Assembly (NCBI GenBank): GCA_003864475.1
Contig: BGZO01000012.1
Span: 1 to 40,546 of the forward strand
DNA length: 40,546 nt
Origin: Candidatus Termititenax persephonae
Lineage (GTDB): Bacteria; Margulisbacteria; Termititenacia; Termititenacales; Termititenacaceae
Reading direction: 5' to 3'
Below the pieces are notes generated by a model. That model worked only from the letters and a program-made list of their open reading frames with translations, ran no database searches and was not told where the DNA came from. Shown here in pieces: positions 1-40,546 of this stretch. The translations under genes were made by a program, and so were the position numbers. Position 1 is the first letter of the stretch. The number at the start of each line of letters is the position of its first letter.

Positions 1-107
1 CGCGCGCGCCGGGGGGTAATAGTTACAATTTTGTCCTTATTTATCATATGCGTAATTATAGTACGCTTTTGGGTTTTGTAAAGTGTAAATTAACTACCAA
101 CACATTA

Positions 108-116
108 TGTTATAAT
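108..116 (+). promoter_or_regulatory. Extended -10 promoter for the DUF4160/DUF2442 unit
   Basis: The sequence reads TG-T-TATAAT, an extended -10 box, with no good -35 at 17 nt. Transcription would begin near 123, just before the GAGGAG Shine-Dalgarno (123-128) of the broken DUF4160 start. The same TGTTATAAT occurs in front of argH at 34737. Function is inferred from consensus only. Confidence 0.5.
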
Positions 117-134
117 TGCGACGAGGAGTGTTTT

Positions 135-178
135 ATGCCAGTAATTTCAATGTTTTAATGTTTTATGGAATAATTGTG
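135..178 (+). pseudogene. Remnant of a DUF4160 gene, broken by an 8-bp tandem duplication
   Basis: An ideal Shine-Dalgarno (GAGGAG, 123-128) precedes an ATG whose ORF reads MPVISMF then stop. The 8-mer ATGTTTTA occurs twice in tandem (150-157 and 158-165). Removing one copy gives MPVISMFYGIIV, which matches the usual start of DUF4160 proteins. The rest of that domain (about 70 residues) is missing, and the frame runs straight into the DUF2442 start at 193. DUF4160 and DUF2442 genes are commonly adjacent, which supports the reading. The duplication and stop are seen directly; the family assignment rests on about 12 residues. Confidence 0.55.
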
Positions 179-192
179 AGTAAGAAGATACT

Positions 193-438
193 ATGTTGCA
201 ACCCAAAATAAAAAAAGTGGTTCCGCTCAAGGACTATAAACTGTTATTGTCTTATGAAACAGGCGAGAACAAAGTTTTTGCGGTCAAGCCATATATTGCG
301 GGAAATTGGTATGGCGAGTTGCGGGATATTAGTTATTTCAAGACCGTACATTTAATTCCTGATGGCACGGGGATAGCATGGACGAACGGGCAGGACATTG
401 CCCCGCATGAACTTTATGAGCAAAGCAGTCCCCTGTAA
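193..438 (+). CDS. DUF2442 domain protein
   Basis: The 81-residue protein has the DUF2442 pattern: an N-terminal VxPLKDYKLLLSYETGE strand pair, a central G-x-W-x-G-x-L-x-D segment, and a C-terminal W-x-N-G-x-D-I-A-P-H-E-L-Y motif. DUF2442 proteins are small, often paired with DUF4160, and suspected to form toxin-antitoxin-like modules; no biochemical role is established. Its partner here survives only as a 12-codon stub just upstream, so this gene may be an orphan. The ATG at 193 has only a weak purine stretch before it, suggesting it was once translationally coupled to the lost gene. Confidence 0.75.
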   Translation: MLQPKIKKVVPLKDYKLLLSYETGENKVFAVKPYIAGNWYGELRDISYFKTVHLIPDGTGIAWTNGQDIAPHELYEQSSPL

Positions 439-459
439 ACCCCACTCGGAATTGCCTTG

Positions 460-924
460 CTAGGCGCAATACACCAAACAAATTTCCTGACAGTCGTTTT
501 GCCGCGGGCAGAGGCGGCACTCTTCCCAGATTTTTTGGGGCAGGAGTTCTTTGACGGACGGCTGGAAACCGATTTTGGTAAAAATCGGCGGCACATAAGT
601 CAGGGTAAATACTTTGGGAATCCCCAAGGCTTTGGCCTCAGCGAGACAGCGTTTGATGAGCCGCGTGGCGATGCCGCGCCGGGTGTATCCTTCCGCCACC
701 GCCAGCGACTTGATTTCTGAGAAACGGTTGGTGTAGAGGTGCAAGGCGGAGCAGCCGATGATTTTTTTGGGGGGAGCCACCGCGACGAAAAAATCCCGCA
801 GATTTTGCACCACCATGTCCGTGGAGCGTTCCAGCATCAGCTCCTGCCGCGCGTAACAATTGATGAGGTCGGTGATGGACGGGACATCTTTGATGGTCGC
901 CTTGCGGACGATAATTTTGCCCAT
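460..924 (-). CDS. GNAT N-acetyltransferase, ArgA-like (short N-acetylglutamate synthase type)
   Basis: This 154-residue single-domain GNAT protein transfers an acetyl group from acetyl-CoA to an amine. The acetyl-CoA loop is visible as E-G-Y-T-R-R-G-I-A-T-R-L around residues 78-89. The C-terminus carries a W-x-x-C-x-x-C-x-x-x-x-x-C pattern resembling the short ArgA-like acetyltransferases that make N-acetylglutamate for arginine synthesis. argH elsewhere in the window shows that part of that pathway is present. It is divergent from the glycerol-kinase-like gene, with only 32 bp between the start codons, and a TATGCT box on its own strand lies about 11 nt before the ATG. GNAT membership is firm, the substrate is not. 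Confidence 0.75.
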   Translation of the reverse strand: MGKIIVRKATIKDVPSITDLINCYARQELMLERSTDMVVQNLRDFFVAVAPPKKIIGCSALHLYTNRFSEIKSLAVAEGYTRRGIATRLIKRCLAEAKALGIPKVFTLTYVPPIFTKIGFQPSVKELLPQKIWEECRLCPRQNDCQEICLVYCA

Positions 925-945
925 GGGCGCATCTTAGCATATAAT
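917..945 (+). promoter_or_regulatory. Sigma70-type promoter, TTGCCC-17-TATAAT
   Basis: The -35 TTGCCC (917-922) and -10 TATAAT (940-945) are separated by 17 nt. The ATG at 957 lies 11 nt after the -10, so the expected leader is about 5 nt with no Shine-Dalgarno. The mRNA is probably leaderless. The -35 overlaps the start of the divergent GNAT gene. Confidence 0.65.
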
Positions 946-956
946 AGGCGGCATTC

Positions 957-2435
957 ATGCAGTATGTTTTAGCGATTAGCCAGAAACCTTTTGCGACGCG
1001 CGTGGTGGTCTACGACAAGTCCGGTACGGAAATTGCCGCCGCCACGCAGGCGGTCAAGCTCTCTGCTCCCGAACCCGGCTGGGCAGAGTATGTTCCCGAG
1101 GAGATTTGGCAGAGTGTCGCCGTGGGTTTGCAAAGAGTTTTATTAAAAATCCCGTCCAGCAAAATCCAGGCCATCGGCTTGACCAGTCAACGCGAGGCCG
1201 TCGTGGTGTGGGACAAGACGACAGGCCGTCCGATTTACAATGCGCTGGCTTGGTCGGATTGCCGTACCGCAGAACGTTGCGCCGTTTTGGGCAAGGACAA
1301 GAGCTTGGTCAATTATATTCGGCAAAATACGGGCCTGACTTTGGATTGTTATTTTTCAGCCCCCAAATTGGCTTGGCTGCTGAAGAATATTCCCGGCGCG
1401 TATATTCGTGCGCTCAAAGGTCAGCTGCTTTTTGGCACGCTCGATAGCTGGCTGCTCTGGAAGCTGACTGGCGGCCAGACACATGCGACGGACTATACCA
1501 ATGCTGCGCGGACGATGCTCTTCAATATCGGCCAGTTGCGCTGGGACAAGAAATTGCTCAAGAAATTTAATATCCCCGCCGAGCTGCTCCCGGAAGTTAA
1601 GAATTCCAGCGGCTTATTCGGCAGAACCGTGCCGCTCGGCAAACTGGCGGCCAATATTCCGATTACCGGTGTGGCGGGCGACCAGCAGGCTTCGTTATTT
1701 GGGCAGACTTGTTTTGAGCCGGGAACGGTCAAGAACACTTACGACGCGGGGGGATTTATGCTGATGAACATCGGTGCGCGTAAAAAAATCTCCAAACACG
1801 GCCTGCTGACAACTCTCTGCTGTGATTCGCGCGGTCGTCCGGTTTATGCCTTGGAAGGTTCAGTTTTTGTGGCGGGGACAGCCTTGGAATGGCTGCGCCA
1901 CGGGCTGCAAATCACCGGACAGACCGCTGACTTGGCCAAGATAGCGCGCGGCCTGCCCGACAATAACGGTGTTTATTTTGTGCCGGCCTTTACGGGCTTG
2001 GCCGCCCCGCATTGGCAAAACGCCGCGCGCGGAGTCATCTGCGGCATAACGCTGGCGACCACGCGCCGCCATCTGGTACGTGCCGCGCTGGAAGCTATTG
2101 TCTATCAGACCAAGGATGTGCTGAGTGCCATGCGGCAGGACAGCGGACTCAAAGTCTGGGAGGTCAAGGTTGACGGCGCGGTTGCGGAGAATGATTTTAT
2201 CTGTGATTTTCAGGCGGATATTTTGGCCTTGAGCGTGGTGCGCGCCAAGGCTCGCGATGCTTCCGCGCTGGGCGCGGCCTATCTGGCCGGCCTGCAGACG
2301 GGGTATTGGAAAAACGCCGAGGATATTCGTCGGTGCTGGGGCATTGATAAGATTTTTAACCGCGTCATGCCGTCCACCCAGTCCAATCTCCTCTACGCGG
2401 GCTGGCAAAAGGCCGTGCAAAGAGCGGTGCTGTAA
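957..2435 (+). CDS. FGGY-family kinase, glycerol-kinase-like, with altered ATP loops
   Basis: The 492-residue protein matches glycerol kinase (ATP + glycerol to glycerol-3-phosphate) along its length: T-S-Q-R-E-A (77-81), CYFSAPK (131-137), TNAARTMLFNI (181-191), GDQQASLFGQ (241-250) and the C-terminal SALGAAYLAGL block. The glycerol contacts of GlpK (Arg-Glu, Tyr, Asp) are kept as R79, E80, Y132 and D242. The nucleotide loops are not. The N-terminal DQGTTSSR-type phosphate loop is SQKPFATR (8-15), and the GTGCF motif is DAGGF (263-267). It may be a weak kinase, use another phosphate donor, or be a non-catalytic paralogue. I leave out glpK for that reason. It is followed 75 bp later by the DUF4914 gene. 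Confidence 0.75.
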   Translation: MQYVLAISQKPFATRVVVYDKSGTEIAAATQAVKLSAPEPGWAEYVPEEIWQSVAVGLQRVLLKIPSSKIQAIGLTSQREAVVVWDKTTGRPIYNALAWSDCRTAERCAVLGKDKSLVNYIRQNTGLTLDCYFSAPKLAWLLKNIPGAYIRALKGQLLFGTLDSWLLWKLTGGQTHATDYTNAARTMLFNIGQLRWDKKLLKKFNIPAELLPEVKNSSGLFGRTVPLGKLAANIPITGVAGDQQASLFGQTCFEPGTVKNTYDAGGFMLMNIGARKKISKHGLLTTLCCDSRGRPVYALEGSVFVAGTALEWLRHGLQITGQTADLAKIARGLPDNNGVYFVPAFTGLAAPHWQNAARGVICGITLATTRRHLVRAALEAIVYQTKDVLSAMRQDSGLKVWEVKVDGAVAENDFICDFQADILALSVVRAKARDASALGAAYLAGLQTGYWKNAEDIRRCWGIDKIFNRVMPSTQSNLLYAGWQKAVQRAVL

Positions 2436-2509
2436 AAAAAGACCAGTTTTTTTGCGTTTGTTTTTTCATTTAAATAGTGATATATATGGACTTTCATAAG
2501 GGAGGCTCT

Positions 2510-4390
2510 ATGGCAAATTTCTGGCAAAAATGGCGGTTATCTCCAGAGGTCAAGGCCGTGCTGGACAAGGCTCCCGGCGTGGTTTTTCCCGGGACCAAAG
2601 ACGAGGTGCTGGCCTTGGCTATGGGCGGACAGGATTATGTTTTTGAGGTCAATTACACCGTGCCGGGCAAGGGCGAGACTTTGGAGGCCACGGTCGTCAA
2701 ATGCCGCAACGGCTTGTCCGTGAATTTTCCCGAACCGCACATGCGCCGCCGCGACCCGGTTTGCATGTTTATCGGCGACAATGCCCCGACCGATAAGCCG
2801 CGTTTCAATGAGGCCTTTCCGCAATACAAGTTTGAGGACGTACGCCGGGATACTTTTGCCTGGTTGTCTCAGCAAAAGTTGGCGGTCATCTGCACCTACA
2901 TTGGCGGTCAAGAGACGGGGCTTTTTGGCCTGTTGATTGCCCCGGAAAATGCGGGCTGTTTTTGCGGAGCGTTGGCGGACATTCAAGGTTTGGTGCCGCC
3001 CAGCGACCTGCCCAAGACTTTTGCGCCCGACGCGATTATTTATCTGGCGCCCGTCTTTCGCCACACGCATTTCAACGGTCGTCAGGTGGTCGTCAATAAC
3101 CGCCTGCCCAATCTGCATGAGGTTTTTTCCTACAATCTATACCCGGGACCGAGCGCCAAAAAAGGCATATACAGCGTCCTGCTCGACATCGGTGAGCGTG
3201 AGCAGTGGCTGACCCTGCACGGCGCGGCGGTGCAGGTGGTTACGCCCTATGACAATATCACGACCATCCTGCATGAGGGCGCGAGCGGTAGCGGCAAGAG
3301 CGAGATGCTGGAGTACGCGCATCGCCAGACCGACGGCAGTCTGCTGCTGGGCGTGAATAAGGTAACCAAGGAAAATCTCTCCGTGAGCATGGACCAGACC
3401 TGCCTGTTGCGTCCGGTAACTGATGACATGGCTATCTCGCATCCGCATGACCAGAAAAATAATCCGCGCTTGGTAGTGCGCGACGCGGAGCAGGCTTGGT
3501 TTATCCGCATCAACCATATCACGCATTACGGCACTGACCCCAAGCTGGAACGCGCCTGTATTCATCCGAACGAGCCTCTGCTTTTCTTGAATATCGACGG
3601 GCGGCCCGGCTCGACGGCTCTGCTCTGGGAGCATATCGAGGATTCGGTGGGCAAGCCTTGCCCCAATCCGCGGGTGGTTTTGCCGCGCCAGCTCGATGTC
3701 GATGTGGTCAATTCCCCGGTGGAAGTGGATTTCCGCAGTTTTGGTGTGCGCGCCCCGCTCTGCACCGCGCAAAATCCGACTTACGGTATCTTGGGCATGT
3801 TGCACGTACTGCCGCCCGCGCTGGCTTGGCTGTGGCGTTTGGCGGCTCCGCGCGGTGATGCCAATCCGAGCATCCTAACCAAGGGCAGCAGCTTGGTAAC
3901 CGAAGGGGTCGGCACGTTTTGGCCTTTTGCGACGGGTAAGCGCGTGAACTACGCCAATCTCCTGCTCGACCAGATTGTCAGCACGCCGCAGACCAGATAT
4001 GTGCTATTGCCCAATCAACATATCGGCGCTTGGAAAGTCGGCTTCATGCCGCAATGGCTGGTCAGGGAGTTTCTGGCACGGCGCGGCGCGGCCAAATTTA
4101 AGCCGGAGCGTCTGGATGCGGCGCGTTGCACACTGCTCGGCTACATCCCTGACCAGATTAAAATAGAAGGCACGACTTTGCCGGACGAGTTTTTGCGCGT
4201 GGAGACCCAGCCGGAAGTTGGCGTGGCCGCCTATGACGCTGGCGCGAAAATCCTGACAGATTTTTTCCATACGGAGATTAAGAATTATCTTCAGCCGGAG
4301 CTTAGCCGTCTGGGGCAGGACATCATCAACTGTTGTCTGGAAGGCGGCGACTTGGAGGATTACAAAAAACTTCTGCCGATGACGTATTAG
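2510..4390 (+). CDS. DUF4914 family protein with HPr-kinase-like P-loop
   Basis: The start at 2510 is chosen because GGGAGG (2500-2505) lies just upstream; an in-frame ATG 11 codons earlier lacks a ribosome site. The 626-residue protein looks like the DUF4914 family, whose function is unknown. A clear Walker A, G-A-S-G-S-G-K-S-E (257-265), has the S-G-x-G-K-S-E form seen in HPr kinase/phosphorylase and related to the PEPCK P-loop. A nucleotide-dependent phosphotransfer role is therefore plausible but unproven. There is no signal peptide or membrane segment, so it should be cytoplasmic. It follows the glycerol-kinase-like gene on the same strand and ends 3 bp from a convergent small ORF. Confidence 0.7.
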   Translation: MANFWQKWRLSPEVKAVLDKAPGVVFPGTKDEVLALAMGGQDYVFEVNYTVPGKGETLEATVVKCRNGLSVNFPEPHMRRRDPVCMFIGDNAPTDKPRFNEAFPQYKFEDVRRDTFAWLSQQKLAVICTYIGGQETGLFGLLIAPENAGCFCGALADIQGLVPPSDLPKTFAPDAIIYLAPVFRHTHFNGRQVVVNNRLPNLHEVFSYNLYPGPSAKKGIYSVLLDIGEREQWLTLHGAAVQVVTPYDNITTILHEGASGSGKSEMLEYAHRQTDGSLLLGVNKVTKENLSVSMDQTCLLRPVTDDMAISHPHDQKNNPRLVVRDAEQAWFIRINHITHYGTDPKLERACIHPNEPLLFLNIDGRPGSTALLWEHIEDSVGKPCPNPRVVLPRQLDVDVVNSPVEVDFRSFGVRAPLCTAQNPTYGILGMLHVLPPALAWLWRLAAPRGDANPSILTKGSSLVTEGVGTFWPFATGKRVNYANLLLDQIVSTPQTRYVLLPNQHIGAWKVGFMPQWLVREFLARRGAAKFKPERLDAARCTLLGYIPDQIKIEGTTLPDEFLRVETQPEVGVAAYDAGAKILTDFFHTEIKNYLQPELSRLGQDIINCCLEGGDLEDYKKLLPMTY

Positions 4391-4392
4391 GC

Positions 4393-4566
4393 CTAAGCAG
4401 TCCTGGTAAGGCGAAAGCCGATAGACATGTTGCGATTAAGCGGGGTGATGAAATTATGGCGAAAGACCGAGGCATAGTAGGTGCTGGTGTCGTAGGTATC
4501 ATAAGCACCCTCCGCCTTCTCGCCCTTGACTATCCCCGCGTAACTGCCTGTGTATGCTGAGGCCAT
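4393..4566 (-). CDS. 57-residue protein resembling the C-terminus of SUMF1/FGE-type domains
   Basis: A complete minus-strand ORF of 57 residues starts at 4566 behind a GGGGGA stretch 5 nt away. Its last 25 residues follow the pattern R-x-N-x-x-x-P-x-N-R-N-x-x-I-G-F-R-L, the closing signature of formylglycine-generating-enzyme-like (SUMF1/PvdO) domains. The rest of that domain (about 200 residues) is absent, so it is either a remnant or a small protein of its own. It is convergent with the DUF4914 gene and divergent from the XRE gene. Family assignment is from pattern only. Confidence 0.4.
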   Translation of the reverse strand: MASAYTGSYAGIVKGEKAEGAYDTYDTSTYYASVFRHNFITPLNRNMSIGFRLTRTA

Positions 4567-4633
4567 AACCAATCCCCCAAAAACAAATCTATGAATATTT
4601 TAACATAATAATGATTTATATGCAAGACATTTT

Positions 4634-4663
4634 TTTACATATTTACCATAGAGCCAATAATAC
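4634..4663 (+). promoter_or_regulatory. Possible promoter for the XRE gene
   Basis: TTTACA (4634-4639) is followed after 16-18 nt by AATAAT/TAATAC (4656-4663). The surrounding 130 bp is very AT-rich and separates two divergent genes. This is a weak consensus match and the only candidate seen. Confidence 0.35.
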
Positions 4664-4696
4664 ACAAAAGCTACAATTTTAAAAAGGATAAACAAA

Positions 4697-5068
4697 ATGC
4701 ACAATGTAACGGATGATTACTTAAAACAGGCGATAAGCAGGAAGCTGGAGCAGCTCCGCCATAAAAGCCAGAAAACTCTCGAAGCCGCGGCCAGCTATTT
4801 GGATATGGATTACGCACAATACTATAGGATGATTAAGGGGCGCAATTTACCGCATCTTACGACGTTGCTCAAATTAAGCAATGCCTATGGCGTAGGTTTG
4901 GCTTGGTGGTTCAATGATTTGCCAAGCTTGTCCGTCAAAGAAAAAAAAGATATTCATAAAAACATTCAGGAAATGGAATTGTTAGAGCGTTTTCGCAAGC
5001 TTAAAACTAGAGCCAAGGGATTGGTCTTAAAGATAATGGAAGATATTGAGGCGGTCAGTCTAGCTTGA
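4697..5068 (+). CDS. XRE-family helix-turn-helix regulator
   Basis: The 123-residue protein carries an N-terminal helix-turn-helix of the Cro/C1 type (about residues 12-66: L-E-Q-L-R-x-K-S-Q-K-T-L-E-x-A-A, then Y-Y-R-M-I-K-G-R-N-L-P-H-L-T-T-L-L-K-L). A charged helical tail (80-120) probably serves for dimerisation. AAAGGAT lies 8 nt before the ATG. The last 14 bp overlap the end of the convergent citrate-synthase-like gene. A DNA-binding regulatory role is well supported; the target is unknown. Confidence 0.75.
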   Translation: MHNVTDDYLKQAISRKLEQLRHKSQKTLEAAASYLDMDYAQYYRMIKGRNLPHLTTLLKLSNAYGVGLAWWFNDLPSLSVKEKKDIHKNIQEMELLERFRKLKTRAKGLVLKIMEDIEAVSLA

Positions 5069-6818
5069 TTAGGTTATTGAAATTAATGTCAATGCCCACC
5101 ACGCCGATAATCTCCCCGGCGTTGATTAGAGGCCTGGAGACGGTAACGCACAGTTCGCCGATAAATTTAGACATGTAAAAGTCCGAGACCAAAACTTTCT
5201 TGGTGGCGATAGCGTCCTTAAACCAGCGGCGGTCGGCAAACTCACTGCCCAGACCGCTGTATTTATTTTGGTCTTCCTGCTGGGTGATATTGCGCGTGAT
5301 TTTATGCCCCTGGGCATCGACTACATACATCAGCTTAATCGCCGCCTCATTGTCCACGACTTCCTGCAAAATCGGCTCGATAACCGCCGCGTCCATAGCC
5401 AACAAAGTCGGCAGATTTTTCTTGAAGAGTTCGTTGATGACTTCCGCCGCCAGGCGGCTGCCTTTTTTCTTCAGGCCTTCGAGGTCGGAATGGAATAGGC
5501 TGGGCAGGTTTTTCTTCGCCTGCTCAATCAACTCCGCCTCCGAAATCGTGGAAACCCGGTCTTCCGCGTACTGCGCCATGACCCATTTGTATATCCGCTG
5601 TAGACGCGGGTCGTTCTTGTCAATCTTGCGCTCTTCGGGCAGACGGAAATAATTGTTGAGCCAGAGCGCGATGCCCGCCGTGCCGGACTTGTCGGTAATC
5701 GCCACGGACATGGGGCGGTTGAGCAGCGTGCCGGTATCAAAAATATTGTAAATGCGCTCGTTCTTGATGGCGCCGTCCGCGTGAATGCCCGCGCGTGTCG
5801 TATTAAAGTCGCGCCCGACAAAGGGTTGATTGGGCGAAATCGGGTCGCCCAAGTCATCGTGATAATAACGCGCCACCTCGGTGATAATCGTCGTGTCAAT
5901 GCCGCCTTGGTCGCCGCCGTGCAGGGCGATGTAGTCCATGAGCAGAGCCTCAATCGGCGCGTTGCCCGTGCGCTCGCCCCAGCCAAGTAACGTGCCGTTG
6001 ACCGCCGCACAGCCGTACAGCCAAGCCGTCGTGGAGTTAATCAGCACCTTGTGAAAATCATTGTGGCCGTGCCACTCCAGCAGCTCCTGCGGCACCCCGG
6101 CCTCTTGGTGCAGCATGTGAAAAATCTTGGGTATCGAGCGCGGCAAAGGCGCGTTGGGATACGGCAAGGCCAGGCCCAGCGTGTCGCAGGCACGAATCTT
6201 GATGGGTATCTTGGCCTGCCGACTACGCTCCATGAGAGCCTGCGCAAAAGGCAGGACAAAGCCCTCAAAATCCGCGCGGGTAATGTCCTCAAAATGACAA
6301 CGCGGGCGCACGCCCTCGGCCAAGGCGGCATCGACAATGCTCAGATAATCGTTCAGCACCTGCTCGCGGTTTTTTTTCAGCTTCAAGAAAATATGAAAAT
6401 CCGAGGACGAGGTGAGAATGCCCGTCTCCCGCAGACCCATTGCCTTGACCAGCTTAAAATCTTCCTTGACCGCACGAATCCAGCCCGTAATCTCCGGGAA
6501 TTTGTGTCCGAGTTCCAGGCATTTTTCCACCGCCTTCTTGTCCTTGTCCGTATAGAGGAAAAACTCCGACTGGCGAATCACGCCGTGGGGGCCGCTCAAT
6601 TGATGCAAAAACTCATACAATCGGACAATCTGGTCGATGTCATAAGGCGGGCGGGACTGCTGACCGTCGCGGAAAGTGGTGTCGGTAATCCAAGTCTGAG
6701 ACGGCCGGGCAAAAGGTACGCTGTTCTCTTCAAACGTGATGGCCGGAACTTTACTGTAATCAAAGTACTGTTCGTATAGATTCGGCTGGGTTACATTTTT
6801 CAGCTTATATCTTTTCAC
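5055..6818 (-). CDS. Re-citrate-synthase-like DRE-TIM enzyme fused to a Cache sensor domain
   Basis: Residues about 40-450 form a DRE-TIM metallolyase barrel. The signature T-T-F-R-D-G-Q-Q (47-54) and metal ligands H-G-H-N-D (near 249-253) are present. The run T-F-R-D-G-Q-Q-x-R-P-P-Y followed by G-V-I-R-Q-S-E-F-F-L-Y is typical of Re-citrate synthase and its homocitrate/isopropylmalate synthase relatives, which condense acetyl-CoA with a 2-oxoacid. Residues about 460-587 are extra and match the distal part of a Cache/PDC sensor: W-F-K-D-A-I, V-S-D-F-Y-M-S, then T-V-S-R-P-L-I and I-I-G-V-V-G-I-D-I. Cache domains are normally extracytoplasmic, but no membrane segment or signal peptide exists here, so it would act in the cytosol, perhaps as an allosteric module. 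Its ATG overlaps the previous gene by 4 nt. Confidence 0.75.
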   Translation of the reverse strand: MKRYKLKNVTQPNLYEQYFDYSKVPAITFEENSVPFARPSQTWITDTTFRDGQQSRPPYDIDQIVRLYEFLHQLSGPHGVIRQSEFFLYTDKDKKAVEKCLELGHKFPEITGWIRAVKEDFKLVKAMGLRETGILTSSSDFHIFLKLKKNREQVLNDYLSIVDAALAEGVRPRCHFEDITRADFEGFVLPFAQALMERSRQAKIPIKIRACDTLGLALPYPNAPLPRSIPKIFHMLHQEAGVPQELLEWHGHNDFHKVLINSTTAWLYGCAAVNGTLLGWGERTGNAPIEALLMDYIALHGGDQGGIDTTIITEVARYYHDDLGDPISPNQPFVGRDFNTTRAGIHADGAIKNERIYNIFDTGTLLNRPMSVAITDKSGTAGIALWLNNYFRLPEERKIDKNDPRLQRIYKWVMAQYAEDRVSTISEAELIEQAKKNLPSLFHSDLEGLKKKGSRLAAEVINELFKKNLPTLLAMDAAVIEPILQEVVDNEAAIKLMYVVDAQGHKITRNITQQEDQNKYSGLGSEFADRRWFKDAIATKKVLVSDFYMSKFIGELCVTVSRPLINAGEIIGVVGIDINFNNLIKLD

Positions 6819-7624
6819 TTGCCACCGGCCTTTCCGCCCCCGCGCATCACCTCATCAAGTAAGCCAGTGATTTTAGCACAATGCGCCAAAAACGGAAAAT
6901 GAAGATTATCGGCTGTTTTTAGAAATTGCGCGTCGGGACGCAGGGTCTGGATGTATTCCGCCTCGCGGTAAGGGATAATCCTGTCTCGGCGCGAGTGAAA
7001 AATGCCCAGCGGATAAGCGCTGGCGCGCAGTGCGTCCGTCAAATCGTGCTGATACAGGCTTTGCAGATAAGCCAAGGCGCTGGATCGATTGTTGATAAAA
7101 TATTTTTGCAGTAAAGTCGAGGCCGCCAAATCACTGCCCAGCAATTTATGGAAATATTTGACCGCCCGCGGAAAGTCCTGCGCACAAAGCGCGGAAAAAG
7201 TTTTCTGCTCGTCCGCTTGGCGTGAAAAAACCGCCGCGGAATTGATTAGCAGGACACCCCCCAGCCTGTCCTTGGCGAAGGGAGCGGTCGCGGTATTTTG
7301 CGGACAAGCGGCGTGCTGGGCGTACAAAAGCGCCAGCTGTCCGCCCAGCGACCAGCCCACCAAAATTGGCTCAAAAATATTTTTTTCCGTAAGAAATCTC
7401 CGTAAGGCGCAGACCGCCTGCTGATACGCGTCGCCTGCCCTGACCAGCGGCGGCGTAAAATAATACAGCGTGCGGCCCGCAAAATATTCCGCAAAGTTCT
7501 GAAAAATCTCCGCGCGGACGTTCCAGCCAGGGATAAAAACAATGGACTGCTTTGGCTTGCCGCTCTGGGGACTAGACCTTAACGCTGTCTTCTTCACTTT
7601 CATAACTTTCATATTCACTTTCAT
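6815..7624 (-). CDS. Alpha/beta hydrolase, BioH-like
   Basis: The 269-residue hydrolase has the nucleophile elbow G-W-S-L-G-G (about 90-95), an oxyanion-type F-I-P-G-W-N near residues 31-36, an Asp in S-R-R-D-R-I-I-P and a late His in N-L-H-F-P. These give a Ser-Asp-His triad like BioH/BioG carboxylesterases. The substrate is unknown. It lies between the fumarase-beta gene (3 nt upstream) and the citrate-synthase-like gene (4-nt overlap), so the three are probably co-transcribed. The 5' end has repeated MKV codons, so the start could be one of several in-frame ATGs. Confidence 0.7.
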   Translation of the reverse strand: MKVNMKVMKVKKTALRSSPQSGKPKQSIVFIPGWNVRAEIFQNFAEYFAGRTLYYFTPPLVRAGDAYQQAVCALRRFLTEKNIFEPILVGWSLGGQLALLYAQHAACPQNTATAPFAKDRLGGVLLINSAAVFSRQADEQKTFSALCAQDFPRAVKYFHKLLGSDLAASTLLQKYFINNRSSALAYLQSLYQHDLTDALRASAYPLGIFHSRRDRIIPYREAEYIQTLRPDAQFLKTADNLHFPFLAHCAKITGLLDEVMRGGGKAGGK

Positions 7625-7627
7625 AAA

Positions 7628-8170
7628 TTATCCCAGCATATAGCGGTCGGCATACAAATCTCCGCCGTGAATGTCGTAGATGAGCGTTACGGGAAAGTCC
7701 CGGACAGTCAGCCGCCGTACGGCCTCCGTGCCAAGTTCCGGGAAGGCAATGACCTGTGCCGCCGTAACCGCCCGTGCCAGCAAAGCCCCCGCGCCGCCGA
7801 GTGCGCCCAGATAGAGGGCTTTATTTTTTTGCAAAGACGCTTTGACTTCCGCCGCGCGCGGCCCTTTGCCGATGACGGCGGCTAAACCCAAATCCAGCAG
7901 TTCCGGTGTGAAAACATCCATGCGGTCGCTGGTCGTCGGCCCTATGGAGCCGATGGGTTTGTCGGCTGGAGTTGGCGCCGGGCCGGCATAATAAATAATC
8001 TGATTGGCCAGCGGGAACGGCAAAGTTTCTTTCCGCGCGATAAGCTCTTGGATTCGCTGATGCGCGGCATCCCGCGCCGTGTAGATAACTCCGTTCAAGT
8101 AAAACTCGGCACCGGATTTGTATTTAACAAACTCGGCGCGGTCAAAGGGCAAAGTGATTCGGTAAGGCAT
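7628..8170 (-). CDS. Fumarate hydratase class I, beta subunit (FumB-C/TtdB type)
   Basis: The 180-residue protein matches the C-terminal (beta) domain of iron-sulfur fumarate/tartrate hydro-lyases. Y-Y-A-G-P-A-P near 61-67, I-G-S-I-G-P-T-T-S-D-R-M-D near 73-85 and I-G-K-G near 100-103 are family hallmarks. The active enzyme also needs an alpha subunit carrying the 4Fe-4S cluster, and none is in this window. It heads a minus-strand block with the hydrolase and the Re-citrate-synthase-like enzyme, which together suggest a partial TCA route. An extended -10 lies 6 nt before the ATG, so the message is probably leaderless. Confidence 0.85.
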   Translation of the reverse strand: MPYRITLPFDRAEFVKYKSGAEFYLNGVIYTARDAAHQRIQELIARKETLPFPLANQIIYYAGPAPTPADKPIGSIGPTTSDRMDVFTPELLDLGLAAVIGKGPRAAEVKASLQKNKALYLGALGGAGALLARAVTAAQVIAFPELGTEAVRRLTVRDFPVTLIYDIHGGDLYADRYMLG

Positions 8171-8176
8171 GGACGG

Positions 8177-8185
8177 ATTATATCA
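8177..8185 (-). promoter_or_regulatory. Extended -10 (TGATATAAT) for the fumarase-beta operon
   Basis: On the minus strand TG-A-TATAAT ends 6 nt before the ATG at 8170, which places the transcription start at the start codon itself. There is no room for a Shine-Dalgarno. Confidence 0.65.
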
Positions 8186-8199
8186 CTGGGCGGCGGATA

Positions 8200-8964
8200 T
8201 CATTTCACGAGCGAACAGAGTTTTCGTGAATACGTATAATACGCCAGACCAAAGTATTCTTTCAGCCCGGCGAAACTCTCAACGAGATAGCGCGTATTGG
8301 GAAAAATATCCTGCCAGTAATAGACAGCGCCTTCGTAACGCTGGTCGCCGGGCAGGGGTACGGCGGGGATTTGCAAGTCCCGCGCCATCTGCATGGCTCG
8401 GGGCAGATGCGCCGCGCTGGTAACCAGACCGGGTTTTTGAAATTTATATTTTTGTAAATAAATTTTGGCATACTTTAAATTTTCTTGAGTGTTGCGGCTT
8501 TGTTTTTCCAGAATAATTTTCTGCGTCGGCACGCCCCAAGACTGGAGGATGGCCGCCATGACCGTGCTTTCGTTGACTCCATTGCCTAGTGGGTCGCCAC
8601 CGCAGACGATAATCGGCAGGGGCTTTTTTTTATAAATCTGGTGCGCGGCATAGAGCCTCTGTAGCGAGGAGTGGCTCGGCCGTCCGTCCCGGGACACGCC
8701 GCCGCCTAGGACAATCAGTACGTCGAGGCTGCTGGAACTTTTGGCGTATTGGCTGGGTGGATATCTGGTCTCCAGCGGCTGAATAATCAAGTCGCGCCCG
8801 GGCTTGGCGGAGAGAAAATAAATCAGCGTGCTGGACAAGATGAGCAGAAAAACGCAAGTCCGGCGGCGGTTTTGCAGGGCGGCGCCCAGCGCCAAAAATA
8901 ACAACAGCATGAACAAGGCTGGGGAAAGCAAAGTCCAAGTAAATATTTTGCCGAGGAGGAACAT
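8200..8964 (-). CDS. YdcF/ElyC/SanA family membrane protein (DUF218)
   Basis: The 254-residue protein has two N-terminal hydrophobic helices (about 8-29 and 34-52) and then a DUF218 domain: V-L-I-V-L-G-G-G (83-90), I-V-C-G-G-D (118-123) and a S-R-N-T-Q-E-N block (about 155-161). In E. coli, ElyC and SanA of this family affect envelope and peptidoglycan-lipid metabolism; the exact reaction is unresolved. It should sit in the inner membrane with the DUF218 domain outside. The ATG is 8 nt after an extended -10, another probable leaderless start. It is a separate unit from the fumarase operon downstream. Confidence 0.75.
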   Translation of the reverse strand: MFLLGKIFTWTLLSPALFMLLLFLALGAALQNRRRTCVFLLILSSTLIYFLSAKPGRDLIIQPLETRYPPSQYAKSSSSLDVLIVLGGGVSRDGRPSHSSLQRLYAAHQIYKKKPLPIIVCGGDPLGNGVNESTVMAAILQSWGVPTQKIILEKQSRNTQENLKYAKIYLQKYKFQKPGLVTSAAHLPRAMQMARDLQIPAVPLPGDQRYEGAVYYWQDIFPNTRYLVESFAGLKEYFGLAYYTYSRKLCSLVK

Positions 8965-8972
8965 AGTTTTTT

Positions 8973-8981
8973 ATTATATCA
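8973..8981 (-). promoter_or_regulatory. Extended -10 (TGATATAAT) for the ydcF-like gene
   Basis: The same nonamer as at 8177-8185, on the minus strand, ending 8 nt before the ATG at 8964. It predicts a leader of only about 1 nt. Confidence 0.65.
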
Positions 8982-9058
8982 TGCGTTAAGTAGCTAACGG
9001 AGTTTGCTCTGGCGAGATGTTCAGGCTGAACAGGGATTGGTTGTTTTTTGCCTGACGC

Positions 9059-10366
9059 TTAACTTGGAAAATTTCTGTAGCACCATCTTTGATATTCTTT
9101 ATTAAGGGCAGTATATTCCTCTAGTAATTGTTTTTCTTTAATCCAAAGTTGTCCCCAAAAAGGCTGTTTGAGGAGTTCTTCTTCATATAGACTTAAATTG
9201 CCTTTATAGATGCCGGCATGATCGATGTCATGAAATATTTTACTGTCAATGGTTTTTATTTGCAGTTCATAACAAATATGGTTGCTGGGTGGAATAGAAG
9301 GAGAGGGATGGGAAAGCCTTATTATATATTTTACGTCTCGATAAGGCTTTTCTTTTTTATTTTTATAAAAAAGATTTTCTTCCTCTAGGATGAAGTCCCG
9401 AGGAATAGAGGCTTTGATTAAATTCATTGTGTTTTCGATAGCAAAATAATCTTCCACCGCGAGGCAGGCTCCGGTAATATCGGTAATGTCCGAAAGCAAA
9501 ATCTCCCGGCCATAATTCTTAGTTTTTGCATAGTTTTCCATTTTCTTGATAATGCTTTCCGCGTCTTTAATGCGCGGCAAAAATAACTGCGGAGGAACAT
9601 TGGGCTTAAGCGGATGATGCTGCGATAACCAAAAAAGACGGCGTAAAGTCTCTAACTCTACTTGGCTGAGGTACTTGGCTAAAGTTGTCAAAGTTTTGCT
9701 TAGTTGCTTGGGCGTAACGGCATTTTGGAATTTCAGGCCAAGCCCACGGTGGGCAACTGAATATTCTTCGATGATGTCTTTTAAGGTGTTTTTTACTTCA
9801 TTGGAAGGGGAGTCCATTAAGGGCAGCCAAAGCCAGTCAGTAGCTTTTTTTTGCAAATCATGCAAGACCATCTTGATTATCTCAAGGTGTTTATGCACCA
9901 AGCTGTCTTCATTGATAAAATAACACATAAATCGGCTGTCGAGATTTTTACTGGCCTCTCTTATGCCGACGATGGGCAGGCTATATATATCAGCGTGGGG
10001 GCCAGAAGTTCTCCGTTGCTCCAGAAATTGTTCCTTATTGTTTTGATAATTGCCGGGCTTGAAAAGTTGTCCCCAATAAAGATTGCTGTAACGCTTCACT
10101 GCTTCAACACCCCGATGGTAGTCTCCACCGTAAAATTCATACGATTCTTCAGGCACCGAGAGTTGCGTTATGCGATCACATATATATTTAACATAAGGGT
10201 TGTTATACATTAATTGTTTAGTGAAGGTGTTTTTTTCACTACAGTTTAAGATTTGCGAGAAGGCCAAGTAAGCTTCCTCCAGATACGGATACCCATGTTG
10301 TTTTAAGCCAGTCGTTATATATTTTAAGCGGTTAGTTATTTTTTCTTCCCATGCTTTTAAGGCCAT
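9059..10366 (-). CDS. RelA/SpoT-fold protein with an unknown N-terminal domain
   Basis: The 435-residue protein has a C-terminal RelA/SpoT nucleotidyltransferase-like region. R265-x-K267-x-x-x-S271-x-x-K274 matches the substrate loop of (p)ppGpp synthetases, D-I-T-D-I-T-G (293-299) the metal site, E367-L-Q-I-K-T372 the conserved E-x-Q-I-x-T, and H383 to Y387-K388 the closing H..YK. The Arg normally following G-I in D-I-x-G-I-R is Cys301. Residues 1-260 match nothing I recognise. The gene is AT-rich, lone, and lies behind a tetranucleotide repeat, so it may be a horizontally acquired alarmone-synthetase-type toxin or defence factor. Start: AGAGGG lies 8 nt before the ATG. Confidence 0.6.
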   Translation of the reverse strand: MALKAWEEKITNRLKYITTGLKQHGYPYLEEAYLAFSQILNCSEKNTFTKQLMYNNPYVKYICDRITQLSVPEESYEFYGGDYHRGVEAVKRYSNLYWGQLFKPGNYQNNKEQFLEQRRTSGPHADIYSLPIVGIREASKNLDSRFMCYFINEDSLVHKHLEIIKMVLHDLQKKATDWLWLPLMDSPSNEVKNTLKDIIEEYSVAHRGLGLKFQNAVTPKQLSKTLTTLAKYLSQVELETLRRLFWLSQHHPLKPNVPPQLFLPRIKDAESIIKKMENYAKTKNYGREILLSDITDITGACLAVEDYFAIENTMNLIKASIPRDFILEEENLFYKNKKEKPYRDVKYIIRLSHPSPSIPPSNHICYELQIKTIDSKIFHDIDHAGIYKGNLSLYEEELLKQPFWGQLWIKEKQLLEEYTALNKEYQRWCYRNFPS

Positions 10367-10400
10367 TTATCTACCCTCTCTAATAGCTATCTCCTATCTA

Positions 10401-10424
10401 TTTATTTATTTGTTTGTTTGTTTG
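10401..10424. repeat. Tetranucleotide repeat, (TTTA)2(TTTG)4
   Basis: Two TTTA units (10401-10408) and four TTTG units (10409-10424) sit 35-58 bp upstream of the RelA/SpoT-fold gene start on its transcribed side. On the minus strand they read (CAAA)4(TAAA)2. The position fits a promoter-spacing phase-variation tract, though four copies is short. Confidence 0.7.
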
Positions 10425-10459
10425 TTGTCTATTTATCTATCGTAATTTTTAGGGACTTG

Positions 10460-10488
10460 TTGCAAATAATTTAGTTTGTTCATAAAAT
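10460..10488 (+). promoter_or_regulatory. Promoter TTGCAA-17-TAAAAT for copA
   Basis: The -35 is TTGCAA (10460-10465), the -10 is TAAAAT (10483-10488), with a 17-nt spacer. The ATG at 10495 begins 6 nt after the -10, so transcription should start on the initiation codon. No Shine-Dalgarno is present. Confidence 0.65.
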
Positions 10489-10494
10489 TGCTTC

Positions 10495-12705
10495 ATGAAA
10501 ACAATTATCAATATCGGCGGCATGTCCTGCGCGGGTTGCGCCAGGGCGATTGAAGAGGCGGTCGCCAAACTCGACGGTGTGCGGAGCGCGGCGGTCAATC
10601 TGGCAGCGGAAAAAGCCGCCGTCGTTTATGACCCCCAGAAAATCACGCAGGAGGCTGTCGAGGCGGCAATCAATAATCTGGGGTATAAAGTCCTGTCCCG
10701 GCCTGCCCCGGAAGAGAATGTCCGAGGGGCTTGGCGGCAATTTGGTCTGGCCGCGCTGTTTGCACTGCCGCTGCTCTATCTGGCGATGATTCCGATGCTG
10801 GCTGCTTGGGCGGAGCGGCTGCTGCCTTTTCCCCTCTTGCCATTGGTCTTGAATCCGCAGTATCACGCTTTCCGTTATGCCTTGGCGCAGTTTGTTTTGG
10901 TTTTGCCGATTATGCTGGCGGGACTGAAGTTTTATACCCGCGGCTGGCACGCGCTCCTGCGGCTCCGCCCCAATATGGACTCGCTGATTGCCGTGGGAAC
11001 GGCCGCCGCTTTTTTGTACAGCGTATATAATGTATATCTGCTGGGGCGCGGGAATTATCATGCCCTGCATGCGCTTTATTTCGAGACGGCTGGCATTATC
11101 CTCACGCTGGTTCTGCTCGGCAAGGCTCTGGAAGCCTCCGCCAAGGGTCGCGCTTCCGCGGCGATAACCAATCTCTTAAAACTTGCGCCGCAGACGGCGG
11201 TGGTTGTCCGCGGCGATGTGGAAAAAGAAATCCCCCTTGCGGAAGTGCTGGTCGGGGATATCGTGCTGGTCAATCCGGGCGCCAGAATTCCGGTGGACGG
11301 CGAGGTCATCGACGGACGGACGAGCGTGGATGAGTCCATGCTGACGGGCGAGAGCCTGCCTGTAGAAAAAAAAGCCGGGGATGTGGTTTACGCGGCGACC
11401 CTGAATACCACTGGCGCAATTGAATTCCGCGCGGCCAAGGTTGGCGAGGCGACCGCGCTGGCGCAGATTGTCAAACTGGTGGAGGCCGCCCAAAATTCCA
11501 AGGCTCCGATTGCGCGTTTGGCGGACGTGGTGTCTGGTTATTTTGTCGCAGGCTTGTTTGCGGTTGCCGTGCTGACGGGTATTTTCTGGCTGGTCTTTAC
11601 GCGCGATATTGCCTCGGCCTTGACTAATTTTGTTTCCGTGCTGGTTATTGCCTGCCCCTGCGCCTTGGGGCTGGCAACTCCGACGGCCGTCATGGTGGGC
11701 GCTGGTCGGGGCGCGGAAAAAGGCATTTTAATCAAAAACGGCGCGGCTCTGGAAAATAGCTGCCGCCTCGACACGGTTATTTTTGATAAGACTGGCACTT
11801 TGACCGAGGGGCGGCCTGTGGTTACGGATATTTTTACTGTCGCTGGCGTAACGCCGGAGTATTTACTGCAGACCGCGGCGGCGGTGGAAAAAAATTCCGA
11901 GCATCCTTTGGGGCAGGCTGTTGTGCGTAAGGCGCAGGAGCGCGGCCTCTTGATTGCGGCGGCGCAGGATTTTACGGCATGGCCGGGACGCGGCATCGAG
12001 GCGCGGCTCAACGGCGATGTTGTCTTGGCGGGCAACTATATTTTCATGGCGGAACGCAATGTCCCCACCACGGCGCTGGAAAAGGCGGTGGAACAGGTCG
12101 TGGCGGGCGGCCAGTCGTCGCTCTATGTGGCGCGTGATGGCGAGTTGCTCGGCATGTTCGCGCTGGCGGATTGTCCACGGGCGGACAGCCGGGAGGCGGT
12201 GGCGCGTCTGCATAAAATGGGTATCCGCGTGGTGATGCTGACCGGGGACAACAAACAGGCGGCGGAGCTGACGGCCAAAGAGATTGGCGTGGATGAGGCG
12301 GCGGCGGAGATTTTGCCGCAGGATAAGTTGGACGAGATTAAACGGATTCAAGTTTTCCGCAAAAAGGTGGCGATGGTCGGCGACGGCATCAATGACGCTC
12401 CGGCCTTGGCGCAAGCGGATGTCGGCATCGCGCTGGGTTCGGGTACGGATGTGGCTATCGAGTCGGCGGAAATCGTCCTCTTGCGTAATGATATTTTGGC
12501 GGTGCCTGCCGCGATTATGTTGAGCAGGCGCACCCTGCGCGTGATTAAGCAAAATTTGTTTTGGGCTTTTGCTTATAATATTATCGGGGTGCCGCTGGCG
12601 GCGGCTGGTCTGCTCAATCCTATGCTGGCGGCGGCCGCGATGAGTTTTAGTTCATTGTCGGTGGTGTTGAATGCCTTGCGTCTCAAAAAAGCCAAATTAA
12701 ACTAA
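10495..12705 (+). CDS. copA: Copper-translocating P1B-type ATPase
   Basis: The 736-residue ATPase exports Cu(I) across the cytoplasmic membrane. One N-terminal heavy-metal domain (residues 1-70) has M-S-C-A-G-C (10-15). The membrane metal site is C387-P-C389. The phosphorylated Asp is D432 in D-K-T-G-T-L-T, the P1B-specific H-P is in S-E-H-P-L-G, and G-D-G-I-N-D-A-P is near 628. About eight hydrophobic helices are seen. Length and order are normal for CopA. It stands alone, apparently leaderless. No metal regulator or chaperone lies beside it. Confidence 0.93.
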
Positions 12706-12715
12706 CGAAAAAGTG

Positions 12716-12724
12716 TGTTAGAAT
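12716..12724 (+). promoter_or_regulatory. Extended -10 (TGTTAGAAT) for the lytic transglycosylase gene
   Basis: TG-T-TAGAAT ends 9 nt before the ATG at 12734. It lies in the gap after copA and would give a leader of about 3 nt. Confidence 0.5.
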
Positions 12725-12733
12725 CACTTTCCC

Positions 12734-14500
12734 ATGTTCAGGATTGTTGGTTTGTTTTTCATTATTAGCTGTAGCCTGCTTTGCGCCGCCAATGTCGATT
12801 ACGCACAGGCCAAAAAATATCTCCGCGAAGAGCGTTATGACGAGGCTTATCGGGTCTTCGTCTATGTCGGCGCTAATCGGCGGCAACTGCGCCCTTACTG
12901 TGATTATTATCGGGCGGTCGCTTCTTACGGCGCGGGCAAATACGTGCGGGCGGCCAATATCTTAGAGAGATACACAGGGCAGCAGGATATTCCTTACTTG
13001 GGCGAAGCTTTAGAATTATTGAACGACTGCTATGTCCAGCTGGACAGAACCGCCGAGATACATCCACGTGCGGCTTATAATAAAGCGGTAAAATTATTTG
13101 CCCAGAGCAAATATCCAGAAGTCGTGCGCCTGCTGGCCTTCGTGTCGGCCAACGGTCAATTAGCCGAACTGCCGGAGGATGTTTATTATTATCAGGCGCG
13201 CGCTTATATGTATTGCGCCGAGCCACAGACGGCCACCAAGATTTTGTCTGCCCAGCGGACGGCTGGCGCGGTTTATTATCTCGGGGTGCTGGCTCTCCAC
13301 CGCCAGCAACGCGCCTTGGCCATGCAGAGATTTAGCGAGGTGGCCGATAAATATCCGTCCTCGGAATACGCGCCGCTGGCTCTCTACAATCTGGCGAGAA
13401 ATGCGGGCGGCAGAGCCAGCTTGACCTACTACCGCCGTCTTTACCAAAACTATCCTGAGTCGCGCATCGCGGACGACGCGGCTTGGGAAGTCGGCTGGAC
13501 CAATTATCGGCAGGGCAATTACCGCGCGGCGGTAGAGGTTTTCTTGGCGGGCTATGGGCTGGACAGATATTCGGACAATGCGGACGCGCTCCTGTACTGG
13601 GCCGGGCGGAGCTATCAAAAACTGCGCCGCCGACAGGACGCGGAGATTACTTTTCAACAGACGCTGCGGGAATTTCCCGGACGCTTCTACGGCTGGCGCG
13701 CCGCGCAGCAGCTTGGACTGACTCCCAGTCTGCCCTCCGACAATGTGCAACTTTCCGACATCAGACCGCAGACCGACAAGGCCTTGCTGGAGCTGGTCAA
13801 GATTGGCGAGTATGACGATGCTCTGGCAGAGGCCAAACTCATCACCGACCGCAATAAACAGGAACGGGTGTCCACGGCTTTGCGCATCTATGTTGCGGTG
13901 GCGGCGCACCGCGCGGGCAGTTATAAAGAAGCAATTGCGCTCGGCACAGATGTCCTGCGCGATGTGGAGAAAAATCATGACCAGACCGTGGTGGTGCCGC
14001 CGGAGTTCTGGCAGGTCTGTTATCCGCAGGCCTATCCCTATATTGTGGTGGCCAATGCTGGCAAGCACCAGTTGGCTTCCGCTTATGTCTACGCGCTCAT
14101 CCGGGAAGAGTCGCGTTTTGACCAGAAAGCCTTGTCCCATGCTAACGCTTACGGCTTGATGCAGTTGATTCCCGGCACGGCTCAGCAAATCATGCGCCAG
14201 CGGGGGATTTTAATGGAAGAGTTTGCCCCGGAATTTTTGTTCCGTTCCGACATGAATATCCTGCTCGGCACGGATTATCTGCGGCAAATGCTGGATTGGT
14301 TTGACGGCAATCAGTATCTGGCTTTGGCGGCGTACAATGCCGGCCCGACCGCGGCAGGACGCTGGTTGCGACAGCACGGCGGTTTACGGAATTTTGACCC
14401 GGATGTTTTTGTCGAAAACATAAGCTATGCGGAGACGCGCAACTACGTCAAACGAGTCATGCGGAATTATTGGTTGTATGAGGCTATTTACGGCGGTTGA
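12734..14500 (+). CDS. Soluble-lytic-transglycosylase-like protein with TPR-like N-terminal solenoid
   Basis: The 588-residue exported enzyme cleaves peptidoglycan strands between MurNAc and GlcNAc. A signal peptide (residues 1-18, ending L-L-C-A-A) is followed by a long run of helical TPR-like repeats (about 20-430), as in the ring domain of Slt70. The C-terminal SLT domain starts near 445: R-E-E-S-R-F-D with catalytic E459, A-Y-G-L-M-Q-L-I-P-G-T-A (475-486) and A-A-Y-N-A-G-P (about 535-541). C19 follows L-L-C, so a lipoprotein is possible but the lipobox is poor. Its 3' end overlaps the convergent caspase-like gene by 17 bp. I omit a gene symbol because several slt families look alike. Confidence 0.88.
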   Translation: MFRIVGLFFIISCSLLCAANVDYAQAKKYLREERYDEAYRVFVYVGANRRQLRPYCDYYRAVASYGAGKYVRAANILERYTGQQDIPYLGEALELLNDCYVQLDRTAEIHPRAAYNKAVKLFAQSKYPEVVRLLAFVSANGQLAELPEDVYYYQARAYMYCAEPQTATKILSAQRTAGAVYYLGVLALHRQQRALAMQRFSEVADKYPSSEYAPLALYNLARNAGGRASLTYYRRLYQNYPESRIADDAAWEVGWTNYRQGNYRAAVEVFLAGYGLDRYSDNADALLYWAGRSYQKLRRRQDAEITFQQTLREFPGRFYGWRAAQQLGLTPSLPSDNVQLSDIRPQTDKALLELVKIGEYDDALAEAKLITDRNKQERVSTALRIYVAVAAHRAGSYKEAIALGTDVLRDVEKNHDQTVVVPPEFWQVCYPQAYPYIVVANAGKHQLASAYVYALIREESRFDQKALSHANAYGLMQLIPGTAQQIMRQRGILMEEFAPEFLFRSDMNILLGTDYLRQMLDWFDGNQYLALAAYNAGPTAAGRWLRQHGGLRNFDPDVFVENISYAETRNYVKRVMRNYWLYEAIYGG

Positions 14501-17447
14501 GCAGGCGGTTGTTTAGGCGTTCCCGCAATCTGGGGTTAAGGTTGGCTAAGAACATTTCGCGTTCACGTTGATTTTGCTGGGTGTTCTGGAGAAAAGTGAG
14601 GAGACAATCTCTGGCGGCAGTACTGGTGTGCGGGTTGTCTGGATTACGGTCTTCATCTAGGGCGACTAGGGCGAGGGCGTTGGCTAGGTTTGTGCTGTAA
14701 TTATTGTCGCCACCAGCTAGCCGCATACTCCTGATTAAAGTCAACAACTCCTGTCCAGCCGTGTCTCCGCTGGCTCTTAACAGTTCACGGATATAGGCTG
14801 TTCTGGCGCGATAATTATCGTCCTGGCGTTGCTGATGTTTTGGCACGCTTTCGCGCAACCCATTGAATTCCTTTCTGGTCAGGGGCTTACGGAAACAGCC
14901 GCGTAAGGAGTGATTGTTTAAAGGCGTGTTTTCATCTTGACGGCGGGCGATAAATACCGAGTCCGGCAGGGCGGCATATTCTTCTTTATAAATGGCACGT
15001 ATTTCCAACCACTCGGCTCGTTCAATTATTTGTAATTCTTTAATATACTGTTCCGCAATAGTAAAATCGCGAATCCTTTGGCCGTCTGCTGTCTCCAAAA
15101 TACCGTAGTCGAGGGATAGCTGTATGCCGCCGTTAACTGCCGACGAAAATCTAAAACCAAAATCATTAAAATTCGTCAGAAATTCCGCTTGATTTTTACT
15201 GCTATACACGGAAAATTTAATTTGTTTTGGCCACAATGCTCTGTCAGCGATTTGGCTTTGAATTTCTGCGCTGTCCAATTCCTTTCTCTGGTTGGTTTTT
15301 GCATAGACAACTGTTTTGTCAGTATTGGGGTCGCCAATCATTTGTCCATTAGCATCCCGAGTGTCATAAAACAGTATGCCCGTTACATTATGCTCGGCAT
15401 CGAAAACTAAGTTGCCGCCGAAAATGTCAAGCGAATCGCCAAGAACTTTGGCGCCGCGGATGCTGTCCGCGAGTATGTCTACCAGGCTGACTTTGGCTCC
15501 CCCGGTTCGACAAGAATAATCAACGATGATGAGTTTATCGGAGCAAAAACTGCCGTACTGTTCGAGTTTAGTACTGTCGGCGCGTCCAAGGATAGCTCTG
15601 TCTTGCAGCGCCGCTAGGCGCTGGCTGACTGGCGAAGGGGCTGAGCCTAAAGTAGCATTCCGCCACATTTGTTCTCTGTCGGCGGGGGAGAGCGTGGCGA
15701 TTTCTTGGCGGAAGGCTTCGCTGCCGAAGTCCATACCAAATTCAAAACCATGGGCGGCCAAAAGGATCAGATTAATGGGATGCTCTAGCGGTTCGCTGGG
15801 ATAATCCTCCGCGTCAGGATTACAATTGTAGGTGTTCTGAAAGGCTTGTAAAAAACCCTCACTGTCATTGTTAGTTTCGTAATAACAGACCTCATAGCCG
15901 TGGGCGTATAACGCCTCAATGTTTTGGCAAAATAAATAATTGTAGGCGGAGAACACGCTGTTGTGGTCGCTTTGGTTGGCGAGGATTAGGGCGGTTTTGC
16001 CGGTAAGTTTATGCTGGCGCGTATAGACGACTTTGCTCAAAATATCGATAGTGCTGAACCGCTCTGGGTACTGGATGGGCGGTTTGAGGTTCTGGCAGTT
16101 TTGCGCTAATTCCTCCAATTGAGCCGCTGAAATGGTCGTATACGAATGTGTTTCATATAGTCCAGCCAAAAGTTCTTGATCCTTCTCAGTGTTTAAGAAG
16201 TTGCGTAAAAATAAATAATCTATATCCGTAAGGGTTCTGGTCTTTTGGGCGAGTAATTGTCTGAATATTTCTTGATTTTCAGTTTTGCTTAATAAAGGCC
16301 GACAAAGTTCTTTAATTTCCAGCATAAAACCAAGTAGTTCATTAATTTCGTGTTGCTTGCCTCTGCTTAAAACGTTGCGGCAAATCTGGCCTAAAATATC
16401 GCTGTCAGGAGTTTGGCTGCTTATTCTTCTCCGCATACCGCCCAGCACTGTGTGATAAATGCCTTGCGGATTGCCCCAAGGTAAATAGGCTTTGCTAATG
16501 TCTAAAAATTTAAGCAAATAATCTTTGTTGTTCATTATTCTAAATCTTAGGTGCTGGTCAAAACTTTTCCAGGCTTTGTCAAATTCCGCCTCACCCTGCG
16601 CCGCGGCCCGCTCAAGATGCTGCAGGAAAAAAGCGACATTTCCAGACTGGGTGTTGCGCCAGATACCGAAATCGGAAGAGTTGTTCTGGTAGTATTCTGG
16701 ATTATATGAATTTATAAAATTACTCAGCCGCTGATAGGCTAAGCTGACTGGCGAATTGTTGTGCGTATCAATAATTTTTGCCAATTCCTGTCGAAAAAGA
16801 TTTATGGCATTTTGTCTTTCACTTACTGCTCCCGCCAAATCAGTCCAGCCCGCGTCCCGATATAGATTTTCTAGGGCTTGGGCGGTTGGGGCGGGAGCGT
16901 TTTGGAACATGACCGCCAGCAGGTTTGCGGCATAGTGGCTTCTTTCCCCGTTGTCTTTTATGATATGGACGATTAAGAGGTTTATAAAAGTCGCCGGGTC
17001 TACATCTTTAAGGAGATTTCCCAGTACTTCTTGCAGTACAGACTGGTCGGCTACGGTTAAGAGATTGTTGAGCAGGCGTTGATTTGCGGGAGACGGATTG
17101 ATAAAAAAATTAAAGATAATTTTTCCGGCATTTTCGTGTTTGCCCTCGACTATTGTGCGGAGTATGGCGTTGGCTAAATTTTTGCTGTAGTTTTGGTCAT
17201 TTGTCCCAGGCTGAATAGTCTCCAGCAGTCTTTTAAATTCCTGCTCGGCAGAATTATTTGTACCGGACAGTTGCTGGCTGATAAATTCCACCCGCGATAT
17301 TCGGTCTTTAGACGAGGCGCTGGGTTTTTCCCGCATCCGATTAAATTCGGCGCGTGAAATCTTGCCGTCATTATTGCGGTCAATGTTTGTCAGCCGTTCA
17401 TTCCGTCTGTCGTAAGCGCTAATCCCTAGGTTCATTGGGTCGGACAT
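14484..17447 (-). CDS. EF-hand protein with caspase-like (clan CD) core and flanking duplicated modules
   Basis: The 987-residue protein is not a family I recognise as a whole. Residues 23-34 are a textbook EF-hand calcium loop (D23, N25, D27, G28, I30, E34). A caspase-like fold is suggested at about 483-690: a first strand K-T-A-L-I-L-A-N (484-491), then I-L-L-A-A-H-G with H566, and L-I-I-V-D-Y-S-C with C646. The hydrophobic-H-G and hydrophobic-D-x-x-C pair is the clan CD dyad. A ~100-residue module occurs twice: at 31-130 and 857-970, sharing R-x-E/K-E-F-N-x-L/M-R-E and N-Y-S-x-N-L-A-N-A. There is no signal peptide. The start has GAGGAG 8 nt upstream. Proteolysis and calcium control are inferences. 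Confidence 0.6.
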   Translation of the reverse strand: MSDPMNLGISAYDRRNERLTNIDRNNDGKISRAEFNRMREKPSASSKDRISRVEFISQQLSGTNNSAEQEFKRLLETIQPGTNDQNYSKNLANAILRTIVEGKHENAGKIIFNFFINPSPANQRLLNNLLTVADQSVLQEVLGNLLKDVDPATFINLLIVHIIKDNGERSHYAANLLAVMFQNAPAPTAQALENLYRDAGWTDLAGAVSERQNAINLFRQELAKIIDTHNNSPVSLAYQRLSNFINSYNPEYYQNNSSDFGIWRNTQSGNVAFFLQHLERAAAQGEAEFDKAWKSFDQHLRFRIMNNKDYLLKFLDISKAYLPWGNPQGIYHTVLGGMRRRISSQTPDSDILGQICRNVLSRGKQHEINELLGFMLEIKELCRPLLSKTENQEIFRQLLAQKTRTLTDIDYLFLRNFLNTEKDQELLAGLYETHSYTTISAAQLEELAQNCQNLKPPIQYPERFSTIDILSKVVYTRQHKLTGKTALILANQSDHNSVFSAYNYLFCQNIEALYAHGYEVCYYETNNDSEGFLQAFQNTYNCNPDAEDYPSEPLEHPINLILLAAHGFEFGMDFGSEAFRQEIATLSPADREQMWRNATLGSAPSPVSQRLAALQDRAILGRADSTKLEQYGSFCSDKLIIVDYSCRTGGAKVSLVDILADSIRGAKVLGDSLDIFGGNLVFDAEHNVTGILFYDTRDANGQMIGDPNTDKTVVYAKTNQRKELDSAEIQSQIADRALWPKQIKFSVYSSKNQAEFLTNFNDFGFRFSSAVNGGIQLSLDYGILETADGQRIRDFTIAEQYIKELQIIERAEWLEIRAIYKEEYAALPDSVFIARRQDENTPLNNHSLRGCFRKPLTRKEFNGLRESVPKHQQRQDDNYRARTAYIRELLRASGDTAGQELLTLIRSMRLAGGDNNYSTNLANALALVALDEDRNPDNPHTSTAARDCLLTFLQNTQQNQREREMFLANLNPRLRERLNNRLLNRRK

Positions 17448-17495
17448 GGCCGCTCCTCGTTAGGATACTTTCCTGATGTACTGTTCCCAGTTTTT

Positions 17496-17524
17496 TTGAA
17501 AATATACTCCGCTAAGGATATAAT
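17496..17524 (+). promoter_or_regulatory. Strong promoter TTGAAA-17-TATAAT for ruvB-hisB-ftsH
   Basis: The -35 TTGAAA (17496-17501), a 17-nt spacer and the -10 TATAAT (17519-17524) are near consensus. Transcription should start near 17531, leaving a short leader with AAAGGA before the ruvB ATG. Confidence 0.8.
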
Positions 17525-17546
17525 CTAAAAAAAACAAAGGACAAAC

Positions 17547-18605
17547 ATGGTCGAGAATTTATCGGAAGCCGGGGATGCGGAAAATGCCGCCCGCCTGATT
17601 GACAGGGAGGCTCAGCCCGAAGACGCGTTGGTCGAGTCCATCCGCCCGCGTACCTTGGATGAGTATATCGGGCAGGGGCCGCTCAAAGAGAACTTGCGGG
17701 TTTTTATTCACGCCGCCCGGTCGCGCCAGGAACCGCTGGAGCATTTGATTTTTTATGGACCGCCGGGTTTAGGCAAGACCACGCTCGCCAATGTCATCGC
17801 CAATGAGATGGGGGTGTCCATCAAGGTTACCTCGGGTCCGGCCGTGGAACGCCCGGGCGACTTGGCGGCCATCCTGACCAATCTGCAAGAGGGCGATGTT
17901 TTCTTTATCGATGAGATACACCGTCTCAATCATGCGGTCGAAGAGGTTCTCTATGCGGCGATGGAAGATTTTGAGCTGGACATCATGCTGGGCAAGGGCG
18001 CGTCGGCGCGTTCGCTGCGCCTGACCCTGCCCAAATTTACTTTAATCGGGGCGACGACTAGGGTGGGTCTATTGTCCGCGCCCTTGCGCGACAGGTTCGG
18101 CATCTTGAATAAACTGGAATTTTACACCGAGGCGGAGTTGGGCAGAATAGTCCAGCGTTCCGCGCGCATTCTCGGCGTGGAGATTGGCCAGGACAGCGCA
18201 CTGGCGATTGCGCAGAGAAGCCGCGCGACCCCGCGCATTGCCAATAGATTAATCCGCCGCATCCGCGACTGGGCGCAGGTCAAGAACGATGGGGTGATTA
18301 CGCCGGAGATTGTGGACGGTGGTTTGCAGGCCTTGGGCATTGATCGGCTGGGGCTGGACGGGGTGGACCGCAAGATTTTGTCAGTCTTGATTGAAAAGTT
18401 TAACGGTGGCCCGGTGGGTTTGGACACGCTGGCGGCCATTACCAATGAGGACGCACTGACGCTGGAAGATGTTTATGAGCCGTACCTTTTACAGCTGGGG
18501 TTTATTGACCGCACGCCGCGTGGTAGAATCTGCCTGCCTGCCGCGTATCAGCACTTAGGCAAAGTGCCGCCGAGTAGCTGGAGCGCGCCGGGGAGTTTAT
18601 TTTAG
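17547..18605 (+). CDS. ruvB: Holliday junction branch-migration ATPase RuvB
   Basis: The 352-residue AAA+ motor drives Holliday junction migration with RuvA and RuvC. The N-terminus [11 protein letters not shown] is the usual RuvB opening. Walker A G-P-P-G-L-G-K-T is at 71-78, Walker B D-E-I-H at 122-125, sensor A-T-T-R near 171, and a C-terminal winged helix closes with R-T-P-R-G-R. Length is normal. Neither ruvA nor ruvC is adjacent. It leads a tight set with hisB (10 nt gap) and ftsH. Confidence 0.96.
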
Positions 18606-18615
18606 GGGAGGCACG

Positions 18616-19200
18616 ATGCGCAAGGCTAAGAAAAACCGCGAGACCAAGGAAACCAATATCAGCATGGAATTGAACCTGGATGGGCAGGGCAATTCGGCAA
18701 TCAGCACGGGCATCGCTTTTTTTGACCACATGCTTACCTTGTTGGCCAAGCACGGCAATTTTGATTTAAAAATTTCTGCACAGGGCGATTTGGACGTGGA
18801 CGCGCATCATACGGTCGAGGATGTCGGCTTGGTGCTGGGCGAAGTTTTTAAGCAGGCTCTGGGCGACAAGAGCGGCATCACGCGTTACGGTTTTTTTATC
18901 CTGCCGATGGACGAGGCTTTGGCGGAGTGTGCGCTGGATATTGCGAACAGACCTTTTTTGAGTTTTCGGGCGAAGTTTGCCAAAGCTAAGGTCGGCGAGT
19001 TTGACGCGGAACTGGTCGAGGAGTTTTGGCGGGCTTTTGTGGCGCAGGCGGGTATTTCCGCGCATATTCATTTGCTGTCCGGCTCCAATCTGCATCATCA
19101 GGCCGAGGCGATTTTCAAGGGCATGGCCCGGGCGCTCCGCATGGCCGTGCGCATCGACCCAGCCGCGCCAGGCGTGCCGTCCACTAAAGGGATTTTGTAA
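18616..19200 (+). CDS. hisB: Imidazoleglycerol-phosphate dehydratase
   Basis: The 194-residue enzyme catalyses the sixth step of histidine synthesis. The manganese-binding motifs D-A-H-H-T-V-E-D (about 62-69) and the later H-H-x-x-E (N-L-H-H-Q-A-E, about 157-163) are intact, with F-F-D-H-M-L between. It lacks the phosphatase domain of bifunctional HisB. AGGGGAGG provides the ribosome site 5 nt before the ATG. No other his gene is near; it is placed between ruvB and ftsH. Confidence 0.95.
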
Positions 19201-19202
19201 AT

Positions 19203-21083
19203 ATGGCTGAGCAAGAGAAACCAGAAAAACAACCGCCGAAACCTAATAGACCGCGCAAGCCCCAGTTGGAGGACAGTCCTCTCTGGCGGCAGTCGATACT
19301 GCTGATTTTAATTGGTCTGGTTATTTTTTCCTTGGCCAAGCCTTGGCTGGGGCAGACCGCTGCCGAGTCCGTGCCGGTTAAAGACATTACTTTTTCCGAA
19401 TTGAATACGCTGATTGAGCGCGGGGAAATCAGCAAGCTGACTATCAATCCCGCGGATTCCTCTGTTGACGCGGAGTTAAAAACAGGCCAGCAAAAAGTCC
19501 GTACCAATATAGTAATGTATCCGGATTTTATCCCGCTGCTGGTGAGCAAGGATGTCGATGTTAAGGTTACCTCGCCCAATCAAAACTGGCTGGTCTCTTT
19601 TATCGGCAGTGTGGTTTTGCCGTTGTTGCTTTTCGGTGCGCTCTGGTGGTTCGTGTTCCGGCAGGCGCAAGGTGTGAATAACCAGGCGATTTCTTTTGGC
19701 AAGTCCAAGGCCAAGTCTTGGATTAAGGACGGCAAGACCACGACGACTTTTAAAAATATTGCGGGCGCGGACGAGGCGGTAGAGGAATTGCAGGAGATTG
19801 TGGATTTTCTGAAAAACCCCAAAAAATATCAAGACCTAGGCGCGAAGATTCCGCGCGGCGTACTGCTCATGGGGCCGCCCGGTTGCGGTAAAACTTTGCT
19901 GGCCCGCGCCGTGGCTGGCGAGGCGGGTGTGGCCTTTTTGCATATCAGCGGGTCAGATTTTGTGGAGATGTTTGTGGGAGTCGGTGCGTCGCGGGTACGG
20001 GATTTGTTCAGCCAAGCCAAGCGTTCCCAGCCGGCAATTATTTTCGTGGATGAGATTGACGCAGTGGGGCGGCATCGCGGAGCGGGTTTGGGCGGCGGAC
20101 ATGACGAGCGCGAGCAGACGCTCAATCAAATCCTTGTCGAGATGGACGGTTTTGACGACAAGGCTTCCGTGATAGTTATCGCCGCGACCAATCGTCCCGA
20201 TGTGCTTGACCCGGCGCTGCTGCGCCCCGGACGTTTTGATCGGCAGGTGATGCTGGACAGACCGGATGTCAAGGGCAGGGCAGCGATACTCAAAATCCAT
20301 GTCGAGAAGGTCAAGCTGGATTCCGCAGTGGACTTGGCGGTTTTAGCCAAGCGCACTCCAGGGTTTACGGGCGCTGACCTCGCCAATCTGATTAACGAGG
20401 GTGCGTTGCTGGCCGCCCGCCGCAATAAAAAACAGGTGTTCATGGAGGATTTAGAGGCCGCCATCGACCGCGTAATCGCCGGCCCGGAGAAGAAGAGCAA
20501 GGTCATGTCCAAGGAAGAAAAAGAAATCATCGCCTACCATGAGATGGGACATGCCTTGGTGGCCAAAAATATTCCTGGAGCCGACCCCGTGCATAAGATT
20601 TCGATTTTGCCGCGCGGCTTGGCTCTCGGGTATACCCTGCAGCTGCCGCTGGAAGATCGCTACTTGGTGTCTAAGGGGAAAATGCTGGACGAGGTAACCA
20701 TCCTGTTGGGCGGTCGCGCCGCTGAGGCCTTGAGATTTAAGGAGATAACCACCGGCGCCGCCAATGACTTGGAGCGGGCGACCAAAATGGCGCATCAAAT
20801 CGTCTGCAAATACGGCATGTCGGCCTTGGGTAACCGTACTTTTGGACTGTCGCAGGAAAATGTTTTTCTGGGGCGTGATTTTGCCCGGCACGAGCGCGAC
20901 TTTAGCGAGAAGACTGCGGACAGCATCGACAAGGAAATGAACGCCATTATTGCCGCGGCCTATAAGCGTGCGCAGGAGATTTTGCGGCGGCACGGGGATG
21001 TCATGGAGAGACTGGCGCAGGAACTGATAAAAAAAGAGGTCTTGGACGGCAAAGAGTTGGACGAGGCGCTGTCTGTTGCCTAA
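19203..21083 (+). CDS. ftsH: ATP-dependent zinc metalloprotease FtsH
   Basis: The 626-residue membrane AAA+ protease degrades misfolded membrane proteins and regulators. Transmembrane helices lie at about 31-46 and 128-151 around a periplasmic domain. Walker A G-P-P-G-C-G-K-T is near 223-230, Walker B F-V-D-E-I-D near 281, the second region of homology reads [17 protein letters not shown], and the zinc motif H-E-M-G-H begins at 446. The start is 2 nt after hisB, without a clear Shine-Dalgarno, so coupled translation is likely. Confidence 0.96.
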
Positions 21084-21127
21084 CTTTTATTGCGCTTCCC
21101 GCCGGATTATGCTAGGCTTTTTCGTAT

Positions 21128-21631
21128 ATGAGACAGGAAATACCCGATAGTTTTGAGATTGTGATTAAGAAAGAGAATGACACTTTCCGGGCGACCTGTT
21201 CGATATTCCCAGGGATTTTTGGTGAGGGACAGGACGAGGAGAAAGCCATCGAGAGTCTTGCCGACGGTCTGGCGCATAAGATGGGTACTCTGGTCAAGAC
21301 TGTCATTACTGAGGTTTTCAAAGGAGATTTTCAGGCCTTACGTGCCAAGGGCAGTGCGGGAGTGAGGACCGCGCCGCCGAAACGTTTTGTTCTGCCTCCG
21401 GTCGGCTGGCTGCTGCGCGGCAAGCATATCGATTTTGCCAAACGCCGCCCGGTTTTGCGCGGCACGTTGATGCTCTTGGACATGCGGCGGGAGCAGTTTT
21501 GCCAGCCAATGCCGTGCGAGGAGCAATTATTCGCGTCGATTATGAATAGTGGTGTTTTTGCCGCACCGCTTCCGGCGGAATGTGTAACGCCTTTCGGCAT
21601 TTTGCTGGGCGTGCCGCTGATTTACAATTAA
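21128..21631 (+). CDS. HicB-like N-terminal domain protein of unknown function
   Basis: Residues 8-48 of this 167-residue protein resemble the HicB/DUF1902 partial RNase-H-like fold: a beta hairpin with F-R-A-T-C-S-I-F-P-G-I-F-G-E-G and then a helix rich in E-E-K-A-I-E-S-L. In HicAB systems this domain is the antitoxin, but no HicA lies beside it. Residues 75-167 match nothing known to me. A TATGCT box lies 14 nt before the ATG, so the leader is short. It lies between ftsH and thrS. Confidence 0.5.
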   Translation: MRQEIPDSFEIVIKKENDTFRATCSIFPGIFGEGQDEEKAIESLADGLAHKMGTLVKTVITEVFKGDFQALRAKGSAGVRTAPPKRFVLPPVGWLLRGKHIDFAKRRPVLRGTLMLLDMRREQFCQPMPCEEQLFASIMNSGVFAAPLPAECVTPFGILLGVPLIYN

Positions 21632-21655
21632 AGGCAATTTTAAAAGCAGGTTTTT

Positions 21656-23374
21656 ATGAGCGGGGAGCAAAATTCAAGCGAATTAAGCACTTTACGGCAC
21701 AGCGCGTCGCATATTTTAGCAGCGGCGGTCAAGCGCCTTTATCCTGGGGTGAGCTTGGCGATAGGCCCGGCGATTGCCGATGGTTTTTATTATGATTTTG
21801 ATTTTGCGGAACCGATTAGCGACAAGGACTTGCCCGCTATCGAAAAAGAAATGCGGAAAATCATCAAACAAAATCCGCATTTCACGCGCCGGACAGTCAG
21901 CAAGGCCGAGGCGGAAAAATTATTAAAAGACGAGCCGTACAAACTGGAATTGCTGGCGGATTTGACGGACGGTGAGATTAGTTTTTACGACAGCGGCGAT
22001 TTTAGCGATTTGTGCGCCGGACCGCACGTGGAGAAAGCCTCCCAGATTAAAGCGGTGAAATTATTGAAAGTCGCGGGCGCGTATTGGCGCGGCAGTGAGA
22101 AAAACAAAATGCTGACGCGCATTTACGGCACGGCTTTTACTTCCCCAGAAGAGTTGGAAAATTATTTGCAGGTGCAGGAAGAGGCTTTGCAGCGCGACCA
22201 CCGCAAGCTCGGCAAAGAGCTGGATTTATTTTCTTTTCACGAAGAGGGTTTGGGTTTTCCGTTTTTCCATAACAAAGGCATGATACTGTGGAATACTTTG
22301 CTGGATTTTTGGCGCGAAAAACACCGCAAGTACGGTTATCAAGAAACCAAGACCCCGGTGCTACTCAACCGCGCCTTGTGGGAAAAAAGCGGGCATTGGT
22401 TTAATTATCGGGAGAACATGTACACCACGCGGATTGACGACGAGGACTTTGCCATCAAGCCGATGAATTGCCCAGGCGGCATTTTATTGTACGGCGAGAC
22501 CCAGCATTCTTACCGCGAGCTGCCCTTGCGTTCGGCGGAGATTGGGCTGGTGCATCGCCACGAAAAATCCGGCGTGCTGTCGGGGCTTTTCCGCGTGCGC
22601 GCTTTTCATCAGGATGATGCGCATGTTTTTATGACCCCGGAGCAAATACTGCCGGAAATTCAAAATGTGTTGAAACTGGTTGAGGAGATGTACAGTGTTT
22701 TCGGCCTGTCCTATCATCTGGAACTCTCGACCCGCCCGGAGAAATCTGTCGGCAGCGACGAAGCTTGGGCGCATTCCGAGCGGGCGCTGGAAGACGCGCT
22801 CAAAATTACTGGCCGAGAGTACAAAGTCAATCCCGGCGACGGCGCTTTTTACGGTCCCAAAATCGACATTCATATCAAGGACGCTCTGGGACGCACTTGG
22901 CAATGCGGCACGATACAGTTGGATATGAATTTGCCGGAGCTTTTTGATTTGAGTTACATCGGGCCGGACGACCAAAAACACCGCCCGGTAATGATACACC
23001 GGGTGGTTTACGGCTCAATGGAAAGATTTTTGGGCATACTTATCGAGCATTACGCCGGCAAGTTTCCGCTCTGGCTGGCCCCGGTGCAGGTCAAAATATT
23101 GACAATCAGCGACAAACATAACGAGTACGCGCAGAAATTATTTGACCAACTGACTGCGGAGAACATACGCGCCGAATTGGATACACGTTCCGAAAAAATC
23201 GGCTACAAAATCCGCCAAGCGCAAATGGAAAAGGTCGGCTATATGGCCGTGCTGGGCGACAAAGAGTGCGCGGAAAACACGCTGTCCGTCCGCGACCGCG
23301 AGGGCCAGTCCGAAACGCTGAAAACCGAAGATTTTATCGGCAAGCTGCGGCAGGAAATTCGGGAGAGAAAATAG
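21656..23374 (+). CDS. thrS: Threonyl-tRNA synthetase lacking the TGS domain
   Basis: The 572-residue enzyme charges tRNA-Thr. It begins directly with the editing domain (H15-x-x-x-H19, and C-A-G-P-H near 120-124), whereas most bacterial ThrRS have about 60-70 more residues forming an N-terminal TGS domain. The class II core has the M-N-C-P-G-G zinc/ATP motif near 270, F-R-V-R-A-F-H-Q-D-D-A-H and the C-terminal anticodon-binding domain. No upstream in-frame extension with TGS character is visible before the ATG at 21656. The shortened form also occurs in some other bacterial groups. Confidence 0.93.
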   Translation: MSGEQNSSELSTLRHSASHILAAAVKRLYPGVSLAIGPAIADGFYYDFDFAEPISDKDLPAIEKEMRKIIKQNPHFTRRTVSKAEAEKLLKDEPYKLELLADLTDGEISFYDSGDFSDLCAGPHVEKASQIKAVKLLKVAGAYWRGSEKNKMLTRIYGTAFTSPEELENYLQVQEEALQRDHRKLGKELDLFSFHEEGLGFPFFHNKGMILWNTLLDFWREKHRKYGYQETKTPVLLNRALWEKSGHWFNYRENMYTTRIDDEDFAIKPMNCPGGILLYGETQHSYRELPLRSAEIGLVHRHEKSGVLSGLFRVRAFHQDDAHVFMTPEQILPEIQNVLKLVEEMYSVFGLSYHLELSTRPEKSVGSDEAWAHSERALEDALKITGREYKVNPGDGAFYGPKIDIHIKDALGRTWQCGTIQLDMNLPELFDLSYIGPDDQKHRPVMIHRVVYGSMERFLGILIEHYAGKFPLWLAPVQVKILTISDKHNEYAQKLFDQLTAENIRAELDTRSEKIGYKIRQAQMEKVGYMAVLGDKECAENTLSVRDREGQSETLKTEDFIGKLRQEIRERK

Positions 23375-23384
23375 TTTTCGTTTG

Positions 23385-23585
23385 CTAAACAGGCGAGGTT
23401 TGGTAATTGGGGGACAAGCCGCGCCGCGCAAAAAAAGCCAGGGTGCTTCTGTGAAAATAAGCCCGCTTTTCTTCCGGGTTCATATTTTTAGTTTCAGCAT
23501 GTATTGCTAAACGAATAGCATGAATTTCCCGCAAAGCCAGCGGCTCATCAGTTAATTCTGGACTATAAAAATAATTATTCATCAT
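23385..23585 (-). CDS. Small partner protein of the PIN gene, probable antitoxin-like
   Basis: This 66-residue protein begins within the last 11 bp of the PIN reading frame. It has R-E-I-H-A-I-R (19-25) and M-N-P-E-E-K-R-A-Y-F-H (about 35-45), a pattern I associate with short proteins encoded next to this type of PIN gene. A role as antitoxin is inferred from position and size only. There is no DNA-binding motif I can name. Confidence 0.5.
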   Translation of the reverse strand: MMNNYFYSPELTDEPLALREIHAIRLAIHAETKNMNPEEKRAYFHRSTLAFFARRGLSPNYQTSPV

Positions 23586-24041
23586 AAATCACCTCTGCCG
23601 GAATATAAATCCCGACTTTTTTATAGCCTGCGCGATAGTTTATTATCTCAGTCATTTCGATGGTTTTATCTTTGACGATATGTTTGAAGTTCAAACTGAT
23701 AATGCAGTCTAGTTGGCTTATCGTTGCCGTAGCTATGTGTAAGGCATCCGTCTCATAGGTTGCCGGAATAATTCCTTCTGCGATATAAAGAGCGGCTAGC
23801 CGTTCTATTTCGGCATTGGGTTTTAATAGTATTGCTTGGCAGTCTGTCAAGAGTTGTAACATCTGATCTCATCGCTGGTGTTGTTCAATTCACTGACTAC
23901 ATATTCGGAAGTGTAGGGAATAAACTTGCCTTCCTTGATTTTAGTAAATAAAGCCAGCGTGTCCGTGCGATACTGTGGGGCATCGTCCACAAAAGGAAAG
24001 TTAAACATTGTGGTTTCTAAATATATTTTCTTTGTACCCAT
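23575..24041 (-). pseudogene. PIN-domain (VapC-like) gene split by a one-base frameshift
   Basis: Two overlapping ORFs give the two halves of one PIN ribonuclease. The 64-residue first half (24041-23847) has the strand K-I-Y-L-E-T-T-M-F-N-F and the Y-T-S-E-Y-V-V-S-E-L motif with the conserved Glu. The 95-residue second half (23862-23575) has T-D-A-L-H-I-A-T-A and L-N-F-K-H-I-V. The first half ends after S-D-E-I-R-C-Y-N-S, and moving by one base near 23858 restores a continuous protein of about 150 residues. I see no slippery heptamer, so a disabling mutation or an assembly error is likelier than programmed shifting. AAGGAAA precedes the ATG. Confidence 0.7.
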
Positions 24042-24080
24042 AAATTTTCCTTAAACTAAAGTATATCATACTCAAAAATT

Positions 24081-24113
24081 ACGGGGTATAATTTTTGCAA
24101 AACGGGGTATAAT
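24081..24113 (+). promoter_or_regulatory. Tandem 12-bp repeats ACGGGGTATAAT, 21 bp apart
   Basis: The dodecamer occurs at 24081-24092 and 24102-24113. Each ends in a perfect -10 box; a start near 24120 from the second would just precede the leader ORF's ribosome site. The 21-bp period equals two helical turns, so a dimeric regulator could bind. The region is shared with the divergent PIN module. Confidence 0.5.
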
Positions 24114-24138
24114 ATCGTGTAATACAGTGGGAGAAAAG

Positions 24139-24189
24139 ATGAATAATTATTGCTTAACAGTTGCCCCCCCCCCCCCCCAGAATTTTTAG
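24139..24189 (+). CDS. Leader ORF containing a 15-C tract (poly-proline), element A
   Basis: GGGAG (24129-24133) precedes an ATG by 5 nt. In the current length the ORF is M-N-N-Y-C-L-T-V-A-P-P-P-P-Q-N-F, stopping at TAG (24187-24189) inside the first hairpin. With 14 or 17 C the frame stays open for 24 more codons and stops at TAA (24251-24253) in the terminator loop. The second poly-C element behaves the same way. The sequence is direct; that it is translated is inferred. Confidence 0.5.
   Translation: MNNYCLTVAPPPPQNF
24164..24178 (+). repeat. Homopolymer tract of 15 C
   Basis: Fifteen consecutive C lie inside the leader ORF. Such tracts slip during replication and are a common phase-variation device. 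The only longer one in the window is the 20-C tract at 31706. Confidence 0.9.
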
Positions 24190-24207
24190 TGTAAATTCAC
24201 TAAAAAT
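24182..24207 (+). other. AT-rich hairpin directly after the C tract, element A
   Basis: ATTTTTAGTG (24182-24191) and CACTAAAAAT (24198-24207) are perfectly complementary around a 6-nt loop. The two shorter reading frames after the C tract stop inside this hairpin. Confidence 0.7.
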
Positions 24208-24239
24208 CCATTTCAGAACAAACGCAATAAAAAACAATT

Positions 24240-24274
24240 CCCTAACTAGTTAAGGCTGGTCAGGGCTTTTTTTT
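24240..24274 (+). terminator. Intrinsic terminator/attenuator with TTAAGG loop, element A
   Basis: CCCT-A-ACTAG pairs with CTGGT-C-AGGG around the loop TTAAGG and is followed by eight T. Outer arms CAAACGC (24219-24225) and GCGTTTG (24275-24281) extend the pairing around the A and T runs. It lies before, not after, a gene, which suits an attenuator. The same loop and tail follow the second C tract. Confidence 0.75.
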
Positions 24275-24308
24275 GCGTTTGGAATAAATAAAGAGAGGAG
24301 GTGTTTTT

Positions 24309-24623
24309 ATGAGTGATTTTAATTTTTCTGTTCCGGCAAATAATGATGTTTATCGTCAGTATAATGTCAGTAATCCGCGTTGGCTAACCAAAAGCCGTGA
24401 TTATAATCCGCCTCCTGGGTACAGGAGAGAGCAGGATAACATAACGGAGCGCGATGTTATGAAGCTGTTGAGAGAGGGTAAGACTGAAACAGTAGATGCA
24501 TTGATTGCGCAACTCAAGTCTGATAATAAACTTGTCGAAGCGGATAAAGTGGAATTAATCAAGAAAGAATTTACAGAAGCAGGTAAAGAAGGAAGAATCA
24601 TATTAATGTATGGTGAGGAGTAG
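24309..24623 (+). CDS. Hypothetical protein downstream of poly-C element A
   Basis: The 104-residue protein is unrecognised. It is polar, with an N-terminal proline/asparagine-rich part (Y-N-P-P-P-G-Y near 33-39) and a helical charged second half (about 45-95). There is no signal peptide or membrane segment. GAGGAGG gives an excellent ribosome site 7 nt before the ATG, unlike the leaderless core genes. It is enclosed between the poly-C attenuator and its own terminator, so it forms a single-gene unit. AT-rich composition suggests acquisition. Confidence 0.65.
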   Translation: MSDFNFSVPANNDVYRQYNVSNPRWLTKSRDYNPPPGYRREQDNITERDVMKLLREGKTETVDALIAQLKSDNKLVEADKVELIKKEFTEAGKEGRIILMYGEE

Positions 24624-24629
24624 GTGAGC

Positions 24630-24663
24630 AAAAAGGGCAGATATAACAATATCTGTCCTTTTT
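24630..24663 (+). terminator. Intrinsic terminator after the 104-residue gene
   Basis: AGGGCAGATAT and ATATCTGTCCT form an 11-bp stem with loop AACA, flanked by five A and five T, so it can work in both directions. It begins 7 nt after the stop codon. Confidence 0.88.
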
Positions 24664-24691
24664 CTATTTTGGCGGGTGTTCTTTTGGCGCC

Positions 24692-24720
24692 TTGACAGGC
24701 CAGTCTATCTTTGGTACTAT
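24692..24720 (+). promoter_or_regulatory. Consensus promoter TTGACA-17-TACTAT for the Phd/ParE pair
   Basis: TTGACA (24692-24697), a 17-nt spacer and TACTAT (24715-24720) lie 29 bp before the GTG start. It is the best -35 in the window. Confidence 0.8.
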
Positions 24721-24748
24721 TAAAAGACTAATTTTTTAGGGGTGCGCT

Positions 24749-25027
24749 GTGAGTGTTAATTTACGCGAGGATGTTAAGCCGATTTCTTATATCAAGACCA
24801 ATGCTGCGGATATGCTGGATTATGTGAATGAACGCAAAAACCCGGTGATTGTTACCCAGCACGGTGAGGCCAGAGGGGTTTTTCTGGACATTGAGTCCTA
24901 TCAAAATATGATTAACGCCATGGCTTTGCTGAAATTGCTACAAATTTCTGAGAAGGCTATTGAGGCCGGAGAGGTTTATGACCATGCGGAAGTTTTTGCG
25001 GAGTTGAAGAAAAGATTAAGGTCTTAA
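24749..25027 (+). CDS. Phd/YefM-family antitoxin
   Basis: The 92-residue protein shows the Phd/YefM fold: I-S-Y-I-K-T-N-A-A-D-M-L-D-Y-V (about 13-27), P-V-I-V-T-Q-H-G-E-A-R-G-V (about 32-44) and a C-terminal helical tail that would bind the toxin. It likely represses its own promoter. The start is GTG with AGGGGTG upstream. The toxin gene follows after 3 nt. Confidence 0.88.
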   Translation: MSVNLREDVKPISYIKTNAADMLDYVNERKNPVIVTQHGEARGVFLDIESYQNMINAMALLKLLQISEKAIEAGEVYDHAEVFAELKKRLRS

Positions 25028-25030
25028 AAC

Positions 25031-25369
25031 ATGCCGGAAAGACTGCGGGTAAAGTGGACTGCTCCGGCGCGCGTCGATTTATTTGAAATAATTGACTATC
25101 TTGCGCAGGACGAGCGGGCTGCCGCTGTCAATGTTTTGCACAAACTGGAAACCGCGGCGCATAAACTGGCCGTTTTCCCGCAATGGGGCAGGGTTGTCCC
25201 AGAATTGGCGAAGTATGGTTATCTGCTGTATCGTGAAATAGTAAGCGCTCCCTGGCGGATTATTTATAAGGTCGCGCGGAAAACCGTGTTTGTATTGTCC
25301 GTACTGGACAGCCGGAGAAATATCGAAGATATTATTCTCAAAAAAATTGTACTCCAGCCGCCGATATAA
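25031..25369 (+). CDS. ParE/RelE-superfamily toxin
   Basis: The 112-residue protein fits the ParE/RelE fold: V-K-W-T-A-P-A-R-V-D-L-F-E-I-I-D-Y-L near the start, G-R-V-V-P-E-L in the middle, Y-R-E-I-V-S-A-P-W-R-I-I-Y-K and a C-terminal V-L-D-S-R-R-N. The R-E-I..Y-R-I-I-Y pattern is typical of ParE gyrase poisons. It is paired with the antitoxin upstream and appears intact, in contrast to the broken PIN module nearby. Confidence 0.88.
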   Translation: MPERLRVKWTAPARVDLFEIIDYLAQDERAAAVNVLHKLETAAHKLAVFPQWGRVVPELAKYGYLLYREIVSAPWRIIYKVARKTVFVLSVLDSRRNIEDIILKKIVLQPPI

Positions 25370-25416
25370 TGTATAATAAAACCGTTTTCTAAGCTAAAAA
25401 TGGGGAGTGATTTTGC

Positions 25417-26418
25417 GTGTCCGACATAATCGCCGAACTCAAACATAAAGCCCAAGCCAAATACAAAAAAGTAGTCCTTCCCGAAAGTTATGACGAGCGT
25501 GTCCTCCAGGCCGCGGGCATTATTCTCCAAGAAAAAATTGCCCAAGTCATTTTGCTGGGCGACCCGGCGAGGATAAAAGAATTGGCCGCGAAGGCTGAGG
25601 CGGATATTGCCACTGCGGAAATCATTAATCCTAAAGATTATGCGCGTACGCAGGAACTCGCCAATCTTTACTATGCCCGCCGCAAGCACAAAGGCGCGAC
25701 GCTGGACGAGGCGCAGAAGTTGATGACGGAAGAGGTGGTTTTTACCGGCGCGGGGCTGGTCGGTAGCGGCGCGGCGGACTGCATGGTCTGCGGCTGTGTT
25801 ACGGCGACGGCCAAGGTTATCAAGTCCGGGCTTTTCTGTGTCGGTATGCGAAAAGGCATCTCGCTGGTGTCCAGTTATTTTCTCATGGTGTTGCCGGACA
25901 AGACATTTGGCGAGAACGGCGTTTTGTTTTTTGCGGACTGCGCGGTCAATCCCAATCCCGACGCGGCACAATTGGCGGACATTGCCAAGTGTACTGCCGA
26001 CAGTCTGGGACAATTGCTGGGCGCACGGGCGCGGATTGCCCTTTTGTCTTTCTCGACCAAGGGTTCGGCTGCCCATCCCGATGTGGAGAAAGTTACCAAG
26101 GCCCTGCAGATTATTAAAGAAAAATATCCGGATTTGGCGGTCGACGGCGAGTTGCAGCTCGATGCCGCGCTGGTTCCGGCGGTTGGGCGTTTGAAAGCTC
26201 CGGGTTCAGTTATCGCGGGTCAAGCTAATACTTTGATTTTTCCCGACCTTGACGCTGGCAATATCGGCTACAAACTTGTTCAGCGTTTCGGACAGGCTCT
26301 GGCAATCGGTCCGATATTGCAAGGATTGGCACGGCCGATTAACGATCTTTCGCGCGGTTGTTCGGCGGAGGATATTGTCAATACGGTTGTCATTACCGTC
26401 TTGCAAACGGAGGCGTAG
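25417..26418 (+). CDS. pta: Phosphate acetyltransferase
   Basis: The 333-residue enzyme interconverts acetyl-CoA and acetyl phosphate. It is the short form with only the catalytic PTA domain: [10 protein letters not shown] near 18-27, the D-C-M-V-C-G segment near 124, and the late D-G-E-L-Q-L-D-A-A block. The start is GTG with GGGGAGTGA upstream. It is 3 nt from ackA, so the pair makes ATP from acetyl-CoA during fermentation. TATAAT boxes at 25365 and 25372 are candidate -10 elements. Confidence 0.94.
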
Positions 26419-26421
26419 GCA

Positions 26422-27606
26422 ATGTCCGTTCTTTCCATTAATTGCGGCAGTTCTTCTTTGAAATATCTGCTCTACGACTGGGACGCGCAAAAAGTTTTGG
26501 CCAGCGGCTTGATTGACCGCATCGGCCTGCCGGATTCCAATATTGTCCATAAACACAATGACCAAAAAATTGAGCGCAAGGGCAAATGTGCCGACCACCG
26601 CACGGCGATAAATCTGGTGCTGGCTTTTTTGCAAGAAGCCAAGGTGATTCATTCTCTGCAGGACATTGAGGGTGTCGGACACCGCATTGTCCACGGCGGC
26701 GAAAAATTCTCGGCCTCGGCGCGGGTTGATGACGCGGTTTTGGCGGAGATTAAGGCCAACGGGGATTTGGCTCCCCTGCATACGCCGCCCAATGTTGTGG
26801 GCATCGAGTCGGCGCGTGCGGTCATGCCGGACACGCCGCAGATAGTGATTTTTGACACAGCTTTTCATCAGACCATGCCCGAACACGCCTACTCTTACGC
26901 GTTGGACTATGCCTTGGCGCAGAAATATAAGATACGCAAGTACGGTTTTCATGGCAGTTCGCACCGTTATGTGTCCGAGCGCGCGGCGGAATTGCTGGGC
27001 GGAAAAAACGCTTGGAAATTAATCATCGCGCATGTGGGCAACGGCTCGTCGCTCTCCGCCGTGCGGGGCGGCAAGTGTGTCGATACGTCGATGGGCTTGA
27101 CCCCGCTGGCCGGGGTGATTATGGGTACGCGCACCGGAGACATTGACCCGGCGGTGGTGCAGGTTTTGGCGGATAAATTGGGCGAGCCTTTGCCCCAGAT
27201 TTTAAATAGATTAAATAAAGAGAGCGGGATGCTGGGTGTCTCCGGCTACTCCGACCAGCGCGATATTATTGCCGGAGCGGAGAACGGCGACGCGCGTTGC
27301 CGGCTCGCCTTGCAAATGCAGGCTTATTCGATAAAAAAATATATCGGCGCGTATCTGGCGGTTTTGGACGGCGCGGACGCACTGATTTTCACAGCGGGCA
27401 TTGGCGAGAACAGCGCCAGCTTCCGGCAGGATGTTTGCGCGGATTTGGGCAATCTCGGCATCAAGCTGGACTTGGCAAAAAACAAAGAGCGCGGCGGCGA
27501 GCGGATAATCTCCGCGCCGGATTCCCGAGTCAAGGTCATGGTCATCCCGACCAATGAGGAGTTTATTATCGCCAGAGATGTGATTGAGATTGTGCGGGGC
27601 AAATAG
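26422..27606 (+). CDS. ackA: Acetate kinase
   Basis: The 394-residue enzyme converts acetyl phosphate and ADP to acetate and ATP. Hallmarks are S-I-N-C-G-S-S-S-L-K-Y (4-14), V-G-H-R-I-V-H-G-G near 86-94, F-H-G-S-S-H-R-Y-V near 174 and M-G-T-R-T-G-D-I-D-P near 234. GGAGG is the ribosome site. Bases 27153-27203 are present again, exactly and in reverse orientation, at 31622-31672. Confidence 0.96.
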   Translation: MSVLSINCGSSSLKYLLYDWDAQKVLASGLIDRIGLPDSNIVHKHNDQKIERKGKCADHRTAINLVLAFLQEAKVIHSLQDIEGVGHRIVHGGEKFSASARVDDAVLAEIKANGDLAPLHTPPNVVGIESARAVMPDTPQIVIFDTAFHQTMPEHAYSYALDYALAQKYKIRKYGFHGSSHRYVSERAAELLGGKNAWKLIIAHVGNGSSLSAVRGGKCVDTSMGLTPLAGVIMGTRTGDIDPAVVQVLADKLGEPLPQILNRLNKESGMLGVSGYSDQRDIIAGAENGDARCRLALQMQAYSIKKYIGAYLAVLDGADALIFTAGIGENSASFRQDVCADLGNLGIKLDLAKNKERGGERIISAPDSRVKVMVIPTNEEFIIARDVIEIVRGK

Positions 27607-27654
27607 ATATAATCTATTGGATTATGAAGATTTTTATGCAGATAAATCTCACAG

Positions 27655-28797
27655 CTACTCCTCATACACAAACAACAAGTGTTGCGCTAGACGGTCTCTG
27701 CGTGCCAGTACATCAGCCAACCCTCTGGAGCGGGAAAAATATTTATTGCGCCGCACATCGTACACAAAAACATCCAGACCGTTGCTGGTTACTATGGCGG
27801 AATGCATTTTAAAATCCAGCAAGTAGTTTTGTAATTCTTCAATAGTCAGGCCTTCTTGGCCGGGCTTGCCGTGAAATTGCATAAGATAAGCGTTGTCGTT
27901 CTTGTCTACAGCCAGTACATTATGCGGATACTTGTTTTTGTCCAAGCCGTCAGGAAAATGAACTTCGGCGCGCTTTTCATCCACTTCCCAGCGGCGAGAA
28001 TGTTCTGGATAACACTTGCGCAGCCCGCAATAGAGGTTTTTTATATTAAATAAGTCTTTTTTGTAGGGGATGATAACAGGCAGGCCTAGCCGCGCCGCTG
28101 CCAATTGTTCAGGGTTTTGCGAAAAATATTCCATGCCTAGAAAATGCTTTTCTCTCTCCTTGTCTTTGACCTGCGGCAGCTTGACCAGATGCCGGGCATC
28201 TCGGCCATCTTCCAAAAAGAAATACTCTGCCGGAGACAATCCATTGTTTGTTAGCGGTGTGTATAAATCCAATTTTACGCCGCCTAATAAGAGCGGTCTC
28301 CCGGATACAGCAATATTTAAGTCAGAGGGAAAATCTATTTTTCCCGAACAGGGCTTTAATATATCCATATTGAAATGTCCTGACGTATCCTGCCTAAAAA
28401 AGCAGAGCGGCTGGTCATACCAGAGAGATTCGCTGGGTATGTTTTTGCCTTGCCAGTCGTTTCGGTAAAAAACTGTGTCGACTTTTTGCCAGAAAAGATT
28501 GGTGCCGCCCAGAACATAATTTATTTTTTGAGGGTTAAGGCCTGTGAGTTTAGAAATAGTGTTTAGGTCTGTGATTCGTATGCCGCGGCCTAATTCTGCG
28601 GCCATTGTGTTTGTGCCGCTGGAAGAATTTACATTTTTTGGATAGTTTGGGTCAAACACCGAACCCAGCCGAAAACCTGTTCCAGCCGGGAGTTTAAGCG
28701 ACGTAATGAACGGTATAGTATTGGACAGTATTTCGGCGGCTAGGTCATTTGTTTTTGTCTTTTCAAAACCAAAGCCGATTGTTTTAGCTTGTAACAT
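27655..28797 (-). CDS. Possible phosphodiester-glycosidase-like (NAGPA-like) protein
   Basis: The 380-residue protein has no clear family, but three segments follow the NAGPA/DUF2233 layout. These are Y-V-L-G-G-T-N-L-F-W (94-103), N-I-A-V-S-G-R-P-L-L-L-G-G-V-K (161-175), and V-L-A-V-D-K-N-D-N-A-Y-L-M with G-L-T-I-E-E-L (294-322). The family's D-G-G-G-S motif is T-S-N-G-L-D (337-342), so catalysis in the known way is doubtful. No signal peptide is seen. AGGGAG precedes the ATG. It is divergent from the LacI-type regulator and probably controlled by it. Confidence 0.4.
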   Translation of the reverse strand: MLQAKTIGFGFEKTKTNDLAAEILSNTIPFITSLKLPAGTGFRLGSVFDPNYPKNVNSSSGTNTMAAELGRGIRITDLNTISKLTGLNPQKINYVLGGTNLFWQKVDTVFYRNDWQGKNIPSESLWYDQPLCFFRQDTSGHFNMDILKPCSGKIDFPSDLNIAVSGRPLLLGGVKLDLYTPLTNNGLSPAEYFFLEDGRDARHLVKLPQVKDKEREKHFLGMEYFSQNPEQLAAARLGLPVIIPYKKDLFNIKNLYCGLRKCYPEHSRRWEVDEKRAEVHFPDGLDKNKYPHNVLAVDKNDNAYLMQFHGKPGQEGLTIEELQNYLLDFKMHSAIVTSNGLDVFVYDVRRNKYFSRSRGLADVLARRDRLAQHLLFVYEE

Positions 28798-28830
28798 GAT
28801 TGCTCCCTAAACAAATATCTTTAGTATCAT

Positions 28831-28921
28831 TTTTAACTAGGTTTTTTTCTATTATTGAGCTGCTATATAATCGCAGGTTTTAACTAGAAATTTCTATATA
28901 TTTTTATATAATTTCTATATA
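28831..28921. promoter_or_regulatory. Divergent control region with two pairs of direct repeats
   Basis: TTTTAACTAG occurs at 28831-28840 and 28878-28887. ATTTCTATATA occurs at 28890-28900 and 28911-28921, 21 bp apart. The region lies between the divergent glycosidase-like and LacI-type genes. The 21-bp pair is a good candidate operator; a classical LacI palindrome with central CG is not seen. Confidence 0.5.
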
Positions 28922-28939
28922 AATATGCTAATATAAGAC

Positions 28940-29926
28940 GTGGGCCAAAAGGTAACTTTGCAGAAAATCGCTAAGGTTTGCGGCGTGTCAATTTCCGCTG
29001 TCTCGGCCGCTTTTCGTCGTCCGCGCTTCGTGTCCAGAGTTTTGCGTGAAAAAATTATTCAGGTTGCCCAGGAGTTGGGGTATTTTTACAATACAGGAAT
29101 TACCAATATCGGCCTAGTTTTTAAGTCTTTTCGCAATCATTTTCAAGATGGATATTATAATGAAATCATCATGTGTATTCTGGAAAGAGCATCTGAATTG
29201 AATTTGAATGTGCGTATTTTAGAAGGTCTCGACATAGAAAATTATGAAAAAATTTACGACATCAATGGTTATTTGATAATCGGCAATGACTCGGCGGTTC
29301 ATATTGCTGACGTGGAAAAGACTCAGCAGCCATTTTTACTGGTTGGTTGCACCAAAAATGGTACAGAAAAATATCACAGGATTTATGCCGACCCTTATCA
29401 AGGCATTGTGGAATTGACCGAATTTGTCTGCAATTGTCGGCATCGGCGTATCACTGTGATTAATGCTGAACCGGATTCACTGGATTTTACTTGGTTGAGA
29501 TTCAAGAAAGGTTTGGATGATGGTTTGAGTAGATGTGGTCTGTCGGCTGATGTCTTGAAAATAGTTTCGGCCAGTCATCAGAATATTGAAACGGCAGAAA
29601 TTATTTTGAATAAGATTCTTTCTATGAAACCTCGTCCGACCTGTATTATCTGTATTAATGATCGGTTCGCGTATCAGTTATACAAACTGCTTCGACATTA
29701 CGGTCTGCAAGTGCCAAGAGATATTTCCTTGACAGGTTCAGATGGTCTAGCCTTGCCGGGCTTAGAGTTTGAGTTGTCTACTGTAGTTGATGATAGGCAG
29801 GTCATGGGGCGGCAGGCAATGGATTTCTTGTTATCAATACTTAACAACGAGAAAGGCTTAAAAAAAGATATAATACTTAACAAGAAGTTTAAGGTTGGAC
29901 AATCAGTACGCAGATTAAATAAATAA
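28940..29926 (+). CDS. LacI-family transcriptional regulator
   Basis: The 328-residue protein has a LacI headpiece at 1-55: V-T-L-Q-K-I-A-K-V-C-G-V-S-I-S-A-V-S-A-A-F and a hinge near 45-55. A periplasmic-binding-like sugar domain follows, including the late P-R-D-I-S-L-T-G-S-D-G (about 252-262). The headpiece turn V-S-I-S-A-V-S-A-A-F-R-R lacks the usual T-V-S-R-V-L-N. The start is GTG, without a clear Shine-Dalgarno. It is AT-rich, like its divergent neighbour, which it probably regulates. Confidence 0.85.
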   Translation: MGQKVTLQKIAKVCGVSISAVSAAFRRPRFVSRVLREKIIQVAQELGYFYNTGITNIGLVFKSFRNHFQDGYYNEIIMCILERASELNLNVRILEGLDIENYEKIYDINGYLIIGNDSAVHIADVEKTQQPFLLVGCTKNGTEKYHRIYADPYQGIVELTEFVCNCRHRRITVINAEPDSLDFTWLRFKKGLDDGLSRCGLSADVLKIVSASHQNIETAEIILNKILSMKPRPTCIICINDRFAYQLYKLLRHYGLQVPRDISLTGSDGLALPGLEFELSTVVDDRQVMGRQAMDFLLSILNNEKGLKKDIILNKKFKVGQSVRRLNK

Positions 29927-30254
29927 AATAATTGAAACCTCTGCTAATCCGCGCCGCTTAAAAAATATTGTATTTTTAGAGAAAATGGCATAATTCGCTG
30001 GATTTTTATATAAATGAGGGCCTTATATCCCCAAGCTTTAAGGCGGTCGTTTTGCAGACGATACGGGGCAAGCAGGCGGTTTGTTGGCAAGTATTTAAGG
30101 CCTGAACCATGGCGAATGATTTGCGCGGCTGAAGGTACAGGGCGGTAAGAATTCCTAGAAAAATGCAACGAATTTTTTCTCTTGACGATATAACACTAGG
30201 GCGGGTCTTGTTGTTGAAAGGGGGTAAAAAATAGAAAGATAGGAGTTGAAAAAT
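29927..30254. other. Intergenic region without a convincing gene
   Basis: These 328 bp separate the LacI-type gene from the 86-residue gene. A minus-strand frame stays open for 74 codons (30168-29944), but it lacks an ATG and a ribosome site. Its composition is richer in G and C than the LacI gene. It may be the remnant of an older gene or a non-coding RNA. AGGAG at 30241-30245 serves the next gene. Confidence 0.4.
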
Positions 30255-30515
30255 ATGCAAAAGTCCTATGTTGAGCAGTATGCCTTAAATCCTCGCGAGT
30301 TTGAGACGATACAGAATTTTGGCGTAACCCATCCGTTGCAACTGGCTAGTCATCGGCTTTACCGCTGGTGGGCTGAGTTCTTCGACATCAATGTGCCGAA
30401 AGGGTATGACGAGCAGCCAATCAAGGAATTCTCCCAAAATTCATTTAAGCGTTTTTGGCAGAAAATGAATTCGGCGTTCTTTGGCGTTGATTATCAAGAG
30501 CCGGAAGAACGTTAA
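30255..30515 (+). CDS. Hypothetical 86-residue protein
   Basis: I start the gene at ATG 30255, 9 nt after AGGAG; a TTG at 30246 would touch the ribosome site. The protein is unrecognised, rich in aromatic residues (R-W-W-A-E-F-F near 39) with a K-R-F-W-Q-K-M segment near 65. There is no signal peptide or membrane helix. It is 3 nt upstream of the flavin-reductase-like gene and probably in the same transcript. Confidence 0.6.
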   Translation: MQKSYVEQYALNPREFETIQNFGVTHPLQLASHRLYRWWAEFFDINVPKGYDEQPIKEFSQNSFKRFWQKMNSAFFGVDYQEPEER

Positions 30516-30518
30516 AAT

Positions 30519-31151
30519 TTGGCGCGGCGAAACCGTGCGGCAGAGCAAATGCCTTTTTCCCCATTTCACGCTAAAATAAACCTGATGCGCGGCGGTAAAA
30601 ATACTCTCCGAAAATTTCCCCTGCAGCGGGCTTTTACATTTATGGAGGAAGGCCCGGTCGTTTTATTGAGTACTTTTTATCAGGGGCGGAATAATATAAT
30701 GACCGCCAGCTGCACCATGTCGATGGATTTCAGCCCCATGGTTGGCGTGATGCTGGGGCCGTGGGATTGTTCCTATCGCGCTTTGCTTAAAACCAGAGAA
30801 TGTGTCCTTGCCATACCCGGCGCGGATTTGCTGGCCAAAACTGTCGCTATCGGCAACTGCTCCGGCGCTGAAGTGGATAAATTTGCCGAATATAAACTAA
30901 CGCCCTGTCTGGCCGCGAAAGTAAAAGCGCCGCTGATTGGCGAGGCCTTGAAAAATCTGGAATGTAAACTAATCAAAAAACTTAATATCAACGGCGGCGA
31001 ATTATTTGTCCTGCAGGGTGTCGCGGCCTGGCACAATCCGGCGCGGCGTGAGCAGCGTACTTTTCACGCCAAAGGCGACGGAACTTTTTTTATCGATGGC
31101 CGGCAGGTCAACCTGCGCTCCAAAATGACGCGCTGGCAGGACTGCATTTGA
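30519..31151 (+). CDS. Flavin-reductase-like FMN-binding protein
   Basis: The 210-residue protein fits the flavin reductase-like split-barrel family. V-V-L-L-S-T is followed by N-I-M-T-A-S-C-T-M-S and S-P-M-V-G-V-M-L-G, then R-E-C-V-L-A-I-P and L-E-C-K-L. Such proteins bind FMN and often reduce flavins or act in anaerobic electron transfer. The start is uncertain: TTG 30519 gives the full frame, and ATG 30549 is an alternative. The last 14 codons occur again at 33966-34008, across the inserted island. Confidence 0.7.
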   Translation: MARRNRAAEQMPFSPFHAKINLMRGGKNTLRKFPLQRAFTFMEEGPVVLLSTFYQGRNNIMTASCTMSMDFSPMVGVMLGPWDCSYRALLKTRECVLAIPGADLLAKTVAIGNCSGAEVDKFAEYKLTPCLAAKVKAPLIGEALKNLECKLIKKLNINGGELFVLQGVAAWHNPARREQRTFHAKGDGTFFIDGRQVNLRSKMTRWQDCI

Positions 31152-31337
31152 GACTATTTATTTTTTTATAGCCTTTGAAACAAAATATCGGATTTACGTT
31201 CCAAAATTGTGTATCTAGAGATACCTTCGGGTTCTGGTCTTATACACCGCGTATTCTCTGCCAAATTTATTTTGCAGAAATTTTTCCTCTCTCAATATTT
31301 GCAGATGCAGACCGGGCAAGACCAATATTGCGGCCAC
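31110..31337. repeat. Left copy of a ~228-bp direct repeat flanking the island
   Basis: The segment contains the 3' end of the flavin-reductase gene and, on the other strand, the 3' end of a methyltransferase gene. It matches 33966-34192 with one gap and about 87% identity by eye. Changes in both coding ends are mostly silent or conservative. Confidence 0.88.
31215..31337 (-). pseudogene. C-terminal fragment of a second methyltransferase copy
   Basis: Forty codons encode a tail nearly identical to that of the intact methyltransferase at 34070: L-P-G-L-H-L-Q-I-L-R-E-E-K-F-L-Q-N-K-F-G, then R-E-Y and R-R-Y-L, stop. Homology ends at 31337. Twelve bases at 31342-31353 (GCGCCGGAAAAT) match the region upstream of the intact copy (34726-34737), so the body was deleted between these points. 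Confidence 0.75.
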
Positions 31338-31372
31338 ACATGCGCCGGAAAATTTTGCACCAGAAAATTTAG

Positions 31373-31484
31373 TTATGTCATAATATAGTGGCTATTACGA
31401 TTAAAGAAGAATAAATCAGCAAAGGAAAAGATCTATTTACTTCTCTTGCCCTAACATACTATCTGCCACTATACAATGACATAA
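31373..31484. repeat. 112-bp segment bounded by 20-bp inverted repeats
   Basis: TTATGTCATAATATAGTGGC (31373-31392) and the complement of 31465-31484 match at 18 of 20 positions. The 72 bp between carry no gene. The layout resembles a small MITE or a long stem-loop at the left edge of the island. TTGCCC (31446) and TATACA (31470) inside it could form an outward promoter. Confidence 0.55.
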
Positions 31485-31612
31485 TAGAAAAAATCGATGT
31501 ATAAAGAGGGTATATTTTTTCAATAAGTGGGTAATTACTTAGATGAGATTTTGGCGTAGCGAGAGACATAAAAATATTCTCCGTGTTTGAAAATAAGAGT
31601 TGGAGTTTTACC

Positions 31613-31771
31613 ATGAGAAAAAAAATCTGGGGCAAAGGCTCGCCCAATTTATCCGCCAAAACCTGCACCACCAGAAAAAAAATGAATTTAGTATTCATTA
31701 ACAGTCCCCCCCCCCCCCCCCCCCCAACAATTTTTCGCTTGGGTACGCTGAAAATTCAGAGTTTTTCATAA
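31613..31771 (+). CDS. Leader ORF containing a 20-C tract (poly-proline), element B
   Basis: GGAG (31602-31605) lies 7 nt before ATG 31613. The 52-codon ORF contains seven prolines from the C tract and stops at TAA 31769-31771, between the two hairpins. Removing the ackA-derived insert leaves M-R-K-K-M-N-L-V-F-I-N-S followed by the prolines in the same frame. With 21 or 18 C the frame runs 25 codons further and stops at TAA in the terminator loop. Translation is inferred. Confidence 0.5.
   Translation: MRKKIWGKGSPNLSAKTCTTRKKMNLVFINSPPPPPPPTIFRLGTLKIQSFS
31616..31683 (-). other. ackA-derived antisense insert with 11-bp flanking repeats
   Basis: Bases 31622-31672 are the exact reverse complement of ackA 27153-27203 (51 nt, codons for V-V-Q-V-L-A-D-K-L-G-E-P-L-P-Q-I). 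AGAAAAAAAAT occurs at 31616-31626 and 31673-31683, bounding the copy like a target-site duplication. The inserted length is 57 nt, so the leader frame is kept. Confidence 0.85.
31706..31725 (+). repeat. Homopolymer tract of 20 C
   Basis: Twenty consecutive C follow TTAACAGT, as in element A (TTAACAGTTG before 15 C). Length is as assembled and may vary in the population. Confidence 0.9.
31729..31756 (+). other. AT-rich hairpin directly after the C tract, element B
   Basis: AATTTTTCGC and GCTGAAAATT pair with one mismatch around an 8-nt loop. Position and AT character match the hairpin at 24182-24207. Confidence 0.6.
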
Positions 31772-31786
31772 ATGCAGTTTATAGTG

Positions 31787-31821
31787 AAACCCTGTCCGGT
31801 TAAGGCCGGTCGAGGTTTTTT
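31787..31821 (+). terminator. Terminator-like hairpin with TTAAGG loop, element B
   Basis: AAACCCTGTCCGG pairs with CCGGTCGAGGTTT around loop TTAAGG, with two mismatches, followed by a T run and GTGTTTGGAGTAAA. Element A has the same loop and GCGTTTGGAATAAA after its T run. Confidence 0.65.
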
Positions 31822-31854
31822 GTGTTTGGAGTAAAAAATTTTGGGAGATGATAT

Positions 31855-31989
31855 ATGTGTCCGGAGAAAGAAACTTTGAATCTAGGGACTATTAGAATTG
31901 CTAAAAATGACCCAAAAACAAAGGTACTTTTGAAAAAGTATTTTTCGGCCATTCTAGAGGGGGATTTTACTTACAATCCTTTCAGATAA
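31855..31989 (+). CDS. Hypothetical 44-residue protein
   Basis: The ORF starts 6 nt after GGGAGATG and ends 24 nt before the 616-residue gene. The peptide is basic in its middle (D-P-K-T-K-V-L-L-K-K) and unrecognised. It is the first gene after the poly-C attenuator and could be translated with its neighbour. Short length keeps confidence low. Confidence 0.4.
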   Translation: MCPEKETLNLGTIRIAKNDPKTKVLLKKYFSAILEGDFTYNPFR

Positions 31990-32013
31990 TAACTAAAAAT
32001 TAAGGAGGAATAT

Positions 32014-33864
32014 ATGGGCCTGAATTTTGATCCAAATATTTTAGATATGAAAAGTAGGATAGGGCATGCACTTAAAGAAAACAACTCTAATGGAAAAGAA
32101 TCAATACTAAAAATCAATGGTGAAAGAGTGCCCTTGAATGGGAGTACCATAGAGGACAAGGCACACGAAATAGTATCGCATATTTTGGATGCTTTTAAGG
32201 AAGAGGGAATACAAGCCGTTAAAATAACATTAGAAACGCCGGCTAATGAGGCTGATAAGGTGTTATTAGAGATTACTGAAGGGTCTGATAGTATTAGTGT
32301 AAAATATTCTCCTCCTGATATGCCATTTTATAGTGAGTATATGTATCCCCAATCTGGCGGAACGCCAGAGATAAGACTGGTGCAAGAATCTAACCCCGCC
32401 GTCCGTACCCAGGAAGATTTACTTAAAGATTTCAACAGGCAATGCTCGCAGAATGGTATAACAATGCTTGATAATAATATTCTTGATAATGATAAATTCA
32501 AAATTGAGATTGGGTATAGTGACGCTGGCAACTATACCTTGAAATTTATATTAAAGGAGGGTTTTGAGCTTAGGGACCAATATGGAAAAACAGCGTCAAA
32601 TATTATTAAGATTAATTTTTTTGAAAATTCGCAGAAAGCATTAAAGATTACCCCTGAAGGGAATATATTTCTATCGTCTAGCAACGAGCCAACTTATATA
32701 ATAAAATCGCCAGAGGAAATCCAGCGAGAAAATAAATTTAGAGAACGGCTTCAAAGTGGAACAGATTTTCCAGAGGGAAAATACGATTTATCTCGTATAA
32801 TGAGAGAAAGAGGAGGGGAAAGGGCTACTATACAGCTACCAAATAACAAATATATGTCATACACAACCGATTATGTTAGTGGTGCTTATACCATTACTAT
32901 AGGCAACGATATTAATCAGCAAGGTAGGATTATTCCTTCTGATGAGACAAGAAGTATTAAAATTAAGGCCGCTGAATTGGAAAAATTCCCAATTTTAAAG
33001 AAGTTGCTAAGTGAAATATCCAATAGTATTCAAAATATTGAAGACTATAAGAATAAATCTTTAGAATTCAAACACGAAAAAAAACTGCTTGATTCGATAC
33101 TGCCGAATACTAAATATGAGGAATCAAGAACACAGGAAATTCAGAGAATCATTGATTCCCTAGAAGCGAAATACGGTGAGAAGTGGGGAATAAGATTTGA
33201 AAAAAACGGGGATGGTAACTATACAATAACTTTTGGAGGCAATACAAGAGTTTCGCCTGAAAACAAAACAATTTTATATAATCCTAATGACGACATGCTT
33301 TATGGTTTACAAATAATTGAGCGTGGGGACAATACGCTTAATGTGTATACCGAAAAAAGTGGAATCTATGAAGTTAAAATTCCCACAGCTAAAGAGATCG
33401 AGCAAGAAAAAATACAAGCGGCAGCAGAAGAATCAATAAGGAACATACTTAAAGAGCCGCCTAAGGGAAACTACGAGATAATGTTTTCGGAAAGAGGCGA
33501 TATAACTCCTAGAAAACTACCGAAATCTGAAGCGGTTACTGTAAAAATTCCAAATACTGCTCCGGAAAAATACATGACATATATTCATTTTGAATTTAAG
33601 GACAGTGAACCTTTTTGGAGTATTTCTATGGGTACGGAGCTTGATGATGAATATGGTGCGGTATTAGTTGATGATAGTCCGCAGGTTCACATTCCTGTCA
33701 GTGAATTAAAGCATTATCCAGAGTTTGTGTCGCTTCAAGAAGCCATAAGAAGCGTTAACTATGGGCCGCAAGACTCCAAAGACAAAGGGTCATCCTTATA
33801 CTACTACATCAACGACGGTGGAAATTCTATTAGTGTTCCTTATCCACCTGAAGAAACGCCTTAA
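32014..33864 (+). CDS. 616-residue hypothetical protein with internal A-B-A-B duplication
   Basis: TTAAGGAGGAATAT gives a near-perfect ribosome site. No family is recognised. Two ~230-residue units follow each other. Module A is at about 146-250 and 378-482, sharing G-N-Y-T and a closing E-E/K-I-Q/E-x-E. Module B is at about 253-340 and 483-580, sharing P-x-G-x-Y, K-Y-M-x-Y and a P-I/E-x-x-x-L-x-E/A-I end. It is beta-rich, acidic and AT-rich, with no signal peptide or membrane helix. Residues 1-145 are separate. It is the main cargo of the island. Confidence 0.75.
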   Translation: MGLNFDPNILDMKSRIGHALKENNSNGKESILKINGERVPLNGSTIEDKAHEIVSHILDAFKEEGIQAVKITLETPANEADKVLLEITEGSDSISVKYSPPDMPFYSEYMYPQSGGTPEIRLVQESNPAVRTQEDLLKDFNRQCSQNGITMLDNNILDNDKFKIEIGYSDAGNYTLKFILKEGFELRDQYGKTASNIIKINFFENSQKALKITPEGNIFLSSSNEPTYIIKSPEEIQRENKFRERLQSGTDFPEGKYDLSRIMRERGGERATIQLPNNKYMSYTTDYVSGAYTITIGNDINQQGRIIPSDETRSIKIKAAELEKFPILKKLLSEISNSIQNIEDYKNKSLEFKHEKKLLDSILPNTKYEESRTQEIQRIIDSLEAKYGEKWGIRFEKNGDGNYTITFGGNTRVSPENKTILYNPNDDMLYGLQIIERGDNTLNVYTEKSGIYEVKIPTAKEIEQEKIQAAAEESIRNILKEPPKGNYEIMFSERGDITPRKLPKSEAVTVKIPNTAPEKYMTYIHFEFKDSEPFWSISMGTELDDEYGAVLVDDSPQVHIPVSELKHYPEFVSLQEAIRSVNYGPQDSKDKGSSLYYYINDGGNSISVPYPPEETP

Positions 33865-33965
33865 CGTAAAAGTTAGGAGTGTAAAAATAAAATCCGTTGG
33901 AGTAGTTTCAGAACCAGAACTGGCTATACTGCTGGTGCCAAAATATATTTGTACTGGCACAGATT

Positions 33966-34192
33966 AACCTGCGCTCCAAAATGACGCGCTGGCAGGACTG
34001 CATTTAAAACGGTTTATTTTTTATAACCTTTGAAACAAAATATAGAATTTACGTTCCAAAATTGTGTATCTAGAGGTACCTCTTGGTTCCGGCCTTGTAC
34101 GCGCAATATTCTCTGCCAAATTTATTTTGCAGAAATTTTTCCTCTCGCAATATTTGCAGATGCAGGCCGGGCATGACTAGCACAGCGGCCAC
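33966..34192. repeat. Right copy of the ~228-bp direct repeat flanking the island
   Basis: Begins with the last 14 codons of a flavin-reductase gene (N-L-R-S-K-M-T-R-W-Q-D-C-I, stop) with no gene body before it, and ends inside the intact methyltransferase. It mirrors 31110-31337. The inverted repeat GTGCCA/TGGCAC (33935-33960) lies just outside. Confidence 0.88.
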
Positions 34193-34660
34193 TATAAAAA
34201 ACAGACTGGGATAAATTAAAGCGATACCTGCGAAATATAAATCCATAAATAAAAAGATTGGGTTGCGGGAATATTTAAATATCCCGCGCGTAATTAATTC
34301 CGTTGAATTATTTTCGTCAATGCCGATGCGCCACGCTCGCCCGAAAGAAATCAAGGCGCTCAAAAAGATCAGCAGTCCGCCGTAGCACAAAATTAATCCC
34401 GTAGTTCTTAACCACGAATTAGCCCAGAGTATTCTAAAAATAAAATATTCTCCAGTACTGTGCCAAGCGGTTAATATCACTAAAGCGCACCATAAAATTA
34501 GAGCCGGAAAAAGTATGCTTTCCAGAATTTTTTCGGTAAGTTTTTTGGCGCTGGAGCCGATAACCCAAACTTTGACGCCTTGACGCCGCAGCGCAGCGCT
34601 TCTGCCCAAAAACAACAGGCCAAAGATAAAAAGGCTGGCTAAAGCTAAAATATTGAGCAT
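34070..34660 (-). CDS. Isoprenylcysteine-carboxyl-methyltransferase-like membrane protein
   Basis: The 196-residue protein has several hydrophobic helices (starting at M-L-N-I-L-A-L-A-S-L-F-I-F) and the ICMT/PEMT signature: G-I-F-K-Y-S-R-N-P-I-F near 133-143, then the late L-R-E-E-K-F-L-Q-N-K-F-G-R-E-Y. Such proteins transfer methyl groups from S-adenosylmethionine at the membrane; the bacterial substrate is unknown. I choose ATG 34660 over a start 19 codons upstream because TATACT lies 10 nt before it and the extra residues would precede the promoter. Its 3' end is duplicated at 31215-31337. Confidence 0.75.
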   Translation of the reverse strand: MLNILALASLFIFGLLFLGRSAALRRQGVKVWVIGSSAKKLTEKILESILFPALILWCALVILTAWHSTGEYFIFRILWANSWLRTTGLILCYGGLLIFLSALISFGRAWRIGIDENNSTELITRGIFKYSRNPIFLFMDLYFAGIALIYPSLFFIVAAVLVMPGLHLQILREEKFLQNKFGREYCAYKAGTKRYL

Positions 34661-34670
34661 AATGTATTTT

Positions 34671-34676
34671 AGTATA
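34671..34676 (-). promoter_or_regulatory. -10 box TATACT for the methyltransferase
   Basis: Minus-strand TATACT ends 10 nt before ATG 34660, giving an expected leader of about 4 nt. No good -35 is seen. Confidence 0.45.
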
Positions 34677-34736
34677 AGAAACCGGCAGCGGCTATGCTTA
34701 AAATGAAACAGCTCCATACATATCCGCGCCGGAAAA

Positions 34737-34745
34737 TGTTATAAT
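34737..34745 (+). promoter_or_regulatory. Extended -10 (TGTTATAAT) for argH
   Basis: The nonamer is identical to that at 108-116. Start near 34752 leaves a short leader containing the GGGGAG ribosome site of argH. Confidence 0.6.
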
Positions 34746-34770
34746 CCCCCATATTTTGCGGGGAGTTTTT

Positions 34771-36153
34771 ATGTCCAAACTTTGGGGCGGCCGTTTTGCG
34801 GACGGCACGGCGCAAGAAGTGCAGAATTTTACGGAATCCATTTCTTTTGACTGGCAATTGTCTAAATATGATATACAGGGCTCTATCGCTCATGCCGGAG
34901 TTTTGCGAAAAGCCAAAATTCTGACCGGAGAGGAATACCAAAAAATTACCGCCGGCTTAAAATCTATCGCAAAAGAAATAGAGCGGGGCAAACTTAAATT
35001 TGATCCGGCGCTGGAAGACATTCACATGCATATCGAAACCGCGCTGACGCAGAAGATCGGAGCGGCCGCCAAAAAACTGCACACCGGCCGCAGCCGCAAC
35101 GATCAGGTCGCGACGGATATTCGCCTCTATCTCAAGGACAAAATAATTTTGCTGTCCAAACAGTTGAGTTTATTTTGCGCGGCTTTGCTGGCGCAGGCGG
35201 AAAAAAATAAAACACTTATTTTGCCCGGCCTGACCCATTTGCAAATCGCCCAGCCGGTGCTGCTGGCGCATCATATTCTGGCCTATGTAGAAATGTTCCT
35301 GCGGGACAAACAGCGGCTGGCGGAGTTGTACGCCAGAGTAAATGTCCTGCCGCTGGGTTCAGCGGCGCTGGCTGGCTCAGCCTATCCTCTGGATCGCAAG
35401 GCCGCGGCCAAAGCCCTGGGTTTTGCCGCGCTATCTGAAAATTCTCTGGACGCCGTATCCGACCGCGATTTTTTGGTGGAGTTTCAGGCCGCGGCCGCTT
35501 TGCTGATGGTGCATTTAAGCCGCATGTCCGAGGAGCTTATTTTGTGGAACAGCGCGCAGTTTGGCTATGTGGAACTGGCGGATAGTTACACGACCGGCTC
35601 GTCGATCATGCCGCAGAAAAAAAATCCAGACGTTGCGGAACTGACGCGCGGCAAGACCGGCCGGGTAATCGGCAATTTGTTGAATATACTCACTGTGCTG
35701 AAAGGTTTGCCGCTGGCCTACAACCGCGATTTGCAGGAGGATAAAGAGCCGCTTTTTGACACTGTGCAAACTGTGGCAGCCTGTCTGCCGGTCATGACCG
35801 GACTCTGGCGGACGGCGCGTTTTAACGCGGAAAAAATGGCCGCGGACGCGGCTAAAGGTTTTTCCACCGCGACGGATTTGGCGGATTATCTGGCGCGCCA
35901 GGGTATTCCTTTTCGGGAAGCGCACGAGATCACCGGACACCTGGTGCGTTACGCTCTGGAGCGGGGCCAGACTTTGCCGGAATTAGCCTTGAGCGAATAT
36001 CAAACTTTTTCACCGAAAATAAAACAGGATATTTACAAATATATTGCGCTGGAAGGCTCGCTCAAAATGCGCCGTGTCTACGGCGGCACAGCTCCGGCGC
36101 GGGTGGCCGCAGCTTTGCGGCGCGCCAAAAAAAGGATCAAAAATGAGATTTAG
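34771..36153 (+). CDS. argH: Argininosuccinate lyase
   Basis: The 460-residue enzyme splits argininosuccinate to arginine and fumarate. The N-terminus K-L-W-G-G-R-F, H-T-G-R-S-R-N-D-Q-V near 104 and the signature G-S-S-I-M-P-Q-K-K-N-P near 276-286 are intact. The ATG at 34771 has GGGGAG 5 nt upstream. Its end overlaps the aminopeptidase start by 11 bp, so the next two genes are in its operon. Confidence 0.95.
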   Translation: MSKLWGGRFADGTAQEVQNFTESISFDWQLSKYDIQGSIAHAGVLRKAKILTGEEYQKITAGLKSIAKEIERGKLKFDPALEDIHMHIETALTQKIGAAAKKLHTGRSRNDQVATDIRLYLKDKIILLSKQLSLFCAALLAQAEKNKTLILPGLTHLQIAQPVLLAHHILAYVEMFLRDKQRLAELYARVNVLPLGSAALAGSAYPLDRKAAAKALGFAALSENSLDAVSDRDFLVEFQAAAALLMVHLSRMSEELILWNSAQFGYVELADSYTTGSSIMPQKKNPDVAELTRGKTGRVIGNLLNILTVLKGLPLAYNRDLQEDKEPLFDTVQTVAACLPVMTGLWRTARFNAEKMAADAAKGFSTATDLADYLARQGIPFREAHEITGHLVRYALERGQTLPELALSEYQTFSPKIKQDIYKYIALEGSLKMRRVYGGTAPARVAAALRRAKKRIKNEI

Positions 36154-37543
36154 CAGCGCGCCGGCTTATAAAAAAGAATTTGCCGCTCAAGGAATTTTTG
36201 TTTTCGAGAACGGCGTCAATCCGCGCCCTAAAGTTTTTCAGGGCAAGAAAGACGAAGTCTATGCTTATGATACCGCGCAAGGCCGAACCTTTCTCATCGG
36301 CTTGGGCGCGCGCGAAAAATTCACGCCGGACAGCGCGCGGCTGGCGGCCTATCATTTGCTCAAAGCCGCGGCTAAAGCCAAACTGACGCGTGTGGCCGCG
36401 GAACTGCCCAAGGTTTTTGACCTGGCGGCTTTCCTCGAAGGCTGCTATCTGGCGGACTATAAATTTGCCGGCCTGCACAAAAAGACTAAAGAAAATCCGC
36501 CGGAAAAAATCGAGCAGGTTTATTTGCTTGGCCGGTATCCAAATTTGAATAAACTCTCCAGCCGTGCGGAATTAATTTTTGCGGCGGTGAATCAAGCCAA
36601 AGATCTGGTCAATCTGCCGGGCAATGTGGCGACGCCGTCTTATTTGGCCAAAATCGCGGCCAGGATAAGCAAAAAGCCAAAAGTCAAACTCTCAACTTTT
36701 AACTTAGCGCAGGCGCGGAAAGCCGGTTTGCGCGCCTTTGGCGCGGTGGCGCAGGGCGCTGCGGAGCCGGCCAGATTTATCGTTTTGCAGTATTTAAACG
36801 GCGGCTCTAGACCCAAAATTGCGCTGGTCGGCAAAGGCCTGACTTTTGACAGCGGCGGCATCTCTCTAAAGCCGGCCGCCAATATGGGCGAGATGAAAAC
36901 CGATATGGCTGGCGGAGCGGCTGTGCTTATGGCTTTTGCCGCGCTGGTAAATTTGCAGGCCAGACAAAACTTGCTTTGTATTGTGCCGGCCGCCGAGAAT
37001 ATGCCCTCCGGCGCGGCCTACAAACCCGGCGATATTATCACGACCGCGGACGGCCTCACTGTGGAGATCAACTCCACGGACGCGGAAGGCCGCCTGATCC
37101 TCTGCGACGCGCTCTGGTACGCTCAGCGGCTCGGCGCGAAAAAAATTATTGATTACGCCACTTTGACCGGGGCCTGCCAGATCGCGCTGGGCGAGACGCG
37201 CGCCGGTATTCTGGCCAATTCTCCGGAGTTTTTGCGGGACTATTTGCAGGCCGCGGAAAAAACCGGCGAAAAACACTGGCAGCTGCCGCTGGACGATGAA
37301 TATGCCGAGTATTTAAAATCTCCGGCGGCGGACACTTTGAATAACGCCAAGGAAAGAATGGCCGGCGCTATAACCGCGGCGAAGTTTTTGGAAAAATTTA
37401 TCCGCCAAGATGTACAGTGGCTGCACTGCGACATCGCGGGCACGGCTTTTTTGCAAAAACAGCAGCGGTATCTGGAGACGCAGGCCACAGGTTTCGGTGT
37501 GCGCACCTTGATCGAACTGCTGGCGGCAGGAGGCCTGAAATGA
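36143..37543 (+). CDS. Leucyl aminopeptidase family M17
   Basis: The 466-residue enzyme removes N-terminal residues from peptides using two metal ions. The catalytic block G-K-G-L-T-F-D-S-G-G-I-S near 230-241, K-T-D-M-A-G-G-A near 252 and the signature N-S-T-D-A-E-G-R-L near 306-314 are present. The ATG at 36143 follows AAGGATC; earlier in-frame starts lie inside argH without a ribosome site. It overlaps the HD-domain gene by 4 nt (ATGA). Confidence 0.9.
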   Translation: MRFSSAPAYKKEFAAQGIFVFENGVNPRPKVFQGKKDEVYAYDTAQGRTFLIGLGAREKFTPDSARLAAYHLLKAAAKAKLTRVAAELPKVFDLAAFLEGCYLADYKFAGLHKKTKENPPEKIEQVYLLGRYPNLNKLSSRAELIFAAVNQAKDLVNLPGNVATPSYLAKIAARISKKPKVKLSTFNLAQARKAGLRAFGAVAQGAAEPARFIVLQYLNGGSRPKIALVGKGLTFDSGGISLKPAANMGEMKTDMAGGAAVLMAFAALVNLQARQNLLCIVPAAENMPSGAAYKPGDIITTADGLTVEINSTDAEGRLILCDALWYAQRLGAKKIIDYATLTGACQIALGETRAGILANSPEFLRDYLQAAEKTGEKHWQLPLDDEYAEYLKSPAADTLNNAKERMAGAITAAKFLEKFIRQDVQWLHCDIAGTAFLQKQQRYLETQATGFGVRTLIELLAAGGLK

Positions 37544-38073
37544 ATTTATTTTGGTCGCGTTTTACGGCGTTGCTGCGGTCTGTGTTTTGGAATAAACTTA
37601 AAGATGCGGACATCGCTTTTTTGCGCGCTTATTTGAATAAGCAGGAGCAGGTCTTGTTTTATTCGCTGCCGGCGCGCGATCAACGGCATTCTCTCGATGT
37701 GGCTTACACAGTGCGGGATTTGCTGGGCAAACGCACCAAGATCAATCCCGATAAATTATACAAAGCCGCGCTGCTGCACGATGTGGGCAAAACACTGGCG
37801 CGTTTGCGTATCCGCGACCGGATTTATCAAGTGTTGTTTTTTACGCTGCTACCGCCGCTGGCTAATTATTTGGCCGATCACGGCTCGGAAACGACCGGTT
37901 ATTGGCGGCGGATTTTGTTTTTCTACAAATATCACCCGCGGCTGGGCGCTACTTTGGTCAAAGGCATTTCCAGCAACGAAGTGCTTTATTTGATCGAGCA
38001 TCATCACGACGCTTATTGGCCTGGCGAGCCGAAAGAGCTGACGATTATCCGAGAAGCGGATAGTTTAAATTAA
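37540..38073 (+). CDS. HD-domain phosphohydrolase
   Basis: The 177-residue protein has the HD signature H-S-L-D-V-A (near 50), L-L-H-D-V-G-K (about 78-84) and later E-H-H-H-D (about 153-157), the metal ligands of HD hydrolases. The substrate cannot be told. A perfect AGGAGG lies 6 nt before the ATG, and the start overlaps the aminopeptidase stop. It is the third gene of the argH operon, convergent with pyrF. Confidence 0.82.
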   Translation: MNLFWSRFTALLRSVFWNKLKDADIAFLRAYLNKQEQVLFYSLPARDQRHSLDVAYTVRDLLGKRTKINPDKLYKAALLHDVGKTLARLRIRDRIYQVLFFTLLPPLANYLADHGSETTGYWRRILFFYKYHPRLGATLVKGISSNEVLYLIEHHHDAYWPGEPKELTIIREADSLN

Positions 38074-38082
38074 TAAATTTTT

Positions 38083-38862
38083 TTATGAAATCAGTTTATT
38101 TATTTCCGCGCGCAGTTTTTCCGCTGCCGCGGCCGGATCGTCAGCGTAAATAATTCCCCGCGACGAATTGATCAGAAAACCGGAATTTTGTTTATTGCGG
38201 GCGGCTTGAACTGTGCCGGCCAACTCGCCGCCTTGCGCGCCGACGCCGGGTATCAGGAAAAACGCTTCAGTGATTATTTCGCGCAGGCCGCGGATTTCCT
38301 GCGGATGCGTAGCCCCGACAACCGCGCCGCAGTTGCCGTAAGTATTTTGCCAGCCCTGAATTTTGGCGGCGACCTTTTTATACAGTTCGGGCTTTTGAAA
38401 ATCCTGCGCGCCTTTGTTGCTGGTCAGGCAAAGGACAAAGCTGTAATTTTCTTTGTAAGCCAAAAAAGGCGTGATCGAATCCTCGCCCATATAAGGCGAC
38501 AGCGTCGCGGCGTCCGCGCCAAATTCTGTAAAAATCGCTTTGGCGTAGGCCTGGGACGTATTGCCGATGTCGCCGCGTTTGGCGTCGAGAATTACCGGAA
38601 TCTCCGCCGGGATATACCGGAGCGTGGCGGCCAGTGCTTTAAGTCCGGCCAGCCCGTGCATTTCATAAAAAGCTAGATTGGGCTTGTAGCAGGCCGCCAA
38701 ATCCTGTGTCGCGGCGATGATGTATTTATTAAATTCTAAAATCGGCTCGTCCGCGCGGCGGAATTTTTCCGGCAATTTTTCGAGATCCGGGTCCAGCCCC
38801 ACACAGACAAAAGTTTTTTTCTCCTGAATGCGCGAATTTACTTTGGCCAAGAATTTATTCAC
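38083..38862 (-). CDS. pyrF: Orotidine 5'-phosphate decarboxylase, type 2
   Basis: The 259-residue enzyme makes UMP from OMP. V-C-V-G-L-D-P-D (18-25) and D-A-K-R-G-D-I-G-N-T near 92-101 are the substrate and catalytic motifs of the longer type 2 family. The start is GTG. An extended -10 ends 7 nt before it, so the message is probably leaderless. Confidence 0.93.
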   Translation of the reverse strand: MNKFLAKVNSRIQEKKTFVCVGLDPDLEKLPEKFRRADEPILEFNKYIIAATQDLAACYKPNLAFYEMHGLAGLKALAATLRYIPAEIPVILDAKRGDIGNTSQAYAKAIFTEFGADAATLSPYMGEDSITPFLAYKENYSFVLCLTSNKGAQDFQKPELYKKVAAKIQGWQNTYGNCGAVVGATHPQEIRGLREIITEAFFLIPGVGAQGGELAGTVQAARNKQNSGFLINSSRGIIYADDPAAAAEKLRAEINKLIS

Positions 38863-38869
38863 GGGCTTG

Positions 38870-38878
38870 ATTATAGCA
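38870..38878 (-). promoter_or_regulatory. Extended -10 (TGCTATAAT) for pyrF
   Basis: Minus-strand TG-C-TATAAT ends 7 nt before the GTG at 38862. Transcription would start on the initiation codon. Confidence 0.65.
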
Positions 38879-38951
38879 TAGAAAATTTCTTGAAATTTTG
38901 GCGCGCTGCTGACGATATCTATGAAACAATAAATTTAAGGAGTGAAAAGTT

Positions 38952-39311
38952 ATGCGGAAAATAAAATCCTACACCAATCTGCCGTTTCGCACTACATTGT
39001 ATACCTGCGAGATAGAGGTGGCCTCTTACGGCGAATTGCCGAATTGCGCGCTGGCGCTCTTTAACTACAAGGATTTGCCGGAGGGCAAGCGCGAAAAATT
39101 TTTTAATCTGCTGCGTTTGCTTTTCCCGTATTTGCCGCGGCGTCTGCTGCTTGCGCTGCTCAACAGCGAAAGCACCTGTGTCAATATCAATTATGTCCGG
39201 CGCAGCAGCCGCAAATATACGCTCCAAATTGCGCTGGAACGCGTGGCCAAGCCGGTCAAAGCGCTGTGGGATTATCAGGTGCTGGAATTGGTGGAAAAGG
39301 CGGAGAATTAG
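38952..39311 (+). CDS. Hypothetical 119-residue protein
   Basis: AAGGAG lies 9 nt before the ATG. The protein is unrecognised, with a short hydrophobic stretch (about 55-70: L-R-L-L-F-P-Y-L-P-R-R-L-L-L-A-L-L) that is probably an amphipathic helix. It is convergent with the XRE gene, 8 bp apart, and divergent from pyrF. Confidence 0.65.
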   Translation: MRKIKSYTNLPFRTTLYTCEIEVASYGELPNCALALFNYKDLPEGKREKFFNLLRLLFPYLPRRLLLALLNSESTCVNINYVRRSSRKYTLQIALERVAKPVKALWDYQVLELVEKAEN

Positions 39312-39319
39312 CCGGGTTT

Positions 39320-39538
39320 TTACAATCCGCGCAAAAGCTCGCTCAAAGACATTCCCAGAGCTTCGGCGATTTTTTTAAGCGTTCTCAGCCGTGGGCTGTG
39401 AATGCCGTTTTCGATGCGGCTGACGGTGGCTGGAGTGAGATCATTTTCATAGCCGAACATATTGACAGATTTGGGAATTTTTTCGCGCAATTCTCTTAGA
39501 CGCCGACCAAAATGTTGGTCTATATTTGACTGTTGCAT
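39320..39538 (-). CDS. Small XRE-family repressor
   Basis: The 72-residue protein is almost entirely one helix-turn-helix: L-R-E-L-R-E-K at 15-21, the turn L-T-P-A-T-V-S-R-I-E-N-G near 34-45, and L-K-K-I-A-E-A-L-G-M-S-L-S-E-L closing it. It is transcribed away from the tail-collar gene, with a perfect palindrome between them, and so is likely the local repressor. Confidence 0.82.
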   Translation of the reverse strand: MQQSNIDQHFGRRLRELREKIPKSVNMFGYENDLTPATVSRIENGIHSPRLRTLKKIAEALGMSLSELLRGL

Positions 39539-39570
39539 AAACGTAATTGTAGGTGTATATTATAGGTGGT

Positions 39571-39590
39571 GTGTTACGTATTCGTAACAC
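39571..39590. promoter_or_regulatory. Palindromic operator between the XRE repressor and tail-collar gene
   Basis: GTGTTACG and CGTAACAC are perfect 8-bp arms around TATT. Just after it lies TATAAA (39593-39598), a -10 for the rightward gene, so a bound repressor would block that promoter. A leftward TATAAT is at 39559-39564. Confidence 0.75.
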
Positions 39591-39619
39591 AGTATAAAAT
39601 TTAAAAAGGGGGTATGTTT

Positions 39620-40546
39620 ATGGCAAATAACTACACAGATGCAAATGACGCGGATTTTACAACGGGGAATTACAATATTGCCAGAGAGAAACCGCTTTCG
39701 GCCGCAGGCGTGAGGAACGCCTTGCATACCAAAGAAAATGTGGCGAATAAGCAGGTCTCTTCAACTAATGACACGGCAGATGTTTTGGACGCTAGTTCCA
39801 GCGACAGTTATTATCCGTCCTCGAAACTGGCCGGAAAAAATTTCGCCGCGTTGAGGAGCGGCAAACAGGACAAGATAGCCGCGGGCACGGCTAATGACAT
39901 TGTGGCTTATTCCGGCACGACGGCAGGCACATTTGGCACGTTGCCCAGAGTTACAACCCTGGAGACCAACACAACCAGCGCCAGCGATGAGAAGATACCC
40001 ACGGAAAAAGCCGTGGCGACCGCTTTGAGTGGAAAAACCCAAGACGGCGACGCGCTGCACAAAGCCGGAAGTGAGACGATAACCGGCGTTAAAACATTCG
40101 GCACAGCAGCGGAGGCGGCCGAGCCGCTCTTGGGCAAGGCTAAAACTGACGATGCTACCAACAGCGGCGTCAAATTTGCCACCGAAGCGCAGGTCTATAA
40201 AGCAGTGCAAGAAATTATACAAACTATACAAAGTACAATGCAAAGTATAGATATTCTACCGGCAGGCACAATACTGGCTGTGTCCACAGGCAGTTGGGCA
40301 AACGCTGAAGCGGCATTTAAAAATAAATGGAAAGTTTGCGACGGCACGGGCGGCACGCCGGACTTGCGTTATAAATTTCTGCGGGGCGGCACAACAAGCG
40401 ATCCAGCTACCGGTGATGGCAAGAAAATTTTATCCATAAATGAAATGCCAAATCACACGCACCGGCATACGCATGATACACATACCGGCCATTTTAAGCT
40501 GTATGATGCTTTGGTGTCTCCCGTAGCCATAGTCGATCCTACAACT
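39620..40546 (+). CDS. Phage tail-collar-type fibre protein, truncated by the window end
   Basis: The open frame runs 309 codons to the last base with no stop. The start is ATG 39620, 7 nt after AAAAAGGGGG; an ATG two codons earlier is too close. The N-terminal 200 residues are repetitive and rich in Thr, Ala and Lys, with S-A-S-D-E-K-I-P-T-E-K-A-V-A segments typical of tail-fibre shafts. Near the end D-G-T-G-G-T-P-D-L-R, F-L-R-G-G and a H-T-H-R-H-T-H-D-T-H tip match the tail-collar domain. It may belong to a prophage, tailocin or surface adhesin beyond this window. Confidence 0.8.
   Translation, partial: MANNYTDANDADFTTGNYNIAREKPLSAAGVRNALHTKENVANKQVSSTNDTADVLDASSSDSYYPSSKLAGKNFAALRSGKQDKIAAGTANDIVAYSGTTAGTFGTLPRVTTLETNTTSASDEKIPTEKAVATALSGKTQDGDALHKAGSETITGVKTFGTAAEAAEPLLGKAKTDDATNSGVKFATEAQVYKAVQEIIQTIQSTMQSIDILPAGTILAVSTGSWANAEAAFKNKWKVCDGTGGTPDLRYKFLRGGTTSDPATGDGKKILSINEMPNHTHRHTHDTHTGHFKLYDALVSPVAIVDPTT

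Follow-up and report, generated by a model that had tools for sequence, protein, structure and literature searches.

Can the length of a cytosine homopolymer decide whether the gene behind it is transcribed? The question is raised by a locus, here called element A, in a 40,546-nucleotide stretch of Candidatus Termititenax persephonae DNA (the window), where a leader ORF with its own ribosome site runs through 15 C and is followed by a hairpin, a terminator, and a gene with a strong ribosome site. An earlier note on this DNA had described these parts, all of which were found where it had placed them (Table 1), and had read them as a phase-variable attenuator. Comparison with related loci supports that reading, through a reading frame and a stop position conserved among homologues and through sister loci with other outputs, and we consider it quite probable that the length of the C tract in element A sets the frame of the leader and, with it, the state of such an attenuator.

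Parts and Reading Frames of Element A

The three frames that can follow the tract have different fates. With the assembled C15, the leader ends at a TAG (24187-24189) and with C16 at a TAA (24192-24194), both within hairpin 1, whereas the frame entered at 14 or 17 C passes the hairpin and ends in the terminator. Frame translation thus reproduced exactly the earlier account of two frames closed in the first hairpin and a third open for 24 codons. The placement of its stop in the terminator loop also held, the one departure being trivial: the loop had been given as TTAAGG, but RNA fold prediction makes it a UAAG tetraloop of which the TAA at 24251-24253 is part.

No recognizable -35 box lies upstream of leader A, and its candidate -10 box is absent from the list returned by a simple consensus promoter scan. 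The window gave zero matches to Rfam 15 at the gathering score and none in a tRNA search. It contains 21 overlapping C8 matches, all from two tracts, against 1.5 expected from dinucleotide shuffles. In the fold predicted for A without leader translation (OFF), the Shine–Dalgarno sequence (SD) of the downstream gene has an unpaired probability of 0.81, and SD sequestration was rejected for this element. In both A and the second element of the window, B, the interval from T run to SD, about 21-23 nt, is too short for a second promoter. Of the features of an amino-acid attenuator of the trp/his type, a run of regulatory codons and a mutually exclusive antiterminator, the leader of A has a proline run, and a non-exhaustive look at the predicted folds of A and B found no antiterminator.

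Table 1. Features of elements A and B in the window
Feature	Position	Strand	Remarks
Candidate -10 box TATAAT, leader promoter A	24108-24113	+	Read directly from sequence
Ribosome site GGGAG, leader ORF A	24129-24133	+	Read directly; GGAG-type sites before the same leader in relatives
Leader ORF A as assembled (MNNYCLTVA-PPPP-QNF*)	24139-24189	+	Closed frame; ATG 24139
C15 tract A, proposed slippage site	24164-24178	+	Long frame open at 14 or 17 C
Hairpin 1 of A, stop trap (ATTTTTAGTG-taaatt-CACTAAAAAT)	24182-24207	+	26 bases; stops of two frames
Open frame A, RIFSVNSLKIHFRTNAIKNNSLTS*	24179-24253	+	C14/C17; 24 codons; stop TAA 24251-24253, terminator loop
Intrinsic terminator A (stem CCCTAACTAGT/GCTGGTCAGGG, loop TAAG, then C + T8)	24240-24274	+	Hairpin 24240-24265, T run to 24274
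Ribosome site AGGAGG of controlled gene A	24297-24302	+	Predicted accessible once terminator forms
Controlled gene A, 104 aa, no assigned family	24309-24623	+	ORF behind AGGAGG
Leader ORF B as assembled (MRKKIWGKG...MNLVFINS-PPPPPPP-TIFRLGTLKIQSFS*)	31613-31768	+	Closed frame; GGAG at 31602-31605
C20 tract of B	31706-31725	+	Long frame open at 18 or 21 C
Hairpin 1 of B	31731-31754	+	
Open frame B, NNFSLGYAENSEFFINAVYSETLSG*	31726-31803	+	Stop TAA 31801-31803, terminator loop
Terminator B (CCCTGTCCGG TTAA GGCCGGTCGAGG TTTTTT)	31790-31821	+	
44-aa ORF behind B	31855-31989	+	
616-aa ORF after the 44-aa ORF of B	32014-33864	+	Own AGGAGG-like site

In the proposed mechanism, the leader ORF would be translated through the C homopolymer, and gain or loss of C at replication would set the reading frame of the ribosome as it exits the tract. 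In two frames the ribosome would stop inside hairpin 1, the terminator would fold, and transcription would end before the gene at 24309-24623, giving the OFF state of the assembled C15 sequence. In the third (C14, C17), it would continue for 24 more codons and halt at the loop stop, so that no terminator could form and the gene would be transcribed (ON). The same course is proposed for element B and for five or more homologues from related genomes, and at further loci the same input, a C tract with a stop hairpin, would act on an SD-sequestering helix or on a directly fused coding region. Sequence comparison shows the parts and how they are conserved, together with the frame rule, where the stops lie, and the structures predicted for them. 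Slippage in the living cell, leader translation, antitermination, and an ON/OFF effect on the gene are what we infer.

Element B and Neighboring Genes

Element B has its parts in the same order as A, with a mean column identity of 77% over the aligned region. Within its leader ORF, positions 31622-31672 are an inverted piece of the acetate kinase gene (27153-27203), 100% identical and 51 bases long, a length that preserves the leader frame. A direct repeat of about 235 bases (31104-31337 and 33960-34192), comprising the 3' end of a flavin reductase gene and the DNA that follows, flanks B and its genes and suggests an insertion or duplication of this block. The controlled gene of A is followed directly by genes for a Phd/YefM antitoxin and a ParE toxin (24749-25369).

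The gene behind A shares 35% identity with the gene behind a homologous leader (L161), over about 90 N-terminal residues. Searches of the controlled genes against Pfam and PHROGs gave no useful name beyond weak fiber-like, transglutaminase, EF-hand, and InlB-repeat matches.

C Tracts and Their Possible Instability

The genome from which the window comes (1.83 Mb, 201 contigs) contains 39 tracts of at least nine C, counted with their preceding base, and TTA-C9 occurs 20 times in it against a single occurrence of the reversed pattern. Some tracts occupy N-terminal coding positions; others sit in leaders or in what appear to be promoter spacers (TTGACT-TA-Cn-TAwAAT). The pattern of a C tract plus stop hairpin was matched 20 times among 84,980 species scanned, all of the matches being Candidatus Termititenax aidoneus or termite-gut Margulisiibacteriota assemblies. 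Among 38 surrounding genomes, each of the six belonging to the genus has the module, as does one of the two from a sister genus, and the 30 others lack it; by our own count there are 38 distinct sites, spread over seven related genomes.

Tracts in other settings were noted along the way. Four of them (L045, L082, L112, L116), with C11-14 between TTGACT and a TAwAAT box, precede lipoprotein genes and another gene and point to probable phase variation by promoter spacing. In five (L034, L059, L057, L104, L119), long coding frames have C20-C22 at their start or close to it; their products include, as judged by eye, a glycosyltransferase-like and a fucosyltransferase-like protein. A distinct C11-12 element, CATGCAAGT-Cn-ATCGATATATAGGCATAA ... 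GGGAGGTGAT-ATG, was seen at L065 (three sites) and L070 and recurs every 2.5-3.5 kb on one contig, before successive genes. In L155 (C5TC8) and L225 (C5TC5) one T lies inside the tract and the frames are closed; these are perhaps switches becoming locked OFF.

Among homologues with conserved flanks the tract length ranges from 6 to 22 C, a spread that points to instability of the DNA. Four of the 39 tracts have a contig end no more than 25 nt away (0.2 expected, P 7e-5), and seven contigs of this assembly (C18, C25, C28, C33, C83, C84, C91) break at or near a tract. Such breaks fit mixed tract lengths in the sample, but poor sequencing of homopolymers would produce them as well. A leader start is supported at 20 loci, 18 of them assembled OFF and 2 ON; this fits a population that is mostly OFF, yet the ON share is below one third.

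The predominance of closed frames admits another reading, in which slippage of RNA polymerase or of the ribosome on the C run would give a mixture of frames at every tract length, and an output that is graded and not heritable. Long homopolymers are plausible slippery sites and, with most loci assembled closed, function without DNA switching would need slippage of the RNA or the ribosome. A slippery site under selection should, however, keep a preferred length, and the range of 6-22 C argues the opposite. We consider such a rheostat unlikely, although it and switching at the DNA level are not mutually exclusive.

One Open Frame, Several Predicted Outputs

At loci with the stop hairpin, two of the frames that follow the tract generally meet a stop inside the hairpin or shortly past it, and the third runs longer. 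We defined classes of loci by the destination of this open frame. The alpha class comprises A, B, L118, L161, L155, and L078; here the open frame extends 14 to 15 codons past the hairpin, to a stop codon in the loop of a terminator whose stem differs among the loci. The stop falls in the loop in 6/6 of these discovery loci, with a chance of 0.02-0.07 per locus under full dinucleotide shuffling; several of them are related, leaving perhaps four independent cases. A seventh (L215), where a TGA overlaps the tetraloop, was found after the rule had been fixed. The earlier note had made conservation of the stop-in-loop frame in homologues a test of its reading, and the frame is kept in L118, L161, B, L155, L078, and L215 despite their different stems. 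Chance as the origin of the C tracts and of the stop-in-loop arrangement was rejected on the shuffles, on the excess of TTA-C9 over the reversed pattern, and on the per-locus odds of the stop.

In family 1, represented in the window's genome by L040, L050, L068, and L152, the open frame extends through a GC-rich terminator to a stop a short way past it. The family is without a convincing leader start. At L066, which carries a family-1 switch, a one-base deletion makes the frame read on, and at L067 and L035 the open frame differs from that of the rest of the family. Together these loci make up seven paralogous family-1 switches in the window's genome (L040, L050, L066, L067, L068, L152, L035); at least five have a conserved 90-base upstream block, and the genes behind the seven have weak fiber-like matches.

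The beta and gamma classes have no clear U-tract terminator. Their open frame instead contains an anti-Shine–Dalgarno sequence (UUUUCUCCUAAU or UUUCUCCU) complementary to the ribosome site of the next gene. The next genes at beta loci encode lipoproteins with glycine-rich linkers, for which a surface role is likely; those at the other loci belong to no clear family. In five beta leaders (L096, L105, L107, L145, L157) the ATG lies about 7 bases after a TATAAT, with no SD, in a leaderless-like arrangement. At three more loci the open frame is fused directly to a protein, a lipoprotein with a signal peptide at L042 and L043 and what appears by eye to be a methyltransferase-like protein at L178. 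The related loci with other outputs have the same switch, and their outputs would likewise require translation of the open frame.

We folded each leader twice, once bare and once with a ribosome placed where the open frame ends. Without translation, the unpaired probability of the SD is 0.00-0.09 in 17/17 beta and gamma loci; with translation it rises to 0.38-0.95 in 15 of them, the SD staying paired in the ON model at L105 and L170. In these models, with an SD that is paired unless the leader is translated and is freed in 15/17 cases, beta and gamma behave as SD-sequestering translational attenuators. The SDs of the alpha class and family 1 are generally no more hidden than in shuffles, and there the predicted gate is the terminator.

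In beta and alpha the third codon position carries most of the differences in the open frame: counted over pairs, so that related pairs enter repeatedly, the three positions have 50/31/127 in beta and 74/43/119 in alpha. Counted by variable columns, beta gives 4/3/8 (P 0.09), which is suggestive only, and among all the classes examined family 1 and gamma have no third-position bias. The best indication that the open frame is coding comes from the fusions at L042, L043, and L178.

Some coding conservation would also be expected were the leader a phase-variable small protein gene, its stop overlapping its own terminator by chance and the downstream gene being independent; genes often end near their terminator. 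That arrangement would need a promoter in the short interval between T run and SD of A and B, where there is no room for one. It is further disfavored by the beta and gamma loci, which keep the leader but carry, in place of a terminator, a helix that hides the downstream SD, and by the three loci that fuse the frame to a protein. These helices and fusions make control of the following gene the common denominator, and an independent small gene is accordingly very unlikely.

The stem of the stop hairpin covaries across 20 distinct copies, with 92% of the cells paired and four pairs showing changes on both sides. Its covariation score, 0.182 against 0.128 in shuffles, was reached by 2/500 shuffles and exceeds that of all slid versions. 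Hairpin arms often reach a two-base center, like a palindrome, and some copies lie away from C tracts, as might be found if the hairpin were a DNA site, either a protein-binding palindrome or the end of a mobile repeat, that spreads together with the C tract and leaves the frame rule as a by-product of copying. But in the window's genome a C tract immediately precedes 13 of the roughly 18 copies, a stop-in-loop frame persists although the terminator stems differ, and the anti-SD helices inside the open frame would be left unexplained, all of which makes a DNA site a shade less credible still. Least probable is that stalling on the PPPP codons, through EF-P or the sensing of translation rate, is the signal in place of tract length: the C run does encode proline in every frame and so puts several prolines into each leader, but because ON and OFF frames both contain them, the prolines alone could not tell the two states apart, and the conserved stop traps would be without a role. 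In the attenuator set by tract length, the poly-proline may have a role in timing.

Taken across the classes, we lean toward a portable input, the C tract with its two-frame stop hairpin, joined within one genus to interchangeable outputs: a terminator with the stop in its loop, a read-through terminator, an SD-sequestering helix, or a fusion. Dozens of lipoprotein and uncharacterized genes would then form a stochastic attenuator regulon, riboswitch-like in design, with tract length replacing the ligand.

Discussion

The earlier note knew of no described system of this form, which was wrong. Phase-variable leader-peptide attenuators with GCAGA repeats control pil1 and pil3 of Streptococcus gallolyticus (Danne et al. 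2014, PMC3894217), and for pil1 the dependence on leader translation and on the terminator was shown by mutation (PMC3894217). There, as proposed here, a repeat tract lies within a leader ORF, the frame leads to a stop either well before or within or beyond the terminator, and the ribosome destabilizes the terminator, in that case ahead of surface genes; the majority of pil1/pil3 cells are OFF, as are most assembled loci here. Element A shares with pil1-type systems a leader ORF with ribosome site and repeat, an early versus in-loop stop, and a terminator without space for a second promoter. Where the streptococcal loci use a pentamer at two pilus loci, the present elements use a C homopolymer and a dedicated, covarying stop hairpin, number about 38 copies in seven genomes, have a predicted second output by SD sequestration, and belong to an unrelated phylum, where the case is built from sequence.

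Several other mechanisms share parts of the design. Simple sequence repeat (SSR) contingency loci include the poly-C/poly-G genes and promoters of Neisseria, Campylobacter, Helicobacter, and Bordetella, and in this genome and its relatives, too, homopolymers of variable length occur in promoter spacers and in N-terminal coding regions; the tracts of A and B differ in lying within a separate leader and not in the gene or promoter. In E. coli pyrBI, a leader ORF runs into the terminator as it does here, and a ribosome close behind the polymerase prevents termination, their distance following UTP, whereas here access to the terminator would be set by the reading frame. The translational attenuators of ermC and cat resemble beta and gamma in that leader translation opens a helix hiding the SD, but there antibiotic stalling brings this about, and in beta and gamma the frame would decide.

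A variable homopolymer in an mRNA leader is also proposed here to set expression as the G-repeat of the Helicobacter pylori tlpB leader does, but that repeat is read by a repeat-targeting sRNA, RepG (PMC8295292), and ours would act through the reading frame. Three things are new: the stop-trap module as a portable unit, its use throughout the genus, and a version that sequesters the SD. For this last version the literature searched, with incomplete coverage, gave no precedent of a repeat-controlled output of this kind.

If this reading is true, an uncultured phylum evolved on its own, and put to general use, a form of attenuation driven by repeats that is known from one streptococcus, at two pilus loci. 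With the rule of a single open frame that ends in or past the blocking structure, such switches could be found and their ON lengths predicted from sequence alone. Relatives of these termite-gut bacteria are attached symbionts, and the switches would suggest that these bacteria diversify their surface stochastically.

Follow-up and report, generated by a model that had tools for sequence, protein, structure and literature searches.

The window analyzed here, a stretch of 40,546 nucleotides from Candidatus Termititenax persephonae (contig BGZO01000012.1), carries two poly-C leader elements, A and B, which are built on the same plan (Table 1). Element B combines a leader ORF with its own Shine-Dalgarno sequence, a C tract, an AT-rich hairpin (hairpin 1) and a terminator-like hairpin, and all these parts stand in the order that an earlier sequence-only reading had described for both elements. 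Element A differs from B in its C15 tract, in a TG added ahead of that tract, in T8 and in GCGTTTGGAATAAA. The GGAGTTTT context before the ATG of element B is common to the MKKxLNL leaders of relatives, and the counterpart of its pre-tract leader in one of these (L232) reads MKKVFNKDFNLVSINS. No clear promoter was identified for element B, and a search with Rfam covariance models of known leaders and riboswitches found no matches in the window. Runs of at least 14 C like those of the window did not arise in any of 100 shuffles and are thus not expected by chance, and the hairpin-1 pattern was seen twice against 0.01 expected.

Table 1. Coordinates of the two poly-C elements and the adjacent features in the window
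Feature	Position	Strand	Details
Element A	24139..24288	+	same plan and order as element B; leader MNNYCLTV
Element A C15 tract	24164-24178		
Element A hairpin 1	24182-24206		
Element A stop TAA	24251-24253		on-frame end RIFSVNSLKIHFRTNAIKNNSLTS; stop inside loop of terminator-like hairpin
Gene downstream of element A	24309..24623	+	104 aa; related to the genes that follow L088 and L090
Direct repeat, left copy	31104..31337	+	flanks B cassette and gene
Element B, poly-C leader cassette	31602-31835	+	
Shine-Dalgarno of B leader ORF	31602..31605	+	GGAG
B leader ORF, pre-tract part	31613..31705	+	MRKKIWGKGSPNLSAKTCTTRKKMNLVFINS; 31 codons from ATG 31613
Inverted ackA copy in B leader	31622..31672	+	51 bp, perfect; source at window 27153-27203
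Last part of B leader before tract	31698-31705		TTAACAGT
B C20 tract	31706..31725	+	
B on-frame leader end	31726..31803	+	NNFSLGYAENSEFFINAVYSETLSG; TAA stop 31801-31803
B hairpin 1	31730..31754	+	AT-rich; stem kept in family
B terminator-like hairpin with outer stem	31770..31827	+	fold, covariation
B outer stem	31770-31777		pairs with 31820-31827
B terminator core	31786-31819		loop UAAG 31801-31804; U6; TTAAGG at 31800-31805
GTGTTTGGAGTAAA in element B	31822-31835	+	
Small ORF downstream of B	31855..31989	+	MCPEKETLNLGTIRIAKNDPKTKVLLKKYFSAILEGDFTYNPFR; Shine-Dalgarno GGGAG at 31843
Gene downstream of B	32014..33864	+	616 aa
Direct repeat, right copy	33960-34192		flanks B cassette and gene

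Of the three frames of element B only one is open beyond the tract, and it runs for 25 codons to the TAA that forms bases 1-3 of the UAAG tetraloop of the terminator. This long frame requires 18 or 21 C, and the present 20 C do not place the leader in it; the other two frames meet a TGA at 31749 and a TAA at 31769. A single open frame of precisely this length and end had been claimed from the letters of the sequence, with the one difference that it was said to pass both hairpins, whereas its stop lies within the loop of the second. Taken singly, the open frames of the three less related cases B, A and L094 are not unusual (P=0.28, 0.21 and 0.14, respectively); their joint probability is about 0.008. 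The terminator hairpin folds better than shuffled sequences (z=-2.7 to -3.0); taken alone, hairpin 1 of B is weak (z=-0.44). Both the A and B terminators bear stem mismatches and were missed by a simple terminator scan, in the case of B because of these mismatches.

The small ORF directly downstream of B has no match in Pfam, and neither has the 616-residue product of the following gene, which is absent from all seven other genomes searched and yields only a low-confidence structure model (pLDDT 53.6). The cassette and this gene are flanked by direct repeats of about 234 bp, whose copies are 87-90% identical. In a relative (G004) the two flanking genes of B are adjacent, with one repeat copy and no cassette; the switch and the gene therefore probably arrived together. 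The copy of ackA sequence in the B leader is likely a templated insertion, which keeps the leader in frame because it is 17 codons long. As the copy is inverted, the B leader RNA would be antisense to the ackA mRNA over 51 bases, and antisense regulation of ackA is possible; the insert may also mean that B is partly decayed. Just downstream of the element-A gene lies a Phd/YefM-ParE toxin-antitoxin pair (window 24749-25369).

A family of poly-C cassettes in Termititenax

Dozens of poly-C leader cassettes related to element B occur in Candidatus Termititenax (Margulisbacteria), bacteria of the termite gut. A loose C-tract and hairpin pattern, used to scan genomes from 84,980 species, retrieved 19 stretches, all of them in Candidatus Termititenax aidoneus or Margulisiibacteriota bins. 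Within the phylum the pattern was found in six of 38 genomes, five from the genus of the window, its own genome among them, and one from a sister genus, and in none of the 30 genomes from other families. A viral origin of the cassette was rejected, as a search of IMG/VR with the hairpin pattern gave no matches.

The genome-wide comparison of such elements envisaged by the sequence-only reading was carried out and extended to related species. The genome of the window has 39 tracts of at least 9 C, and together with its relatives it supplied about 130 distinct tracts, not all of which are leaders, since some lie inside the gene itself and some are unrelated. A start module, that is a Shine-Dalgarno sequence and ATG before the tract, was detected in 37 of them, most being clear leaders and a few doubtful (e.g. 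the MQ and single-M cases). The recurrent start modules are MKKxLNL, M(A)DKDKIVTI, MNNYYLTV and MVSGQ...VVLSNTY. In many cassettes one of a few start modules is linked, by way of the C tract, to one of a few end modules, and the 5' and 3' modules are shuffled across the tract. The end modules show three modes. In the first the stop lies in the terminator loop (A, B, L038, L088, L090 and L094) or, in one class of the window genome, the frame runs through a strong terminator (L024, L034, L078 and L079); in the second the leader reaches the beginning of the following gene or overlaps it, with a 4-base ATGA overlap in L155, L176, L193 and L205; and in the third the frame continues directly into a lipoprotein signal peptide (L026, L027 and L218). 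The stop position first noted in A and B recurs in the four additional terminator-loop copies, making six of six despite the diverged stems. Tract length varies widely among paralogues, as a rule from 9 to 22 C, and ten of the 37 leaders with a detectable start are predicted to be on, close to one third.

As far as can be read from their sequences, the genes behind the cassettes appear to encode lipoproteins, proteins with tail-fibre-like repeats, a likely autotransporter-end protein, an O-acyltransferase-like protein and a polysaccharide-exporter-like protein. One of them (L077, tract at 506) is a 639-aa protein of cysteine- and glycine-rich repeats. Another type of poly-C leader, ATGCAAGT-C11/12-ATCGATATATAGGCATAAACATGG, is found at repeated loci before related genes (L075, contig C40).

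Several local features accompany the tracts. TA precedes the tract in 71 of 115 cases and TTA in 45, regardless of the reading frame (L014-L232). In L024, L034 and L076-L079 the next gene has six to eight consecutive G as its Shine-Dalgarno sequence, and pairing with the C tract could hide it. In L206, L210, L225, L226 and L177 the on-frame ends in an RGDAYG-like motif over an SD-like GAGGTG, which is followed by a mini-ORF of two or three codons; a facing CCTC in some of these may form a Shine-Dalgarno hairpin. In the window genome contig ends coincide with C tracts in four of 39 cases, an excess over expectation (P=0.002; C18, C24, C33 and C84), and several T. aidoneus contigs likewise end at such tracts, as if assembly breaks from a mixture of lengths or a loss of coverage.

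Conservation of the open frame and of the stems

Substitutions were examined on spanning trees within four end-module groups, comprising 27 neighbour alignments. Those at codon positions 1, 2 and 3 of the open frame numbered 94, 64 and 112 (P=0.0015), and permutation of the observed changes gave 77.0 expected synonymous changes against 103 seen (P=0.0005); the other two frames showed no significant upward departure (92 against 82.1 and 67 against 78.3). The excess is also present in the group of element A alone (10 against 5.6, P=0.017). Stop gains in the open frame were zero against 10.7 expected, a deficit that agrees with this but is in part a consequence of the choice of region. In the 5' modules synonymous changes reached significance only in the MNNYYLTV group (P=0.011). 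The check on synonymous changes that had been put forward thus shows an excess in the open frame and in no other. Conservation of the hidden frame had originally been argued from the peptides of A and B, which do share the motifs listed for them; their similarity is however no better than that of shuffled peptides (P=0.10), and it is the synonymous excess across the family, not the comparison of A with B, that bears out the claim. Selection on the frame is mild, and openness seems to count for more than the exact peptide.

The predicted stems are likewise retained. Over ten terminators 83% of the pair cells hold, and in the terminator together with its outer stem 15 cells changed on both sides against 7.2 expected. 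The covariation score of the terminator exceeded all 500 shuffles and all slid controls, so that the compensatory changes sought in the TTAAGG stem were indeed found. Hairpin 1 keeps 91.5% of its cells paired over 26 distinct family sequences, and four of its ten pairs show changes on both sides.

A candidate phase-variable attenuator and its alternatives

Based on these observations we consider element B a likely phase-variable leader-peptide attenuator. The slipping C tract probably decides whether ribosomes get as far as the terminator before a surface-type gene, giving a random on/off switch, and this switch seems to have been copied in front of many genes of a termite-gut bacterium. We infer slippage in cells, termination and an effect on the gene along the following lines. 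Ribosomes starting at 31613 would enter the C tract, whose length is expected to shift by replication slippage. With 18 or 21 C they would read 25 further codons and halt on the loop of the intrinsic terminator; the hairpin, we propose, could therefore not form and the downstream gene would be transcribed. With other tract lengths they would stop upstream, at 31749 or 31769, and leave the terminator free to fold. Since CCC encodes proline in every frame, six or so prolines would have to be crossed in each state, in which EF-P, itself encoded in the genome of the window, would help, and the crossing may tune read-through. Element B with C20 is predicted to be off, as is A with C15, though the tract length in an assembly can be wrong. 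The off state of B may leak, because only some 17 bases separate its stop at 31769 from the hairpin core, and it may be leakier than the off state with the stop at 31749.

The closest parallel is the pil1 locus of S. gallolyticus, where a leader ORF shifts frame through its GCAGA repeats: the short version ends 39-49 bp ahead of a terminator and gives low expression, and long leaders stop just before, within or after it and give high expression, a mechanism proven with start-codon, stop and terminator mutants (Danne 2014, PMC3894217). As in pil1 and pil3 (PMC3894217), a simple repeat lies in a translated leader ORF, whose frame would decide access to an intrinsic terminator, the long frame has its end at, within or beyond the hairpin, and a surface gene follows downstream. 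Each sequence feature of the pil1 system is present in B: an ORF with Shine-Dalgarno sequence and start upstream of the gene, a repeat inside it whose unit is not divisible by three, a predicted intrinsic terminator between leader and gene (fold z about -3, U6, covariation), and only one of three frames that reaches this terminator. The Streptococcus system involves GCAGA pentamers at two pilus loci, whereas that of Termititenax has a C homopolymer encoding polyproline, at dozens of loci and before many kinds of genes; unlike the former it has a shared hairpin module and a stop fixed in the loop, and it belongs to an unrelated phylum. In the literature searched, phase variation by leader ORF and terminator is described only for the two pilus loci of one Streptococcus group.

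Element B also resembles the poly-C and poly-G contingency loci of Campylobacter, Neisseria and Helicobacter in having a long C tract close to where surface or glycan genes begin, and those Termititenax tracts that lie within a gene are placed as in these loci. Unlike in these classical homopolymer loci the tract of B belongs to a leader ORF of its own and would act through a predicted terminator. Attenuation at pyrBI responds to pyrimidine nucleotides, whereas in Termititenax no ligand is implied and the switch would sit in the DNA. The likeness to pyrBI/pyrL-type attenuation is that a leader ribosome near RNA polymerase suppresses a terminator, with PPPPPP placed before it (PMC5021804). Ribosomes of E. 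coli have been found to repress terminators near stop codons (PMC4824070), and with PPPPPP before the pyrL terminator expression was 26-fold lower without EF-P and less than 2-fold lower with it (PMC5021804), this combination being an engineered reporter, unlike the natural tract of Termititenax.

Among the alternatives the one that survives best, though we judge it unlikely, is that B has decayed and lost its function while other members of the family still work elsewhere in the genome, the gene behind B being expressed by other means. The 51-bp ackA insert, the weak hairpin 1 and the mismatched terminator stem speak for such decay; however, the length of the insert is divisible by three and the leader stays open, and the frame, the loop stop and the stem are all retained, with the stem changes of B partly compensated by wobble pairs. 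Somewhat less probable again is a tract on which RNA polymerase or the ribosome slips, so that all frames arise from one DNA as a fixed mixture with no heritable switch. A long homopolymer followed by a hairpin is indeed a layout known from frameshift signals, but the spread of tract lengths among paralogues fits slippage of the DNA, with which slippage of polymerase or ribosome is in any case compatible.

The remaining alternatives are weaker still. A promoter-spacing switch, for which meningococcal opc is the precedent, would have the tract set the distance between TTAACA as -35 and AACAAT as -10; it is improbable, for although TTAACA before the tract and CAGAAT/AACAAT after it occur in A and B, most family members lack TTAACA at this place, the tract is part of an ORF that has a Shine-Dalgarno sequence of its own, and in the DKDKIVTI leaders TATAAT boxes stand upstream of the ATG. 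Spacing of the opc/porA/fim3 type was rejected, as the -35 and -10 boxes are not conserved in the family. No more credible is a recombination or retrohoming site with an incidental frame, such as the homing element of a DGR, whose IMH sites the C tract with its hairpin resembles. Modules are shuffled across the tract, and the genome has three reverse transcriptases; yet the cassettes lie 5' of genes, their frame is under selection, and the three reverse-transcriptase genes all sit within about 8 kb on contig C9 (L102, 2051-10153), which is without any listed C tract. A DGR homing site, which would be expected at the 3' end of a variable gene beside a reverse transcriptase and a template repeat, was rejected on the position of the cassettes and the lack of a nearby reverse transcriptase. 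The least probable alternative, a target for a small RNA or protein, has a precedent for a variable homopolymer in a leader in the G-repeat of H. pylori tlpB bound by RepG (PMC8295292), but it would leave the open frame, the synonymous bias and the stop in the terminator loop unexplained.

Beyond the phase-variable attenuator proposed for element B itself, we tentatively advance a wider reading, which we hold to be possible but rather doubtful, that one modular poly-C/polyproline cassette, reshuffled at the C tract, furnishes genome-wide heritable on/off switches with three output modes and EF-P as a dimmer for all. If true, a set of this kind across the genome of an uncultured symbiont from a candidate phylum would turn phase variation by leader and terminator into a general strategy, and it would flag genes whose expression hinges on an unannotated leader frame. 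The polyproline tract before the terminator is a natural version of the engineered EF-P reporter, and with this layout the effect of EF-P on many surface genes therefore becomes testable.
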